Origin: Chrysophaeum taylorii
Lineage: Eukaryota > Sar > Pelagophyceae > Pelagomonadales > Pelagomonadaceae
Reading direction: 5' to 3'
Assembly (NCBI GenBank): GCA_029834535.1
Contig: JAQMWT010000136.1
Span: forward strand, 1-64,000
DNA length: 64,000 nucleotides
Shown: one piece after another, positions 1-64,000 of the stretch
How the letters are laid out: every line of letters starts with the position of its first letter
Position numbering within the stretch: position 1 is the stretch's first letter
Made by a program: the position numbers and the translations under genes
Notes under the pieces: model-generated
Databases searched by the model: none
What the model was told of the DNA's origin: nothing
Seen by the model: only the letters and a program-made list of their open reading frames with translations

Positions 1-548
1 AGTCTGCAAGGTTGACGTCGTCGTAGAAGTGGACATGAGGAGCATCATGCGATGGCGTGGCTATGGCTCCTATGACACAATAACTGCAGATGACTGTGAA
101 ATCGTCTTGGTGCACCTGGTGGTAAGGCATGTGTAATTCCCCCGCATGGGTGTATCAGCCTTCCAGGTTGGATGCCATTAGCGAATATGAGGGAAGTGTA
201 GGGGTGGGGTCGGCAGAATGTTATGTACTGCTTGGAGAGAGCAGTCCTTACTGAAGTCGGCAAGCGTACCACCGGCTTGTATAAACGGCAACAGTAGGCG
301 AAGCAATACGAGTAAACATCCTTGAGTTGGTTTTGCGACGAGCTGAGGGTGATGAGGACCACGGTGAGACAGAGGACATCTTGGGAATAGAGAGACCGAT
401 AAGATGGTAAAGTGGGGCAAGCGTGTCGGGAGACACTTCATTGTAGGTGTGTGGCGGAAGTTAACGGGTGCAGGTAGCAGCTGGACTTGCGGGAGCGGGA
501 GAGGGGGCTGGAGATGAGAAGAAGGAGTCCCCCTCATGGTCAGGGTCG
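1..548. other. Sequence downstream of the integrase, no intact gene
   Basis: On the minus strand this follows the integrase. The first part translates, in a shifted frame, to Pro/Ala/Ser-rich text like a copia integrase-to-RT linker. Below about 430 all three frames contain stops and I see no convincing reverse transcriptase motif. The element either continues beyond base 1 or is truncated here. Confidence 0.4.
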
Positions 549-2306
549 TTAGGTATACATTCCCCTCTGCGTCGCATCATTGGGGGTGCTGTGAACAGAG
601 AAGGGAATTTCGGGTGAAGGTGCGGGAGGTGGATGTTGTTCATAATCAGGAGGAGATTTAGAAATAAGATGTGGAAAAGTCAGTTTAGAGGAAACACGGA
701 CTTGACCGTTTTCAAGATTAAGGACAACATCGGCTAAATGATTAACATGGGGTGTTATTAAAGGGTTTATAACGTTAGCACCGCATAGGTAGATGTAGGG
801 ACGGCATCGGGGTTCGTATTTATGAAATTCATTAGGTTCCAAATGCAAATAACAAACAGAACCAAAAGGCTTTAGGTAGTCTTGTTGGGGAACATTAGAT
901 TGGTGTAACAAAACTTGTTGGGGACTTAGGACTTTATTATAAATACGTGCGAGGGAAACGTTAGGGAGGAGATTATATGATTGGATAGCATGTATAACAG
1001 CCCACGGGTAGTGTGGTGCTGGATCTGTTAGGGGGTGACCTTTATAGGATACATTAAGCAAATGCCTGAGTCGTGCAGACGCGGCAGTGGCTATGTGACC
1101 AACAGCGGCTTCGACTTCATGATTAAAGACATGTAAGTAAGAGGGGAACGCGGACACATTAATACCATGTTCCACACGGAAGGGGGTAACATGCTGAGAT
1201 AAGTAGGGTTTAAAGGAATCATAATAGATTTGTTTTAGTTGTACATGAACATAAGTAGAGCAAAAATTGCGGACAAACTCAAGGGCGTTACAAAATTCGC
1301 TGGAGTTAGTGCTACGACAAAAGTACACTAACAGAAATTTAGAAATGAGACACTTGAGGACAATAATATGTCGAAAGGATCCCCATTCCGAGAGCACAGA
1401 GACGTAACCACCGTCACGTGCCCAAGCTTCACCAGGTTGAAAATTTTTTTCGAATGATGGTTGCTTGATAAGGTGGTGTGGATGAGGAAAGCGTTTTTTA
1501 TGAATCGTACAATCCACACAGAACTTACGGTAGGGTACGTCAGATGGGTGGTGTCCAGGACTGGCAATAACCTGAACAGCTTTTATGGCTTGAGAATCAC
1601 TGGAATGGTGAATGTTGTGAAAGTTAGTAGCTCGTTGTTGCGCATCTCGAAATGCAAGGGTGCCCCTGGCATGGACTTTCTTATCGAAGGGCGCATTCTC
1701 ATGGAGCTGTCTTGGCGTTATAAGGGGTATTTGTTTTTCTTTAGTAGGAGATGATATATCTGCGGCTAGGATATTAGAGAGGAAAGCATGAGCTACTGAA
1801 TCAGTATGAAAAGAGGTGAGTTCGTGGTTAGAAGTGATAGTATCACAACATAAGAGTTTTTTATTGGGGATGTAGAACATAGTAATGGAACTCTGGTGTA
1901 ATGTCAAAGATGTATCTGTTGGGAATATATTTGTCAAGAAAGTTGACCTATAGTTTTTGGTTAGAGGAGCGTGATCAGGGTCAAACGATGGTGATAGCGT
2001 TAATGTACGCATGTCGTAAACAAGCTGACACAAGTGTTTATAAATTGTGTGATATGTTCCAGCTGGAATAGCATTTGCGATGATATCACAGCATAGGTCA
2101 GGGGACAAAGACAAAAGAAAATTGATTTGGTGCGCTGTGAAGTTATTGGCGCGTGCCAATTCGCGAGTTGAGTCGTGTCGGATGCGATCGAGTCGTGGAT
2201 CGTACACGAGCATATTAGCAAATCCACGAATAGTAGGAGTGGGAGTATATATAGAGTGAACTTTAGCACCCATCTTCCTGTCGCTTGATGTTATAAAGCC
2301 CAAATA
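549..2306 (-). pseudogene. Pre-integrase zinc finger and copia-type integrase of the retroelement
   Basis: An ORF of 584 codons, the only long unbroken piece of the polyprotein; it looks coding but has lost its upstream connection. After an N-terminal region of unknown function of about 230 residues there is an HHCC finger: Phe-His-Asn-Ile-His-His, later Cys-Val-Asp-Cys. Next comes the integrase core: Ala-Arg-Asp-Gly-Gly gives the first Asp, Ile-Tyr-Tyr-Asp the second, and Glu-Val-Glu-Ala-Ala the Glu, with exactly 35 residues between the second Asp and the last Glu. The rest resembles the copia integrase C-terminus, with a Phe-Gly-Ser-Val-Cys-Tyr motif. It ends in a Pro/Ser-rich segment, where copia elements normally run on into reverse transcriptase. 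Confidence 0.75.
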
Positions 2307-2750
2307 TCAGCTTTGGGACAAATGCATGTCACTTAAAGCAAATATTTTGTCGATAAATTCAAGACGATTTTCCTGAGGGTAGAAGACAAAAGAATCGTGA
2401 AATACAGGAGAAGTATATGAAACCAGTGCTTGTACTAGACGACGTGTGTCTTGATTTTCATTATTATGATGGTATGCTTGGCAAAGCCAAAGAAAACTGG
2501 TAACTGGTTCGAGAGAAGCAGTCTTGTTGATTCCGCCATCGTGTGTTAAAAGGGCGTAGGTTTCGCCAAAAGCATTTATGTGTGCCTGGTATTTAGAAGA
2601 AGAGTTAGAAACTGTTATGTCTCCGCCTGTGTGTCTTCCACCAGTGATGTAAATGATGAATGAAGTAGAGGATTTATTTAAGAATAACCTGTGAGATGGT
2701 TGGTTAGATTCGATAGTTGTAATACGAAAGGACACGGGTAATGTGATGGA
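2307..2750 (-). pseudogene. Linker between methyltransferase and integrase of the retroelement
   Basis: About 145 codons in the same frame as the integrase ORF, separated from it by a single TGA at 2307-2309 and from the methyltransferase end by TAA at 2751. The translated segment is soluble-looking, with a Gly-rich turn (Gly-Gly-Arg-His-Thr-Gly-Gly) and a later Glu-Pro-Val-Thr-Ser-Phe-Leu stretch. It could be the tail of the methyltransferase (motif X region) or an unrelated spacer. I recognise no family. Confidence 0.5.
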
Positions 2751-3760
2751 TTAAGGGAATAATCGTCCCATAATATTATAGAGGAGCACAAAAGCTTTGA
2801 GTTCAATAGGGGATCTCATGCAAGCTAGTGGTTTTCTTGAATTAGTCAAGAATCCCAGGCGAAAGTTATAAATGCCCTCCATTTCATCTTGACTGGGATG
2901 TTCGACTGTTTTATTAGAGTGCAGACGAAGGAACAGCATATTTAAGGTTTCAAGCTCAGTCACAGTTAAGCGTACGGGTCCAGTACGACTAAAAATATTA
3001 TAGGTTTAGGTGTGGACACAAATGGTATGTCAGGAAAGACCTGCGTCCAATGTTCGTCGACTATTAACTTGCGGCTAATGGAGTTAGCGTGGTCTGCAAT
3101 ATCCTGAAAAGAAGTGACTCGTTTATTAGGCCATGAAAGCAGATCAAGAGGGCCGGTTTTATATTTGCGTGCGACGAGGATCCATCTTTCTCTGGCTTGA
3201 TAATCTCCACATAGATAGCATGGAAATCGGTCACATATATCCACCGTATAGTGCATCGTTGAGAAGATGAGATTAGCAACTCGTATATGATCTTCATACG
3301 ATGCGGAATGTGGTGGTGTCATTTACATGAAAAGAACAAGCGGCTTTAAGAACCCAAGTACACTTAGAGCACTTGGAAACAAGGAATCATCCATATCGCG
3401 CTCGAAGGTGGAAATGGATCTCCCATTGATTTTGTTGCGATTTGTGCATGGTGATGTCAATTCCACTATGTCAGTGTAATATCGTGCACGTTCAACGTCC
3501 GATGCTCGATGGAGATATGTCAAAAACTTAGGTAGGGATGGGAAAACTTCGATGGAATTACCAAAACGTCTTCGTAGCATGTGCGCAATATTGTCGTCGC
3601 TCTCAACAAGAACTTTAACGTTGATGTTGATTTGCAAGTCATCAGAAGCGCAAGCCAAGAATGCAGGAGTGGACATCCCAGAGCAAAGTAGAGTTACTGT
3701 ATGTATTCGTGGGCTAGGAAATGAAGTTACTGTATGGAGCATACGTGTGGTAACCTTGCG
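2751..3760 (-). pseudogene. C5-cytosine DNA methyltransferase-like domain inside the retroelement, broken
   Basis: This family transfers methyl from S-adenosylmethionine to C5 of cytosine in DNA. Motifs occur in canonical order: a motif I-like Val-Thr-Leu-Leu-Cys-Ser-Gly near 3690; a motif II-like Val-Glu-Ser-Asp-Asp-Asn-Ile-Ala; the motif IV catalytic Pro-Cys (Cys codon 3446-3448) preceded by Asp-Ile-Val-Glu-Leu-Thr; a Phe-Leu-Lys-Pro-Leu-Val-Leu-Phe-Met run leading to the motif VI position. Motif VIII Gln-Ala-Arg-Glu-Arg follows (Gln codon 3197-3199), then a motif IX-like Arg-Leu-Thr-Val-Thr-Glu-Leu-Glu-Thr-Leu near 2965. Breaks: TAA at 3323 exactly where Glu of the motif VI Glu-Asn-Val is expected, a frameshift near 2966, and TAA at 2751. 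Motif I lacks the usual Phe-x-Gly-x-Gly. The target-recognition region between motifs VIII and IX is short. Inference from motifs only. Confidence 0.65.
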
Positions 3761-4339
3761 TCATACGGGAGGTGGGAAATGCTTGCGTATGTAAGGCAGC
3801 TGCGAATGCATTGACTCCAGAATGGTTTTAAGCCATGGGACGTAAATTACGCGTTCCATGAGGGTGGAATATAGTTTACGCATTTCGCGTTGTTCGTTAA
3901 AAGCACATAGTCTGAGCTGTAGTGAGCGAAGTTCCATTTTACGCGCTTTTGCTTGTTGTAGCGAATAAATTGGTAGAGTTGGCAACAGGTTACTGAGTCT
4001 AAACAAAGTAATCTTGACATTATCGTCAATTTTACTCTGGATAGATGATTGTCCTTTAAATTCAACTCCATAAAGAGGTATACCAAGTTTATCTTCTCCC
4101 CATTGAGTCATACTGATGATGTGCAGATCGGGATCGTTATTGTCGTTTTGCTTGGGTAGAAAAAGCGCAACGTCTAGCTTCACATATCCCAGATTTGGAT
4201 GCTTAGGGAGAGCGGGAATGACGGTCCTTATAATCATAGCACGTGTGATTCTCTGCGTATCCGTAGCAGTCTGGATAGCAGGTGATAAGGACTCGGGTAG
4301 CTTTACGATGTGAATAGGATCAGCATAACGTTTAACTAA
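3761..4339 (-). pseudogene. Protease C-terminal half and linker of the copia-like element
   Basis: Continues the protease in frame after the TTAG-repeat stop. It contains Leu-Asp-Val-Ala-Leu-Phe-Leu-Pro followed by Leu-His-Ile-Ile-Ser-Met. This matches the copia-protease segment usually seen as VLYVP then NLLSV, shortly before the domain ends. Downstream is an Arg/Lys/Leu-rich linker of about 90 residues with no recognised motif, ending at a TGA (3761-3763). The TGA is followed in the same frame by the methyltransferase. In a standard copia element the protease would lead directly to the pre-integrase finger, so this linker marks where the extra domain enters. TGA could derive from CGA by a C-to-T change at a CpG. 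Confidence 0.6.
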
Positions 4340-6033
4340 CTAACTAACTTCAGACCTCTCCCGAGCATGGGAGCCAGGATTGATTACATGTTGAGAAGCA
4401 CATGTGTCAGCATATCCTGGCGTAGTCATTAGCGGCAAATTGTACTCGTTGTACAGTTTAAGCATTGTTGCATAACAGGGATGTGTTGAGCTTTGACCTA
4501 TCACGTACTGTGTCATGAAACTTTGCGTTTGTTCGGAAGGCACAACGACGAGTGTAAAACCAGTGTTTAATTTTGGTAGCAACATAGGGGGATCTGTGCC
4601 ATCTTCATTATCTTCGTTGGGTAGATTATTGGGGAACTCAGAATGCGAGGAAGTTCCCCGAGCTTGACGACGAACGATAGCATTCTGAGCTTTAGCATTT
4701 ATGTGCTGCAATAGCGGCTGAGGGATATTATCGATTTCATCATCTTTAATGGACAGAAAAGTGTGGAACATTTTCTCTGTATCAGCAGTCCCCCTCTGCT
4801 CCGCATCACTGGGGGGCGCTTCAGGAGCAGATGTTTCAGTTTGATACTTTTCTTCTGAAACAAGAGATTCCTTATCGGCTTCTAAGAGGTTCACAATGGT
4901 ATTGGATATAGTATCAACTCGAAATAAGTAGAGATGAACTTGGGTGGCTTCGTCAGGATCTATGGACTGTGTCGAAGCTTGAGAAGCGGTTGTCCAGAGG
5001 GTACTCAATAAGCTTTTCATTTCCTCCTGTACCATTTTAGAGTCGGTAGAGGGGTTGGGATTCGCTTCCCGTAATTTACCAAACAGGTGGCGAAGATGAT
5101 CAACTTGATAAGTAGCCCGGTCCATAAGAGACATATTAGAGCGTGCATTACGGTTAGAGGAGTGTGAGTAGACAGGACGATCGAAACTGGTACCTTTGAC
5201 ATTATAATTTGAAGGTGGACGATAGTACGATGTGTCTCGAGGTGAAATTGTCGATGCTTTATCTTTTGCATTACGAAGCTTACGAGCGTTGAAGCCAGAT
5301 TGACCAGCCACAGTAGCCAACAATGAGTAAGCGTTGTTTAGAGAGTCGTGGGATTGATGAATAGTATCCATCAATAATACCTTATGTGGCTTGGTAGCGG
5401 TAGTACCAGGGATGTAAGGGATCCAGGAAGCGGGTTTATCCGAGCGTCGGTTAGAGGAGAACTTTGTTTCATTGTATATCTTTAACAGGAACTCCAATAA
5501 CGGACGAACGTCGTTAGGATCAACTAGCTTTAACAATTCAGGATCGTGAGTCGAGTTGTTCCCAGAGCGTGTCTCGTAGAGTTTATACCATTCCAATAAA
5601 GATTGAGAATAGCGCTCGTGATGCGAGGGATTAGCATATAGACGGTAGATCTCCTCGTGAGCTTTAAGAGTGATTGTGGAGTTATTAAATTGGATTGATG
5701 CTTCATCATTATTTAATTGCTCTGCCTGAGATTGGAAGGCAAGGAGTTGTTCGACAAATACATGGGCATACCAATTAACATTTAAAGACATTCGATTAAA
5801 CTGAGATTTAAGCTCAGTAGCATATGTACAAGACACTGTCTCATAGTAATGGTAAGCTAAAAGCATTACTGCACGTAGTTTATTAGGATGTGCAGTAAGT
5901 GCATATATCTTCTTTAATTGAGGCCACATAGCGAGTGCGGGTTTTTCTTGTGATTCCAAATTAAAGAATGTGCACAAGAAACCAGCATAAGTTTCGCAGT
6001 GTTTGATCCAGTCGGCATTAGAGAGACCTGTAA
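4340..6033 (-). pseudogene. Gag body and start of aspartic protease of the copia-like element
   Basis: A long open stretch of about 560 codons. The first two thirds are helical and polar, consistent with a capsid-like Gag, followed by a basic, Ser/Arg/Asn-rich segment and an acidic linker. No CCHC zinc knuckle is visible. The last residues carry Ala-Asp-Thr-Cys-Ala-Ser-Gln-His-Val-Ile (Asp codon at 4406-4408), which aligns with the copia protease active site (usual form Asp-Ser/Thr-Gly-Ala/Cys). The Gly position is Cys here. The reading stops at a TAG inside a TTAG tetranucleotide repeat (4329-4348). The same frame continues beyond it, so the stop probably arose by repeat slippage. Confidence 0.65.
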
Positions 6034-6291
6034 GGATATGTTAGTTAGAGATGAATCATACACAATTGATTTAGGGAATCGGGTATCTAATAAAGTGAGG
6101 ACACGTTTGACATCCTCATTTAATTCGGGACGAACGAGATTGTACGACTCTTGGTAGTAAAGTCGTTCAAGATTATTACGGACATCAACTGATAGTTGAT
6201 GCGATGAGTTGACGTGCCAAGTTTTAAGATGATCAGGCAGGGCATCTTCATCAGGGAAGGGTGGAGAAGGGTAAGCACGAGGGAAAGCCAT
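6034..6291 (-). pseudogene. Gag N-terminal part of the copia-like element, frameshifted
   Basis: An ATG at 6291 opens a reading frame rich in Leu, Asn and Tyr, with helical composition typical of a copia Gag start. Near 6028-6033 the sensible reading moves by one base into the frame of the next block, which continues through Asn-Ala-Asp-Trp-Ile-Lys into the main Gag body. A single-base deletion explains this. The alternative of a spliced intron is considered under rejected items. A related but diverged start (ACG in place of ATG) is found in the second fragment near 7.3 kb, which supports this being a family-conserved region. No family-specific motif is visible here, so assignment to Gag rests on position upstream of the protease. 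Confidence 0.55.
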
Positions 6292-7306
6292 ATTAATTCG
6301 GAGAGAAAACCCTCATGATGATGGATTGTAAGAAATGGTGCAAAGAGCTCCAGAGCGTCGTACATATTATGAGTGAACTCTCTGGAAGACCATCAGCCAA
6401 TATATCGACTAACTGGTGCTCGAGCTTGAAAATATCCGTCGTAGAGACAGGCTTGGTACAGACAGGCTTGGACTTTGCCATAATTGATATTTGTTATGGA
6501 CTTCTGGTTTGGAAGGTATTGAGGGGTAACCTGCGGAGATAGGCTAGAGGATTGATAAACAAATGCGACACATTTGAAAGAAGAGTTCTAATGTGTGCGT
6601 GTAATATGTACAATACACTATCGTTAAAGCGTGGGCTTATGTAGAAGACCAAACAGTTCAACATGTCAGTTAAACATGGTGATCTGAGACTGACAAGAAA
6701 TATGTTAATTCCTTGTCAAACAGTCCTTGGTTGGGAATGTAGGAAAAAACCCGCGCATGTTTCCGCAGCATGCGATGGAAAGTTTAGTTTTATTGAATCA
6801 TGCAAGTGCACGTGTTCAGTGGCCGACCTAACTCGGTCACGAACCATATAGCTGGTGGGCACGCACCGTCACAAGAAAAACATGTAGAGTAGACCAGCGC
6901 CAGACACATTTTCGTTTTATACTCGTAATCAGGCGCGAACTGAACTGAACCGGTCGCTTCGTTAAGCGCACAAAACACATGGACTAACACACCTACGCGT
7001 CTGGGCCCATAACCTAGAGAGATTTGACCCTCTCCGGGTGTATGGTAGAGACCGCGTGCGGTCTTAGGTGCGACTAGACCATTCTGCATGTCACGTGTTA
7101 CTACACAAGGCAGGAATATAGCTCCTCACTTCCCCAGGGGCATTAAGTCCCAGAGAAGCTTTCACACTGACAACGAGGCACAGAGCTACTGCTAATTAAG
7201 CAACAGACTCTGGACCCTACGGCACGCAAAGGGTGGATTTCTCCTGTCAGGAAGAAAACACTAGATGAGTTCTCATAGTTGAAAGCGGAAGGGAGGAAGG
7301 GAAAGG
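6292..7306. other. Region upstream of Gag, possible 5' leader or LTR of the retroelement
   Basis: On the minus strand this lies directly 5' of Gag. The part nearest Gag (6293-6390) can be read as a short upstream coding segment and is matched by the fragment at 7307-7422. Further out I see a short tandem repeat (about 14 bp, 6443-6475) and a perfect small hairpin near 7049-7064. No LTR ends, TATA box or tRNA primer-binding site could be assigned. No host gene is evident. Confidence 0.35.
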
Positions 7307-7422
7307 TTGAGGGAAAGCCGTATTAGTTCGGAGAGAAAACCCTCATGGGAGATTGAGGTGTGACAGAAGGCACGAAGAGCTCCAGAGCGTTGTACATGTT
7401 ATGAGTCAACTCTCTGGATTGA
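7307..7422 (-). mobile_element. Short diverged second copy of the retroelement's pre-Gag/Gag start
   Basis: About 115 bp here match 6282-6386 closely. Both contain gagggaaagcc, then a tatta-ttcggagagaaa core, then aaaaccctcatg, and further on aagagctccagagcg and ttatgag. Similarity stops abruptly near 7422, after aactctctgga. Both read Met-Arg-Val-Phe-Ser-Pro-Asn then stop in one minus-strand frame. The Gag ATG of the first copy is ACG here. This indicates a fragment of a second, older or divergent insertion of the same family lying head-adjacent to the first. Confidence 0.7.
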
Positions 7423-7918
7423 TATTGTCAACGATATTTCATTCGACTCCATCAATGACACAGACTCCACTGATACTCCTGACAAAGTCGACAGTTCGGA
7501 TCATCAATCTGCTGCTTATGTGACCTCTGAGCACCTCTCTGTTTATGTGACCTCTGAACACCACTCTGCTCCTACTTCGTCGACTCTTAAGACCATCAAG
7601 AATCCCGCCTTCGCGCCCCTAAAGATTATGGTTCTCAAGAATTGGCCAAAACCTTCTTTGTCCCTTGCCAATGAAGACATACAACCACCTAATGTCGAGG
7701 ACGACACGGGAGGTACTCCTATCTGACATGCAAGCCTCGGCCTTACTCTAGAATTCTCTGTTCCTCTTTTTCTGACACTCAAGACAAATCGAGGGGGTGC
7801 GGAGAAAGTACCGTTGGACTTCTTTGCATCTCCATCCTTTACCCCTGTGCCGTCCGTTGAAAACGTCATCTCTCCCCAGCCTCTTCTCCCTCTCCGTCCC
7901 TTTGCCACAAAGCTATAG
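7382..7918 (+). pseudogene. Decayed ORF of unknown function with short internal repeats
   Basis: A plus-strand frame is open from about 7382 to a TGA at 7724-7726 and continues in the same frame to TAG at 7916-7918. The translation is Ser/Thr/Asp-rich and holds a near-exact tandem repeat, Tyr-Val-Thr-Ser-Glu-His, at about 7517-7565 (27 bp period). There is no good start codon, and the 5' end overlaps the retroelement fragment. I recognise no family; a linker region of another retroelement polyprotein is possible. Confidence 0.3.
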
Positions 7919-9824
7919 TCTCTGCAATGTGCAATTCGCTCAGTCCACATGGAATAGCGCGCCCTATAGGTACGTAGATATACATATAAAGTTAGGTGTT
8001 TGTCTGTGTGTCGTCTGTCGTTTGCTGAAGCCAGGGGAACTCTGTTCGCCGAACCTTTCTTTCCAGACTCACACGTTGAGGCAGGATGGTGCTTTCGTCC
8101 CCTTACTACTGAGCTTCAGAATCCTCTGGACGAACAAAACCAGCGTCGAAACATGGAACCAAGCAGAGTGAACCAAGCAGCGCCGCGAAGTGAAGCACAT
8201 GCAACTCCAGCACGGCAAGATTGCAAACTAGCTTGAAAAGACTCAGAAAAGTATTAAACTCGGGCAGCGCCGTGAGCAACAGCACCATAAGAGAGGAACG
8301 TATACCAGCATCAAAAAAGACCATTCAACCAACGAGAGTAAGTTTGTCGCCATGATGTAAGCCACTGGCAACACTATCGCTGGAGTATCGTTCGAAACAA
8401 CTGCCAGGCTACCCTGTGCATTTTCGAGGCCTATGTGATGGCACTGTTGTAGCCGTGAGCACTTAGGTTCACGCCGCGTTTAAGCCGCGGGGATGATTTA
8501 GGTCGCTTGCACGCGGGTTTAGAGTTTGCTTTTATTGCCACACCACGCGCGTCACCCCCCTCCTTCGGCGGCGTGTTCGGCCTACAACTCTCGCATGGGG
8601 TTTGCCAGCAAGTCACGCGGTCCAAAATAATCCGCAGGATAGCATAACTAGAGATAATTACGATGTTGCGGGAAATGACGACGTTGCGGAAAAGGGACAT
8701 CAGCAAAGTGAAGTAACAATTATTCGTCTGGTTCGCCGTGCCCTTGCGGCTTTAGCGATGCGAACTCCGCCCCACTCTGCTCGTCGAAGTAAGTGCAGTC
8801 ATCGTAACCGACGGCGAAGTCGATGCGGCTCGTGCTGTGGCTATCGCGCTTTTGGCAGCGCAGATGAACGAGGAGCAGTAATTGGAAGCGCGCGTGGAAG
8901 TGCCGGTGGAGCGCGTTGAGACGCCGGCTAGCGAAAGGGACCTCTCCGCCCTTTCCTCGACGACCCGACCTTGCCGGCGTCATTGGATAGAGCGGAGCAC
9001 AGGGGCAGATAGCAGAACAGAACAGGCGGGAAGCGGATAGGGCTATGGGTCGAAGAGAATCGAAAGAGTGTGCGCGTTCTACAAGCCCGTGGAGGCATTC
9101 CGACGAAAGCACATGTCGTCACACCACGTCAGCAGTGGTGAAAATGATAATAGAATTGTGATAACTCAGAAGAATGAATTATTATCATCCACAAGTATTA
9201 AGGTAGGCTCATCATAATGTCAGCATCGAGCAACCGCACTCCCGGCGTGAGCCTGGAGGTTGCTTGGCGCAATAATAACAGAACGTTGTTCATATTTGTG
9301 GGATAATATGGGTCGAAGGGTGTTTAGGGGCTGAAGGCAGCGAGCGGGCGCGGAGCTCCCTGTTCCCAATAATGGCCAATAATGGTGCGGACAATGCGCG
9401 TAGATTGGGGCTCGTCGCACTCATACTTCATAAAAAAGGCAGCGGCTGCGCGGCGGTGGCAGCCACGCAACTTTATTCAAAAATTTATTACTGATGTATA
9501 TAGTCGCTGACATGCCGTGGTGCTAATGGCGCCCCGCGCGATGTCGCGCATACCATGAGAGACCCGTCGTCCGGGCGACGCATTGACTCGGCACCCGCCC
9601 CGCCGCTGCCAAGGGGCGTCAGTGGGCGCCCCTGTGCGCGCAAATAATCAATCTTGGCGCAAAAAAGCCCTTCTAAGAGGAATGCGGCTCTCGAGACGAG
9701 ATCGGGGTGCGCCCCTGCCAGGAGGCTGTGAGCCCCTCCCTTTCCACCCCCTTGTTAGGGCGCGCGCGCAGCGAGGGAGACAGGGATGTCGAAGTCAAAT
9801 CCGATCCGATCCGATCCGATCCGA
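7919..9824. other. Intergenic, no supported gene
   Basis: Short ORFs on both strands overlap each other and lack recognisable domains. The minus-strand ORF at 8720-9112 has somewhat protein-like composition but no family I know. A run of ccgat repeats lies at about 9797-9827, just past the stop of the next gene. Confidence 0.4.
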
Positions 9825-10727
9825 TCAGGAGGTGCCAAAGTCCCCTGCCAGGGAAAGGCCCCCGAAGTCCCTAGGAGTCGCAGCGAGACCAGCGCAAAGG
9901 GGTGTGGTGAGAATCCGGCGCATTATGTGTCTCAGCTCGGTCTCTGTGGCGTCGAAGATGCGCCTTGTCGGGACGTTCCTCTCGAGGACGGGCTGGCTCT
10001 GCTTGAGGAGGTCCTTGAGCTTTTCGATCTGCTCCTGAACGTCGGCGAGGTCGAGGAGGCCGAGGCGGTCGTCGGCAAGCTTTTGGGTAAACAACAACTT
10101 CTCGACAATGCGGGAGAGGTGCCAGTCGACAACGGCGAGGCGGCCTGTCACAAAGACGGCCGTCGCCTCGTTTTCGTCGTTGTCCATGCAGGCCTTGACG
10201 GAGGCGAAGCGGACGCCGTAGCCAAAGTATTCGTCCTTCTCGTCGCGACGAACGCGATGCGAGCGCCACTGGACTGCGCCGTTTGTCGAGACCCTGGCTT
10301 CCGTCCACTCCCCTCGTGTCGCCGCCTCGCGGTACGCGTCGACGGTCGCCTCCCCAAACGGAAGCTCGTCCTGATTGGACGACGCGTGGTCGCTTCTAGA
10401 GGCGAACACGATAGTCTCCCAGAGCGGAGCGTCATCCTTGTACATGTCCCGGTACAGCTCTTCGCGCTCTCTCGGACCCATGTTCGGCCGCGCCTCCAGC
10501 GCCTTCTTCACCAAGCTTTGCTTGAAATGCTGCGCGATGTCCTGGAGCACCAAGTACGGACCAAATGTCTTGGCGAGGGACCATGTCGACTCGAACTCGA
10601 GGTCGGCTAGCATCCCCTCGTTCTTCAGCGAGGCGATCGACTGCAGGTTCGGCCCCCGCGGCGGACCCCGGGGGGCCGCGGTCAGCGCGCTCGACGACGC
10701 CTTCTTTCGATTCCCCTTGCGACCCAT
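9825..10727 (-). CDS. Hypothetical protein, 300 aa
   Basis: The ATG at 10727 is chosen because the upstream in-frame TTG is not a normal start. The N-terminus is basic (Gly-Arg-Lys-Gly-Asn-Arg-Lys-Lys), which could be nuclear or nucleolar. The body is mixed helical with many charged residues. A helical, Leu/Glu/Lys-rich stretch near residues 215-250 may form a short coiled coil. A central segment with Tyr-Phe-Gly-Tyr-Gly-Val-Arg-Phe-Ala-Ser looks like a small beta element. Third-position GC is high, as in neighbouring genes, supporting a real gene. I recognise no family and assign no function. The unusual repeat (ccgat)n lies just beyond its stop, in the likely 3' UTR. A CTAA repeat occurs about 50 bp upstream of the start. 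Confidence 0.6.
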   Translation of the reverse strand: MGRKGNRKKASSSALTAAPRGPPRGPNLQSIASLKNEGMLADLEFESTWSLAKTFGPYLVLQDIAQHFKQSLVKKALEARPNMGPREREELYRDMYKDDAPLWETIVFASRSDHASSNQDELPFGEATVDAYREAATRGEWTEARVSTNGAVQWRSHRVRRDEKDEYFGYGVRFASVKACMDNDENEATAVFVTGRLAVVDWHLSRIVEKLLFTQKLADDRLGLLDLADVQEQIEKLKDLLKQSQPVLERNVPTRRIFDATETELRHIMRRILTTPLCAGLAATPRDFGGLSLAGDFGTS

Positions 10728-11947
10728 CAAAGGAGAGAGAAAGTTTTATATGTATGTAACCGGCTGCTCGAGAGAGACTAACTAACTGCGGCATACTATA
10801 GTAGGCAAGCACCATCGGCCGGTCTACGAGAGTAAGAATAGAGCAGCGCGGGGTGATCCAACACCAGACCCAGCAATACTCGTAAAAAATTTGGGCATCC
10901 CACGCCCTTTCAGCGCCGTCAACGAGGGGTCCACTGCATTCTCGGATGGCTCCAGCACAAAATGGGCACCAAGGCCCGAGAAAGTACGAATGAAGGCTTG
11001 CGCAAATGCCATGAGCGAGCGTAGGAGGGATATGACTCGGCTATAGAAACGGGCTTAGATGAAAAAGAAGAAGAAGAAGAAGAAGAAGAAGAAGGACTAC
11101 CCCCCTGGTGCGAATCGAATCGAATCGAGTCGAGTCGAGTCGAGTCGAGTCGAGTCGACTCATGCGCCGAATCCGCAATGCACTCCCAGCACCGAAACGA
11201 AAGCAAAGAGAATGAGGGCACTCTTGCTTGGACTCCCAGACGAAGTTCAGCCGAAAAAGCCACTATGTCGCTAGCTCGAGATGATATGTTCAGAGGTGGG
11301 TGTTGGGACTCCGCGTGACATCATCAGACGTCGGCGAGGAGTGGTATATTGGCCCGGAGGAGGTCGCGAGTCGACGCTGGTGACGGACATAGCGGCCGCG
11401 AGGACGATGCGGGGTAGGCGGCGGCGGCGGGCTTCGCCGCCGTCCTCAAGGGTCAGCGGCGACGTAGGGACCGAAGATGTCATAGGCCTTTGAAGAACGC
11501 TAATAGAACAAACACGGCCAAGCGTGTGAGCGTCCCAGCGGCGGAGGCCATCTGGGCAGCACGCACGGGCCTTGTCGAAGAAGATGCGCAACCTTGATGA
11601 GGACGTTCTAATTGCGTTGCAACAAGCCGGCGTGCGCGAGAAAAGGGTCCGGAGGGTGGTTGCCGACATTCTGGGGATTTCAGTCATTCCCAGTAACACC
11701 GCCGCTCTGAACCGCAGAATAGGAATGGCGCCAGTTTCTGGACGTCGGCAGCAGTGATTCAGGGTCAATTGAATGCACGCCGTGGTCGCGGGCTGGGCTT
11801 TGAGTAGCGACGACAAAAGATGACGAGCACCAACTCAGAATTCTCATCAACGACTACCATCGACGGCATGTCTGCCGACAGCCACGTCGTCATCAAGTTA
11901 TTAAGAGGGGTTCTGTTGTCGGTTGGCAGTAGTGTGTCGTGACAAGA
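10728..11947. other. Intergenic with microsatellites; possible small decayed ORF
   Basis: Contains (gaa)n at 11059-11095 and a cgaat/cgagt pentamer array at about 11107-11160. The plus-strand stretch 11572-11757 reads as 61 codons with protein-like composition but has no recognisable domain. Nothing else is supported. Confidence 0.4.
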
Positions 11948-12724
11948 TTAGAGGAGACTCATGGAAAGGAGCTCCATGGACTGGACCTCGTCGGGGAAAA
12001 TATCTTCGGTGATCTGCTCAATGATCTCGTCCATGGAGATGGTCTGGTTGATGACAGCCGAGAGCGCGATCTTTTTGAGGCCGAACGCAACAGGTTTGAG
12101 CTCGCAGTTCTGCGACCACACAAGGCCATCCCTGACGACAGTGGCCTTGACCTTGTTGAAAAGCTCCATGAGGTCCTGCTCTTCGCTCCATGGTTTGATT
12201 TCGAGCGCGCACAACGAGCGCTGTTTCGCTTCCTTCTTGGCAAGTTTCTCCATCGCCGCCTTTTTCGCCTTCTCCAGCGCTTCGTTCACAGGCTTGGGCT
12301 TCTCTTCTTCCTCGTCGTCGTCGCCGAACCAGTCGTCGTCCTCCTCCTCCTCCGCTGGAGCTGGGGCAGGCGCGGGGGCTGGCGCGGGGGCAGGCGGGGG
12401 GGCAGGCGCGGGCGCGGGCGCGGGCGCGGGCGCCGCTTTGGGTTTGGGCGCGGGCTTGGGGGCCGGAGCGGGCTTGGGCGCAGGAGCCGCCTTGGGCTTG
12501 GGCGCTGGCGCTGATTTGGGGGCCGCGCTGAGCAAGGCAAGGCACTTGACTCCGGTGAGCGCAGCACAATGCGTGTACCATCGGTAGGCATGGGGATGTG
12601 CTTTCTTGTCCGGCAGCGGCAGCTTGGCAAAGAGCTCGACGTCCGCCGACGAGAAGGCGTAGCCCTTGACGTACGACTTGTCCGCCATGTAAGCGTTCAC
12701 CTCCTCGACCGTGGAGAGCGACAT
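11948..12724 (-). CDS. Translation elongation factor eEF1B beta/delta-type nucleotide exchange subunit
   Basis: This subunit exchanges GDP for GTP on eEF1A in the cytosol. 258 aa, within the usual range for eEF1B beta. Residues 1-65 match the small helical N-terminal GST-C-like domain (Val-Glu-Glu-Val-Asn-Ala-Tyr then a Ser-Tyr-Val-Lys-Gly-Tyr run). Residues about 70-125 are a Pro-Ala-Pro-Lys repeat linker, longer and more repetitive than in most species. Next is an acidic Asp-Asp-Asp-Trp-Phe-Gly-Asp-Asp motif, the hallmark casein-kinase-type acidic box. The C-terminal exchange domain (about 170-258) includes Glu-Ile-Lys-Pro-Trp and a region ending in Asp-Glu-Val-Gln-Ser. The extreme C-terminus ends Met-Ser-Leu-Leu and departs from the usual Phe-Asn-Lys-Ile. 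ATG at 12724, no introns. Confidence 0.93.
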   Translation of the reverse strand: MSLSTVEEVNAYMADKSYVKGYAFSSADVELFAKLPLPDKKAHPHAYRWYTHCAALTGVKCLALLSAAPKSAPAPKPKAAPAPKPAPAPKPAPKPKAAPAPAPAPAPAPPPAPAPAPAPAPAPAEEEEDDDWFGDDDEEEEKPKPVNEALEKAKKAAMEKLAKKEAKQRSLCALEIKPWSEEQDLMELFNKVKATVVRDGLVWSQNCELKPVAFGLKKIALSAVINQTISMDEIIEQITEDIFPDEVQSMELLSMSLL

Positions 12725-13321
12725 GATCGCTGATCTAGGGTTTCAATCAATTAAGACGCGTTCATGCCAACGCTGCCCTAGGCTTCGGACTCTGGAGTAA
12801 CGATCCCCGGTGGGGGCCGAGGCAGCGGGACGCCAGCAGACGTGGCTGGCGACAGGCTGGGGCAGGGCAGAAGGAGCGTCCGCAGCGGGCAGTTAGGCCA
12901 GAAGTACTGTGGGTCGGTTGGGATGCGCAAGGACAGGTGCGGAAGGACAGCTGGGGGGCAGGCAACCAGCAGCACAAGACGATGAGGAGCGGGCGGAGCA
13001 GGATGGAAGAATAAAAAGGGCGGGCGGAAACAATCAAACAACAAGGAGCTGGGGCAGAGCAACGCAAACAGCAGCACTAGGTGGCGAGTGCGTGCGGGAC
13101 AACAAGGCAGCGAGGAAGCCGAGTAAGTAAGGACAGAGCTATGCTCAGCGGTCGGCCCGGTGGGGATACAGGTTATTAGGACCAGGATCCGCGGTAGAGA
13201 CATGAGTACATTATTATAATATGTAGTGGCCGGCGCAGAGACGCGAACGCCGAGGATGTCGGGAGTCCCGGTAGAGACGACGTGGCTCCTCCTAATCCCA
13301 AAAATTGTCTCCTCGAGATCG
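12725..13321. other. Intergenic, nothing supported
   Basis: GC-rich spacer between eEF1B and the ankyrin gene. ORFs here are proline-rich shadows with no domain. Confidence 0.4.
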
Positions 13322-14017
13322 CTACGAGGTGCTGAGGACGTAGGCCCCCTCGGGAGGGTCGGGGATTTTGGGGTCTCGGCGCCAGGCGCGCCTGGCGCCG
13401 CGGTCGAGGAGGAGGGTGTAAAAGGGTTCGGGGTCGGAGGCGCGGTCGGCACAGTGGAGGGGCATGATGTCGTCCTTAGCAACCGCGTTGACGTCGGCGC
13501 CGAGGTTGACGAGACGCTCGGCGAGAGCGAAATTTGCGGTTTGGCACGCGACGTGCAAGGGCGAGAGCCAGTCCCCGCAACGTTGATGCGAAGCGAGGAA
13601 GCCAACCGAGGTAACGAGGTGCGTCGTGGCCTTGACGGCGTCGTCGGGGGACGCTCTTTCGGCGACGACGGTCAGAATATCGCGGAGAGGGTGTTGATCG
13701 ATCGGCGCGCCGTTTTCGACCATGTAGTCGATCACCCCCAACCGCGCGTTCACCGCGGCTTCCGTGAACATATGAACCGTAAACCAGTACCAGGGGGACT
13801 TGTCTCCGACCATGTCCCGCAGCTTTTTGAGCTGTCCGTCACGCGCGAGACCGACCATTACAGCCCCTCGCTTCATTTCGAAGGCGGCTTGATCTTTGTC
13901 GCGAAGCCGCAAGGTGCGGAAACGCGACATCTCCGTCTTCAAGGACGCCCGCAGCGCGAACACCCCGCGCGCCTCATCCCCAGTCCGAGGCGACGTCCCG
14001 AAAGCGTGCTGCATCAT
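13322..14017 (-). CDS. Ankyrin-repeat protein
   Basis: 231 aa. Ankyrin repeats mediate protein-protein contacts; no catalytic domain is present. Recognisable repeat units are seen around residues 55-110 (Gly-Leu-Ala-Arg-Asp-Gly, then Val-Ile-Asp-Tyr-Met-Val-Glu-Asn-Gly-Ala-Pro) and more clearly at 145-205 (Ser-Pro-Leu-His-Val-Ala-Cys, Leu-Val-Asn-Leu-Gly-Ala-Asp-Val-Asn-Ala, Met-Pro-Leu-His-Cys-Ala-Asp). The N-terminal 50 residues are basic and unstructured. No signal peptide or membrane segment. There are two adjacent ATGs at the start (14017 and 14014) and either could be used. Ankyrin assignment is firm; cellular role unknown. Confidence 0.8.
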   Translation of the reverse strand: MMQHAFGTSPRTGDEARGVFALRASLKTEMSRFRTLRLRDKDQAAFEMKRGAVMVGLARDGQLKKLRDMVGDKSPWYWFTVHMFTEAAVNARLGVIDYMVENGAPIDQHPLRDILTVVAERASPDDAVKATTHLVTSVGFLASHQRCGDWLSPLHVACQTANFALAERLVNLGADVNAVAKDDIMPLHCADRASDPEPFYTLLLDRGARRAWRRDPKIPDPPEGAYVLSTS

Positions 14018-14297
14018 AATATTAACGCCGAGACGTGACTAAAATTTAAGAGGGGGGGGGGGATTTGCGAGCGTGCACGCAGTAGTGTGAGGAGGCGTGT
14101 GGTGTGGCAAAATGATGAGAGAGAGTACCGCGGGGTGATCGCCGAGGGGCGGGAGAGGCGAAGAGAGGGGAGGCCCCAGGCGATGGGAGGAGGAGACCCG
14201 CCCCGCCCCTTAGAACGCACGCACGGTGCCGGCGGGCACACAGAAAGAATCATTCATTCTTGCGACAGACACAACAGAAAAACATCGAAAGACGACG

Positions 14298-15941
14298 CTA
14301 CTGCATCGCCTTGAGGATGGCTTTGCGATGTGGGCGGTCGATGTCGGCATCGAGCTTGAGCGAAAAGGCGTCGAGGTCCCGGGTGAGATCCTGGACGAGG
14401 GCGTCGTCGCCGGCAGCCTTAGCCCGGTCGAGTTCGCGGAGGATGGTGACGTAGGCCCGCTCGGCAGGTTCCAAATCGAGAAAATCGGGATCCCCGTGTT
14501 CGGGTGGCTGGTCGGCCATCTGCTCGTAGGCTTCCCGGATGCCGATCTGGTTTCCTCCCGACATGAGGCGCTGCCAGGGCTCGTCCTTCTCGAGTTTTGA
14601 GAGACTGAGGGTGAGGTCGACGCCCTCGAGGCACCAGGTCGAATCGGGGACGTTGATATCGCGGTTGAGCGTGCCGTCGATGAGAACCCCGGCCTTTTTG
14701 ACGTAGACCCTGAGGGTATCCCTTCGCATCGCGACCGAGACGTCGTACTTGGTGGTGCCTCGAGGGACGCGGAGCGAGACAGAGATGTCGACGTCGGTTT
14801 GCTTCCAAACGAAGCGCTCATCGTTGGTTTTGGTCGTGCGACGCCAGTCGTGGTCGTCGCCCTTGAAGACCATGGGCCAGTCGTCGTCGTCGTCGTCGCG
14901 GCCGCCTCGGCCCGTTTCCTTGACGAGCTCGAAGCGGAGCACGTCGCCGCCGTCTTCCAGATACCACACCGAGTCTTCGTGTCGCGGCTCGATTCGTGCA
15001 AAGAAGGACCGTCGAAGCACGCGAGACTCGCGGTGCGAGATCTCGAGGGTGTCGGCCTGGATCCTCACGTCGAGATCGTGCGCGCGCGCGGGACGCGAGA
15101 GTTCGACGTAGAGCACGACTCTTTCGCTGTCGTCGGTCCAAGTGTACCCGTCGAGAACGGCTGGTTTGACGTCGAGGACCTGCGGCGTCGTCGAGACGAC
15201 AAACCCGTCGTCGTCGAGGTCGACCGATTTATGTTGGGCGCGCTCGCGCTTGGCCTCGACCGCTTTTTTCTCGAGCTCGACGAGCGCCTCGGTCCTCCGC
15301 GCCTCCTCCGCGGCGCGCTCTTCGCGTTCGCGGGTTTCGGTCCATCGCACTCGCATCATCTCGTTGATGTCCTCGATGGCCACGAACTTGCGATCGTCCC
15401 GGTACTCTTCGTCAGGCGGCTCGGGCGCGACGGCGGCGGGCGCCGCTTTCGGCCGACCGCTCCGCGGATCCGTCGCGCTCTCGACCTCTCGCACGCGGCT
15501 CACGTATCGGCCCCACAACTCCGTGTTCCCGACGCCGCGGCGCGCGATGGCGGCGTGCAGCTCTTTCAGCCGCGCGCGCGGCGGCGCGGCCGGAAAATCC
15601 GCCGCCGTCCCGGACGACGCCTTGATCCCTCGCCACTCCCCGATCAGCGCCGCCAACGCCGCCCGCTGGCTTTCGTCGAGGAACGCCGAATCCTGCGCCC
15701 ACCTCGCGTACGACCTCAGCGCCGCCTTGGCGCCGCGGCCTGCGCGCCGCGCCTCGACCGGGGCTTTCTTCGGCGGCTTGCCGCCGCCCATGAGCTTCGC
15801 GAGGGCCTCGGCGCGCGCCCTCTTCCCGGATTCGAGCCTCCTCCACGCGTCCTCCTTATCAGCTCGAGCCTTCTGCCGAGCGGCCTCGCGCTCTCTTGCT
15901 TCTCGGTACTGCTTGGACGCTTCGGTTTCTTCCGACTCCAT
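14298..15941 (-). CDS. Protein with two CS (p23/HSP20-like) domains, NudC-related
   Basis: 547 aa. ATG at 15941 is used; the open frame upstream is antisense to the kinesin gene and is not coding. Residues 1-230 are charged and partly coiled-coil (Glu/Arg/Ala-rich). A first CS domain lies at about residues 275-365: Tyr-Thr-Trp-Thr-Asp-Asp, then Trp-Tyr-Leu-Glu-Asp-Gly. A second lies at about 375-465: Phe-Val-Trp-Lys-Gln-Thr, Val-Ser-Leu-Arg-Val-Pro, then Ser-Thr-Trp-Cys-Leu-Glu-Gly, followed by a Glu-Pro-Trp motif. The order of Trp-rich start, Asp-Ile-x-Val strand and Trp-Leu-Glu strand is typical of NudC-type CS domains, which act with Hsp90 or dynein. A stretch of six Asp precedes the second domain. 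It is divergent from the kinesin gene with 114 bp between starts. Confidence 0.8.
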   Translation of the reverse strand: MESEETEASKQYREAREREAARQKARADKEDAWRRLESGKRARAEALAKLMGGGKPPKKAPVEARRAGRGAKAALRSYARWAQDSAFLDESQRAALAALIGEWRGIKASSGTAADFPAAPPRARLKELHAAIARRGVGNTELWGRYVSRVREVESATDPRSGRPKAAPAAVAPEPPDEEYRDDRKFVAIEDINEMMRVRWTETREREERAAEEARRTEALVELEKKAVEAKRERAQHKSVDLDDDGFVVSTTPQVLDVKPAVLDGYTWTDDSERVVLYVELSRPARAHDLDVRIQADTLEISHRESRVLRRSFFARIEPRHEDSVWYLEDGGDVLRFELVKETGRGGRDDDDDDWPMVFKGDDHDWRRTTKTNDERFVWKQTDVDISVSLRVPRGTTKYDVSVAMRRDTLRVYVKKAGVLIDGTLNRDINVPDSTWCLEGVDLTLSLSKLEKDEPWQRLMSGGNQIGIREAYEQMADQPPEHGDPDFLDLEPAERAYVTILRELDRAKAAGDDALVQDLTRDLDAFSLKLDADIDRPHRKAILKAMQ

Positions 15942-16055
15942 AATCTCGATTCTGATTCTGAAAAACAACAACAACCACCAAGGCACGGTGAGTGATTTAG
16001 AGAGGCGGCCTCCTCGGGAGGGTAGTAGTAGTATCGTGTTGACCCTATAATATAA

Positions 16056-18029
16056 ATGCGCGTCTACGCGCGGTTGCGACCGACATCGGAGCGCGAGGCG
16101 TCGGAAGCGACGGCGTCCCGCGCCGTTGATGACGCCGTGACGGTCGAACTCCCTGCGGGGGGAGCGCGGCGGTTCCGGTTCGACCGGGTATTCGACGAGA
16201 ACGCCACCCAAGGAGACGTATTCACAGAGGTGGCGCTCCCCGCCGTCGCTGCGGTGACGCGGGGATCGAACGCGACCGTCCTCGCGTACGGCCAGACGGG
16301 TACCGGAAAGACCCACACGATGCTCGGCCACGATGTCGCATCGCTCGCGGCCGAGTGCGAGGCGCAGCGCGGGCGTCCCGAGGGCGACGGACGTCGCGGT
16401 CTCGTTCCGAGGGCCCTGGCGGCCCTCTTCGAGGAGGAGCGGCGCGTTCGCGTCTCGTACGTCGAGCTGTACCAGGAGCGCGTCGTGGACCTCCTCGCCG
16501 ATGAGTCTGGCGACCTCGAGGTCAGGGACGATCCGGTCGCGGGCGTCGTCCTCGTCGGCGCCGAGATCGTCGAGGTGTGCTCCGAGGCCGAGGTCTTGCA
16601 GGTCCTGTGGCACGGCGCCCAGAAGCGCGCCGTGGGTGCCACCGAGCTGAACGAGCGCTCCTCGCGATCCCACACGGTGTTGACGGCCTTGGTCGACGGC
16701 GCGAGATTGACGCTCGTCGACCTCGCCGGCTCGGAGAAGTGGCGGAGCCACCAGCTCAAGACGACGAGCGCGGCGCGCATCAAGGAGATGACATCGATCA
16801 ACCAGAGCCTCACGGCGCTGGCTAAGTGCATAGCTGCGCTCGCCGACGAAAAGATACACGTTCCTTACCGCGACTCGAAACTCACGAGGGTTCTGCGCGA
16901 TTCGTTCGGACCGGGCTCGGCCTTCGTCGCCACCTTGTCGCCCTCGATCGAGGCCGTCGAGGAAACCCTCTCGACCCTCGACTTCGCGCGACGCGCCGTC
17001 CGCGTCAAAGTCCTCGACAAACAATTGGTTGGGGACGACGACGACGACGTCCCCGCGCTCAAGAGAGCGCTGGCCAAGGCCAAAGCCCGAGTATCCAAAC
17101 TCGAAAAAGACCTCGCCGACGAGCGACGCCGGAATCGACGCGACGGAACGACCAAACACTACCGCGACGCCCTGCGCGCGGCCCCCCCGCTCCCCGACGA
17201 CGTCCCTCCCGCGCTCCGCGACCGCCTGGCTCTCATGGAGGACTCTCTCTTGGCCCACGCCGACGAGGCCGCCGCGGCCACCAAGGCCGAGCGCGACGCG
17301 CTCAAGCGCGAAAGAGACTTCGCCCTCAAGTCCGCCAACCGCGCCAAGGCACAACTCAAGCAGCTCCGCCACGACGTGGCCGGCGACGCGAAAAGAAAGG
17401 CGCCCGACCCTTCTTCGACGCCCAAAAAAAAGCCGGTGCCCACCCCCAAGCGACGACCCAAGCCTGCCCTCGGCGCCGACGCGCAGGCGATCCTCGCCGC
17501 TGCCGGACTCGACCCGCAAGACCTCGCGCTCGCCAAGACCATCGCCGAAAGACGACGACGACGCAACGGGCAGAAAGCCGCCGCCGCCGCCGCCGCCAAA
17601 TCACCGCCGCCGGCGGCGACTGTGTCGACATCAAAGGCCCGCGCAAAATCTTCAGTTTCCGCGACCGCGCTGCCGCGGGCTTCTCCCGCCTCAAACCCCG
17701 CCGCGGCACCGCAACCGGCGCCCAGTGCCTCGTGCTCCTCCATCTCCTCCTCCGACGCCGCCACCTTAGTGCTGCTAAACGGCGACGCCTGCCCAACGAC
17801 GACGACGACGACGACGACAGTGGCGGCACCACCAGTGGCGGTATTCCGTGGTAACCAGTCTCTTCCGCGCACCGCGATAGCGACGACGACGACCAAGGCA
17901 ACCAAGCCGCCCATCACGCGGCACCTCGACGCAGCAACCGGCGTCTACTACTATTACGACCGCCGCACGCGCACCACCTCCTGGGACCCGCCCGCCGACT
18001 ACCCAGCGACGACGACGACGACCACCTAG
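16056..18029 (+). CDS. Kinesin-like motor protein with C-terminal WW domain
   Basis: 657 aa, an ATP-driven microtubule motor. The motor starts at residue 1 (Val-Tyr-Ala-Arg-Leu-Arg-Pro) and runs to about 325. The P-loop Gly-Gln-Thr-Gly-Thr-Gly-Lys-Thr is at 79-86, switch I Asn-Glu-Arg-Ser-Ser-Arg-Ser-His at 199-206, and switch II Asp-Leu-Ala-Gly-Ser-Glu at 222-227. A Tyr-Arg-Asp-Ser-Lys-Leu-Thr motif follows. A coiled coil spans about 330-450, then a low-complexity Pro/Ala/Lys tail. At about 620-650 is a WW domain (Asp-Ala-Ala-Thr-Gly-Val-Tyr-Tyr-Tyr-Tyr, then Thr-Ser-Trp-Asp-Pro-Pro). A motor right at the N-terminus with a C-terminal WW domain is unusual. The start ATG lies directly on a TATAAATG sequence, so an upstream exon cannot be ruled out. 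Kinesin subfamily is not determined. Confidence 0.92.
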   Translation: MRVYARLRPTSEREASEATASRAVDDAVTVELPAGGARRFRFDRVFDENATQGDVFTEVALPAVAAVTRGSNATVLAYGQTGTGKTHTMLGHDVASLAAECEAQRGRPEGDGRRGLVPRALAALFEEERRVRVSYVELYQERVVDLLADESGDLEVRDDPVAGVVLVGAEIVEVCSEAEVLQVLWHGAQKRAVGATELNERSSRSHTVLTALVDGARLTLVDLAGSEKWRSHQLKTTSAARIKEMTSINQSLTALAKCIAALADEKIHVPYRDSKLTRVLRDSFGPGSAFVATLSPSIEAVEETLSTLDFARRAVRVKVLDKQLVGDDDDDVPALKRALAKAKARVSKLEKDLADERRRNRRDGTTKHYRDALRAAPPLPDDVPPALRDRLALMEDSLLAHADEAAAATKAERDALKRERDFALKSANRAKAQLKQLRHDVAGDAKRKAPDPSSTPKKKPVPTPKRRPKPALGADAQAILAAAGLDPQDLALAKTIAERRRRRNGQKAAAAAAAKSPPPAATVSTSKARAKSSVSATALPRASPASNPAAAPQPAPSASCSSISSSDAATLVLLNGDACPTTTTTTTTVAAPPVAVFRGNQSLPRTAIATTTTKATKPPITRHLDAATGVYYYYDRRTRTTSWDPPADYPATTTTTT

Positions 18030-18123
18030 TGGTTGGGCGATGATGGTTGCATTTTTTTCCTCTCACAACATCCTTAGGTTTAGTATAGTTTCACACCACC
18101 AAAAAAAAACGAAGAAAAGGATC

Positions 18124-19341
18124 ATGGACCGCGGCGCCAGGCAGCAGCGTGGGGTGGTGTTGATCGTGCTGGTGAACATCTCGTTGTATGCAGTGTCGTT
18201 TCAGCTCCAACGTCCCATCGAGCCATTTCTGGTGAAAAAGCTGGGCGCCGACGACGTGGCGTATGGGCGGCTGATGTCGTTTTTCTCGTTGCTGCAGAGC
18301 CTGGGGAGCCCCGTCGTCGGGGCAACACTGGACCGAATCGGACCGAGGCTGATGTTCGTGGTGGTGTTTCTGTCGTCGGCGGCCTCGTACGGCATTCTTT
18401 CCCTGTCGACAAGCATGGCCTGGCTGTATCTGTCTAAGATTCCGAGCGTGTTCCAAGCGGGTTTTCTTGTCGCGCAGGCCCTCGTGGGCGCGTCCGCGCA
18501 TACCGAGCACGACCGCGCGGCCGCGCTCGGGCGGCTCACGACGGCCTACACCGTGGGAGCGACCTTGGGACCCGGGCTCGGGGGGTGGTTCGGCAAGCGA
18601 GGTTCGTACTACGCCGGAGCTAAACTCGCGGTCGTTCTGTCGTTATTCTCCGCCGCCCTCGCGTTCGTGCTCCCCGACAACCGGACGAAGGTTTTGGAAA
18701 AAAAGCGTCCCCAGCGCGGCATTCTGGCGGTCGTGGGCCGGCGAGCGATCTGGCCGCTATTAGTAGTAAAGGCTCTCACTGGCGTCTCGAATTCGGCTCT
18801 CGGCGCCACGCTCCCCCTCGTGCTGCGCGACGCGAAATTCGACGAACAGGCCCTGGGCCTGGCGATGAGCGCGACGTCGATGCTCGTCGCGGTGGTGGGC
18901 GCCTTCGCACTCGGTCCGTTGACCTCGGCTTGCGGAAGCTCGAGGAGGCTCGCCGTCGCCGCGCTCGCGACCAAGGTCGGCTCGGTGTTCGCCTTCGTGC
19001 CGCTCGCGGGGGTCGGGCCCGTCGGCCTCGCGGCGCTCTCCTCTTTCCACACCTGCGTCTCCCACGTCATGGCGACCAGTCTCACCTCCTCTACGACGGG
19101 GTCCGTCGCCCCCGACGAGCAGGGCGCGCTCTTGGGAGTAGAACACGCGCTATTCGCCGTTGCCCGCATCTTCGGACCCACAATGGGCACTACCCTCCTC
19201 GGGTTCAAGGGCGGCTTCGCCCTCGTCGCCACCGTCTGCGCCTGCCTCGACGCGACCACGCTCTCCTTCGCCGCGCGCGTGAAAAGGGGCGACGACGACC
19301 GCGACCGCGTCGGGAAGAAAGAGGAGCAGAAGGACCTCTAG
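18124..19341 (+). CDS. Major facilitator superfamily transporter, SLC22A18-like
   Basis: 405 aa integral membrane protein, about 12 hydrophobic helices. The ATG at 18124 is chosen because it directly precedes the first transmembrane helix; an earlier in-frame ATG at 18040 would add about 28 poorly conserved residues. The cytosolic loop between helices 2 and 3 has Gly-Ala-Thr-Leu-Asp-Arg-Ile-Gly-Pro-Arg, a form of the MFS signature Gly-x-x-x-Asp-Arg-x-Gly-Arg. Helix 5 has Gly-Ala-Thr-Leu-Gly-Pro-Gly-Leu-Gly-Gly, typical of the drug/organic-cation group. The helix arrangement and a Val-Gly-Ala-Thr-Leu-Asp start to loop 2-3 are like SLC22A18/tetracycline-resistance-type carriers. Substrate unknown. 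It lies 94 bp after the kinesin stop in the same direction. Confidence 0.85.
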   Translation: MDRGARQQRGVVLIVLVNISLYAVSFQLQRPIEPFLVKKLGADDVAYGRLMSFFSLLQSLGSPVVGATLDRIGPRLMFVVVFLSSAASYGILSLSTSMAWLYLSKIPSVFQAGFLVAQALVGASAHTEHDRAAALGRLTTAYTVGATLGPGLGGWFGKRGSYYAGAKLAVVLSLFSAALAFVLPDNRTKVLEKKRPQRGILAVVGRRAIWPLLVVKALTGVSNSALGATLPLVLRDAKFDEQALGLAMSATSMLVAVVGAFALGPLTSACGSSRRLAVAALATKVGSVFAFVPLAGVGPVGLAALSSFHTCVSHVMATSLTSSTTGSVAPDEQGALLGVEHALFAVARIFGPTMGTTLLGFKGGFALVATVCACLDATTLSFAARVKRGDDDRDRVGKKEEQKDL

Positions 19342-19910
19342 TACCTTAACCTACAAGTGCAATGAAGGGCCGCCTATATATAACGTGGCTACGTAGCTAC
19401 GGCACCGTCGCCGGCCTCGTCTTTGGTGCCTTCGGTGTGGCCAGCGTGGCGTGCCACTTTCCCAAACGCGCGCGCTCTGGGACCGCGCGTCGCTGCGCGA
19501 AGAACCTGGGTTGTGGAAAGCGGCAGCGCCAACTTCACACTGAGGGAGGCAGCAAAGGCGGCCCCAAAAAAAAAGGTCGCCGCATCTATACCGCGAGTGG
19601 GGGGATCGCCAACGCATTGGGCCGGGCGCGCTGTGCCCTCACCGCCCCCGTCAGGCACATCCCTCTTACCCCACAACAACAAAACCACGTGCGTACACCC
19701 CCCCTCCTAGCAGTGAGTCAGTCTTTAAATGTCCGACTGCTAAGAGGGGGGGGGTGTGTGTGGGGAGTCAGTCAGTCGACCGTTATTAAAGAAGAAGAAG
19801 ATGAGCTCCCCCCTCTAATACCTTAATAACCTACAAGTGTCAGAGATCATTCATTATTGGAGGAGGGTGCTGAGTATGTTCTCGATATTTTTTCATCAAA
19901 GTGTGGGTTG
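19342..19910. repeat. Spacer with flanking direct repeats, an inverted repeat and a dispersed-repeat fragment
   Basis: A near-identical 22 bp direct repeat (taccttaa, then cctacaagtg) flanks the spacer, at 19341-19361 and about 19818-19840. Between them is a roughly 20 bp inverted repeat: arms 19695-19714 and 19736-19758, tagcagt joined to C/G runs. The stretch 19391-19474 resembles 23199-23284. No gene is supported. It may be a small non-autonomous insertion. Confidence 0.45.
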
Positions 19911-21530
19911 ATGTCTAGCGGGTTCGCGTCGTGCACCCCAGCGTTGGAGGGGAGCCGGCTCGGGGCGTACCTCGCGTGCGGGCTGGAGGCGCTCCTGGGG
20001 GAGTCGACGTCGAGCGTGGACTATCTGATCGAGGAGGAGGAGCGGGAATCTAGTGGTCCGGCGTCGACGAACTGGCTCGTGGCGAAGGGTCCTAAAGCGC
20101 TCCAGCGGCCGATAATATTTAATCAGAAAAGCTTCGACGAGTTCAAGTCGATGGCGACGCGGTCGAGCGACGTGCTGGTAGCGGGGTACCCGAGGTGCGG
20201 AACGTCTTGGGCCCACTCGATAGTGTTCTTCTTGATCCGGAGCGACGCGGACGGAACCTGGTCGGCAGACCCGTCGAGGACGATCGGTGGTCGCGGACCG
20301 GTGTACTGCGAGTCGCGGTCCTCGTCCCGATGGAATGTCGAATCGATAATTCGGCAAACGTCGCCGCGCGTGCTCACGACGCACGCGCGGCCGGCCAATT
20401 GGCCCGCGGTCGTCGCCGCGGGCGGCAAGGTTGTGGTTATCATTCGAGACCCGCGGGACGCGCTCGTGTCGAGCTTCTTCCGAATCAAGGAGATCGCCGA
20501 CGAGATGCGAAGCTTCGAGAACGTCGACGGTCGGATAGGGGCGTGCGCGACGGCCTGCGCCAGACAGACGCTCGAGAAGGTGTTCGAGGACTTCAACGAC
20601 GACGGCAGTCACAAGGACGTATTCACGTACTTGATGGACGAGGTCGACGACGAGGTCCCGACAAAGAAACGTCCCAACGCGCGTTTTTACTCGGACTGGT
20701 ACACGTGGCACGACGAGGCGACGCGGTTGGCGGGCGACGTCGCCAAGTTTGTCGCCTACGAAGACCTTCACGAAGACCCCCACGCCGTCGTCAGGGAGAT
20801 CGCGCGGTATCTGGAGGTCCCCTGTTCCCAGCGGAAACTCGACCGATGCGTCGACTATGCCTCCTTCTCGGCCGTTCACGGTCGCGGCGACCCTTCGTGT
20901 CGCAAGGGCATCGTCGGCGACCACCGCATCTACCTTACCAAGGAACACTGGGACGCGATGGCCACCAAGGCGATCCGCCACATTGCCCCCATGCCCCCCA
21001 TGGACCCTCTTTCTACCCGCTTGGCCGCCGAGCTTCCGCTCGCCGTCCCTCCGATCTACAAGGAAAGGATACTTCCCCGCGACCCGGCGACCCCCGCGCC
21101 GCCGCCGAGGTCCGACGTCCTCCTCCTCGCGACCGCCACGCCCGAGAAGCGTAATGGCCGCCCGCGTCCTTCGGGTGGGCCGTCGCCACCCAACCCCCCT
21201 TCCTCGGTCTCCCCCGAATCCCGGAAGTCGATCTCGGGTTCGGCAAAGGCGGCGCTCCGCATCCCTGGTCGCTCTTCCTCCCGGACCTCGCCGACGACGA
21301 CCGGCCCCAGCGCCAGCGCCAGCGCCAGCGCCAGCGCCAGCGCCAGCGCCCGCGCCCGCGGGGGGGATCCCCAACGGCTCTTCAGAAACAAGGTCCCTGC
21401 CATCCGCCTCCGCCCCTCCACGACTGGGCCGCCCGCCCAGCACCCCCCGGTCAAGCCTTCCCCAACAAAGAAAACAACAACAACAACAACAAAGAGGTCC
21501 GCGACACCCCCCCGCGCCCCCCCCCGCTGA
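19911..21530 (+). CDS. Sulfotransferase (PAPS-dependent), with low-complexity C-terminus
   Basis: 539 aa, transferring sulfate from PAPS to an acceptor hydroxyl or amine. ATG at 19911 (the open frame upstream begins with TTG). PAPS-binding motifs of cytosolic-type sulfotransferases are all present: Gly-Tyr-Pro-Arg-Cys-Gly-Thr-Ser-Trp (5'-phosphosulfate loop, residues 92-100); Ile-Ile-Arg-Asp-Pro-Arg-Asp-Ala (3'-phosphate site, about 177-184); Arg-Lys-Gly-Ile-Val-Gly-Asp-His (330-337). The likely catalytic His lies in Thr-Thr-His-Ala-Arg. The catalytic domain ends near residue 365. The last 170 residues are Pro/Ser/Ala-rich, including an (agcgcc)n microsatellite encoding Ser-Ala repeats, and may be untranslated or a real extension. 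No clear signal peptide. Possible acceptors include lipids or small molecules; not determinable here. Confidence 0.88.
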   Translation: MSSGFASCTPALEGSRLGAYLACGLEALLGESTSSVDYLIEEEERESSGPASTNWLVAKGPKALQRPIIFNQKSFDEFKSMATRSSDVLVAGYPRCGTSWAHSIVFFLIRSDADGTWSADPSRTIGGRGPVYCESRSSSRWNVESIIRQTSPRVLTTHARPANWPAVVAAGGKVVVIIRDPRDALVSSFFRIKEIADEMRSFENVDGRIGACATACARQTLEKVFEDFNDDGSHKDVFTYLMDEVDDEVPTKKRPNARFYSDWYTWHDEATRLAGDVAKFVAYEDLHEDPHAVVREIARYLEVPCSQRKLDRCVDYASFSAVHGRGDPSCRKGIVGDHRIYLTKEHWDAMATKAIRHIAPMPPMDPLSTRLAAELPLAVPPIYKERILPRDPATPAPPPRSDVLLLATATPEKRNGRPRPSGGPSPPNPPSSVSPESRKSISGSAKAALRIPGRSSSRTSPTTTGPSASASASASASASARARGGDPQRLFRNKVPAIRLRPSTTGPPAQHPPVKPSPTKKTTTTTTKRSATPPRAPPR

Positions 21531-24342
21531 GACAGACGTCCTACTCACTCTTCTTCTTCTTACCTCTCAGCAGCAGGTACCGCGTCGTCGCCGTACGCGG
21601 TTTTTATTTTTTTTCTTCGGGGGTGGGGGATGACTGCAGCATCAAGGAGGCCTCAGGAGCGGCCTCATCTGAAGAAGCCCCAGGGGCACGAGGCTGAGCC
21701 ACCCTCCTCCCTATCGCTGGTCACGAGGAAGGCCTGACGGCCGGTTCGAGCAAGGGCAGCCCGATCGATCGACGCAGGCCCCTGAGAAAATGTCACGTTC
21801 CGAGGCGGTCGGTCGGCTGGTCTCCTCGCGCCTCCAGATTGTGTATCACGGCCAACTCGAAAGGAAACGCCAACAACCGGGTCGGTCCACTCGGGGGCCA
21901 TCGTCGCTTCCGGGCAGGCGCACCCGCTCCGTCTTCGCACGAGCACCGTTGCCACCCGAGGGTCTGAGCGACCGAGCGAGCGAGCTTGGGGCCACTCAGC
22001 GGCCCCGCAGCGTCGACCGACGACCGTCGCGCTCCAGCCGCTCGCTCGCGCGATTCCTTTGTGGCTCACGCGACGATGTGCCGAACGCACTGCGTCGCCG
22101 GCCCCACTAGCCACGACCTTCGGCACCGCGGCGGCCTCGATCTCGCCTTCGGCGGCGTCGCCGCCTTCATACCTAGCGTGCGCGCGCACCGAGGAACGAC
22201 GACGGCGTACGCAGAACGAACACGAGCATTCATTGACGACAAACTTTTCGTACGCTTCCACCAACGCGCGTCGACGACATCCTGTGCGCGAGAAACAAAT
22301 GAAGGGGAGTGTGAGCGTGAGCGCGCTGGTGGGTTTCTACCCGGAAGATGCTTAGAAGGGCACCGACTCGAGCTCGGCGGGGGAGGCGGAAGCACGCCGC
22401 GGACGCTCTCGCGCTGGGCAGTCAAATAAATCGCGTCATGTCCAGGGCCGCTGCTGCACGATTGTGGAAGCCGTCGCCCTTAAAGAGGTCCGAGTGCGCG
22501 GCGCCGCCGCGGCCGCCGAACGCCGAGGGCCACTACGGATTCCGCCAACACGCGGGCGCGTAGGCGTGGGCTGTCCGTACAGGCTATCGACCGAGACTCG
22601 GTGCGTCTTGTCAATCACGCGCGCGCGCGCGATGCCGAAGACATTCCATCTCGAATGTGGCGACGAACTGGTCAATGCCGTCGTAGCTTCTGGCACTTGT
22701 CTGGTCGGATTTCAAGCTCCTGACACACCGTCATTATCGTCGTCCGTGGAGAAAGACGGCGGCGTCGCCGCGGGGTGCGACCTTTGACTGTCTGAACTCA
22801 TACATTCGGACCACACGAGAAGTCTGGCGCGTCTAACTCGACACCGCGAGCGGCACAATATATCGGCGCCGCTACGTTAAATGCGAGAAGAGCGTGGCGC
22901 TTTGCCTACCCATCCTTCTGCCGTCGGGGCTGGGAACCATGCCTAAAATCGCATCCCAGGGCCCACAACGAGACGTTCTGGAGCAAGGACAGGCGGTGGC
23001 GAGGCCCGTCGCCTTCATCCACGCCTACGCTTCTGCCGGCGCCAGTACCAATGCTATCCTTTCTTTAAGCGGCGCGGGTAATAGTGTCTTAGCCCTGAAT
23101 GAATGCCCTCGCCTTTCGACAAGCGCGCCGCGCACGTCCACGACAACTAAATTTGCCACGCTTATCCTCGAGACTCTGGCGCCGTCGAGCAGCGCTCGCG
23201 TAGCTACGGTACCGTCGTTGGCCACGTCTTCGGAGCCTTCGGCGAGGTCAGCGAGGTGTGCCACAAGCTTGCACACATCTGCGCGTCACGGATCTCTGAG
23301 CGGAGTTGAAGCGACGGCGGCTCCGCCAACCTCACCGGGGCCACTACGGCCCAGCTTCGCGAGTGGGGCCTCGCAGTTGCCTTGGTCCGTGCTCGATGGT
23401 GCGCCCGCGTCACGTAGCCGCCGCCGCCGCCGCCTCGAATAGCTAGCCCGGTATCTTGGTCGAACCCTCGCCACACGCCAAAAGCAAGGCGCTTGACACC
23501 GTCGCACGCACGAACGTGAACGTGCGGGACACGTTCTCCCTGCGAGGGCCAACCCCTCTCCTCTCTCCGACTGAACTCCGCATCTCGGCGGAGGCTAAAC
23601 GCCGAGAGTACGCACGAAAATTCTACCTGGTCGGCTCCCCCAGAAGAAGAAGAACCTCGCGGTGGTAACCAACCCAAACTTGGTCGGTCGTCGAGCGACT
23701 GGCAAAATTCGCGATGAAGGAGGAGGAGTGGGTGTCGCGATTTCGGTACGCGGTGATCGAGGCCGGGCTTAGGCGAACCGCGACGGCGGAGCACCTCGCC
23801 TCGGAGAATATGGGAGCAAGACGTACGTGTTTGAAAGGGGGTGTGACGGAGCGCTCGGAGCGTGCGCGCGTGCTACGACGAGGGCCGCAGCATCAACCGC
23901 GGACTCGGCCCGATCGAGCTCGGGGCCGGGGCAACGCAGAAGAGAATCTAGCATTAGTGGCGTGGACGCTCGAAACTTCGCAGACGACGACGAATTTCGC
24001 GAGATGATGGTCCTCCGTCGCGCAATGGTCGATCGAGGGCTTCGATCTGCACCCAGCACGGCGCTGCGGGAGCACCGAAGACGCACGGACTGCCCATTCA
24101 CTTGCTGCTCGGCACAGCCAGGACATATTGTTGTCGTCTGTCTGGTCCCAGGGGTAGGATACCCACTGGCACCCCAAACCTCCGACGAGCACCCTGCGTG
24201 CTCACAACCCCTCGCATTCCCCGTCTTCTGCCTTTTAATAATAAGTACGCGCTGGTCGAGAGAGATTGAGGGCGCAGCCCTACATTAGATTGCATAGAGG
24301 GTAAAGTTTCCAAGAGGAAGAGAGACAGACGAACATCTCTCG
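21531..24342. other. Long gene-poor spacer with repeat-like decayed sequence
   Basis: Many short ORFs with shifting frames on both strands. The stretch 23199-23284 matches 19391-19474, and the plus-strand frames around it read like scattered pieces of a protein (Phe-Gly-Ala-Phe-Gly-Glu-Val), suggesting a decayed retroelement. An ATG at 23714 opens 97 codons of protein-like text, then loses frame; I could not make a gene from it. Nothing else recognised. Confidence 0.45.
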
Positions 24343-24834
24343 ATGAAGGCTGGCTCGTTGACCGCCAAGGGCTCGGAGAAGGGTCGGTACGAGTTCCGGC
24401 ACAAGGGTGAGCTCGTGTACGAGTGGGAGCAGACGCTCGAAGAGGTGAATCTGTACGTCCGGCCGCCCGAGGGTGTCACGAGCGACATGATCGAGTGTCG
24501 CATTAGTCCAAGCCGCGTGACGCTGGGCCTCTGCGGAAATCCCCCCTTCCTCGACGAGAAAACGTTCGGTCCCGTGGTGGCCGACGAGAGCTACTGGACC
24601 CTGGCCGACGGGGAGCTCACGATATTTCTTCAGAAGGTGAGAAAGGCGGAAACGTGGGAGGCGGCGCTCGTCGGACGCGGCACGGTCGACCCCTTTACCA
24701 AGCAGGAAATCCAGAAGGAAATGATGCTCGAGCGCTTCCAAGAGGAAAATCCAGGCTTTGATTTCCGCGGGGCCGAGTTCAACGGCGCTGTCCCGGACCC
24801 CCGCGAGTTTATGGACGGCGTTAAGTACCGCTAA
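24343..24834 (+). CDS. NudC domain-containing protein, NudCD2-like
   Basis: 163 aa, about the size of NudCD2, a small Hsp90 co-chaperone linked to dynein regulator LIS1. The CS domain starts at about residue 20 (Tyr-Glu-Trp-Glu-Gln-Thr-Leu-Glu-Glu-Val), runs through Cys-Arg-Ile-Ser-Pro and ends with Tyr-Trp-Thr-Leu-Ala-Asp-Gly-Glu-Leu-Thr-Ile. This is the strand order of NudC-type CS domains. The C-terminal 40 residues contain a Gln-Lys-Glu-Met-Met-Leu-Glu-Arg-Phe-Gln-Glu-Glu-Asn-Pro-Gly-Phe-Asp-Phe motif, characteristic of NudCD2. It is convergent with the LRR/WW gene and overlaps it by 14 bp at the stop codons. Confidence 0.85.
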   Translation: MKAGSLTAKGSEKGRYEFRHKGELVYEWEQTLEEVNLYVRPPEGVTSDMIECRISPSRVTLGLCGNPPFLDEKTFGPVVADESYWTLADGELTIFLQKVRKAETWEAALVGRGTVDPFTKQEIQKEMMLERFQEENPGFDFRGAEFNGAVPDPREFMDGVKYR

Positions 24835-27800
24835 TAATACCGCGGAGGAATCGCCACCTTCCCTGGGGCTTTTTCTTCAGCAAGTGGGCCTTCCGCGCCA
24901 TCAGGGTCAGTTCCACTCGAGTGTATTGTTTTGTCGGGTCGAACCCCACGGCGGAAGCCTCGTCCTTCTCTTCTTCTTCTTTTGGTTTTTCTTCTTCGAG
25001 CGCACTAGGGGGGGGCGCGCCCTGCTGGGCGGCGGCACGCTGTTTCTCGAGGACGCGTCTGCGCCGGGCTCGCGCCCGCTCCTGGGCGACCTCCACCTCT
25101 CGTCGTCGCCGCTCCTCGACCTCCGTCTCGCTCACGCCCGGCAAGTAAGCCTCCGCGGGGTCCCACTCTTCTAGCGCCGGCGCTTCCTCCGCCTCCACGC
25201 TCGGCTCCATCATCGAACTTGTCTCTTCGTCCTCACCCTCATCCACCGCCACCAGCAGCCCGTGCCCCCCCTCCTCCTCCTCCTCCTCGGACTCGGACTC
25301 GGACTCGGACTCGGGGGGTGTGTCGAGGTCCTCGTCTGAGACGGGGTTGACGACGGCCTTGGCTTGGTCTGCGAGGACCTGGTCGACTTGGGCCTGGTCG
25401 GTGCGCATCCCCTCCGGAATGCGGAGGGTCGAAGGGAGGAGGTCGTCGAGCTGCGGCTCGTCCCATACGACGACGCCCGTGTCGACGCGAGTCCAATATA
25501 TTTGGTCCGTCCACACGTCTTCGACCTTCTCGTATTTCGCGAGGTTCCAGCGTGCCAGTTCGAGCGCCGCCGCGCAGTCGGCCGCGGCCTGGAGCTCGTC
25601 GGCCCTCGAGGTCCAGCGGTCCTTTTCGCGGCGGCGCTTTTCGCGCCTCGCGTGGCGCTTCCACGCGAGAAATACGTCGCGCGCGGCCAACCCCGCCCAG
25701 CTCGCGGCAATCTTCCGCATCTTCGCGTGCTCCTCGCGAACGAGCTTTTCGGCCTGTTTGACCTGTTTGGCCGCGTACCTGTTGACGAGGTCCACCTCGA
25801 GCTCCTCGGTGAGCTCCTCGAGTTCCCGGGCGTCCGAGCTTTTATGGAAAAGATTGACGCCGCCGGCGGCGAAAAACGACGACGACGACTCCGTCGCGAC
25901 TCGAGACTTTTCGAGCGCAGCCTCCAGTTCGCGGTCGAGTGCCTCGAGCAACGCGTCTTCGGGCGGGTTGGCGATCGTTTGTATAACGCGGTCGATCTCG
26001 GCTCTCACCTTGTCGCGCGCGTAGCCGTCGAGCGCTTCCTCGCGCGGTTCGAGGTCGTCGCGCAGACGCCCGTACGCCGCTTCTTCGTTTTGTCGTCGTT
26101 GGGCCCGGAGTGCGGCCCGACGCTGTTCGAACTTGGCTCGAATCTGCCGCGCGGCGTTGGTAGTTTTGGCCGCCCTGTCGCTCTCCCAGCGCCGTCGGCG
26201 CCGCGCTGCCATCTCCGTCCGCGCCCGCTCGCGGGCTTGGACGCGAAACGTCGCGATACCTTCTTCAGATTGGGCGAACTCGCGCGCGGCGAGCCGCGCC
26301 TCCTCGATCGCCTGGTCTACGGCCAGTCGCTCTCGCCGCCGTCGTTCCCTCTCGATTTTTTCGCGCTGGAGCACGACGCGCATCTTGACCAACGTCGCTT
26401 CCCGCTCGCACATCCAGCCGGGCGCCGGCGGGACGCAGACCCTGCGGTTTCCGCGCGCGTCGACGCACGCGCACCGTCGAAAGTACGTCCTCGCGTTCTC
26501 GATTTGGACGCACCCCTCGGCATCCCTGTAGGTCCGGAGCACCTTTTCGACCTCCTCGCGCGCGTACGGCAAGCACGTCGCGCGCCCCGCGCGAGCTCGA
26601 TTTTCGTCCCACGTTTCGCGCAAAGCGGGCAGCGCGCGCTCCCAGAAGTTGTCCGCGACGACGGCGTACCACGACGCTCCGTCTTTCGAGACGTCGGGCT
26701 CGAAGAATGCTGGCGAACACACGCGGGGCTTGGCTTCGACGATTTGCTCCATGATGTCTTGGAACGCGGTCACGATTCGGTGCTCGCGGACGAACAACGC
26801 GCGCTTCTGGCGCCGTCGAAACCACTCGCGCACCGCCGCCGCCCCCTGGACGAGCTTGTCCTGCGTCGGGTACATCATACCCGTGTTGCCCTCCATGTGC
26901 AGCGATTCGAGGGACGTCAGCAAAAAGAAGTTCCACGGCAGCACGGCGAGCGGCTTGTTGTGGTCGAGCCGCAGCTCGCGGAGCCGGGTCATAAGCGCGA
27001 CGCTCTCCGGAATCTCGGTGATCTCGTTCGCGCACAAACTCAACCGCGTGATCGACCGCGAGTCGCCGATGCAGTTTGGGATCTGCCGCAGCTTGTTGTC
27101 GTTGGCCGACAAAAATTCGAGCACCTCGATCTGGAAGACGCACCGCGGGAGCGAGACGAGTTGATTCGAGTTTATCGAGACGACCTTGCACGCGAGTCGC
27201 GCCAACGTCTCCGGGAGTCGCCGGAGCCTGTTGCAGTCCAACACGAGCCGATCCAGCCTCGTCAGATTCCCAAAGCTCGGCGGGAGCGTCTGCAGCCGGT
27301 TCGTCGCGATCTGCAGGTCGACGAGCTTTCCGAGGTCCCCGATTTTCGGCGGAAGCTCGACGAGTCGATTCCGGAGCACGTTGAGACTCGTCAGCCGGGC
27401 GAGGCTGCAGATCGACTCGGGCAGCTTCGTCAGATCATTAGACGGCAACGCCAGCGTCGTGAGCGACGTCACCGTCTTCCCGAGGCGACCGGGCAGTTCC
27501 TCGAGCCCGCGGGCGGCGAGCCGGAGCGCGATCAGCTCGCGCCCTCGGAAGCGCTCGGGAAACGAATAAACGTAAGGGTGTATTCCTCTTCTTCCGAAAA
27601 AAAATGCCTTGTTGCTCAAGTTCAGTTCCCCAGATTTCGCCGCGAACCGAAACGCCTCGGCCCACGCCTGCTCGTACTCGGCCTCTTCGAGCCTCGCGGC
27701 TTCCGCTCGAGCGGAGACCGTTTCGTCGGCGCGCCGCGACCGCGCGCCGTCGACGAGCCGCCGCCGCTCGTATTTGGCGTCTACTACGTCGTGGCTCGCC

Positions 27801-28096
27801 GCACTCTGTTGTGCCCGTCTCTTCTTCGCCCGTTCCTGCTCCGCGTCGGCTGGTTGGAGCAGCGGCAAATCGCCGCCGCCGCCGCCACCCGGACGTGCCC
27901 ACGTCGAGTATCCCTCGCCGCGGTGAACGTAGTAGAATTGACCCGAAGCTGGATCCAGATATTTCGTAAACTCGTGGTACTCTATGAGGAGGTACTGGCG
28001 CCGGCGTTCCCGCCACCTTCGCTGGAGAGCGCCCAAGGCGCACGCATGCCCTACCGACAGTTGTTTTTTCGTCGTCATCATATCATCATCCATCAT
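24821..28096 (-). CDS. Large leucine-rich-repeat protein with two WW-type segments and coiled coils
   Basis: 1,091 aa. Two adjacent ATGs at the start; a short intergenic (88 bp) separates it from the divergent F-box gene. Residues about 45-70 form a WW-like unit: Asp-Pro-Ala-Ser-Gly-Gln-Phe-Tyr-Tyr-Val, then Ser-Thr-Trp-Ala-Arg-Pro. Leucine-rich repeats (about 10, 23-residue period, Leu-x-x-Leu-x-Leu-x-x-Asn) run from about 180 to 415, resembling Shoc2/Ras-suppressor-type LRRs. A long, highly charged Arg/Glu/Ala-rich region follows (about 570-860), partly coiled coil. A second WW-like segment lies near 875-905 (Trp-Thr-Arg-Val-Asp-Thr-Gly-Val-Val-Val-Trp-Asp-Glu-Pro). The tail is acidic with a Ser-Glu repeat. 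It may be a ciliary or cytoskeletal scaffold; function is inference. Confidence 0.85.
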   Translation of the reverse strand: MMDDDMMTTKKQLSVGHACALGALQRRWRERRRQYLLIEYHEFTKYLDPASGQFYYVHRGEGYSTWARPGGGGGGDLPLLQPADAEQERAKKRRAQQSAASHDVVDAKYERRRLVDGARSRRADETVSARAEAARLEEAEYEQAWAEAFRFAAKSGELNLSNKAFFFGRRGIHPYVYSFPERFRGRELIALRLAARGLEELPGRLGKTVTSLTTLALPSNDLTKLPESICSLARLTSLNVLRNRLVELPPKIGDLGKLVDLQIATNRLQTLPPSFGNLTRLDRLVLDCNRLRRLPETLARLACKVVSINSNQLVSLPRCVFQIEVLEFLSANDNKLRQIPNCIGDSRSITRLSLCANEITEIPESVALMTRLRELRLDHNKPLAVLPWNFFLLTSLESLHMEGNTGMMYPTQDKLVQGAAAVREWFRRRQKRALFVREHRIVTAFQDIMEQIVEAKPRVCSPAFFEPDVSKDGASWYAVVADNFWERALPALRETWDENRARAGRATCLPYAREEVEKVLRTYRDAEGCVQIENARTYFRRCACVDARGNRRVCVPPAPGWMCEREATLVKMRVVLQREKIERERRRRERLAVDQAIEEARLAAREFAQSEEGIATFRVQARERARTEMAARRRRRWESDRAAKTTNAARQIRAKFEQRRAALRAQRRQNEEAAYGRLRDDLEPREEALDGYARDKVRAEIDRVIQTIANPPEDALLEALDRELEAALEKSRVATESSSSFFAAGGVNLFHKSSDARELEELTEELEVDLVNRYAAKQVKQAEKLVREEHAKMRKIAASWAGLAARDVFLAWKRHARREKRRREKDRWTSRADELQAAADCAAALELARWNLAKYEKVEDVWTDQIYWTRVDTGVVVWDEPQLDDLLPSTLRIPEGMRTDQAQVDQVLADQAKAVVNPVSDEDLDTPPESESESESEEEEEEGGHGLLVAVDEGEDEETSSMMEPSVEAEEAPALEEWDPAEAYLPGVSETEVEERRRREVEVAQERARARRRRVLEKQRAAAQQGAPPPSALEEEKPKEEEEKDEASAVGFDPTKQYTRVELTLMARKAHLLKKKPQGRWRFLRGIISGT

Positions 28097-28184
28097 CTTT
28101 GGTGGTTTCCGAAGGTCCGTTCGACGGACGGAGGAGAAGAGCTAGCTCTCAAAGTGCCTCCTCCTCCTCTCTCTCTCAGAGACT

Positions 28185-29192
28185 ATGGCCAGCGGATACT
28201 GGGGCCACACCGTGCGTCGCGGGGAGGACTCGATCCTGGACCGCATGCGGCTCGAAGAACGGCGCGCCATCGCGCGTGCCGCAGGAAGGTCAATCGCAGA
28301 CATCGAAGAAGAATCCAATCTGGCAATGGCCTTGTCGGCGTCGTCGCCTGCCTTCGCTGTGGTTTCGCCCCCTCGCGAGGAAGAAGAAGAGGAGTCGTCC
28401 TCGCTGAGACCCCTGCTGGACGATGACGACGAATCGATGGAGCTAATGTCCGTCGATTCGTACGAAAGCCCCGGTATTTCCGGAGAAGCTGGCCGGTTGT
28501 CGATAGTTCCGGAAGAAGTTCTCGTTAGGGTTCTCGGTGCGCTCACGCCCGAGGCGGCCGCCGGCACCTCGACGGTGTGTCGCGTCTTCGCGCGCCTCGC
28601 GACGAGCGAAACCCTCTGCGAGACGCACTGTCGCCGCATCTTTTCGCGTTGCCGACCCGAGCGATGGCGCGGCTGGCGCGCGATGCTTTCTCGGCGCGCG
28701 AGGGTCCGCACGGGCGGCCTCTACGCCCTCCGCACCTCAAAGTGGCGCCAAGTCAAGCAAGACATGTTCATCCCCCAGGATTTGCTCGGAACCTTCCACA
28801 TTGAGGTCGTCTGGTGGCGCTTTTTCCGATTTTTTGAGGATGGTCGCGTCGCCTACTCCCTACTCAACACCGATACCCCCGTTGCCGCCGCGGCCCGCCT
28901 CCTCGACAACGCGAGAAGCCCAACTCCCAAACGAAAGCAGCAGCCCGACGTCGCGACCGCCTTCCTCGGAGATTACGCTGTCTCCAAGCGCGACCTCCAC
29001 TGCGTCGTCACGCTCCCGCACGCCCGTATGAACTTCGACTTCGCTATCGACGACCGCGGCCACCGCGGCCACTTCAACGCCCTTACTTTAAAATCCCACA
29101 CCCAGTCCGACGTCCAAGGCCGATTCCCCATCGACCACGCCCTCCCCGACCCCCATACCTTCTTCTTCACCACCATCCCCGCCTGGGCCTGA
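28185..29192 (+). CDS. F-box protein, FBXO9/Hrt3-like
   Basis: 335 aa, a probable substrate receptor of an SCF ubiquitin ligase. The N-terminal third is acidic with a poly-Glu run. The F-box lies at about residues 105-155 (Ile-Val-Pro-Glu-Glu-Val-Leu-Val-Arg-Val-Leu, then Val-Cys-Arg-Val-Phe-Ala-Arg-Leu-Ala). A conserved FBXO9-type segment follows: Trp-Arg-x-Met-Leu then Arg-Val-Arg-Thr-Gly-Gly-Leu-Tyr, and a Phe-Arg-Phe-Phe-Glu-Asp-Gly-Arg-Val motif like the Leu-Arg-Phe-Phe-Pro-Asp-Gly of FBXO9/Hrt3. No TPR is present, unlike human FBXO9. ATG at 28185 begins 88 bp from the divergent LRR gene start. Confidence 0.82.
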   Translation: MASGYWGHTVRRGEDSILDRMRLEERRAIARAAGRSIADIEEESNLAMALSASSPAFAVVSPPREEEEEESSSLRPLLDDDDESMELMSVDSYESPGISGEAGRLSIVPEEVLVRVLGALTPEAAAGTSTVCRVFARLATSETLCETHCRRIFSRCRPERWRGWRAMLSRRARVRTGGLYALRTSKWRQVKQDMFIPQDLLGTFHIEVVWWRFFRFFEDGRVAYSLLNTDTPVAAAARLLDNARSPTPKRKQQPDVATAFLGDYAVSKRDLHCVVTLPHARMNFDFAIDDRGHRGHFNALTLKSHTQSDVQGRFPIDHALPDPHTFFFTTIPAWA

Positions 29193-31537
29193 ACCACGAT
29201 CATTTCTCCCTTTCGAGTTCGGCGCGCATACACGACGTGTACAGATGATGATCGTGTTGTACGAATAATGTACTTTACATAATAAGTATGGACCCGGATG
29301 AAGTAATGGGTCCCCTTGTTCTTCACCCGACCTGACCTGACCTGACCTCACCTCACCTCCTCCGACGGAGAGTGAAGAGCCCGCCCGCCGCCATACTCCG
29401 AAGTGATCAGGAGGCGGCAGCAATGGGCTACGCGACGATATTCTTGTATCAGTAAAGGCATCGGGCAGACTTGCAAGGAGGTGTGCACGAGGGTCGTGAG
29501 GTCAGGCCGAAAAAGTATAGGTGCTGCTGCTGTATTGTGAGTGGCGATGAGAGTTCATGTCGTCGTAGTATGAGAGGCCTTCCTTCATTTCAGTGTGCGT
29601 AACGACGACGCACACGAGAGCTCGGCATAGGCTTTCGTAGATTGCGCGGCCATATGGGCGAGACGGACGGGGAATTGGTTCCGGCTCCACGCGAAGCCCC
29701 GGTCGTCTTCTCACCACTGCCGAAGTTCAATCGAATGGCTCGAGGCCGTTCCCATCTTTGCTTGCACAAAAAAAACTCTTGCTGAGCGTACCGTCGCGGT
29801 TCGCCTCGCCCGTCGGTTCGGCGGGGGCTAAGAAGAACGGCACGGGCTGGCATACGTCCAGTTGCGGGTCGCCTTGTCTCTTGGCTCTGAGTGGATAAAG
29901 AAAGAAAAAGGGGGGAACAAGGCCTCATGGTGGCGGCCAGATCCAGGATTTGAAGATCGAACTGCGTAACATTAAATATTTGATGGGAACATCCGACATC
30001 ACGCGGCTGCGTCGTCGGATTGGTACTTCAATAATGCCGTCTTCTCTGGCCTTAAGCTCCAGCCAACGTCGACCCCCCGGATGTTCACTTAAAACTAGTT
30101 GCTCCCGTCGCGGGGTGATGTTAGCGCGTCGAGCCGAACGCGGTGGGCGCTCCGTGACGTCTCCACAAACGGGCGAGCTTGTCGGAGGTCAAGTGTCCCT
30201 ATATCCACGGCGCGTAACCCGAAGCCTAAGTTTTAGGCCCCAAATCGCTCAACCCGTCCTATAACCGCACTTTCGACGTCGGGGCAGCTAGTAGCGGGGA
30301 TGATTCTCTACTATCTGTTTCCCGCGCGGAGCCGTGCCGCGGGCAACTCTGGATCGCGTGGGGCGAGCTGCGGCGGGATTGAGAGGAGTTCGACGGGGTC
30401 GGCGGGAGAACGCGGCTTGTGTAGATTTGATGATTCCGGCGTCGAGCTTTGACCGATCATCGTAGTCTTAGTGACGACGTCGAGCTTCCTCTTCGTTGGG
30501 CTGGCGGTCGTATGCGAGATGCAGTGCGTGTTGTCGTAGTCAATTCCGAACACGATCATTTCGGCACTCACCACAGGGATAATCGCCGTTGTGGGACTTG
30601 TGATGGTTCGTGTTGTTGAAATGCTGATTCCTGCGCTGCTGCTGCGAGAAAATCGCGGCGACCTGGTTTATCAGTTGGCGCCAACGCCTCTCGAGCCAGA
30701 ACGCTCGGTGTAGCGTGGCATGCTGGAACGAGGAGATGGGGTGTGGCGACTTCCCCCCCCTGTGTCGGGTGTCCAACGGCTGCGGACGCCGGTGAAAAAC
30801 ACTAAGGAATGCGTTGTTGCCAACGTCCGTGCAATCGACGCTCGTCGAGTTGGCGGAAGAGGAAAAAACTGCCGAGACTGCTAGTAAACAAGGCATTATG
30901 TGGCGCGTGCGCTTATCGCGACTTCCCCATGTCATCGAGACCCGTGGTGGTCGGTCGTAAATGTAGGCGGCCAGTTGAACTTCCAGCGACAGCAAGGCGA
31001 GCTCTCGTAGAACCACGCCGTCTCCGATCCGCCTCCCAAGCGCCAACCTGTGGGCGAGGCAAAGTCGGACGACTCGGCGCCTGGACGGCACTATCCGCCT
31101 GGGACGCCAGCGTTTTTTGTCACTTCTCCGCCGCAGGGGTCACTCACACACATACAACAGCAACGACGGAATCGTCGTTCTCGAACGACTTTCGCCAGCA
31201 TTCCCGAGTACGACGACGACGCCGATAGCAAAGCCCAGCAGCTCCGTGATGAGCTCGCGGCTGCCAGGGGGGCCCTCCCTCATTTCTGAGCTTCGGGTTG
31301 CTGAACTCGAGACCATCAGAACCTCAAACTCTCCGGGCAGCTTCTTCTGCCTTGTTGTTCTTCTTCCGCTTCAACACCTCAAGTCAGTCAAGTCAGGTCA
31401 GGACCTATAGGGCGGCATTTGCCTTCACCTTTACCTATATAGTTGCAACTAAAAAGAAGTGAAGGTTAAGGATTCGAGAAAGATACGCCGTTGCGGCTCG
31501 TCAAATCTTTGGTGGTTGTTTCCCCGCGCCGACACAT
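29193..31537. other. Gene-poor spacer, short tandem repeats only
   Basis: Includes a (cctga)n/(cctca)n run at about 29331-29358. Minus-strand ORFs at 30311-31091 have partly protein-like composition (Asn/His-rich segment) but shift frame and match nothing I know. No gene is supported. Confidence 0.4.
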
Positions 31538-32671
31538 ATGTCGGCACTTTGGTTTGGTCTTGCGTTGTGCGTTCGCGCCGAGGAAGATCGACTCGCGGCT
31601 TCGACTTGGGGTTTCCATCCCCAAGGCAAGAAGCACCAACACGAGGCACGGCGTAGCGACGTCGAGAATATGATCGTCCACTGGCTGGGACACCGCGCGA
31701 AAGGGCTCGAAAAACTCGCGGAGGATTGCTACGGCGGAGTCGATTGTGCGAGCCGAGATATTTACGAGTTCGGCGTCTATACGGGCCGTTCGATGCGCGC
31801 GATCGCGACGACTCTCAACGCATCGCAGACACCGTTTCGTCGGATGTGGGGCTTCGACTCTTTCGCTGGCTTGCCCGAAGAAAGCGAGAATACCACAAGG
31901 TCGGAGGTCGCGCAGGATATGTGGCACGCGGGAGACTACAGCGTCGCGGAGGTGTTTGGGATGCACTCGTACCGCCAAGTCAAGACCAAGGTTCTCGACT
32001 TGGTTAGCGATTCGAGGGCCTGTTTGGTTCGCGGATTCTTCAACGAGTCACTCACGCCGGCTCTGGCCGACATGATGCGACCCGCGCTTTTCGTGGACAT
32101 CGACTGCGATTTGTACGTCTCGGCCTTTCAGGCCTTGAATTGGCTCTTTCGCTTTAGACTCGTCGAGCCCGGCACCGTGTTCTACTACGACGACATGATC
32201 ACGGGAGGGCCCGGCGGTGAAATCCGAGCGCACAACGAAATTGTCCGAAAGTACGGGGTCGAGGTGAACGTCATCGTACCATGCAAGGTGTTTCAGGTCG
32301 CACGCATCGACGGACCGCGCGATGGTGCGCAAGACGACAAAGACGAAGATCCCGGGTCGCGAGAAGAAGTCGCCGGTTGCGCGTGGAAGGCAGGGGAGGG
32401 GGCGCACCACCATCGCTACCACAAAAAACATCGCCGCACCCCGACGCCGGAAGCTACACCGCCCGCCGAAAATAATGCCCCTTTCTTGGAGGAATCCCCC
32501 CAACAGCAAACCGCGCCGACAGACCAAACACGCCAAGGTGCTCTCCAAAGCGAGGAGCCGGAACACTCCAGGAGGTCCCGGGGGGGAAAACACGCCGGGA
32601 GCAGAAGAGAACACCACCAGGCTCGTCGTCGCAACCGTCGTCCCGCCACGAAGCACGTGGGAACAGTTTGA
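31538..32671 (+). CDS. TylF/macrocin O-methyltransferase-like protein, probably secretory
   Basis: 377 aa. TylF-type enzymes use S-adenosylmethionine to methylate hydroxyls of sugars or related compounds. A short hydrophobic N-terminus (Leu-Trp-Phe-Gly-Leu-Ala-Leu-Cys) suggests a signal peptide. SAM-binding motif I is Ile-Tyr-Glu-Phe-Gly-Val-Tyr-Thr-Gly (about residue 75). Trp-Gly-Phe-Asp-Ser-Phe-Ala-Gly-Leu-Pro-Glu is highly typical of TylF/MycF. Ala-Leu-Phe-Val-Asp-Ile-Asp-Cys-Asp-Leu-Tyr gives metal-binding acids, followed by Tyr-Tyr-Asp-Asp-Met. The catalytic domain ends near residue 265. The final 110 residues are basic, His/Arg/Gln-rich and disordered, and may be a species-specific tail or a wrong reading past an unseen stop. 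The product is unknown; a sugar methyl ether on an exported glycan is plausible. Confidence 0.82.
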   Translation: MSALWFGLALCVRAEEDRLAASTWGFHPQGKKHQHEARRSDVENMIVHWLGHRAKGLEKLAEDCYGGVDCASRDIYEFGVYTGRSMRAIATTLNASQTPFRRMWGFDSFAGLPEESENTTRSEVAQDMWHAGDYSVAEVFGMHSYRQVKTKVLDLVSDSRACLVRGFFNESLTPALADMMRPALFVDIDCDLYVSAFQALNWLFRFRLVEPGTVFYYDDMITGGPGGEIRAHNEIVRKYGVEVNVIVPCKVFQVARIDGPRDGAQDDKDEDPGSREEVAGCAWKAGEGAHHHRYHKKHRRTPTPEATPPAENNAPFLEESPQQQTAPTDQTRQGALQSEEPEHSRRSRGGKHAGSRREHHQARRRNRRPATKHVGTV

Positions 32672-34068
32672 TATTGATGGGCTTTGGCAACACGGGCCCC
32701 GCGAGCACTCTGGTCGGCGCCTTTTTTTCTTCCGACTCGCGCCTCAAAGGAAATTAATTAAAAAGAACGACTTCCCACCACTACGCATCACATGTCGGGC
32801 GTTCTATATGAAGCGGCGTTCTATATATCACGTGCGGCGTTAGAAAAAAAAATATGAGGTTTCATCCATAGCCTAAAAAAAGATATTCTTCTTATTAGTG
32901 GGAAGTCGTGGTTGTGTCGACCAACGAGTTTTGTTTTTGCGTTTGAGTCTCGATCGATCTGCCCAATTTTTTCAGTCTGTTGATGCTCGATGGTAAAGTA
33001 GTGGTTCCCGAACACCCACGTTAAGTTCGAAACTTTGCCTGTCGAACGGCACGAGTGACGCCGACGTGTCAAAGACCAACCAAAAGCGGGACGAAGCTCC
33101 TCGAGTGGAGCGCGCGTTTGTTTGGGCGCTACGGCGGCGGAATACGCGTCAAAGGCCAAGTTCAAACGTCCTGCGTGGTACGCGCGGTGAGCTGCCCACC
33201 GGGCTGCTCGTCCAACAGGATTCGCACGAGCGACGACTCGCCCATCAAGCGCAGTCGCCCATTGATTCGGCGATCCTGAGCCATGACGCAATCACCCGTT
33301 TTCGCCACTTTCAGGTTCCTGCACGCGAATATTCGGTCCGCTCGCATGCCAACGGCTCTATATCATCTCGGGGGACTCAAACTTGAGATGGGTCCGTGCT
33401 GAATTTCATCACACAACAACAAGAGACGGACGTGCTTAACGAGGCGAATGCAGCCGCCTTGTTACGGACGCGTCGCGCCTCGTACTCAATTACTAGCGAA
33501 GTGCGCAATTCTTTGCTCTCGCCATGGCTTTCGTAATCACGAGGTCTCTAATGTCAGAAATTCCGAGCGAATGTACTACTCAGTGATCCACTGTTGCATC
33601 CCCCGAATTATTATCCAACATCTTAAGGCTGGAGGAGTATAGTTGCCTATCTGCTGCGAGCTCGTGTCCTTGCAAGCGCCAAGGTCGACAGAGGACTACA
33701 CTACAAAAAATGCACGCACGCTCGCTAACTACTCGCTAACTACCCCCTCTCGCTTCTTCTTATCTCCTCTTCCGCGTTTCCTCATTCTGCTGGCTCTTTG
33801 AGCCTGCTGGGTGATGCTTGCCATACGAACGACGAACCAACCTACTACTTTTTTAGAAACCACCCTATTTTTTTTTTCCCCAATGTAGCGTCTTCTTCTT
33901 CCACCAGCTCTCGGTATTCCGAATGTCGCAATTTCATTCTGACTCAGATTACAGTTCAGGACCACTCGGGCCTGGGAAAACACAAACAAACAGGATTTTG
34001 GGTGTTCATGCGCGGGGATGCGGGGGGATGCAAGCAAGCACGGAGGGTCTAGTGCACGGCGGATGTTC
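32672..34068. other. Spacer without a supported gene
   Basis: Minus-strand ORFs at 32821-33347 read as pieces of a possible protein with a frame change near 33160, but no family is recognised. A tandem of ctcgctaacta lies near 33720. Confidence 0.35.
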
Positions 34069-34815
34069 TTAAGCATGGAGGTAGTAGTAGCGCGCCAGGA
34101 CGAGATTCCACGCCACGAGCATCGGGACGACGACCGTCGGCCCCATGACCATGGGCCACTCAAAGAGGATGTCGTGGCCCACCTTGGGCGTGTAGAGCTG
34201 CGTCGGCTTGAGACCGGTTTGCAGTACGATGGCGGCCACGGGTATAATGATGGCGAGACCCACGATGTGCCACGCTACAAGGAAGCCAGGCGTGGGGTTG
34301 GGATAGAAGAAATAAAGGTAGATAGCGCTGAGCCCAAAGACGAAATCGGGTAAGGCCACGAACCACGTGAACGCAAAGGGGAAGACGCCAAGGTAGAACT
34401 TGATGATGGAGGCGATTGCGAGAACGCGAACACACTGCATGCCGATGAAAGCGGAGGGGCCAAGGAATGCTATGTAGTCGTCTGCGCTGATGGCGACGGC
34501 GGCCGTAAGCGCGAAGACGGGCATCGGAAGCCAAAACATTGGAAATGCCTCGACAATCTTGCGTTGGTGGAACCACTGGTAGTTGTACCCGGCATAGATG
34601 ACTCCGGCGCCCCAAAGCCCAAAGCCAAACGGGATGACGAGAAGGTGGAACGCGCCAGCCTTGATTGACGTGGTCACCAGGAACACAATCTCAATGACCC
34701 AAAGCAATGGTAATGCCGAGACGAGCTTGCGCCGAGGCAGTTTGCGGAACTTGGGAGCCTCCGTAGGTTCCTCATTCAGTTGTACCTTTCGCTGCCGCAG
34801 ACCAGAGCTATCCAT
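34069..34815 (-). CDS. Polytopic membrane protein of unknown function
   Basis: 248 aa. ATG at 34815 is chosen; the open frame extends upstream only to a TTG. After a polar N-terminus of about 35 residues there are about seven hydrophobic helices connected by short loops. Conserved-looking features are two Pro-rich helix caps (Trp-Leu-Pro-Met-Pro-Val; Phe-Tyr-Pro-Asn-Pro-Thr-Pro-Gly) and an aromatic C-terminus (Ala-Arg-Tyr-Tyr-Tyr-Leu-His). No signature of a known transporter, receptor or enzyme family is visible. Codon use is less GC-biased than in most neighbours but still clearly coding. Function unknown. Confidence 0.7.
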   Translation of the reverse strand: MDSSGLRQRKVQLNEEPTEAPKFRKLPRRKLVSALPLLWVIEIVFLVTTSIKAGAFHLLVIPFGFGLWGAGVIYAGYNYQWFHQRKIVEAFPMFWLPMPVFALTAAVAISADDYIAFLGPSAFIGMQCVRVLAIASIIKFYLGVFPFAFTWFVALPDFVFGLSAIYLYFFYPNPTPGFLVAWHIVGLAIIIPVAAIVLQTGLKPTQLYTPKVGHDILFEWPMVMGPTVVVPMLVAWNLVLARYYYLHA

Positions 34816-35382
34816 GTTCGTCGCGTTGTTCTTTCGTGCTCCTTCGGATTTGCCCAAGTTTCAACGGTACGTCAATAATAATTTCGAGCCAAGCAATTCA
34901 TTCTGTTGGAACGAACGTTTCAAGCGAGTTCGATCATATGCGGAACGAGCGCCGAGTGTTGCGGGGTCGTTGGACTTGTGGCAAAGATGGCTGCGCTTCT
35001 GCCTTTTCGGCAGGTCGCAATACAAGTTACTACTGTGGCGACCGGAGACTCAACAGGGACTCGCACAATGATGGTCTCGAGGGTGTATGTATGTAGCGAA
35101 ATTGCATCGTCGCGCGCGTCGGAATACACCGCCGCCGCCGCCGCCGCCGCCGAAATACTGAAAGGAGGGTCGTCCCCGAAAAAAGGGTCGAGGGTTTGGA
35201 CTCCGCCGCCGCCGAGCTCAAGAAGAACGAGGACTTCACGGCCAGCATTGCAAGACGACCACGCGCGTGGTGAGGTGCGTCTTTATGCTGAACAGAATCA
35301 AGTCGTACTCGGTACCACCGCGTCGCAAACGCGCGTTTTCTCGAGGTCGACGCCCCTATGTTTTTGAGGAAGTCGTCCCCTT

Positions 35383-35443
<61 letters not shown>

Positions 35444-36133
35444 ATGGTCGCGGGCCCGCCGCCGACAATGACGCCAGAAGAAGACACGCCCCGGCGTACA
35501 ACAGACAGTTCCTTGGCAAAATTGTCGTCGCCGCCGAAGTTTTTGGCGACAACAACAAAGTCGTCGTCTATATTATCATATGAGGTGAAGCTAAAGGTCG
35601 CGCGCTCGACGAGCTCCCTGTCGGTATAAAGGTCGCGAGAGATGAAGTCATGTATGTTAGAAGTAATCTTGCCGCGCGCGGAAAATCTTCGTTCATCGAT
35701 ATTTGCGCCACCAACTGCCACGACAACAAAACTACAGTCGGCGACCGACCACCAAAGTACCACTCGGCTAGCAACAGCCGCCCCAAAGAAAGGTACTAGG
35801 GTAATATTGGTATGAAATGGAAAGATAAGTAAGCGGGCGCTAAGGGCGGCGAGGGGCGCCCCGGGACGGGTCCCCCAACAACGTCTACGAGAGCATATGC
35901 GAGCGGGGTGCAGCTTGGCGCTCAGTGCTGCTGCAGAGATGAGCCGCATCGTCGTAATCCCGCGCTGAGAAAACGACAAAGGGGAACCCATCGCACTCGA
36001 GAGGCGGCGACGAGATCCAGCAGCGGCAGGAGGCACAGAGTCTGGCGGCGGCGGTCATTCTTCTGCGAGCAGAAGCAGCGGGTCGAAAGTCGGTCGCGCC
36101 GCGTTGGTGGAAGGAAGCAGATGGCGGCGGTAA
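34816..36133. repeat. Spacer with (aagc)n microsatellite and possible decayed minus-strand ORF
   Basis: A pure (aagc) array of about 14 units lies at 35385-35442. On the minus strand it reads as Leu-Leu-Ala-Cys repeats within an ORF from 36036 to 35356, whose central part looks protein-like (Val-Val-Val-Ala-Val-Gly-Gly). Beyond the array the sense continues in another frame to about 35030. Either a gene was broken by repeat growth or this is chance. No domain recognised. Confidence 0.35.
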
Positions 36134-37260
36134 TTAATCGAGGTCAGAGATTGCGGAAGCGATTTCGACGGGGGCGGGCGGCGCGGGGGCTTTCGCGGTT
36201 GCCTCGACGTGCGATAAACGTTCGTCGCCGTCGCACGCCGCGGCGGCAACTAGAGGCGAGTCGACGTTGGCGGCGGGGCCGTCCGTCGACGGCGTAGACA
36301 TGAGTATGAGTATTCTGTCGCCGCTGGGCTCGGACGAAGCGAGGGCGCCGACGGCGTCCGCGGGAGTGATCGCGCCCGCGGAGACGGCCGTCGTGGGAGT
36401 AACGTCGTCCGCGACGTCTTCGTCGTCGTCGTCTTCGCGCGAGACCGGGTCTTCCAAGGAGCCGCCATCCAAGGTGAGGTCCTCTTCGAGATCGTCGACG
36501 CTCCGGAAGCAGCAGACGAGGCCGGCCGTGCAGCAGTAGCAGCAGCAGACGGCGAGGAGGACGGGCGAGAAACAGACGATAGCGGGGTAGTAGGGGCGTC
36601 GCTGGCGGAGGACGCGGAAGACGACGACGACCCCGATGCCGGCGAGAAACAGACACGAGCAAACTGACGTGAGGGCAGATGCGTTGGCGTGGCTGGCCGC
36701 CTCGGCCTTGAGTTTGTCGGCTTCCGCGAGGCGCGAGGCCTCGTCTTCCGAAGACTGACTCGGGTCCGACATGCTCGCTTTTATCACCGACGCCGAGTGC
36801 GCGAATTGGAGGCCGCGCGCGAGGTATATGGCGGCCTGGATCCAGACGGGAAGGAAGACGATCCACCAACTCAAGCTCGAGCTCTTGCCGCCGCCCGGAA
36901 GCGAGAGCTTGAAAGCGAGCAACGCTTCGAGCGCGAGCCTCAGCGCGCCGAACCGGGCGGCGCGCCGGAACATGTCGCGCTCCTCGAGCTGCTGGACGTA
37001 GACGCGCGTCCGGAACTCGCGTTCGAGCTCGTCCATCTCGGTGTCGTCCTCGCCGGGCGGCGGGTCGATTCGCATCAACGCGGCCACGGGAAACAGTTCC
37101 GAGAGCGAAATCAATTCCCTAGCGAACAACGGCGCGAACGTGACGAAGCTGCCGATGTCGGCGCCATCGAGGGAGGCGACGAGGAGGGCCTGGAAGACAA
37201 CAACGAGGACCGTCTTGGCGAGCGCACTGAGCCTGATCACGAGCGGCGCGTCCTCGCCCG

Positions 37261-37291
<31 letters not shown>

Positions 37292-37987
37292 TTCTTCGAA
37301 GAATTCGCGAGTCTCTTCGTCTTCTTCGGCGTCGCCCGAGGGCGGTGCGCCGCCGCCGCCGCCGCCGCCGCCGCCCGAGGTTTCCCTCGGAGCTTCTTCG
37401 TCCTCCTCCGGGGCTGGAGACTGGGCAGATGATCTCGGGCCTTCGAGAGCCCACGCGACGTAGTTCATCACGAGGAACGAGTCCACGATCCACGCCGGGA
37501 GCCAGACGACGGCCCACGGGACCCTCGTGACGCCGTCCATGTTCAACGCAGCGAGCACGGGGAAGTAGACAAAGAAAAAACCCACGGCGGCGAAGATCGC
37601 GACCAAGATCAAGCATCGACACCTGTCCCCGACCTTTGCCGCGCGCTGCATCACGCTCTCGGGCGAAACGCTCGCGGGATTCTCGTTCATCTTCAGCCCG
37701 AGCTCGCCCAGGGCGTCGTACACGCGCCGCCGCTTCGGATCCGACAGGCACTCGTACGCCTCCTTCACGCGCTGGAACTCGGCCACGTCCTCCTCCCCGA
37801 CAGGCTCACCACGCTGCGCTCTCTTGTCAGGGTGAAGCCGTAAACTCATCGTCCGGTAGCTCTTCTTGATGGCAGTCGACGTGCTTCGTCGCTCGAGCCC
37901 CAGAGCCTCGTAGTACTCGGAATCCAGCTCGGGGTTCAACAGAGGCTGCAGGCAGCACAAGGTCAGCCGCGACGGCGGAGCCGCCAT
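36134..37987 (-). CDS. DnaJ (Hsp40) J-domain protein, multi-pass membrane
   Basis: 617 aa. The J domain recruits Hsp70 and stimulates its ATPase. ATG at 37987; residues about 24-95 form the J domain with His-Pro-Asp at 52-54. Three or more groups of hydrophobic helices follow (about 125-190, 260-330, 365-400, 440-500), so the protein is probably anchored in the ER or another endomembrane with the J domain cytosolic. Between them are an acidic, Gly-rich loop (poly-Gly, poly-Asp, poly-Glu) and a helical segment with Glu-Arg-Asp-Met-Phe-Arg-Arg. A Cys-rich stretch (Val-Cys-Cys-Cys-Tyr-Cys-Cys) lies at about 497. The C-terminal 110 residues are acidic and disordered. The J domain is firm; the rest matches no family I recognise. 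Confidence 0.85.
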
Positions 37988-38741
37988 TTTGGTGGCGAGC
38001 GTCACCACACCAACCCCTGCAACAAAACAACTACAACGGCACTCTATCTATTTTTTGCCCACACCCCACCACCGCCGAATTCAAAAGCATCACGCGTTTT
38101 AGCGCGACACGCAGTGTGTGCCTTCGTCAGTCAAACTGGGATGTGGGCACCTAGTTCTACTCAAGAAACGGACTTCAAAGCGCCTCGGAAGAAGAAGAAG
38201 AAGAAGAAGAAGAAGAAGAAGACGAAGAAGAAGAAGAAGAAGAAGAACCAAGGCGGCGACGACAAATGCGGTTTCCTACGTCCCCCCTCTTTGCTTTCGC
38301 ATGCAATGTCCCGGTCAGTTGCAGCGGCATAGGCCCAATGTGGTGGTGGTGGTGGTGGTGGTGGGCGCTCTCTAAAAGAGCGAGCATCGTCGTCGAGACC
38401 GTCTTCCACGCGACGGCGCGTTCCTCGTCATCATCCTGGTAAGATGTGACTGCACTGCCCCTTTTCTTGCGCACGCAAGAAAATCGTCGCCGTCGTCCAT
38501 ACCCTGGGACCGAGAGTATACTGCCCCTCAATAGAAAACCGGAGGAGCCTACTTTAAGCTGACGTACACAACAACGGGCGATCTCCTCGCCCACCCTTTC
38601 TGCGCGAGTTTGGCTCGGCACTCGCGAATGATACCCCGTCGTCATCGGGGGGAGGCGACGGACGACTGCGACGGACGACTTGAAGAAGAAGAAGAAGAAG
38701 AAGAAGAAGACGAAAGAGGACGACGGGCGTGAAGAGAAGCA
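37988..38741. other. Spacer with trinucleotide repeats
   Basis: Holds (gaa)n at about 38188-38250 and 38681-38712 and (tgg)n at 38341-38362. No gene. Confidence 0.4.
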
Positions 38742-39998
38742 TCATTTCACCTGTGGCAACTGTGCTGGTGTTTTGTCGCCCTTTGCATATGGCGGCGCGA
38801 GATTTTCGTCCTCGTCCGCGCGCATTTCGGGCCAGAGCGAGTACGTCGCGGCGGTGACGCACTGCATTTTTCGGGCAAAGTCGCCGCCCATGCAGTTGTA
38901 GATGAAGGAGCCTTCGTAGGGATGGGGCGGGTCGTGCTTTCCGTCGAATTGGCGCATCGCCTCTGTCTTGTTTGGAAGCGACAATCCAAGTTGGTGCGAA
39001 AAGGACTCGACGGCCGCTCGGGGAGGATCGAGGAGCGTTCCAAAGAGGTAGTGCGTTCGGTTGTCGTCGCTGACGCGGCACACGGTGTCCTCTAAGAGGA
39101 CGGGGTTATTTCGGTAAAGGCAGGATAGCGTGCACTGCTCGGTCTCGCCCTCGAACATGCACTGGTCCCAGGTGATGTTGAGCGCCATGCCCGAGCCGAG
39201 GTTGTTGGTAGAGCACGGGCTATGTTCGAGAAAGTCATTGTCGAAGACGGCGAGCGCGAGCTGGTCGCGAATGAGGGTCTCGGCGAAGGAGCCGGACTTG
39301 ACGATCATCGCGCCCGTGTTGACGCAATTCCCAAACTCCTCGGCCGTGCCGCAATAGCCTCTTTCGAGGTGTTTGTCCGAGAGGTTCGCGCACAGTCCCA
39401 GCTTTCTGTATGCTTCGACGAAGAACAAGACGCTGCGGCCGGCGAGCCGATCGACGTCCTCGCTCGAGACGTCGTCGCCCGGTTCGAGGTACAAGAGGTC
39501 TTCCATGCGAATGGACGAGTCGACGAGGACGGCGTCCGCGTCCGTCCAGAGCACGTAGTCGCACGAGTCGCGGAGCGCGGCCCAAATCCCGCACGACTTG
39601 ACTGGCGTAGTCTTCGAGTACGCGAGCGCTATCTGGCCCTGGAGCTCGGGGCAGTACGTGTCCACGAAGTCATCTAGCGAGTTCGAGACGTACTCGACGA
39701 AACGATAGCCGTGTCTCTCCGCGTACCGTCGCTTCGTCACGGCCGCGACCTTGGCGACCGACACGTATTCGGGGCCGTAGGCGGCGTGCGCGATGCAGAA
39801 CTTGGACCGCGTCCTCCCCTCTTCTGGCAACTTTGTCTGGGTTTCGCGGTATCGAAGCCATCCGATCGTCGCTAAAGGGACCGCGCACATCGTCCCCACG
39901 ATTGCTAGGCTTCCCACGAAGATGACTCTCAGCCTATACGTTGACTGCCGTCGTTCCTGGGACGACCCGAGGAGCGGCTTGAGCTCGTCCTCACCCAT
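38742..39998 (-). CDS. Type II membrane glycosyltransferase, GT34 (GMA12/MNN10)-like
   Basis: 418 aa, a Golgi-type enzyme. A cytosolic start of about 25 residues is followed by a single transmembrane anchor (about 25-48), then a lumenal catalytic domain. Key features are Arg-Tyr-Ala-Glu-Arg-His-Gly-Tyr-Arg-Phe (near residue 92), common to the GMA12/MNN10 nucleotide-diphospho-sugar transferases, and the metal-binding Asp-Tyr-Val-Leu-Trp-Thr-Asp-Ala-Asp-Ala (Asp-x-Asp, about 152). A further Asn-Thr-Gly-Ala-Met-Ile-Val-Lys motif fits the same family. Multiple Cys in the lumenal part and Asn-x-Thr sites fit a secretory protein. Donor and acceptor sugars are not determinable. It lies near other secretory carbohydrate enzymes (SUMF1 and the fucosyltransferase-like gene). 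Confidence 0.82.
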   Translation of the reverse strand: MGEDELKPLLGSSQERRQSTYRLRVIFVGSLAIVGTMCAVPLATIGWLRYRETQTKLPEEGRTRSKFCIAHAAYGPEYVSVAKVAAVTKRRYAERHGYRFVEYVSNSLDDFVDTYCPELQGQIALAYSKTTPVKSCGIWAALRDSCDYVLWTDADAVLVDSSIRMEDLLYLEPGDDVSSEDVDRLAGRSVLFFVEAYRKLGLCANLSDKHLERGYCGTAEEFGNCVNTGAMIVKSGSFAETLIRDQLALAVFDNDFLEHSPCSTNNLGSGMALNITWDQCMFEGETEQCTLSCLYRNNPVLLEDTVCRVSDDNRTHYLFGTLLDPPRAAVESFSHQLGLSLPNKTEAMRQFDGKHDPPHPYEGSFIYNCMGGDFARKMQCVTAATYSLWPEMRADEDENLAPPYAKGDKTPAQLPQVK

Positions 39999-40878
39999 CT
40001 AATCGCGCTTATTCATTCATTAACAACACCTCTGCGCCGTGACCTACTACTACTGGCGCCATTTTTTTTTTCCCTACGATGACGTAATCAAACGGTAGAA
40101 AGTCTCCTCCTATTGCGTCACCGACGTTCCAACTACCTGGGACGAACACTAATCAATAATGATGAACTGGCTGGAGTAGTAGTACACGCTGCAGTACACA
40201 CTGCGGGAGCGGCCCTCTTCGTAGCAAGCGACCTGGAGAAGACTTCGACTCGGTCGCGCGGCGCCTGCCTGTCTGTGGGTCTGGGGGAAACCGCCGCGGC
40301 GCCTCGAAGAAGCGCACAGGCCACCCACCCACCGCCACCACCGAAGTTTTTTTTTTTTGAAGAGCGGTTTGATTGATTAATTAACCCTGCGATCGCTCAC
40401 GCCGCATGGTTGCGATGAATGACGGTGCCTAACACGCTTGCTCCCTGCGGCGGCCCCGGCCGTCCCGGAGCGAGACGGTGCCTGCTCGCCTCCCGGACTG
40501 GCCGGTTAGCACCCGGAAAGGAAAGTCTGCGCTGGGATGGGGTTCGGTCGGTTGGGCAGAACGCGACGGACGGGTCGATTGTTCGTGGACCAAAACGTCC
40601 GCGGCCTGCGACGCGAGGAAGAGTTGTTCGCATCTGTGCGGCGGCGGCGGCGGCGGCGGCGGGACGTCTTCTTCGTCATCCCCTCGAACTCGCGGCCTCG
40701 CGCAAAAGACCGCGCGCAGTGGCTGTCCGCCTTTCTACGAGTACTCGTCCCTCGCCTCTACCCCAACTGTGTGATTTTCCTTCCTCTGTGATACTAGTGG
40801 GCAGGCTCCTGCCGGTCTCCCGAGCAGCAGCCTCGGGAGAGGTCGCGGAAGTTCGTGAGGTAGGTAGCGGGTTGTTTC
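39999..40878. other. Spacer, nothing supported
   Basis: Overlapping shadow ORFs on both strands; (gcg)n near 40637-40660. No domain recognised. Confidence 0.4.
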
Positions 40879-41892
40879 TTAGTCAAGATGATCGTAGGCG
40901 CAGCGGAAGCCGTTGTTGGAGGTGGCGGAATCGGGGGCATTTTGGTGTCGGGCGGCGGAGCGGTAGCGGTAGCAGTATGACTTGTGGCAAAGGAAGGAGC
41001 CGCCTTTTTTCGTTTTCTCTTCGCCGTGGAGGGGGCCTTTGGGGTCAGAGATGACGTCGTCATCCGCCTTCGGAAGCTCCCACCAGTCGGCGACCCACTC
41101 CCAGACGTTGCCGATCATGTCGTGGAGGCCCGAGTCGGTTTGCGGGGGGAAAGACCCCACGGGCGCCGCAAAGGCGAAGCCGTCGTCCCGGGAGTTGGTC
41201 TCGGGGAAGTCGCCCTGCCAGACGTTGGCGCGGTGCGTGCCGTTGGGCGCGAGGTCGTTGCCCCACGGGTACAACTGCTCCTCCCGACCATCCCTCGCCG
41301 CAAGCTCCCATTCGGCTTCGGTAGGGAGACGACCCGCGCGCCAGCGGCAGAACGCGTCCGCGTCGAACCACGACGCTTGAACGACCGGATATCTGTCTTT
41401 TCCGTTGAGAAAAACGTCCGAGCCAGGGCCCAGGGGCTCGCGCCAGTAGGCGCCGTCAACCTTGAGCCACCACTCGGTTCCCTTGACAGCGTTCTCGATA
41501 GTGCTCGCGTCTTCGATCTCGAGGTCGAAAGCGAAGGACCACCCATATCGTTCAGAATCGGTGACGTAATTCGTCGATGCGACGAAGCTCGAGAACTCGG
41601 CGTTGGTCACCTCGTACACGTCAATCTCGAAGTCCTTCGTCACCCGCACGCTTCGCGATGGACCTTCGCCGTCACCAACGATCTTCGGCCGGTCAGAGCC
41701 CATGCGAAAGGTTCGCGCGCTAATCCGACGCCGCACGCCTCGCGACCCCGGCTCTTTCGACTGGATAGCTCCGCGATCCAGAGACCTTCTCTCATCTTGC
41801 GGCCGCCGCAACTCCTCCGAACAGCACCCATCGTCGGTGGCGGCGCCGGCGGCTGAGAGGAGCCATACCCGCCACATCCTTGCCCTCCTCAT
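40879..41892 (-). CDS. SUMF1: Formylglycine-generating enzyme (SUMF1 type)
   Basis: 337 aa. This ER enzyme oxidises a sulfatase active-site cysteine to formylglycine, so its presence implies Cys-type sulfatases. The N-terminus is a signal peptide (basic, then Trp-Leu-Leu-Ser-Ala-Ala-Gly-Ala-Ala). The FGE-sulfatase domain spans about 45-335: Phe-Arg-Met-Gly-Ser, Val-Tyr-Glu-Val-Thr-Asn-Ala-Glu-Phe, Arg-Leu-Pro-Thr-Glu-Ala-Glu-Trp-Glu, Gly-Asn-Val-Trp-Glu-Trp. The C-terminal block Gly-Gly-Ser-Phe-Leu-Cys-His-Lys-Ser-Tyr-Cys-Tyr-Arg-Tyr-Arg gives the redox/copper-binding cysteines at 302 and 307, spaced as in human Cys336/Cys341. The remainder (Asn-Ala-Pro-Asp-Ser, Asn-Gly-Phe-Arg-Cys) matches closely. 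Compact, intronless. Confidence 0.93.
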   Translation of the reverse strand: MRRARMWRVWLLSAAGAATDDGCCSEELRRPQDERRSLDRGAIQSKEPGSRGVRRRISARTFRMGSDRPKIVGDGEGPSRSVRVTKDFEIDVYEVTNAEFSSFVASTNYVTDSERYGWSFAFDLEIEDASTIENAVKGTEWWLKVDGAYWREPLGPGSDVFLNGKDRYPVVQASWFDADAFCRWRAGRLPTEAEWELAARDGREEQLYPWGNDLAPNGTHRANVWQGDFPETNSRDDGFAFAAPVGSFPPQTDSGLHDMIGNVWEWVADWWELPKADDDVISDPKGPLHGEEKTKKGGSFLCHKSYCYRYRSAARHQNAPDSATSNNGFRCAYDHLD

Positions 41893-42304
41893 CTTCGTCT
41901 GTCAACACAGTCGTCTGGGTTAGTTAGTTAGTTAGTTGTATAGGGTTGGTTGAGGCCTCTACACATTTTTGGCCAGGCGCACAGCGTCGAGCCAAGCAGG
42001 CTGAATGCCAACGCCGCACGCGCCACACCGATCGCGAGGCGACACGGTTGGAGGGCGATGAAGAAGCGCCCAAACGACGAAGGGCACGCGCCGCTGCAAA
42101 AAACAAGCAGCGATCGATCGCGTCCGAAAAAAAAAAGTTCGAGGTGCGGACCCAACAAGTGAAGCGGCGGCTTGCCTTGCGACCCTGGCCAAGCCTGCCG
42201 CATGCTTCATATTCCCTCCTGGCGCTGCTGCTGAAATTGTCGCAGCCAACTGGGTGACCACCGGGGGGGCGTCCCACGGAAAGATGTTTTCGCGTGGTCT
42301 TTCT
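41893..42304. other. Spacer with TTAG tetranucleotide repeat
   Basis: A run of four to five ttag units lies at about 41917-41937, 25-45 bp upstream of the SUMF1 start. The rest has no supported gene. Confidence 0.4.
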
Positions 42305-43453
42305 TCATCTCAGGGTAGGGACGACGAGGTCTTCGCAGGACCGAAGGGCGGCGGTGGGATCATCAGCATCATCATCATCATCATTACTATGATGAGACGC
42401 CGGGGTTTCGGCGTCGCCGTCGTCGTGAAAGAGGAGCGTTGGCGGGGGAAAGGCCTTGCGCCAGAAGCAGACAGTTTGGGACATGGTGGAGCCCGGGGTG
42501 GGGAAAAAGGAGCGGGCCGATGCGAGGAGGAGCATGTCGACGAGGACGGGCTGGACGTGATCGGCGAGGGCCTGGCGTCTCGCGTTTGGTCCGCCGCGGA
42601 AGGAGGAGGCGTAGAGGGCGGCGCCGAGCTTGGAGCGGAACATGGCCGAGGGGGCTGCGGCTTGAAAGGCGGGGTCTGGCTCAAAGGAGACGTGGCTCTT
42701 CTCGTAGACGATAACACCCGGCTTGGAGGCCCAGTGATGGAAGATCGTCTTGTTGAAGCGATCGCTGGCCAAGAAGAAGGGTCGGGGGACGTCGACGAGA
42801 CCAGAGCAGACGCCTCGATAAAAGGGATGTCGGTCGGCGAGTCGCGCCGCCGAGGAAGCGCACATTTTTGCGACAGGTTCGTGGGGGACGAGGGTTTCGA
42901 GGCGTTGGTGGTAGCCGCGGAGGAGGGCGCGAGCGTCGGCGAAACGACGGGCTTCAACGCAAACGTCGCGGCGCGGAAGAATGGCCGCGTATCCGCAGAG
43001 AACGGGTTCGGAACCGTCCGCGTAAAGCTCGGGGGTCCTCGAGGAAGGTCGCTGGCCGCCGGCGCGCGCGACGGCTCCGCGACAGGGCCCGCCGCACGCG
43101 AAGGCGTCCGCGCACGACAACAGCGTCGCGTTCTCGACGTCGACCTCCCCGAGGACCGCGTCCGCCGCGTGCGTCAGCCAGTCGACGTCGAGGACGGAAG
43201 AGGCGAACATCTCCCACGGCCCGCGGAGCAGGAGACCGGCCTTTTCTCGTCGCGAAAACGCGATCGCGTTCGCGAGGCAACGCAGGCGATTGTTCAACAG
43301 CCCGAACTTGCCCCAGAGCGCGATCACGCGTCCCGGAAACGCCGGGCCGTCACGATGCGTCGCCGCCCACGTCGCGAAGGGCTTTCTTCTTGGCGCCGGG
43401 CACGCCACCGGCAGCCGCTGGGCAGAGACGACCAACACAATAACTATTATCAT
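42305..43453 (-). CDS. Fucosyltransferase-like (GT-B fold) secretory protein
   Basis: 382 aa. A hydrophobic N-terminus (Ile-Ile-Val-Ile-Val-Leu-Val-Val) serves as signal peptide or anchor. Asn-Asn-Arg-Leu-Arg-Cys-Leu-Ala-Asn-Ala (about residue 55) resembles the Gly-x-x-Asn-x-Leu-Arg motif of GDP-fucose transferases. Later, Phe-Leu-Ala-Ser-Asp (about 230) and Leu-Val-Asp-Met-Leu-Leu-Leu-Ala followed by Thr-Pro-Gly-Ser-Thr-Met-Ser (about 300-320) match the GDP-fucose binding block of O-fucosyltransferases and NodZ-like enzymes. No Asp-x-Asp is needed in this class. The C-terminus has an Asp-rich run. Substrate unknown. Confidence in the general fold is moderate; exact family is not resolved. 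Confidence 0.6.
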   Translation of the reverse strand: MIIVIVLVVSAQRLPVACPAPRRKPFATWAATHRDGPAFPGRVIALWGKFGLLNNRLRCLANAIAFSRREKAGLLLRGPWEMFASSVLDVDWLTHAADAVLGEVDVENATLLSCADAFACGGPCRGAVARAGGQRPSSRTPELYADGSEPVLCGYAAILPRRDVCVEARRFADARALLRGYHQRLETLVPHEPVAKMCASSAARLADRHPFYRGVCSGLVDVPRPFFLASDRFNKTIFHHWASKPGVIVYEKSHVSFEPDPAFQAAAPSAMFRSKLGAALYASSFRGGPNARRQALADHVQPVLVDMLLLASARSFFPTPGSTMSQTVCFWRKAFPPPTLLFHDDGDAETPASHHSNDDDDDADDPTAALRSCEDLVVPTLR

Positions 43454-43964
43454 GACATCACACTACGATCTCATTCGACCACAAGCTTTCCAAGCCGAGC
43501 CCGTATGGTTTGTGTACACTACGGCGACCGTATTATTACGAGTCCAATTTCGGTGCCCTACGTGCCGCTAGCGGTCGGAAGCGACTCAAGTCGGACCGCA
43601 GAGCGGCCCCGATACGCGAGGGGGCTGTTCCTGGTTCTCTCGCCACGCTTTTCGTGTGCCGAGGTCATCACCAGAGTCATGCATATACCTAATCCGCGAC
43701 GTTGACCTCCAGAGTCAACGCGGATAGAATTGACGCGTCGATCGCGCGATGGGAGGAGTGTTTGCGCTTGCGACGCGCAGCCTCTCTTTAAAGCTCGATT
43801 TTGGCGTGTTCGAACTCGGCGGTGCCCCCGTCTTCGGAGCGGCAGACGAGTTTGTATTCGCGGGCGACGCGAGAGAACCGCACGAGCCGGAGGAGAGGCG
43901 GAAGGTTTTTGGGACCAATGCTGTCAAAGACGCGCTCGCGTTGTCGGCGCGCCATTCTCACTTT
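43454..43964. other. Spacer, nothing supported
   Basis: The plus-strand ORF beginning at 43749 has a plausible first 55 codons but overlaps the decayed transposase on the other strand and has no domain. Confidence 0.35.
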
Positions 43965-44631
43965 CTATTCCGGTGTTATGTTGGCGGTAGTACCGCTTTG
44001 ACTGGCCCCAGCCATATACTCAACGCCATTGCCGGCGAGCTCTGGGTGGATTTCGGCGACGAGAGTAGGATGTGGCCACGGTCAAGAACGAGCTGCTGGA
44101 GGAGGTTGAGTTCGTTCTTGAAGTCCGGGCAATTGCCGAGGATCTCCTTGGTTGAGGTCCCCGGAACGATGTCGCCGAACTCGTCGAGCTGGCCACTGAT
44201 CGAGTGATGCGCGTCCCAACGAGTGGTCGACCTCCATTAGGAACTGGTGACGAAGGAACCAAATCTCCATGACATCGAGGGCGTCCTCGACCTGCAGAAG
44301 AAAATTCTCCGAGTCCCAGAAGCCTTGCAGTGCTGCTTGCCAACCTCGAGCGCCTAGAGAGGCGCAGACTGGAACCACTCGACGCCGCCGCGCTCAGATA
44401 GTAAGACCTTTTCAAAGGGGACTTGATTGACGGATCTATCGTGAGGTCGACATCGCTGTCGTCGTCTTCGTAAACGCAAACCTCGGGATCATCTGTCACG
44501 TTGGTCCCTACTTTGCGAAGCTTGCCTTGCTTGTCACCTGAGCTGTAAAAAAAAACCCGTGGAGCCGGGTTCGTGTGAAGCGCGTTTCGTCCGCGGAGGC
44601 CATCAACAGTTGCTGGAGTGTCCAGCACCAC
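43965..44631 (-). pseudogene. Decayed DDE-type transposase remnant
   Basis: Protein-like text passes through three minus-strand frames between 44631 and 43965. It begins with an acidic N-terminal piece, then Phe-Leu-Met-Glu-Val-Asp-His-Ser-Leu-Gly. Shifted, this leads to Cys-Pro-Asp-Phe-Lys-Asn-Glu-Leu-Asn-Leu-Leu and Asp-Arg-Gly-His, and shifted again to His-Pro-Glu-Leu-Ala-Gly-Asn-Gly-Val-Glu-Tyr. Spacing and content resemble eukaryotic DDE transposases with a Pro-Asp-Phe, Gly-His, Pro-Lys-x-His-x-Glu-Leu, then (Ile/Val)-Glu-Tyr order. At least two frameshifts make it non-functional. Family call is from pattern only. Confidence 0.42.
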
Positions 44632-45137
44632 TTCCAGGAGGACATGCGTAGCCGACCTGTTGTCGCGCTCGGCGGCTCCTCAGCGAGGCGCTACCAGCGT
44701 CACGCAAAAATCAAAAGACACCAAACCCCAGAACGGGATGATGCTAGGTACATTCCGTTGTGGCAATGTTTCGAAAATGTTGCTGTACAACTACTTGCAG
44801 AGGAAAGTTGGGTGTGAGATTCGGAACTCGTTGGGAATTGGTTTGGTGGCCGCTTCGCATTGTGTACTCTCTCGTTTTTCTTGGCATTGCATATTCGTTT
44901 ACCCGAAACCGCAGCCAGATTCGCAAATCGTACAAAGAGAGAAGATTCAATTAATATCATGAGAAGTGGCCGCAGCAACTTCATCTACAACAGGAGGACG
45001 ACGGGCCCTCTTCGGGCGCGCCGGCGTCTCGTTTCATAATACTGGTGGCAGCCAAAAATGATGTGTGGTCGTCGCAACAACGACGGCGACGACCCCGAAG
45101 CATAGGAGTCGTGATTGGCGTATGAATGAGATCCATC
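44632..45137. other. Spacer, nothing supported
   Basis: AT-richer sequence with no convincing ORF; the (cgacga)n-like stretch near 45075 is low complexity. Confidence 0.35.
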
Positions 45138-45767
45138 CTAGACGGCGAGATCGTCGTCCGGCGCCCGGAGCCAGGCGGTGGCGCGGCGGAGGGCCTTGCT
45201 GGCGACGTAGTCAATCGCCGCGTTGGGAACGATGCGGCAGGCGCTGACTGTGGCGGCGAGGCAGACGCGGGTAAGGGAGTCTGCGTTGGGGCTCGGGGCA
45301 ACGTGCCAGTACCCCTCGAGGCCGTCAACAGCGAGGTTGGTGCACTGGTTGTCGAGTTGAAAGCGCACATAGCCAGCCTGGGGCGCGCGGAGGATAATGT
45401 TGGCGGGAAGCCGGAGCTTGGTGATCTGGAAGCCGGCCCTGAGCGTACCGTCGCGTCGACGTTCTCGAACGGTCGCCGATCGCACGCCGCGCATCAGCCG
45501 CGTCCACCCTTCGACGTCCACCAGGTTGCGCCAAATCTCGTCGGGGGGAAGCGCAGAGTCGACCACAATGAAGGCCTCGCCCACGCGTCCACGCCGTCGT
45601 TGTCTCTCAACGCTGCCGTATCGTCCCAATCGGATCTCTTCCTCCAAGCTCAGAAGAGACTGCGGGGCTATCCGCTCGGCGACGTTGAGGGACGTGGGGA
45701 GGCGCGCGGGCGGCACCGACACGAACCCGTGCACGGCAACCGCGAGGACAACTACAACGAGAGCCAT
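45138..45767 (-). CDS. START/SRPBCC (polyketide cyclase-like) protein, possibly plastid-targeted
   Basis: 209 aa. The ATG at 45767 is preferred because it starts a hydrophobic signal sequence (Ala-Leu-Val-Val-Val-Val-Leu-Ala-Val-Ala-Val-His-Gly-Phe); a longer frame upstream would bury it. The sequence around Val-His-Gly-Phe, followed by a Pro/Arg/Ser-rich stretch, looks like the signal-peptide/Phe/transit-peptide arrangement of complex-plastid proteins. The mature part has Val-Asp-Ser-Ala-Leu-Pro-Pro-Asp-Glu-Ile-Trp-Arg-Asn-Leu-Val-Asp-Val-Glu-Gly-Trp, the typical start of an SRPBCC lipid/hydrophobic-ligand-binding fold. The later helix matches the C-terminal helix of that fold. Ligand unknown; targeting is inference. 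Confidence 0.65.
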   Translation of the reverse strand: MALVVVVLAVAVHGFVSVPPARLPTSLNVAERIAPQSLLSLEEEIRLGRYGSVERQRRRGRVGEAFIVVDSALPPDEIWRNLVDVEGWTRLMRGVRSATVRERRRDGTLRAGFQITKLRLPANIILRAPQAGYVRFQLDNQCTNLAVDGLEGYWHVAPSPNADSLTRVCLAATVSACRIVPNAAIDYVASKALRRATAWLRAPDDDLAV

Positions 45768-48237
45768 GTGTTTTGAAGAACGAGAGACAAATCCGCACCA
45801 GCTCAGGTTGTTTCGTGACCGTTTCAGGGACGGTGTCGATGAGGTGGCGGCATCAACAACCGCGTCAACCACACTGACGACCCCGAGGGTAAGCTTGTCT
45901 GCGGAAAACCCCCGAAAACAGCTAACAGTTGAAGGGACTGAAAATATCTAATGTATCCTGACCTTAGTTTGGCGGTCTGAACAAAGAATGAGCCCGAACC
46001 CGGACGAAGAAGACCGCATCAAGAAGGAAGGAGAAGGTACTGTACGAAAGCTTGCCTCGAGACATGAAAGCGGAAAATAATCGGCAAGTCGTTCGACAAC
46101 GAAAAATGGTGTTCCTTCCTCCAATTTTTTTCCGGGGAATTAGAGACGCTGGGCCTTTTCATTAGGCTATTATAGGGCCTCGCGTTAGAACGGAACGGCG
46201 AGTCCAGGAGCACCCGCTCACACCGCAAACGGCGGGCCGACTGCTGCACTCACCAGCGCTCGCAAAACCAGGCGTCGCGAGCATCCTCCACCCAACTCAT
46301 CTCGCAGGGCGAGGGGGGCGAAAAGCCAGAACCGTGCCGACCAGTGACGGCAGAGCGCTTCCGGCAGCCACGCTGACATAATTTTTCCGGCCTCTCAAAG
46401 TAGTAACCAGTGAACAACCGGTGCCGCCAAAGGCGACGACAAAGCAGCGTACTCTTCGGCGCACATTCATTGATTTACGAAAAGAGGGGGGACGGAGATA
46501 AAGCGACGCGCGGCGCGGTCGGAAGAAGGAAGGGCGCAAAGCAGAGCTCGGAGAAACGGAGAGCAGGCGCATGAATCAACACAGGAGATGCGCGGCGTTT
46601 GGCAGAGCAAGAACGTAAGATAAGCAGACGACGACGCAGGATATCGTGGCACGGGCGAAGAAAACAGAGTGATAGACGACTCCCAGGAGGCTGGTCAGAC
46701 GCGAGAAGTGTAGGGGCGCCCAAGCTATAGACACAGAGCACGGAAAGGTAACAGTCGGGCAAAACGGACTCGTAAGGGCGCTGAAAATGGCCGAGGGGTG
46801 GGCCGGCCGGGGTGGACATAGTAAAGCACGTCAACGAGGCCCGCGTGAACAAAAAAGCTCTCCAAGTGCCCACGAAAGCCCGGGTACATGAGTGTGGGAA
46901 ACATTTAGGGGCAAGTGGCCAGGGGGAAACGGGGGGGGTGATCTACCGCTGTCCGTAGAGTATCGTCGCGCACCAAACTCAGGGGGTGAGACCCTGGCAC
47001 AAGACGAAAGCACCTGCCGTCCCACGGCCGCGAGCTCAAGGCAGCAAAAAAAAAAAGCCTCAAACACATAGTGAAAGCCGGCCCATGGCATGCGTTTGGG
47101 CTTGCTCAGCACAGCAGCAGAGAACGCATCGATGACGGCGACAGGAACCCACAAAAAACATACAAGTCCGAAGCGCCGACGATCTCGGAAAACAAACGCC
47201 CGCGCGTGTGCCCGATGAATGACATCGGCGGGACGGGGAAACTGTGTACAACACCAAGCGGGCAACTGGACAAAGGACGGGGCCCTGAAGGCAAAACAAC
47301 GGGCTGCAGCATCAGCTCTCACGCGATAGGAGAGCCGCACACGACGTCGCCACGATCATGCCACCAAGCGGGCAAGGTGACCAAGGACAAATTCCTTGAA
47401 GCTAAAACAAGAGCTGCAGCGCTCACGCCAAACGACACAGCCGCATACGTCGTCGCCACAACCTATTCGGCGCAAAGACGCGAACCAAGGCTACCGATGG
47501 CAGCCCACGCGAAGCAAGCCAGCGTTCAGCCCGCCGCGTCGCGTAGACGCGTGCTCTTACGCAGACGGGTGTCGCCGGGGTAGTCATCCGAGCGTCGCTG
47601 TCGCTCTCACAGGTGGCGTGGCTATCACTGGACCCAGCACCCCCAGAGAGGGGGCATCGGAGAGCTTGGCGGTAGAAGAGTGCCGCCGGAACCAACACGC
47701 AGTTGCATCGATGCCTCATTTTGGTGGAAGAATGAACCGAGTTGTGAATGCCATCACACCAGCAAGTGTTCGCGTAAGGACACGCGACCGGCCGGACTTG
47801 ACTAGACCAGACATTCGAGTGTAAGCATCGCGCACAGTGAGCGCTCAAGGGAGTGAAACTGAAACGAGAGATGTCAAACACCACGGGAGAGAGTAAGTAG
47901 CCTCAGAACGGTTCGCAGGATCGGGAGCGCTGTCTGTCCGTCCGTCCGTCCGTCCGTCCGTCCGTCCGTCCGTCCGTCCGTCCGACACAAAGGAGAAACA
48001 AGCATACGGAGGAGAGATAAGATGAAGAAGGGCATCCGTCGACGCACGGACACGCCGGTCACAACTTTGAGAAAGAAAGGCGCGTGTGACGCCGCGATAC
48101 ACGACGGCAGATGCCAGCGGGTAAGGGTTACAATGGAATTTTTAGGATTTGTCCTGGATCGGGACACAGCGGAAAGCTATAATTTAGTTACTTATTTCTT
48201 TGAAACGATATGCAGCTTTGACTTCGCCAAGTGTGCC
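45768..48237. other. Long spacer with repeats, no supported gene
   Basis: Contains an imperfect duplication of about 75 bp (about 47250-47325 and 47358-47430, aagcgggcaa then gctgcagc and ctcacgc) and a (gtcc)n microsatellite at about 47937-47983. ORFs on both strands are Arg/Pro-rich and unrecognised. It could include untranslated parts of the next gene. Confidence 0.4.
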
Positions 48238-48573
48238 ATGGGGTCGAAGGATTATGTGTCTATACGCGCCCGGGACAAAACGACGGGGAAGGACCTGATA
48301 TTGCGGGTCCCGAAGAACGCGTCGATGGAGCAGGTAATGGAGGAGTACACGCGCAAGTTCAACGAGCAGGAGGGAAAGGCGATGTCGACCGAGGAGTTTC
48401 GATTCGTCTCCAACGGCCAGACGGTCGAACGCCACACGAGCATAGAGGATCTCCCGACTGGCTCGGAAGAAGGGGCGAGCAAAACCAAGACGGACGAGCA
48501 AACCACTGTCGACTTGAGCTGCGGGGCTATGGCATGTTCCGCGACCGACGCCAACGACTGCAGGCTCATGTAA
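48238..48573 (+). CDS. Small ubiquitin-fold protein with C-terminal CaaX-type tail
   Basis: 111 aa. The ATG at 48238 is preferred since it directly precedes the domain; an in-frame region upstream lacks similarity. Residues 5-75 form a beta-grasp: Val-Ser-Ile-Arg-Ala-Arg-Asp, Asp-Leu-Ile-Leu-Arg-Val-Pro, then a helix with Met-Glu-Gln-Val-Met-Glu-Glu-Tyr, and Glu-Phe-Arg-Phe-Val-Ser-Asn-Gly. This resembles SUMO more than ubiquitin. There is no C-terminal Gly-Gly. Instead a Ser/Thr-rich tail ends Cys-Arg-Leu-Met, a possible prenylation CaaX box, as in membrane-anchored ubiquitin-fold (MUB/UBL3) proteins. So it may be a membrane-tethered Ubl rather than a conjugating modifier. Family is uncertain. 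Confidence 0.6.
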   Translation: MGSKDYVSIRARDKTTGKDLILRVPKNASMEQVMEEYTRKFNEQEGKAMSTEEFRFVSNGQTVERHTSIEDLPTGSEEGASKTKTDEQTTVDLSCGAMACSATDANDCRLM

Positions 48574-48831
48574 ATTGTTCACCTCACGCATGGCACACGC
48601 TACATTGGTGTGCCCGCCCGCCTGCCCGCCCATGTTCGCTTTCTCTGCTGTGCCCGACATGGTCGAGTGTACGCCCCCGCGCGTTTTAAAGTAAAATAGG
48701 ATCGGCTGTAATTCATGCGAAGAAGAAGAAGAAGAAGAAGACCGGGGGGGCGTAGTAGGCGCCGCCGTTTAACAACAACAACAACAACAACAACAAGTCC
48801 CCAACACGCACATCGTCGTGTTAACAAAAAG

Positions 48832-50256
48832 CTACGACCGCCGGCGTTTTTTTTGACGGAGCGGGGCAGTGCCCCGCGCCGTCGGGTCGTCTTTGTCGTC
48901 TTTGTCGTCTTTGAGAGGATCACCGGTTCCATCATCATCATCGTCGAAGACCGCCGAGGAAGAGACGTCGTCGAGGTCGGCTTGGAGATCCGGGCGGAGG
49001 CTTTGCGGGTTCGCGCGCGCGACGTCGTCGAGAAGCTCCAAGAGGGCGACGAGGTCTTGCTGGAAAACGCACGCGGGACAGGCGAGATGTCTCGAGGCGA
49101 TGTCGACGAGGGTAGGCACATCGGGTCGAAGATCCGAGTCTACAGCGTGTCCAATCGCAAACAACGGGCCGGTCGGGGGCCTGCGAAGAGCGCGGGAACA
49201 GAGGCGGGCGAGATCGTCGGCGACGCGAACGGTCGCGGCGCCGATCGGGGCCGTCGCGTCGTCGAAGTCGAGGCCGACGACGCGGTCGCAGACTTGGGCG
49301 TAGTGCAGGTACTCGTCTTCGGTGATGGGTCCGGCCTGCGCGGTGGTCCAGGGCACGGGGGGGTCGCGGATTCGAACTCTCCACCGGGCGACGTTCTCTC
49401 GCAGCAGACAAGCCGCGACGACGCAGGACAGAACTCTAATTTCGGTGCGGGCGTCGGCGAGCCGCGCCAGTCGTTCAGCGCGCGGCGTCACGGTGGGAGG
49501 CAGGCCCAATCCAGCGACGAAGCGACCGCAGAGCGGCGCCGCGTCGATTTTTGGGATTGAGATTCCTAAGAGCTTAGCCAATCGCAGCTCGGCGACGAGA
49601 ACGATGGTGCTCGACAAGGGGACCCGCGGGGGTCGAAAGACGTGGGACCGGCCCTTGAAGAGATCCTGCGTCGCCTCGTCGACGACTCTCCAGGCGCCCA
49701 AATACGGGAGGACTCCGTTCCAGGCCCAGCGCTCGACGTCGCACGCCGGGACGCCAACTTTTTCGACCCGACAAGCCAGATACAACACCCCGAGAACGGT
49801 CTCCATGCGCGCCGCGTCGTACAGCTCGTCGTCTTCCGTCAGGGTCACGCCGCGCTTGAAGACGGTTACTCTGGAGACGTCGCACGCGCGGCAGCGCTCG
49901 CGGACGGCCGTCCAGAGGCGCTCGGCCGTCCTCCGGACGTCGACGTCTAGCGCTGCGAGCAACGCCTCCCCGCACGCAACGAGCACTTTCTCGAGGCCCT
50001 CGAGGGTCGCCAAGACCGAGGGCTCGGGCGGCAGGCGTTTCGGCGGCTTGACCTTCTTCTCCTTTTTGTCGCGGCGCCTGAGAAGCTTGTTTTTGTGTTC
50101 GTAGACCCCCCGCTCCTCTTCCCAGTCGTCGAACCCCACGTTCAACGTATCCTGCGACTCCATGCCGCAGCGCACGCACACGGAGTGCAACCCGCCGTCG
50201 TTGCTGAACTCCCTCCCACCACATTGCTGGCATCTCAATTCCAATTCCTCCTCCAT
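48832..50256 (-). CDS. RNA polymerase I core-factor subunit, TAF1B/Rrn7-like (TFIIB-like)
   Basis: 474 aa. This factor helps recruit Pol I to rDNA promoters. The ATG at 50256 is chosen since upstream text is antisense to DDX41. A zinc ribbon lies at residues 9-30 (Cys9, Cys12, Cys27, Cys30), as in TFIIB-like factors. A basic linker follows. About residues 145-210 contain Val-Leu-Gly-Val-Leu-Tyr-Leu-Ala-Cys-Arg, then Asp-Val-Glu-Arg-Trp-Ala-Trp-Asn-Gly-Val-Leu-Pro-Tyr-Leu. This is the Rrn7/TAF1B signature in its first cyclin-like fold. The rest is helical with an acidic end and a basic tail. It lies 34 bp downstream of DDX41 in the same direction. Confidence 0.72.
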   Translation of the reverse strand: MEEELELRCQQCGGREFSNDGGLHSVCVRCGMESQDTLNVGFDDWEEERGVYEHKNKLLRRRDKKEKKVKPPKRLPPEPSVLATLEGLEKVLVACGEALLAALDVDVRRTAERLWTAVRERCRACDVSRVTVFKRGVTLTEDDELYDAARMETVLGVLYLACRVEKVGVPACDVERWAWNGVLPYLGAWRVVDEATQDLFKGRSHVFRPPRVPLSSTIVLVAELRLAKLLGISIPKIDAAPLCGRFVAGLGLPPTVTPRAERLARLADARTEIRVLSCVVAACLLRENVARWRVRIRDPPVPWTTAQAGPITEDEYLHYAQVCDRVVGLDFDDATAPIGAATVRVADDLARLCSRALRRPPTGPLFAIGHAVDSDLRPDVPTLVDIASRHLACPACVFQQDLVALLELLDDVARANPQSLRPDLQADLDDVSSSAVFDDDDDGTGDPLKDDKDDKDDPTARGTAPLRQKKRRRS

Positions 50257-50290
50257 TATTACTACTACTACTACTACTACTACTAGTAGA

Positions 50291-52120
50291 TCACCAGTCT
50301 CCGCCGTAGCCGCCCGAGCCCGAAATGAGGTCTTTGCGGGTGCTCGCGAGGCGCCGCGCGTCCTTGTCGCGCTTGGGGCACTCGGTGATTCGGTGGCCAA
50401 GACCCCCGCAAAAGGGGCAAGCCTCTCTTGGGTGGTGGTCGCCGCCGCGGAGACGAAGATGATCGTCGTCGTCGTCGTCGTCGTCGAGGATCTGGAGAAC
50501 GGGGGGGACGCGCTGGCGGGCTTCGACCAGCAAACTCTTGAGGTCTCGGAGGGCGGTGGGGTCGGTGGTCTTGCTGATAAAGGTGGTGGCGACGCCCGTC
50601 TTGCCGCAGCGGCCCGTGCGACCGATGCGATGGACGTAGTTCTCGATCTCCGAGGGCATGTCGAAGTTAACGACGTGCTGAATGTCGGGAAAGTCGAGGC
50701 CCTTGGCGGCGACGTCGGTCGCAACAAGGACGTCCTTTTTGCCGCTCTTAAAGTCGCGGATCGCGTCGTTGCGGTCGGCCTGATTCTTGGAGCCGTGGAT
50801 CGAGGCGGCCGCTACGCCCTTGAGCAGCAAGTACTCGTGAATGTCGTCGACGTCGGCTTTGCGCTCGCAAAATACGACCACGGGCGGAGCCGTCTTCTGG
50901 AGACACTCGAGGAGATACACGATCCGGGCCTCGGGTCGCACAACCTCCACTTCTTGGAGAACGTCCAGATTCGCCGCGCCGGCTCGCGAGACGTTGACGA
51001 CGATCGGCCCGAAAAGCGCCGTCCGCGCGAAGTCGCGAAATTTTTGGGGGAACGTCGCCGAAAACAAAAGCGTCTGTCGCTCGGTCGGAGGGAAGTGGTT
51101 GATGATGCGCTTCACGTCTTCGTCGAACCCGAGGTCGAGCATGCGATCGCCCTCGTCCAAGCACAAATAGCAACACTTGGCGAGCGAGTAAGCGCCGCCG
51201 TCGAGGAAGTCGACGAGTCGGCCCGGCGTCGCGACCATCGCGTGGACGCCATTATGCGAAAGTTGCGACCTCTTGTCCTCGCCCCCCACAACGCAGACGG
51301 CGCGGATTATGCTCCCACCGCTGTTGATGGCGTCGACGTAGTACTTGACAACGTCGTAAGTCTGCTTGGCGAGCTCTCGAGACGGACACAAAATCAACCC
51401 GACCGGTCCGTCTCCCGGTCCGAACGCCGCTTCCTCCTCTCGCTCCATCGCCCGGACGACCAGGGGGATCGTAAAGGTCACGGTCTTGCCGGACCCAGTG
51501 AAGGCAATCCCGATCATGTCGCGCCCCGAGAGCGCTACCGGCATCCCCTGCGCTTGGATCGGCGTCGGCCTCTTGATCTTCTTCGCGGCCAACGCTCGCA
51601 CCAGTTTCTCGGGAAGACCCATGTCGCCGAACCGCTTTATGGGCGCCGGCGGATCCTCCCCGTCCACGATAATGCCCCACTTCTTCCGCACGCCGAGGGC
51701 CTCGGCGGGACTCGTTCGCCGCGCCTTTCTCGACGGTTCCCATTTCGTTCGTACCGGCGCTCGTTCCGTCGAGTTAGAGATCTCCTGCGCTGTCTGGAGC
51801 GCGTTCGTCTGCGCCCGCGACGCTTCCTGCACCAGCCGCTCCTCCTCTTCGCGCAATCGGTCGCGCTGCAGCTCCGCCGCCTCGGCCACCAACGTCTTCA
51901 CCTCTCTCCTCTTGTCATCCTCCTTCTTTGGGCCCGCCCGCCGCTGCTTCAACGGCACCCATATTTGCTCATCATCATCCTCCTCCGCAACATCCTCCTC
52001 CGCAACATCCTCCTCGGGGGTCACCCACCGCTGCCGGAACGCGTCCCACACACGCTCCGACGACGTCGACGACAATCCCTTCCGCTTCATCCCCCTTTTG
52101 AGAAGATAGGAGGTGTTCAT
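50291..52120 (-). CDS. DDX41: DEAD-box RNA helicase, DDX41/Abstrakt-like, with DEGD variant motif II
   Basis: 609 aa, close to DDX41, an RNA helicase linked to spliceosomes and nuclear RNA processing. Order of parts: acidic/coiled N-terminus with Ile-Trp-Val-Pro-Leu-Lys-Gln-Arg-Arg (about 53-61), typical of DDX41; Q motif region Arg-Pro-Thr-Pro-Ile-Gln (184-189); motif I Ala-Phe-Thr-Gly-Ser-Gly-Lys-Thr (206-213); motif Ia Pro-Ser-Arg-Glu-Leu. Motif II is Asp-Glu-Gly-Asp (322-325) where Asp-Glu-Ala-Asp is usual. Motif III is Ser-Ala-Thr, motif VI His-Arg-Ile-Gly-Arg-Thr-Gly-Arg. The tail has the CCHC zinc knuckle Cys-Pro-Phe-Cys-Gly-Gly-Leu-Gly-His-Arg-Ile-Thr-Glu-Cys, diagnostic for DDX41. 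ATG at 52120; CTAA repeats just upstream. Confidence 0.9.
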   Translation of the reverse strand: MNTSYLLKRGMKRKGLSSTSSERVWDAFRQRWVTPEEDVAEEDVAEEDDDEQIWVPLKQRRAGPKKEDDKRREVKTLVAEAAELQRDRLREEEERLVQEASRAQTNALQTAQEISNSTERAPVRTKWEPSRKARRTSPAEALGVRKKWGIIVDGEDPPAPIKRFGDMGLPEKLVRALAAKKIKRPTPIQAQGMPVALSGRDMIGIAFTGSGKTVTFTIPLVVRAMEREEEAAFGPGDGPVGLILCPSRELAKQTYDVVKYYVDAINSGGSIIRAVCVVGGEDKRSQLSHNGVHAMVATPGRLVDFLDGGAYSLAKCCYLCLDEGDRMLDLGFDEDVKRIINHFPPTERQTLLFSATFPQKFRDFARTALFGPIVVNVSRAGAANLDVLQEVEVVRPEARIVYLLECLQKTAPPVVVFCERKADVDDIHEYLLLKGVAAASIHGSKNQADRNDAIRDFKSGKKDVLVATDVAAKGLDFPDIQHVVNFDMPSEIENYVHRIGRTGRCGKTGVATTFISKTTDPTALRDLKSLLVEARQRVPPVLQILDDDDDDDDHLRLRGGDHHPREACPFCGGLGHRITECPKRDKDARRLASTRKDLISGSGGYGGDW

Positions 52121-52189
52121 AATAATAACTAACTAACTAACTAACTAACTCACCCTGTTGTTGTTGTTTGTTTGATATATCAGCTCCTC

Positions 52190-53539
52190 ATGTTCTTGCT
52201 CCTTTTTGCGAGCAGCGTCTGCGGCCTGAATACAATGTTTGGCGGGAGCGTGAGGCCCCCAAGCGCCCGGGAGTGGTCAGAGCTCGATATCCCCGAGCAT
52301 CTGCGGGAGACGAATCTGCGCGAAGGGCCGCCGAGCGCGCGCGCCCTGGAGCGTCCCTTTGGGAGGAGCGCAACGGCGGCGCCGAGCATCACCTTGTATA
52401 GGGACCACGCGGCGTGGTGCCCCTATTGTCAGAAGACTTGGATGCTTCTGGAGGAAAAGCGCGTGCCCTACCGCATCGAGAAGATCAACATGGCGTGCTA
52501 CGGCGACAAGCCTAGGTCGTTTTTCGACGCTCAGCCGTCCGGGACGCTCCCCGCGGCGGAAATCGACGGGTCGGTGCTGCGGTCGAGCGACGCCATTATC
52601 CTCGCCATCCTCGACGCACCGGGCGATGCGAGCCTGGACGCGCGGCAGCACCCCCGGTGCTCGTTCCTCCTCGATCTCGAGCGCCAACATTTTTCGGCCT
52701 GGTTGCGGTGGCTCGGCGGCGGCGAGGGCGACAAGTCGTACTTCGTCCAGGTCCTCGATGCGGTCGAAGCAGCGATCGAAGGGCCCTATTTTCTCGGGGA
52801 CTTTACGTTTGTCGACTGCATGTACGCGCCCTTCCTCGAGAGGATGGCTGCGAGCTTGGCATATTTCAAGGGCTGGGTCGCGCGCGGCGCTCGAGAAACG
52901 ACGGGCGATCCCGACCTCGACGCCTGGCAGCGGTACCCCAAGCTCAACGCCTGGTTCGACGCGATGGAGACCCGTCCCGCCTACCGCGCGACGATGTCGG
53001 ACTGGTACACGCACGCCCACGATCTTCCGCCGCAGTTGGGGGGTTGCGTCTCGTCGAGAACGGCCGGCGCCGTCGAAGTTCGGAGCGACGTCGACTCGTG
53101 GACTTCAGAGGCGCCACGATTCGAGCCGCTCTGGCCCTGGGTTGATGATGCGCGCAAGGAGGCCGCGGCACGCCTCGTGGCGAACGGCCCCAACGTGGCC
53201 AAGTTCGCCGCGAGGGGGGCGAGCGCGCCCGGCTTTCCGCCCTTTCGCGCCGAGTTGGCCGACCCGAACGCGCGACCCAACGACCGCCTCTTGCCCGCCG
53301 TCGACGCTTTTCTCCGCCTCGTGGCCGAAAACCTCCTTGTTCGCCAGCACCCGGGGGGCGATGATGGGTACGCGACCGCGGTCTCGTCTCTCACGACCTC
53401 GGACGCCCGCGACCTCGGAAAGTGCGTTGCCTACCTCCGGGACCGCGTCGGCGTGCCTCGCGACATGTCCTTCCCCGCCGCGCGCGCCCTCCGCCTCGAG
53501 TGCAACGCCCTCATCGACGCCCTCCACGGGGTGCATTGA
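52190..53539 (+). CDS. GST/thioredoxin-fold protein with C-terminal extension, secretory or plastid-bound
   Basis: 449 aa. ATG at 52190 (the frame upstream starts at a TTG). The hydrophobic start (Phe-Leu-Leu-Leu-Phe-Ala-Ser-Ser-Val-Cys-Gly) is a likely signal peptide. Residues about 65-150 form a GST N-terminal (thioredoxin-like) fold: Ala-Ala-Trp-Cys-Pro-Tyr-Cys-Gln-Lys, a Cys-Pro-Tyr-Cys redox pair as in glutaredoxin/DHAR-type enzymes, then Leu-Pro-Ala-Ala-Glu-Ile-Asp-Gly and Ser-Ser-Asp-Ala-Ile for glutathione contacts. A GST C-terminal helical domain follows to about 290, with Phe-Thr-Phe-Val-Asp-Cys-Met-Tyr-Ala-Pro. The last 160 residues are helical with no family recognised. Activity may be glutathione-dependent reduction; substrate unknown. 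It is divergent from DDX41 with about 69 bp between starts. Confidence 0.75.
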   Translation: MFLLLFASSVCGLNTMFGGSVRPPSAREWSELDIPEHLRETNLREGPPSARALERPFGRSATAAPSITLYRDHAAWCPYCQKTWMLLEEKRVPYRIEKINMACYGDKPRSFFDAQPSGTLPAAEIDGSVLRSSDAIILAILDAPGDASLDARQHPRCSFLLDLERQHFSAWLRWLGGGEGDKSYFVQVLDAVEAAIEGPYFLGDFTFVDCMYAPFLERMAASLAYFKGWVARGARETTGDPDLDAWQRYPKLNAWFDAMETRPAYRATMSDWYTHAHDLPPQLGGCVSSRTAGAVEVRSDVDSWTSEAPRFEPLWPWVDDARKEAAARLVANGPNVAKFAARGASAPGFPPFRAELADPNARPNDRLLPAVDAFLRLVAENLLVRQHPGGDDGYATAVSSLTTSDARDLGKCVAYLRDRVGVPRDMSFPAARALRLECNALIDALHGVH

Positions 53540-53849
53540 AGTGAAGTACATTCAGCTAATAACACCAACTTTTTTTCTTACGAGCGTCCGTTCTTTCCTC
53601 AGAAAAGAGAGAGAGAGGATTATGCACGATGATGGCTTTCTTTTTTTTTTTTTTCCCGCACACACAAGACACGCGCCAGCGCGCCAGCGCGCCAGCGCGC
53701 CAGCGCTCCGGCGGCGGCGGCGGTGGTGGTGATCACCACCGAATGACGATCGGGGATAGGCGGCGACGGCGGGTAAGTAAGGCGAGTGGTACTACTTGGG
53801 GAGGAGGTACTTTGGCGAGTCGAGGAGGAAGGATTTGGTCTACTTGGGC
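53540..53849. repeat. Spacer between convergent genes with tandem duplication
   Basis: Includes a (cgccagcg)n-like run near 53683-53707 and the first unit (53793-53840) of a near-identical 48 bp pair whose second unit is 53851-53898. The second unit codes for the end of the proton pump. Confidence 0.6.
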
Positions 53850-56663
53850 CTACTTGGGGAGGAGGTACTTTGGCGAGTCGAGGAGGAGGGATTTGGTCGT
53901 CGGCTGTTGCTTGGTGTGATGGTCTACTTTTTCGAGGATGCGGTAGAGGATGCACTTGGCGGCGTCCTGGACGAGGAAGAAGAAGAGGTTGAAGGCCCAG
54001 ACGAAGGCGCAGGCCTGCGACGAGACGGGTTCCATGGGATAGGTCTTGTCGGGAAGGGTCGCGAGCGTCGCGATGAGCGAGGCGCACAAGGTCGCGACGA
54101 CAAAGGAGGCGGCGAGGGGCTTGGACGGGGCGCGCGACCAGAAGGGACCGCGCGTTCTCGCCGCGAAGAGCGTGAGAAAGTCCGATATGCTGATCTTGAG
54201 GTACATCATCATGGTGAGCTCGGGATAGGGGAGGTAGTAGCGCCGCGCACCGTCGTAGTTGACTCGGCGTCCAAACCACTTGGCGTACTCGGGATACAAG
54301 CCGTCGGCGCTCGAGAGGCCGAGATAGAGCAGCAACAACGAAGAGGCGAGCGGCACGAGGCCGATCACCGACGCGACGATACGGAGCTGACTTAGATCCC
54401 AGTTCTGGGGGTGTTGCGCGGGGATGACGTGGTCGCGCGCGATGGTGAGCATGCAGCCGTCGTTGAGGATGGTGATGATGACGATGCCCAAAACCGGGAT
54501 GCAGAAGGAATATTTCGCGCTCTCGTAGTAGTACGGGTACGAGCAGTCCGACTCGTCGTAGTCGTGACACTCGTCGTCTCCTCCTCCTCCGAGAGCGTTG
54601 TAGTCGCAGTTTTGGAAGGCCGAGCCGTGGATGGTGTCGCCCTCGCGGATGTCGAAGCAGTAGTAGTTTCGCGGGCGGAACAACAAGCACGCGAGGAAAA
54701 AGAAGAGGACGAGCTGGAGCGTGCAGGCTATGCGGTATACGACGTAGTTGCGGACGCGCGCGAAGATACACCGGGAAGTGCGGATGGCGTCGATGATAAC
54801 GGAGAGGCCCGGCTCGGTCAAGACGATGTCCGAGGCTGCGCGGGCGGCGTCCGTCGCGCCCTCGACGGCAATCCCGATGTTGGCCTTCTTGAGCGCCGGG
54901 GCGTCGTTGACGCCGTCCCCCGTCATGCCGACCGTGTGCTGCTGGTGTTGGAGGAGTTCGACGATGCGATACTTGTGCTCGGGGTAGACCTCGGCAAAGC
55001 CGTCGACGCGCTCGGCCAGGGCCGTCGCGGCGGCCTCCGACTGTTTCTCGGCAGCGGTAAACTCGCGCATATCTACGATTTCCGGCGACGGCGCGAGCCC
55101 GATCGCCTTGGAGGTCTCGACGGCGATGGCCGTCTGGTCGCCCGTGACCATCTTGACGGTGATGCCCATCTCGTTGGCCATCTCGAGGGTCTGGCGCGTG
55201 TCGTGTCGCGGCGGGTCGAAGAGGCTCAGCACGCCGCAGAACGTCCACGGACTGTTGCCGCCGCCCTCGGCGACCGCGACCCCGAGCGAACGGAAACCGC
55301 GCTTCGCGAGCGATTCGTTCGCTCCCATGACGCGGTCCTTGACCTTGGCCTTGTCCGCGCACATCTCGAGGATCACTTTCGTCGCGCCCTTGGAGACGCG
55401 CATTTCGCGGCCGTCCGGACCGACGACCCGCGCCTCCGTTCGTTTCGCGACGGGGTCGAACGGCGTAAATTCGAGCTCCTCGTAGTCGTCGAGGCGCTCG
55501 GGGTTGACGACCGACGACACGATCACCGTGTCGATCGCGTCGGCGCCCGACTGGCGCTTGGCGGCGAGCGCGGCCAAGAACACGAGCTCGGTCGCCGACG
55601 TCACCTGCTCGTCGATGAGCACGGGCTCGAAGAGCTGGAGCTTGTTCTGCGTCAGCGTGCCCGTCTTGTCCGAGCACAATATGTTCATGCCCGCCAGCTC
55701 TTCGATGGCCGATAACCTCGCGAGAATCGCCTTCTTTTCGGCCAAAGTACGGCCGCCCACAGCCATGACGGTCGTGCTGACGATCTGCATGGCGATCGGG
55801 ATCGACGCGACCAGTATGACCACGACCGTCGACAGCGACTCGAGGAGGTCGAGTCCCGACCGATAGACTTCGACGAATATCACCGCGCACAAACTCACGC
55901 TCAGCACGAACAAAACCATCGTGTTTTGGAACATGATCTTCGCAAACCTGCCCTGCTGCTCGCCGGCGGCCCTGTTGACCATTTCGGCCGCGCGACCAAA
56001 AAAGGTCCTCGAACCCGTGAAGCAGACGACGGCCTCGATTTCGCCGCGGCGAATCACGGACCCCATAAAAACCGTGTCGTTGGTTCCGCGGGTCACGGGG
56101 AGGGACTCGCCCGTGAGGGCCGCCTGGTCGACCTCGAGAGGTTTGCCCTCCTTGAGCTTGCAGTCGGCCGGCACGATGTCGCCGAGCTTGAGGTTGACGA
56201 GGTCGCCCGGGACGAGAAACTTCGCCTCGATCGACCGGAACGCGTCCCCGCGCTTCACCGTCGCCCGCGGCGCCAGCGACTGCTTGAGGGCCTCGATCGC
56301 GTCCCCGGCCGACTTTTCCTCGAAGTAGCCCACGATTCCGTTCACCATTTGGAGCGTCATGAGGACCGCGAAGTCGTCCCAGTCCTGCTCGAAGCCGACC
56401 ACCACCGTCGCGATCCATATCATCACGGGCATCGGGCCCCAGAAAAACCCGAGAAACACCAACACCTCGTTCCTCTTCACCTCCTCGAGGAGGTTTGGTC
56501 CGTACCTTTCGAGCCGCGCGGCGGCCTCGGCCTCGCTCAAGCCCTCGGGGCCGGTCTGCATCGCGAACGAGATTTCGGCTTCCTGCTGCTCTTCCCGCGA
56601 GAGATCCTCATCACCCGTCGTCGTCGCCAGCAGCGGCGCCGACTCGGTGTTGTTGTTCACCAT
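53850..56663 (-). CDS. P-type (P3A) plasma-membrane H+-ATPase
   Basis: 937 aa, exporting protons using ATP to energise the plasma membrane. The ATG at 56663 is chosen over an upstream TTG. Motifs: Thr-Gly-Glu-Ser (184-187, actuator); the phosphorylated Asp in Cys-Ser-Asp-Lys-Thr-Gly-Thr-Leu-Thr (Asp332); Lys-Gly-Ala-Thr-Lys nucleotide loop; Met-Val-Thr-Gly-Asp-Gln; Thr-Gly-Asp-Gly-Val-Asn-Asp-Ala-Pro-Ala-Leu. The Pro in Ala-Ser-Ile-Pro-Ile-Ala-Met of helix 4 and Ile-Leu-Asn-Asp-Gly in helix 6 fit P3A pumps. There is an unusual extracellular insertion of about 50 residues between helices 5 and 6 (about 54520-54680), rich in Asp, Tyr and Cys. The long C-terminal autoinhibitory domain of plants is absent or short. 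Divergent from TAF1 (121 bp between starts). Confidence 0.92.
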   Translation of the reverse strand: MVNNNTESAPLLATTTGDEDLSREEQQEAEISFAMQTGPEGLSEAEAAARLERYGPNLLEEVKRNEVLVFLGFFWGPMPVMIWIATVVVGFEQDWDDFAVLMTLQMVNGIVGYFEEKSAGDAIEALKQSLAPRATVKRGDAFRSIEAKFLVPGDLVNLKLGDIVPADCKLKEGKPLEVDQAALTGESLPVTRGTNDTVFMGSVIRRGEIEAVVCFTGSRTFFGRAAEMVNRAAGEQQGRFAKIMFQNTMVLFVLSVSLCAVIFVEVYRSGLDLLESLSTVVVILVASIPIAMQIVSTTVMAVGGRTLAEKKAILARLSAIEELAGMNILCSDKTGTLTQNKLQLFEPVLIDEQVTSATELVFLAALAAKRQSGADAIDTVIVSSVVNPERLDDYEELEFTPFDPVAKRTEARVVGPDGREMRVSKGATKVILEMCADKAKVKDRVMGANESLAKRGFRSLGVAVAEGGGNSPWTFCGVLSLFDPPRHDTRQTLEMANEMGITVKMVTGDQTAIAVETSKAIGLAPSPEIVDMREFTAAEKQSEAAATALAERVDGFAEVYPEHKYRIVELLQHQQHTVGMTGDGVNDAPALKKANIGIAVEGATDAARAASDIVLTEPGLSVIIDAIRTSRCIFARVRNYVVYRIACTLQLVLFFFLACLLFRPRNYYCFDIREGDTIHGSAFQNCDYNALGGGGDDECHDYDESDCSYPYYYESAKYSFCIPVLGIVIITILNDGCMLTIARDHVIPAQHPQNWDLSQLRIVASVIGLVPLASSLLLLYLGLSSADGLYPEYAKWFGRRVNYDGARRYYLPYPELTMMMYLKISISDFLTLFAARTRGPFWSRAPSKPLAASFVVATLCASLIATLATLPDKTYPMEPVSSQACAFVWAFNLFFFLVQDAAKCILYRILEKVDHHTKQQPTTKSLLLDSPKYLLPK

Positions 56664-56784
56664 CACGCACCACCCCAACCACTAAAGAGTGTAGATAGAG
56701 ATGACGACGAAAGGAATGTCGTACGCCAAATCGACCCGATGACGTCATAACGGACCGCATCATCATCCATCCATCCATCCGTAT

Positions 56785-59700
56785 ATGCTCGCCTCATCAT
56801 CGGTCGACCTCGTGGAATGGGAGTCGCGCATCATCCAGGACGTCGACGACGCACTTCCCCAAGAAGAGGCGTCGACATCAACAACAACAACACGCGCGAG
56901 AAGCACCAACGCCGCCGTCGCCTCGGGAAAGTGGGTCGACCGCGTGCGGTGGGACGACGACGACGACGACACCACTAACTCGTCGTCGTCGTCGTCCGAC
57001 GTGGAGATAATTGGTCCATTGTCTTTGTTTGGGCGGAAGCGGGTCCGGAGCGAGAAGACGTTGGTCGCCTGGGTGGAGCCGCCGTCGCGGCCCGCCGAGA
57101 AGAAGTACCGGCCGCGACGCACGATTCCGCGCGCGCCGCACTCTGTTCCCGCTCAACTCCACCGTTTCGTCTCGACCGACCCGACCCCCGCGCAGCAACT
57201 GTTTTTCCACCGGCCGCGGCTCCCCAAGGGGTACCTCGAGCGCACGTGGATCTTGTCGCCGCCCGACGAGCAGCCGCGCTCGCGGCGAAAGTCGTCGTCC
57301 GCCGTCGGGACCGAAGACCTTCGGGCGTCGGACGGGCAGCTTCTGGTGCTGGAATTTTCGGAAGAATTCCCAAGCCTCGTCGCCAACGCGGGGATGGCCT
57401 CGACGCTCATTCGGTTTGGGGACTCGGACGTCGACGACGTGACGATCACGCTCGGCGAGGGCGACTACAGCCCGGTCTGGGGCGCCTGGGACGACGGCGA
57501 CCACGCGGTGTGCTCGGACCTCCTGCGCGCGCCCGTCGTCTTCCACGAGCCGCCCGACCACCTGTTTCTGCTCGTCCTCAAACCCGCGAAAAAGAAGGGC
57601 GACGGCCCCCTCGAATGGACGATCCGCGAGCGGTCGAGGTTGGGCGTCCTCGGGCAGATAGAACCGCAGCGCGCGGTGTCGGCGCCCGGGAACAAACCGT
57701 TCAAGGCGATTCAAGAGCCGTTCGCCGCGTTCGCTATAGCCCGGACGCTCGGCCAGGCCGCGCAGTCGAAGAACCCCCAGGTCCGGGAGTTGTGTCGGGT
57801 CGGGCCCGAAGACCTCAAGGACGCCCTCTTCAAGAACACGAAAATCCACCTCGCGCTGGTCAAGCGCGCCGCGCAGACGGCGCGGGGCGAGCTCTCGGCG
57901 CGCAAGAACAAGGACTCGGGGCTCGCCGAGGCCGACGACCTCGCGACGCGCTTTTCCCCCGAGGACGTCTGCGCCTACGAGTCGGCCAACGCCTTCGCGA
58001 TGCGTCTCCAGGCGCTCGGTCTCCAGGGTCTTCCGAGCGCGCTCAAGGACGAGCAGGGCGCGCACCAGGCGGTCGCCGCCATGTATCGTCGTCTCGAGGC
58101 GGCGCGCGCGCGCGCCCGGGCCCTCCGGTCGAAGATCGCTACCTTCGCGGCCATCTCGGCGGATTTCGAGGCCGAGGTCGTGGTCCCCGCCGAGGCCCGG
58201 GCGAAGGAGCTCGATCGCGAATGGCGCGTCGCGCGTCGCGTGCACGAAGAGCTCGTCTTCTCGCCCGCCAACCTCAGCGAGGGGTTCGTGGCGCGCACCG
58301 TTCTCAAGCTCTCGGGGCTCGGCGATCCCTCGGGCACGGGCGACGCGTTCTGCTTCCAGAGAAAACGGGTCAAGGGCGGCTTCCGCGACTACAACGCCTA
58401 CATGGACCGCGTCAAGAACATCGCGCGCAAGCAGAAAATGGTGCTCTCCAAGACGTCGACCACCGCCGCCGCGCTCCCCGAGGAGGAGGAGGAGGAGGAG
58501 GAGGAGGAGAGGAGGGGGCAGACGACGGCCGCCGCCGCCGCCGAGGAGGAGAGCGACCACTCCCTGAGCGATCTCGAGAAGGAAATCGAGGAGGGCGTCG
58601 AGGAGCGGCCGGTCGCGGGTTCGGAGGCGGACGAGCGACGCGAGCTCGCCAAGCTCCGAGAACAGCGCGCGGCCGAGCAACGAGCGCGCGAGGAGGCGCG
58701 GAGAGCGACAATCCAGCAGCCGAACCGACCCAAGTACGCGGTTCGCCGCGTGCGCCGCGTCGTCGACCAGGGTCGCGAGCGCGTGGTCGTGGACTTGGAC
58801 GTCCGTCCGGCCGAAGTCGCGCGCGTCGCCAAGGCCACTAATTTTCAGATCCCGGATGCCAAACAACAACAACAACAACCACAACAACCACAACCTTCTT
58901 CGGAGGAGCGCATCGACGACCTCCTCGACGACCTAGGCCTCGAAGAGGAGTACCAGCAAATGGACCAATTCTGGCTCGGCCTCGACGTGGATCAGCAGCC
59001 AAAGCAGCAACAACAGGCGCCGCCGGCGCCGCGAGGGGGAGCGCGGACGTCGGCGACGCAGCCGACCGTCGCCCCGCCGAGCGGCGGCGCCGGCAGAGGC
59101 AAAGGCAAGTCGAAATCGCTCATGGTGAAGCTGTCGCGGTCCGCCGCGGCAGACGAGCAGGCCCCCGTCGTGAAGAAAAAACCGAGGGCCAGGGCGTCGG
59201 CGGCGCCGTCGGTTCCCGGCGACGGCGGTCCGCGGGTGCTCCCGAGCCTCAAGATCACGACGCTCCAGCGAAAATACGACGAGCACAAGGCGAACGAACG
59301 GCTGAAAAAGGCCGAAAAGCACAGGGAAGAGGCGGCCGCGTACCACCGCCGCAGCAAACCGACCAAGAAACCCCGCGCGGCCTCGGCCTCGCGCGACCGC
59401 CTCCCCCACATCCGCCTCGCCAAGCTCCTCGACGACCGCGTCCTCCTCCCCGTCTTCCGGAGACCCCTCTCGGGACCCTTCCACAAGCCCGTCCCCGTCA
59501 AAAAGGTTCCCGGCTACAAGGACAAAATCAAGCAGCCCATAGACTTGTCGACCATCCGGGAGCGCTTGACCCGAGCCTTCGTCTACCGCAAGCGACAAGA
59601 CCTTCTCGCGGCTCTCGAATTGATGGCCGCCAACGCGCGCCTCTTCAACGGCGCGAACCATGCCCTCGCCCTCGAGGCCGACGCGATCCTCGACCAGGCC

Positions 59701-59985
59701 CGGGCAGCCTGCGACGAGATTTCCGACGACCTCGACGTCCTCGAGAAGGAGACGCAGGACCACACGGCCCAGGCCACGACGCGACGCAAGCGACCCCCCC
59801 CCAAAAAGGCAGACCCACCCTCGCCGCCAATGCCAATGCCGCCGACCACGCCCATCGCGCCAATGCCAATGCCGCCGACCACGCCCCTCGCGCCTCTGCC
59901 GACGGACGACGACGCCGCCGCCGCCTCTTCGAGCTCCGGCGAGGAGGAGGTCCTTGAAGTCGAAATGGCCCTCGACCAGTTGTAG
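56785..59985 (+). CDS. TAF1: TFIID subunit TAF1, with bromodomain
   Basis: 1,066 aa, largest TFIID subunit, acting at RNA polymerase II promoters. The N-terminal 130 residues contain a Gly-Pro-Leu-Ser-Leu-Phe-Gly motif and acidic stretches. The TAF1 core (DUF3591) spans about 120-580. It includes Pro-Val-Trp-Gly-Ala-Trp-Asp, Ala-Pro-Val-Val-Phe-His-Glu, Gly-Gln-Ile-Glu-Pro, and Cys-Ala-Tyr-Glu-Ser-Ala-Asn-Ala-Phe in the winged-helix-like part. A long charged, Gln- and Ala-rich region follows, with basic blocks and poly-Glu. The single bromodomain (about 875-985) has Pro-Val-Pro-Val-Lys-Lys-Val-Pro-Gly-Tyr, then Ile-Asp-Leu-Ser-Thr-Ile and Asn-Ala-Arg-Leu-Phe-Asn-Gly, the acetyl-lysine-binding Asn. 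Animals have two bromodomains. No N-terminal TAND motif is obvious. Confidence 0.85.
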   Translation: MLASSSVDLVEWESRIIQDVDDALPQEEASTSTTTTRARSTNAAVASGKWVDRVRWDDDDDDTTNSSSSSSDVEIIGPLSLFGRKRVRSEKTLVAWVEPPSRPAEKKYRPRRTIPRAPHSVPAQLHRFVSTDPTPAQQLFFHRPRLPKGYLERTWILSPPDEQPRSRRKSSSAVGTEDLRASDGQLLVLEFSEEFPSLVANAGMASTLIRFGDSDVDDVTITLGEGDYSPVWGAWDDGDHAVCSDLLRAPVVFHEPPDHLFLLVLKPAKKKGDGPLEWTIRERSRLGVLGQIEPQRAVSAPGNKPFKAIQEPFAAFAIARTLGQAAQSKNPQVRELCRVGPEDLKDALFKNTKIHLALVKRAAQTARGELSARKNKDSGLAEADDLATRFSPEDVCAYESANAFAMRLQALGLQGLPSALKDEQGAHQAVAAMYRRLEAARARARALRSKIATFAAISADFEAEVVVPAEARAKELDREWRVARRVHEELVFSPANLSEGFVARTVLKLSGLGDPSGTGDAFCFQRKRVKGGFRDYNAYMDRVKNIARKQKMVLSKTSTTAAALPEEEEEEEEEERRGQTTAAAAAEEESDHSLSDLEKEIEEGVEERPVAGSEADERRELAKLREQRAAEQRAREEARRATIQQPNRPKYAVRRVRRVVDQGRERVVVDLDVRPAEVARVAKATNFQIPDAKQQQQQPQQPQPSSEERIDDLLDDLGLEEEYQQMDQFWLGLDVDQQPKQQQQAPPAPRGGARTSATQPTVAPPSGGAGRGKGKSKSLMVKLSRSAAADEQAPVVKKKPRARASAAPSVPGDGGPRVLPSLKITTLQRKYDEHKANERLKKAEKHREEAAAYHRRSKPTKKPRAASASRDRLPHIRLAKLLDDRVLLPVFRRPLSGPFHKPVPVKKVPGYKDKIKQPIDLSTIRERLTRAFVYRKRQDLLAALELMAANARLFNGANHALALEADAILDQARAACDEISDDLDVLEKETQDHTAQATTRRKRPPPKKADPPSPPMPMPPTTPIAPMPMPPTTPLAPLPTDDDAAAASSSSGEEEVLEVEMALDQL

Positions 59986-60164
59986 CACGCACGCACGCAC
60001 GCACGCACGCTTCTAGCCAGTCTTCTTCGGATCTAGAGGAAGAGGTAACGCTCCGAAAAGAACGGGAATTAAGTGAATCGTTTGAAATCTTATGAAATGA
60101 AAAATGGGACGATTTTACATTTGTAGTAAGGATTCAACGACTCGGAAATCCAACGGCTAGGAGA

Positions 60165-62249
60165 ATGTTCGCCGCGGGACGAAGAACCGCCGATACAAGT
60201 GTAGTAAATCACATGGGCACGACGGAGGTGGGTAGTGACGAGTGGGACGTGATCGAGGACGTGGAGCGGACGAACGAGCTTAAGTACACGATCTACGTCC
60301 TGAGGACCGAGGCCGAGAATCTGCGGAAGGACAAGGAGCAGCTCGAACGGCAACTCGAAGACGAATCCGAGCAATGCCTTGCGCTCCAGACGACCGTCGA
60401 GGAGCTCCAGTGCGAGTCCCGAACGTTCGCGGCTTCGGTCCGCGACCTCGAGCAGGAGAACGTCGATGTCCGCGCGGAGCTCGAGAGGGCGGGGGAGCTC
60501 GCTGCCCAGGAATTGGCCGCCAAAACGGCCGATCTCGAGAGAACGCTGGAAGCCGTCTCTAAGCGAGCAGCCGAACTCGCCGCGGCGCAGGACGAAGTGG
60601 CGGCCCTCGAGGCGGAGCTTTCCGCGTCGCGCGACGGTCGGGCCGCCAAGGACGCGGAGCTCGAGGAGAAAAAGGACCAGCTGGGCGCCGCGACGCGGGC
60701 GCTCGCCGCCAAGGACGCGGAGCTCGCGGGCAAGGAAGAGCAGCTGGGCGCCGCGACGCGGGCGCTCGCCGCCAAGGACTCGGAGCTCGCGGCCAAGGAC
60801 TCGGAGCTCGCGGGCAAGGAAGAGCAGCTGGGCGCCGCGACGCGGGCGCTCGCCGCCAAGGACTCGGAGCTTGCCACCAAGCAGCAGCAACTGGACGCGA
60901 CGACGCGGGCGCTCGCCACCAAATCGGAAATGGATGCCGCACGCAAGGATGCCGAGATCGCGGAGGTCCGCGCCGAGGCGGCTACGGCGCGCGACGCCCT
61001 CGGCGAGAAGGTGGCGGAGGCCGCAAAAGCCAAGGAAGAGGTGGCCGCCGTCCGCGAGGCGGCGAGGATGCAACTCGAGTCGCTGGTGATGGAAAAGAAG
61101 GCGCTCGCGGCCGAGCTCGCAGCTATTCGCCAGGAACACTCGGCGGACAAGGACGCGCTGATAAACCAGTCGCGCGAGCTGTCGGAACGCGCGGACGTCG
61201 AGCTGGCCGCCGCGCGCGAGGAATCCCGGGCGCTCGCGACCGAAGTCGAGGCGAAGCGAGAGGTCGCCCGCGATTTGTCGCGCCACTTGCGCACCAAGTA
61301 CGAGGATCTCGCCGCGTGCCGCCGGTGCCTCGACGCCCTAGTCTCTTCGACGGGCGTCGCTTCGCTCGCCCGCCTCCTCGGGGGTCCCGACGTCCGCGTC
61401 GACATCGAGGTCGCGAGGGCGATCCGGGTTCTCGGCGACGGCGCGTTCGTGGCTGACATCGTACCCCACCTCGTCCGCCTCGCCGAGGGCGACATGGGGT
61501 TGGACGACGTGTTGGGCGCGATCGCGACCCTCGCCAAAAATCCCGGGAATAAGGTCGTCCTTCGCGAGGCCGGGGTGATCCCCCGGCTCGGGGAGCTCGT
61601 CGCCCTCCCGGCCGCCCTCGAGGCCATCGAGAACCTCGCGCGCGGCAATCCGGAGAACAAGGACGCCATGGTCGACGTCGTTCCCGACGTCGTCGCGCAG
61701 CTTCCGAGCGACCGCGCCTGCCGCGCGCTCGCGGCCCTCGCCGAGGACAACACGACCAATCAGGACGCGATCGCGAGGGAGGGTGCAATCCCCAAGCTCG
61801 TCGGCCTCCTCGGCGACGGCGGCGGCCGAGTCGCCGTCGAAACTCTCTTTTGCCTCGTGAAATCAAACGCCGTCAACCAGGTGCTCGTCTCGACGGCAGG
61901 CGCTATTCCCGCGCTCGTCCACCTCCTCGAGACCGGCGACGATCTCGCCGCGCGGGCTGCGGCCGCCGAAACTCTCGCCGAACTCGCCGCCGCCAACGCC
62001 AACAATCAAGTCGCGATGGTCGACTCCGACGCGATCGTTCATCTTATCGCCTTTCTCCGCGACGCTCGAGACGATGAGTTCTTCCTCAAAGGTGCCCTCC
62101 TCGCGCTCCTTTTCGTCGCCCGAGGCACCGAGGAGCACTGCCACATGATTGCCACCGCCGGTGCCCTTCCCCCGCTCCGTGCCATCAACCCCACCGACAT
62201 CCACCTGGCCGCAATCAGAGAAGACCTCATCGCCCTCCTTGACTACTAA
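60165..62249 (+). CDS. Coiled-coil protein with C-terminal armadillo repeats
   Basis: 694 aa. Residues about 35-360 are a long coiled coil (Glu/Ala/Leu/Lys-rich). A near-exact internal repeat in this region reads Leu-Gly-Ala-Ala-Thr-Arg-Ala-Leu-Ala-Ala-Lys-Asp, several times between about 60,690 and 60,920, showing recent tandem growth. Residues about 375-690 are armadillo-like repeats of about 42 residues: Val-Ile-Pro-Arg-Leu-Gly-Glu-Leu-Val, Ala-Ile-Pro-Lys-Leu-Val-Gly-Leu-Leu, Ala-Ile-Pro-Ala-Leu-Val-His-Leu-Leu, each with Asn-x-x-Asn-Gln caps. This suggests a scaffold, perhaps ciliary, cytoskeletal or trafficking. No enzyme domain. The second Met (residue 17) is a possible alternative start. 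Confidence 0.85.
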   Translation: MFAAGRRTADTSVVNHMGTTEVGSDEWDVIEDVERTNELKYTIYVLRTEAENLRKDKEQLERQLEDESEQCLALQTTVEELQCESRTFAASVRDLEQENVDVRAELERAGELAAQELAAKTADLERTLEAVSKRAAELAAAQDEVAALEAELSASRDGRAAKDAELEEKKDQLGAATRALAAKDAELAGKEEQLGAATRALAAKDSELAAKDSELAGKEEQLGAATRALAAKDSELATKQQQLDATTRALATKSEMDAARKDAEIAEVRAEAATARDALGEKVAEAAKAKEEVAAVREAARMQLESLVMEKKALAAELAAIRQEHSADKDALINQSRELSERADVELAAAREESRALATEVEAKREVARDLSRHLRTKYEDLAACRRCLDALVSSTGVASLARLLGGPDVRVDIEVARAIRVLGDGAFVADIVPHLVRLAEGDMGLDDVLGAIATLAKNPGNKVVLREAGVIPRLGELVALPAALEAIENLARGNPENKDAMVDVVPDVVAQLPSDRACRALAALAEDNTTNQDAIAREGAIPKLVGLLGDGGGRVAVETLFCLVKSNAVNQVLVSTAGAIPALVHLLETGDDLAARAAAAETLAELAAANANNQVAMVDSDAIVHLIAFLRDARDDEFFLKGALLALLFVARGTEEHCHMIATAGALPPLRAINPTDIHLAAIREDLIALLDY

Positions 62250-62255
62250 TCATCA

Positions 62256-62287
<32 letters not shown>

Positions 62288-62451
62288 TACGCCTTTCCTT
62301 CCTTCCCGTAGGGACGATGTGAGTGCGAGAAGTCCGTCCTACTCTATTCTTTCTGCGCCCGGGTTTCGGGCTGGTCGCGCACTTGTAGGTGCCACCCGTG
62401 GTGGCGTTGTCTTGTGTGCATGGTTGACGGCCACCTGCGCATAGTTGAGGG
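62250..62451. other. Spacer with (gac)n repeat
   Basis: A (gac) run lies at about 62257-62286. No gene. Confidence 0.4.
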
Positions 62452-63610
62452 GTGCAAGAGACGGATGATGATATTACGCGCTGCTTGTCTGTGAATTGGA
62501 ATCCCGGGGACAATACAATCCACCGAGAGCTGCACATCCAGGCGCAGCTGACTTTTAAATCGTTAAATCGAAGGGGGGATTGGTATGAGGGTCGTATCCA
62601 CGGCTCTCGGGCCGCGGCAGACACACCCACACCCTTTTTTGCGCTGGTGGCGACCAGCAAGTACCCCCTGACCCCGAAGCCTGTGCGACCGCTTCGTGTG
62701 TTCTTCCCTATGTATGACTCGTCTATTGACTGGGATCCTAAAAAGTGGTTTGTCCCGAAAGCTACGGCCCAGTATTGCGGTCTATCGCGTCGGCACGCGT
62801 CGCCTTCCCGCGAAACGCCGCCGCCGCCGCCACGCTGGCGAGTTTCATCGGGAGCCTTGCTCTTTGCCGTTTAGCCCCGCTGCGATGCGCAACGAAATTA
62901 CGTGTTTCCATACCCGCCGCCACGCGTCCATACCTGCATCCCACGCCCCCCGCTCTTCTCCGGAACTAGGTTCGGGCACCTACCACGCGACTGTCGCCGC
63001 CTGTTTTCCACGTGTGTCGCGCCTCGTTCTGCGCGTGATGGCTGTGGTGCTCGACCGCCCACCGACCATCTCGACGTGGACAGCGAAGAATCCGTCTCCA
63101 GAGCTGAGAGCGGAGCTGCTTGGCCATTTCGATCCCGTCGCCCCACTACACATTCGCTTTGAGGGCCCTGGAACTTTATCTGCGCATCGTGCTGAGGTCG
63201 TGGGCATCTATGTCGCACAAACTCCACTTTTGTCCCTTAGTGATGTACTCCCTCGGTAACTCGTGAAAGCCGCCATTGACAATAATGGCGCTGTGCTCGC
63301 GCATGCAGGCCTCTCGCAGCGCGTGCCACTCACATCCGGCGATATTTGGTATGAGATTGCGCCCTTCATTCCGCGCCAAGCGGCATGTTTTGGTTCATTT
63401 GACCTCGCGTGGGTGCGTGGCCACCCCAAACGCCGCACATCCTCTTCTCATTTCACCTTTCTCGAGTCTCTTCAGCATTGTGCTGATGGCCTTGCGGCGC
63501 GTGCACGGTGTGGAGCGGGTGCGGATGGCCCTTCTTGCACGCTTTTCTGGCGTGACACTAGAAGCTCTAGAAGAGTTCAAGGGAAAAGAAAAGAAGCACA
63601 GAGAGAGTAG
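62452..63610 (+). pseudogene. Decayed retroelement fragment with RNase H-like stretch
   Basis: Reading frames shift between 62452-62874 and 62696-63610, with an in-frame TAA at 63257-63259. The second frame holds, in order, Arg-Ala-Glu-Val-Val-Gly-Ile (Glu), then Ala-Ile-Asp-Asn-Asn-Gly-Ala-Val (Asp), then Leu-Ala-Trp-Val-Arg-Gly-His-Pro and Cys-Ala-Asp-Gly-Leu-Ala-Ala. This order and spacing match the RNase H domain of retroelements (Glu, Asp, Trp-Val-x-Gly-His, Ala-Asp). The first catalytic Asp could not be placed. The upstream part may derive from the same polyprotein. Not functional as it stands. Confidence 0.38.
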
Positions 63611-63769
63611 CGGCAGGCTTTGTTGTGAAGAAAGACACGAGATGATGACGCTAGGAGACGGCGGTCCCAGCATGATGCCAGACCTCCCAAACAGGCCGCC
63701 ATCAATTTATCAGGGCGAGGCGGTCACATGGCGCGAGAACACAAGGTAACCACACGCCATCAGCATCAA

Positions 63770-64000
63770 CTATTGCTCTAAAGTCATGCTTGCGAGTACG
63801 AGAGGATGGTGCAGCAGAGTAGCCACATAACTCTGCCTCGCCGTCGCCAAAGTGTGATGTGGGCACGTACTCAGGAGATGGTGAAGCGCCTCCGAAGAAC
63901 CAGCGCGGCGACAACAGCGACACTTGTGATCAGGGACAACAAATCCCCAGGCAACAGAGCGCTCTCGGGTGGCTAAATGCGCCGTGAGAAACTTAAGCTG
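63770..64000 (-). mobile_element. C-terminal zf-RVT-like end of a second retroelement, truncated by the window edge
   Basis: On the minus strand the frame is open from the window edge (64000) down to TAG at 63770-63772, 76 codons without a start. It contains Cys-Arg-Cys-Cys, then Glu-Ala-Leu-His-His-Leu-Leu-Ser-Thr-Cys-Pro, then Ala-Thr-Ala-Arg. This is the Cys-x-x-Cys/His-x-x-x-Cys-Pro zinc-binding motif found after the RT/RNase H part of many LINE-type retroelements (zf-RVT). Its orientation is opposite to the RNase H-like fragment at 62.5-63.6 kb, so they are probably separate insertions. Upstream domains lie beyond the window. Confidence 0.5.

Follow-up and report, generated by a model that had tools for sequence, protein, structure and literature searches.

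A cytosine-methyltransferase-like domain between protease and integrase in two Copia-type retrotransposon families of one algal genome

Two divergent families of Copia-type LTR retrotransposons in one algal genome carry a C5-cytosine-methyltransferase-like domain in the Pol polyprotein, between protease and integrase. Family A includes the element of the window (the whole stretch of DNA that was analysed, 64,000 nucleotides, G000:C136:1-64000; the genome searched is an assembly of 70.8 Mb in 697 contigs), and in this family the domain keeps its place and order, is conserved family-wide and under purifying selection, and is preceded by a conserved in-frame TGA. In family B the same order holds an unmistakable methyltransferase, in an LTR-flanked insertion with a target duplication. 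It is probable that the Pol of family A carries a domain derived from a C5-cytosine methyltransferase and that a readthrough product methylates the cDNA or RNA of the element, and our results suggest that such elements could write the marks that hosts normally use for silencing them. The preliminary description of this DNA had placed a C5-methyltransferase-like domain between a Copia protease and integrase; the place, the order and the existence of open family copies stood, and family A fell under the Pfam cut-off. Its observation, partly confirmed, is real in outline and larger than first described, and its interpretation as a captured enzyme with which the element may methylate its own DNA is partly supported.

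The window element and its family

The window element belongs to an abundant family of Copia-like LTR retrotransposons and is a decayed copy, with a G+C content of 42.3% (549-6312) versus 61.5% in the host part of the window (8001-64000), and all of its features given here lie on the minus strand. An LTR-like stretch upstream of gag (7014..7352), with 74% identity to sequence lying 3' of the final ORF in the family copy on C428, is a candidate 5' LTR. The gag-protease ORF (4340..6040, 566 aa) resembles the gag ORFs of other copies and gave no match in a Pfam scan, and gag-like sequence extends in other frames to about 6493. A protease active-site-like motif, Tyr-Ala-Asp-Thr-Cys-Ala-Ser, was recognized by eye at 4379..4414 (Asp codon 4406-4408), and its aspartate position is occupied by D in 28, E in one and G in one of the 30 loci with a match among 33 searched; the motif reads DGGAS in family B and DTGAN in two ordinary Copia elements from this genome. 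The gag-protease ORF meets the methyltransferase ORF, in the same frame, at a TGA stop (3761..3763) that is a candidate readthrough site. The methyltransferase-like domain, with motifs I to X and broken in the window copy, occupies 2031..3688, and the integrase, with its zinc-binding part, core and SH3-like part, lies at 552..1676, where the contig start truncates the element before the reverse transcriptase (RT). Pfam matches to rve (E 0.0019) and SH3_retrovirus (E 2.7e-5) within 549-2306 are both under the Pfam cut-offs, and the integrase shares 25% identity over 297 residues (E 2e-17) with that of the 1952-residue Pol frame of family B.

Two side observations concern the gag-protease part of this copy. 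The protease region is interrupted at 4334-4378 (stop 4340-4342) by a short insert that carries a (GTTA)n tail; the sequence of this insert recurs in L071:1173-1217 (98% over 45 bases), and L071 from 1173 onward also matches L067:1961-2160 and L033, so that another mobile element was probably involved. An LTR-like sequence is apparently duplicated near the start of gag (6260-6500, by eye), and the N-terminal part of gag therefore seems rearranged in the window copy.

Within the domain, the motif I candidate Leu-Cys-Ser-Gly (3677..3688) was assigned by eye and not by profile, and LCSG is found in 13/13 contiguous copies. Motif IV, Ser-Pro-Cys (3446..3454), is present in 13/13 copies and aligns to the Pro-Cys of known enzymes, with the catalytic Cys codon at 3446-3448 on the minus strand as originally claimed; motif VIII, Gln-Ala-Arg-Glu-Arg (3185..3199, 12/13 copies), starts with the Gln codon 3197-3199 that had been given correctly, and both motifs lie, as described, downstream of the protease-like motif and upstream of a Copia-like integrase. 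At the glutamate position of motif VI (3323..3325), where 13/13 contiguous copies read Met-Glu-Met, a stop codon is found in the window copy. Its frame changes at approximately 3005, the window position at which two tblastn pieces of L035 join (locus position 1180), and two further stops between motifs VIII and IX (2751..2753 and 2307..2309) are open in L065 and L066.

The motif IX candidate RIRHDSTRELARANNF (2139..2186; STRELA in 13/13) and the motif X candidate DIIANAIPAGTYHTIYKHL (2031..2087; ANAIP in 13/13) were both placed by the second hhalign sub-alignment to the C5-methyltransferase profile (P 0.08). The apparent place of motifs IX-X in the window copy is thus 2186-2031, immediately ahead of the integrase and inside the ORF earlier assigned to integrase; should this placement hold, the domain would extend from 3688 to 2031, with more than 300 residues between motifs VIII and IX. 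The interval 2751..3742, given originally as the extent of the domain, has to be revised, as it holds the stops at 3323-3325 and 2751-2753 and the frame change near 3005 and leaves the candidate motifs IX-X outside. An Arg-Leu-Thr-x-x-Glu run at 2751-3005 is nearly invariant across 15 aligned copies of family A; it had been read as motif IX-like, an assignment that is likely wrong, though not disproved, since hhalign aligns another stretch (2186-2031) to motif IX.

Searching the genome with the window block gave at least 150 matches, the window's own included (150 of 737 candidates scored), and all 150 scored had E 8.2e-75 or better; the counts for families A and B are lower bounds and include broken copies. 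Of the 46 integrase matches beginning with residue 1 of the window integrase ORF, at least 37 have the block upstream on the same strand (the TGA junction in two), as judged from the 150 of 737 block candidates scored, and the distance is 1011-1029 bases in 27 of those 37. The block is accordingly not a nested gene fragment, a possibility that had been raised against it. Downstream of the integrase, RVT_2 was matched in family B (E 1.6e-38) and, for family A, in L065 (E 5.1e-32), the window copy being truncated before this part. An extra ORF follows RT-RNase H in family A (L070:1436-3001, 522 residues to the locus end, and L071:2-901), for which the Pfam scan gave no match over cut-off.

Ordinary Ty1/Copia elements of the same genome were found with the gag_pre-integrase family (at least 150 matches, 150 of 206 candidates scored). 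In two of these, too, gag and protease precede an integrase that has a pre-integrase region; unlike them, families A and B carry the methyltransferase-like domain between protease and integrase. The distance from the protease motif to the pre-integrase WHARLGH is 182 residues in the two ordinary elements, with no methyltransferase in these 182 residues, and 874 residues separate the protease motif from the integrase zinc region in the family B element on C96.

Identity of the domain in families A and B

The identification is clearest in family B. A genome search with PF00145, in which 123 of 474 candidates were scored, found at least 57 matches, and 28 of the 30 loci returned belong to family B, the other two being the host genes L001 and L002. 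PF00145 matched 12/12 aligned members of family B (best E 3.3e-10; the first member reached 35.9 bits, where the cut-off is 22), no other Pfam family matched these 12, and hhalign against C5-methyltransferases gave P 4e-9. Searched against the PDB, the family B profile returned nine sequences at E up to 1 (best 0.032), all named cytosine-specific methyltransferase or HhaI and none named DNMT3 or DNMT1. In the protein collection, relatives of family B were limited to one weak match (E 0.22) among 8000 candidates scored.

The family B copy on C96 (C96:60459-70083) contains gag and one frame of 1952 residues comprising the protease motif DGGAS (by eye), the methyltransferase (PF00145, E 1.1e-7), the integrase (rve, E 0.0061, under the cut-off) and RVT_2 (E 1.6e-38). 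This copy is not intact, as the frame stops at a TAA after the RT and an RNase H-like part (by eye) continues in the same frame. Its LTRs of 208 and 196 bp are 89% alike, and the element is flanked by the 5-bp repeat CTCAC, read by eye as the target duplication. Read from stop to stop, gag and pol of this copy lie in different frames with an overlap of 40 bases, so that frameshifting is likely there instead of readthrough. A perfect 217-bp tandem duplication was also seen in gag of this copy (L031:957-1390).

Family A is very diverged. The seven window pieces scanned gave no Pfam methylase match even at E 10, and the window copy alone could therefore not prove a methyltransferase. The check proposed in the preliminary description, a Pfam methylase profile search in family copies, came out positive for family B and left family A below the cut-off: no member passed the curated threshold of PF00145 (best E 0.14), which nevertheless matched 10/15 members at E up to 10 and was the sole Pfam family matched by more than one member. 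PHROG 116 (DNA methyltransferase) was the only PHROG match of the two family A members scanned (E 0.33 and 0.38), and NCBIfam profiles gave no match to two members. No methyltransferase was found in the PDB profile search with family A, and single-sequence searches for family A gave no significant match. Relatives of family A at E up to 1 were absent among the 2939 candidates of the protein collection with a length similar to the 1464-residue Pol, and viral contigs held no relatives of A or B.

A profile HMM was built from 122 reference enzymes, namely 120 metagenomic or presumably bacterial C5-methyltransferases together with the host DNMT2-like and DNMT5-type domains. With this HMM, 15/15 members of family A scored 7.5-11.4 bits, against 6.0 bits for the best of 3000 shuffled A sequences and 4.3 for the best of 912 reversed ORFs; with 12 family B sequences added, the scores rose to 9.3-12.2 bits, against 6.3 (shuffled) and 4.6 (reversed). 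The alignment of family A to C5-methyltransferases by hhalign brought motifs IV, VI and VIII into register at P 0.0027; a longer alignment of family A gave P 0.0039 and the second, later piece over motifs IX-X described above. The reverse search, with the A profile against the 122 reference enzymes, gave 5.7 bits versus 5.5 for shuffled enzymes, and the A profile scored family B at 0.3 bits. The direct comparison of A and B was not significant (P 0.28 and 0.33), and motifs IX-X scored alone stayed within the shuffles in both families; strings at the corresponding place in family B (TLNEIA and LANAVP) were noted by eye, and the profile gave them no support.

It is very unlikely that the family A block is something other than a methyltransferase, with motifs that arose coincidentally in an unknown Copia insertion. 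Such a reading would be in line with the lack of a significant Pfam, NCBIfam, PDB or single-sequence match and with the reverse profile search at shuffle level, but it is opposed by the in-register profile match above 3000 shuffles, by two libraries (Pfam and PHROG) that rank DNA methyltransferase best for family A, with weak E values, and by motifs standing in order with a clear methyltransferase at the same place in family B. The conservation of the block across the family (SPC in 13/13 and YQARER in 12/13 contiguous copies) is beyond chance. Family A is thus taken as a diverged C5 methyltransferase from the profile results summed and from the position in Pol that it shares with family B.

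Capture of the host DNMT5 or DNMT2 was considered as the origin of these domains and was not favoured. For two copies of each family, Smith-Waterman z-scores (from 200 shuffles each) were 2.6-4.6 (DNMT5), 1.6-1.7 (DNMT2) and 2.3-9.2 (11 presumably bacterial enzymes) for family A, and 2.5-3.9, 1.3-1.6 and 9.2-20.0, respectively, for family B, a comparison that is biased because the query behind the 11 presumably bacterial targets had itself come from the B profile. Some of these 11 score below DNMT5 for family A, and motif I of family A resembles the DNMT5 form by eye.

Selection and the conserved in-frame TGA

Strong purifying selection acts on the domain in both families. Median dN/dS in family A was 0.029 over motifs I-VIII, 0.109 in the region between VIII and IX and 0.098 over motifs IX-X, and the corresponding values in family B were 0.11, 0.18 and 0.198. 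With repeats removed, the value of 0.029 was derived from 9 stop-free of 13 contiguous copies (34 loci seen) and that of 0.11 from 6 stop-free of 10 contiguous copies (28 loci seen); the use of stop-free copies only favours low values. A wider set of family A (20 stop-free copies; 23 were near-full among 33 fetched) gave a median of 0.072, with 158 of 190 pairs having dS >0.05 and a highest dS of 1.27, and a wider set of family B (16 stop-free rows, including four for genomic places already represented) had a median of 0.156 for 116 of 120 pairs.

The key residues are kept in the same way. The Pro-Cys of motif IV and the glutamate of motif VI are present in 13/13 copies of family A (as SPC in motif IV) and in 10/10 copies of family B (as LPCQ and VENV), the window copy having its stop at the glutamate position. 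Motif I of C5-methyltransferases usually has the form FxGxG. Catalytic activity is uncertain because motif I of family A is degenerate and motif VIII of family B reads I-x-K-x-R (10/10 copies), and these two departures, together with the more than 300 residues between motifs VIII and IX in both families if the placement of IX is right, would fit a methyltransferase descendant that is no longer catalytic and serves instead to bind nucleic acid or to keep the polyprotein together. This alternative seems to us somewhat unlikely, since the Pro-Cys and the motif VI glutamate are retained in all 13 contiguous copies of family A and all 10 of family B, and the core of family A evolves with a median dN/dS as low as that expected for a catalytic site.

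In 33/33 fetched copies of family A, the window's included, the TGA immediately precedes the methyltransferase ORF and is in frame with it, and it is therefore a family feature; the idea that all stops of the window element are decay does not extend to this one. Across the genome, the junction pattern occurred at 150 sites with this codon left free and at 150 with TGA fixed (100 places listed each), and at 157 sites with the next codon free, so that 7/157 differ there. The TGA is also kept in L065, up to dS 1.27 from other copies, although the copies are related by descent and not independent, and in young copies the TGA is partly inherited from common ancestors. Judging from the 33/33 fetched copies and from all 150 junction-pattern sites, the methyltransferase-integrase-RT part of family A is probably made by stop readthrough, and the TGA is probably not damage. 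The TGA might instead be the plain end of gag-protease, with the methyltransferase-Pol ORF translated from another start or another RNA, a reading that we find rather doubtful: the equal numbers of sites for the open codon and for the fixed TGA are expected of a plain stop too, but the downstream ORF keeps the frame of gag-protease, and 3/4 copies examined lack an ATG ahead of motif I (the window copy has one). RNA folds after the TGA differ among four copies, in a comparison made with no shuffle control.

Under the preferred readthrough explanation, the element would make Gag-protease as its main product, and a minority of ribosomes would pass the conserved TGA to yield a polyprotein from Gag and protease through methyltransferase and integrase to RT and RNase H. 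The methyltransferase could then enter the particle together with RT and integrase and methylate the cDNA (or RNA) of the element around reverse transcription and integration, and the benefit may be that the new copy is masked or lodged in a silent, tolerated state.

CpG patterns, host enzymes and relation to known elements

The observed/expected ratio of CpG was 1.31 for the host part of the window, against 0.88-0.94 in four stretches of family A and 1.03-1.04 in three stretches of family B. Among copies of family A (134 pairs from 17 loci, not independent), transitions per site amounted to 0.057 at CpG versus 0.035 at GpC (1.6 times), and transversions to 0.011 versus 0.010 (1.1 times); in family B, transitions were 0.050 at CpG versus 0.042 at GpC (11 pairs of 12 loci within the length and identity limits). 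The CpG depletion in the elements is mild and fits some methylation, whoever the author of the marks may be. An enzyme acting on RNA, either the element RNA or the primer tRNA, and not on DNA would be consistent with so mild a loss of CpG, and RNA methylation was raised for SymbioLINE-Dnmt in the portion of PMC5890265 available to us. Nevertheless, the domain adjoins integrase and RT, where cDNA arises, and the excess at CpG in family A is in transitions and hardly in transversions, so that we hold an RNA substrate to be unlikely.

Two host methyltransferase genes were recovered. L002 (G000:C621), a DNMT5-type gene with an open frame of 2086 residues, combines a methyltransferase with a weak RING-like part (E 0.23) and matches chain 7r76 (E 3e-143), deposited as 'DNA repair protein Rad8', which we take to be Cryptococcus DNMT5; DNMT5 is a maintenance-type enzyme in Cryptococcus. 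L001 is presumably a DNMT2-like gene, named by eye from its motifs. No DNMT1 or DNMT3 gene was among the loci returned from the 123/474 candidates scored, where intron-split genes or the 27 matches assigned to no locus could hide one. The mild CpG loss could be caused by the DNMT5-type gene of the host. Going further, the CpG pattern and any methylation of the elements might be due entirely to this host DNMT5, the element domain having another task; the presence of L002 in the genome speaks for this, but the selection on the element's own domain would be left unexplained, and we give this account a minor share of our confidence.

A bolder possibility, to which we attach only a small chance, is that the Copia-borne methyltransferases are the source of de novo cytosine methylation in this genome, with the elements marking their own cDNA, the host DNMT5 copying the mark, and the dose in family A set by programmed readthrough of the TGA. 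This idea arises from the sight of only DNMT5-type and DNMT2-like host genes versus more than 170 Copia-borne loci (broken ones included). If true, one epigenetic system would be divided between parasite and host, and a host with only such genes would be a clean setting for the origin of new methylation.

Retroelement-borne DNMTs in LINE, DIRS and Gypsy elements are already known, and the mention in the preliminary description of such enzymes in dinoflagellates and charophytes agrees with the accessible part of a 2018 report (de Mendoza et al., PMC5890265). According to this part, KnitGypsy-Dnmt3 of Klebsormidium nitens is an LTR retrotransposon with a C5-methyltransferase within its Pol polyprotein under purifying selection, features shared by the families described here; unlike this Gypsy element, with an enzyme of the Dnmt3 clade and a charophyte host, families A and B are of the Copia type by RVT_2. 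The same excerpts describe SymbioDIRS-Dnmt3 and SymbioLINE-Dnmt of Symbiodinium in high copy number, the SymbioDIRS enzymes methylating CG de novo in yeast and the SymbioLINE enzymes forming an orphan lineage (PMC5890265). The present families resemble them in high copy number and in a C5-methyltransferase carried by a retroelement, and differ in that those carriers are DIRS (with tyrosine recombinase) and LINE elements of dinoflagellate hosts; Copia elements of Symbiodinium are reported there to lack any DNMT domain (PMC5890265). A 2025 paper (PMC12344493), as far as its text was available, likewise names Copia as a carrier, placing DNMT3 in 'LTR Copia and DIRS' retrotransposons and citing for this the 2018 report on streptophytes and dinoflagellates, but it concerns DNMT3 and not an orphan enzyme, and it describes no protease-methyltransferase-integrase order in that text; in contrast to its Copia wording, the available part of the attributed paper (PMC5890265) describes Gypsy, LINE and DIRS carriers. 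The available portions of PMC9998398, PMC12477816, PMC6338049 and PMC9033089 describe no Copia-borne C5 methyltransferase, and the open-licence literature searched yielded no account of a methyltransferase lying between the protease and the integrase of a Copia element. As judged from sequence and profiles, the new elements of the present case would be the Copia carrier, the protease-methyltransferase-integrase order and a putative orphan enzyme (family B is by profile close to no solved DNMT1 or DNMT3). Also new are the two divergent families in one genome, their high copy number, the conserved in-frame TGA of family A and the fucoxanthin-type alga as host.

Retroelements are usually the victims of DNA methylation. 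A methyltransferase domain kept under selection and in high copy number, in a further algal group and a further class of retroelement, indicates that such capture recurs, and poses the question of whether an element that writes the mark gains shelter or restrains itself.

The host is regarded as a fucoxanthin-type alga on the grounds of 84 antenna-protein matches in the genome and of a fucoxanthin-chlorophyll antenna gene just right of the window (G000:C136:64885-65361), whose closest solved relatives are fucoxanthin proteins; several of these relatives are, we assume, diatom proteins. Equally scoring antenna matches are clustered on C88, C539, C533 and C390.
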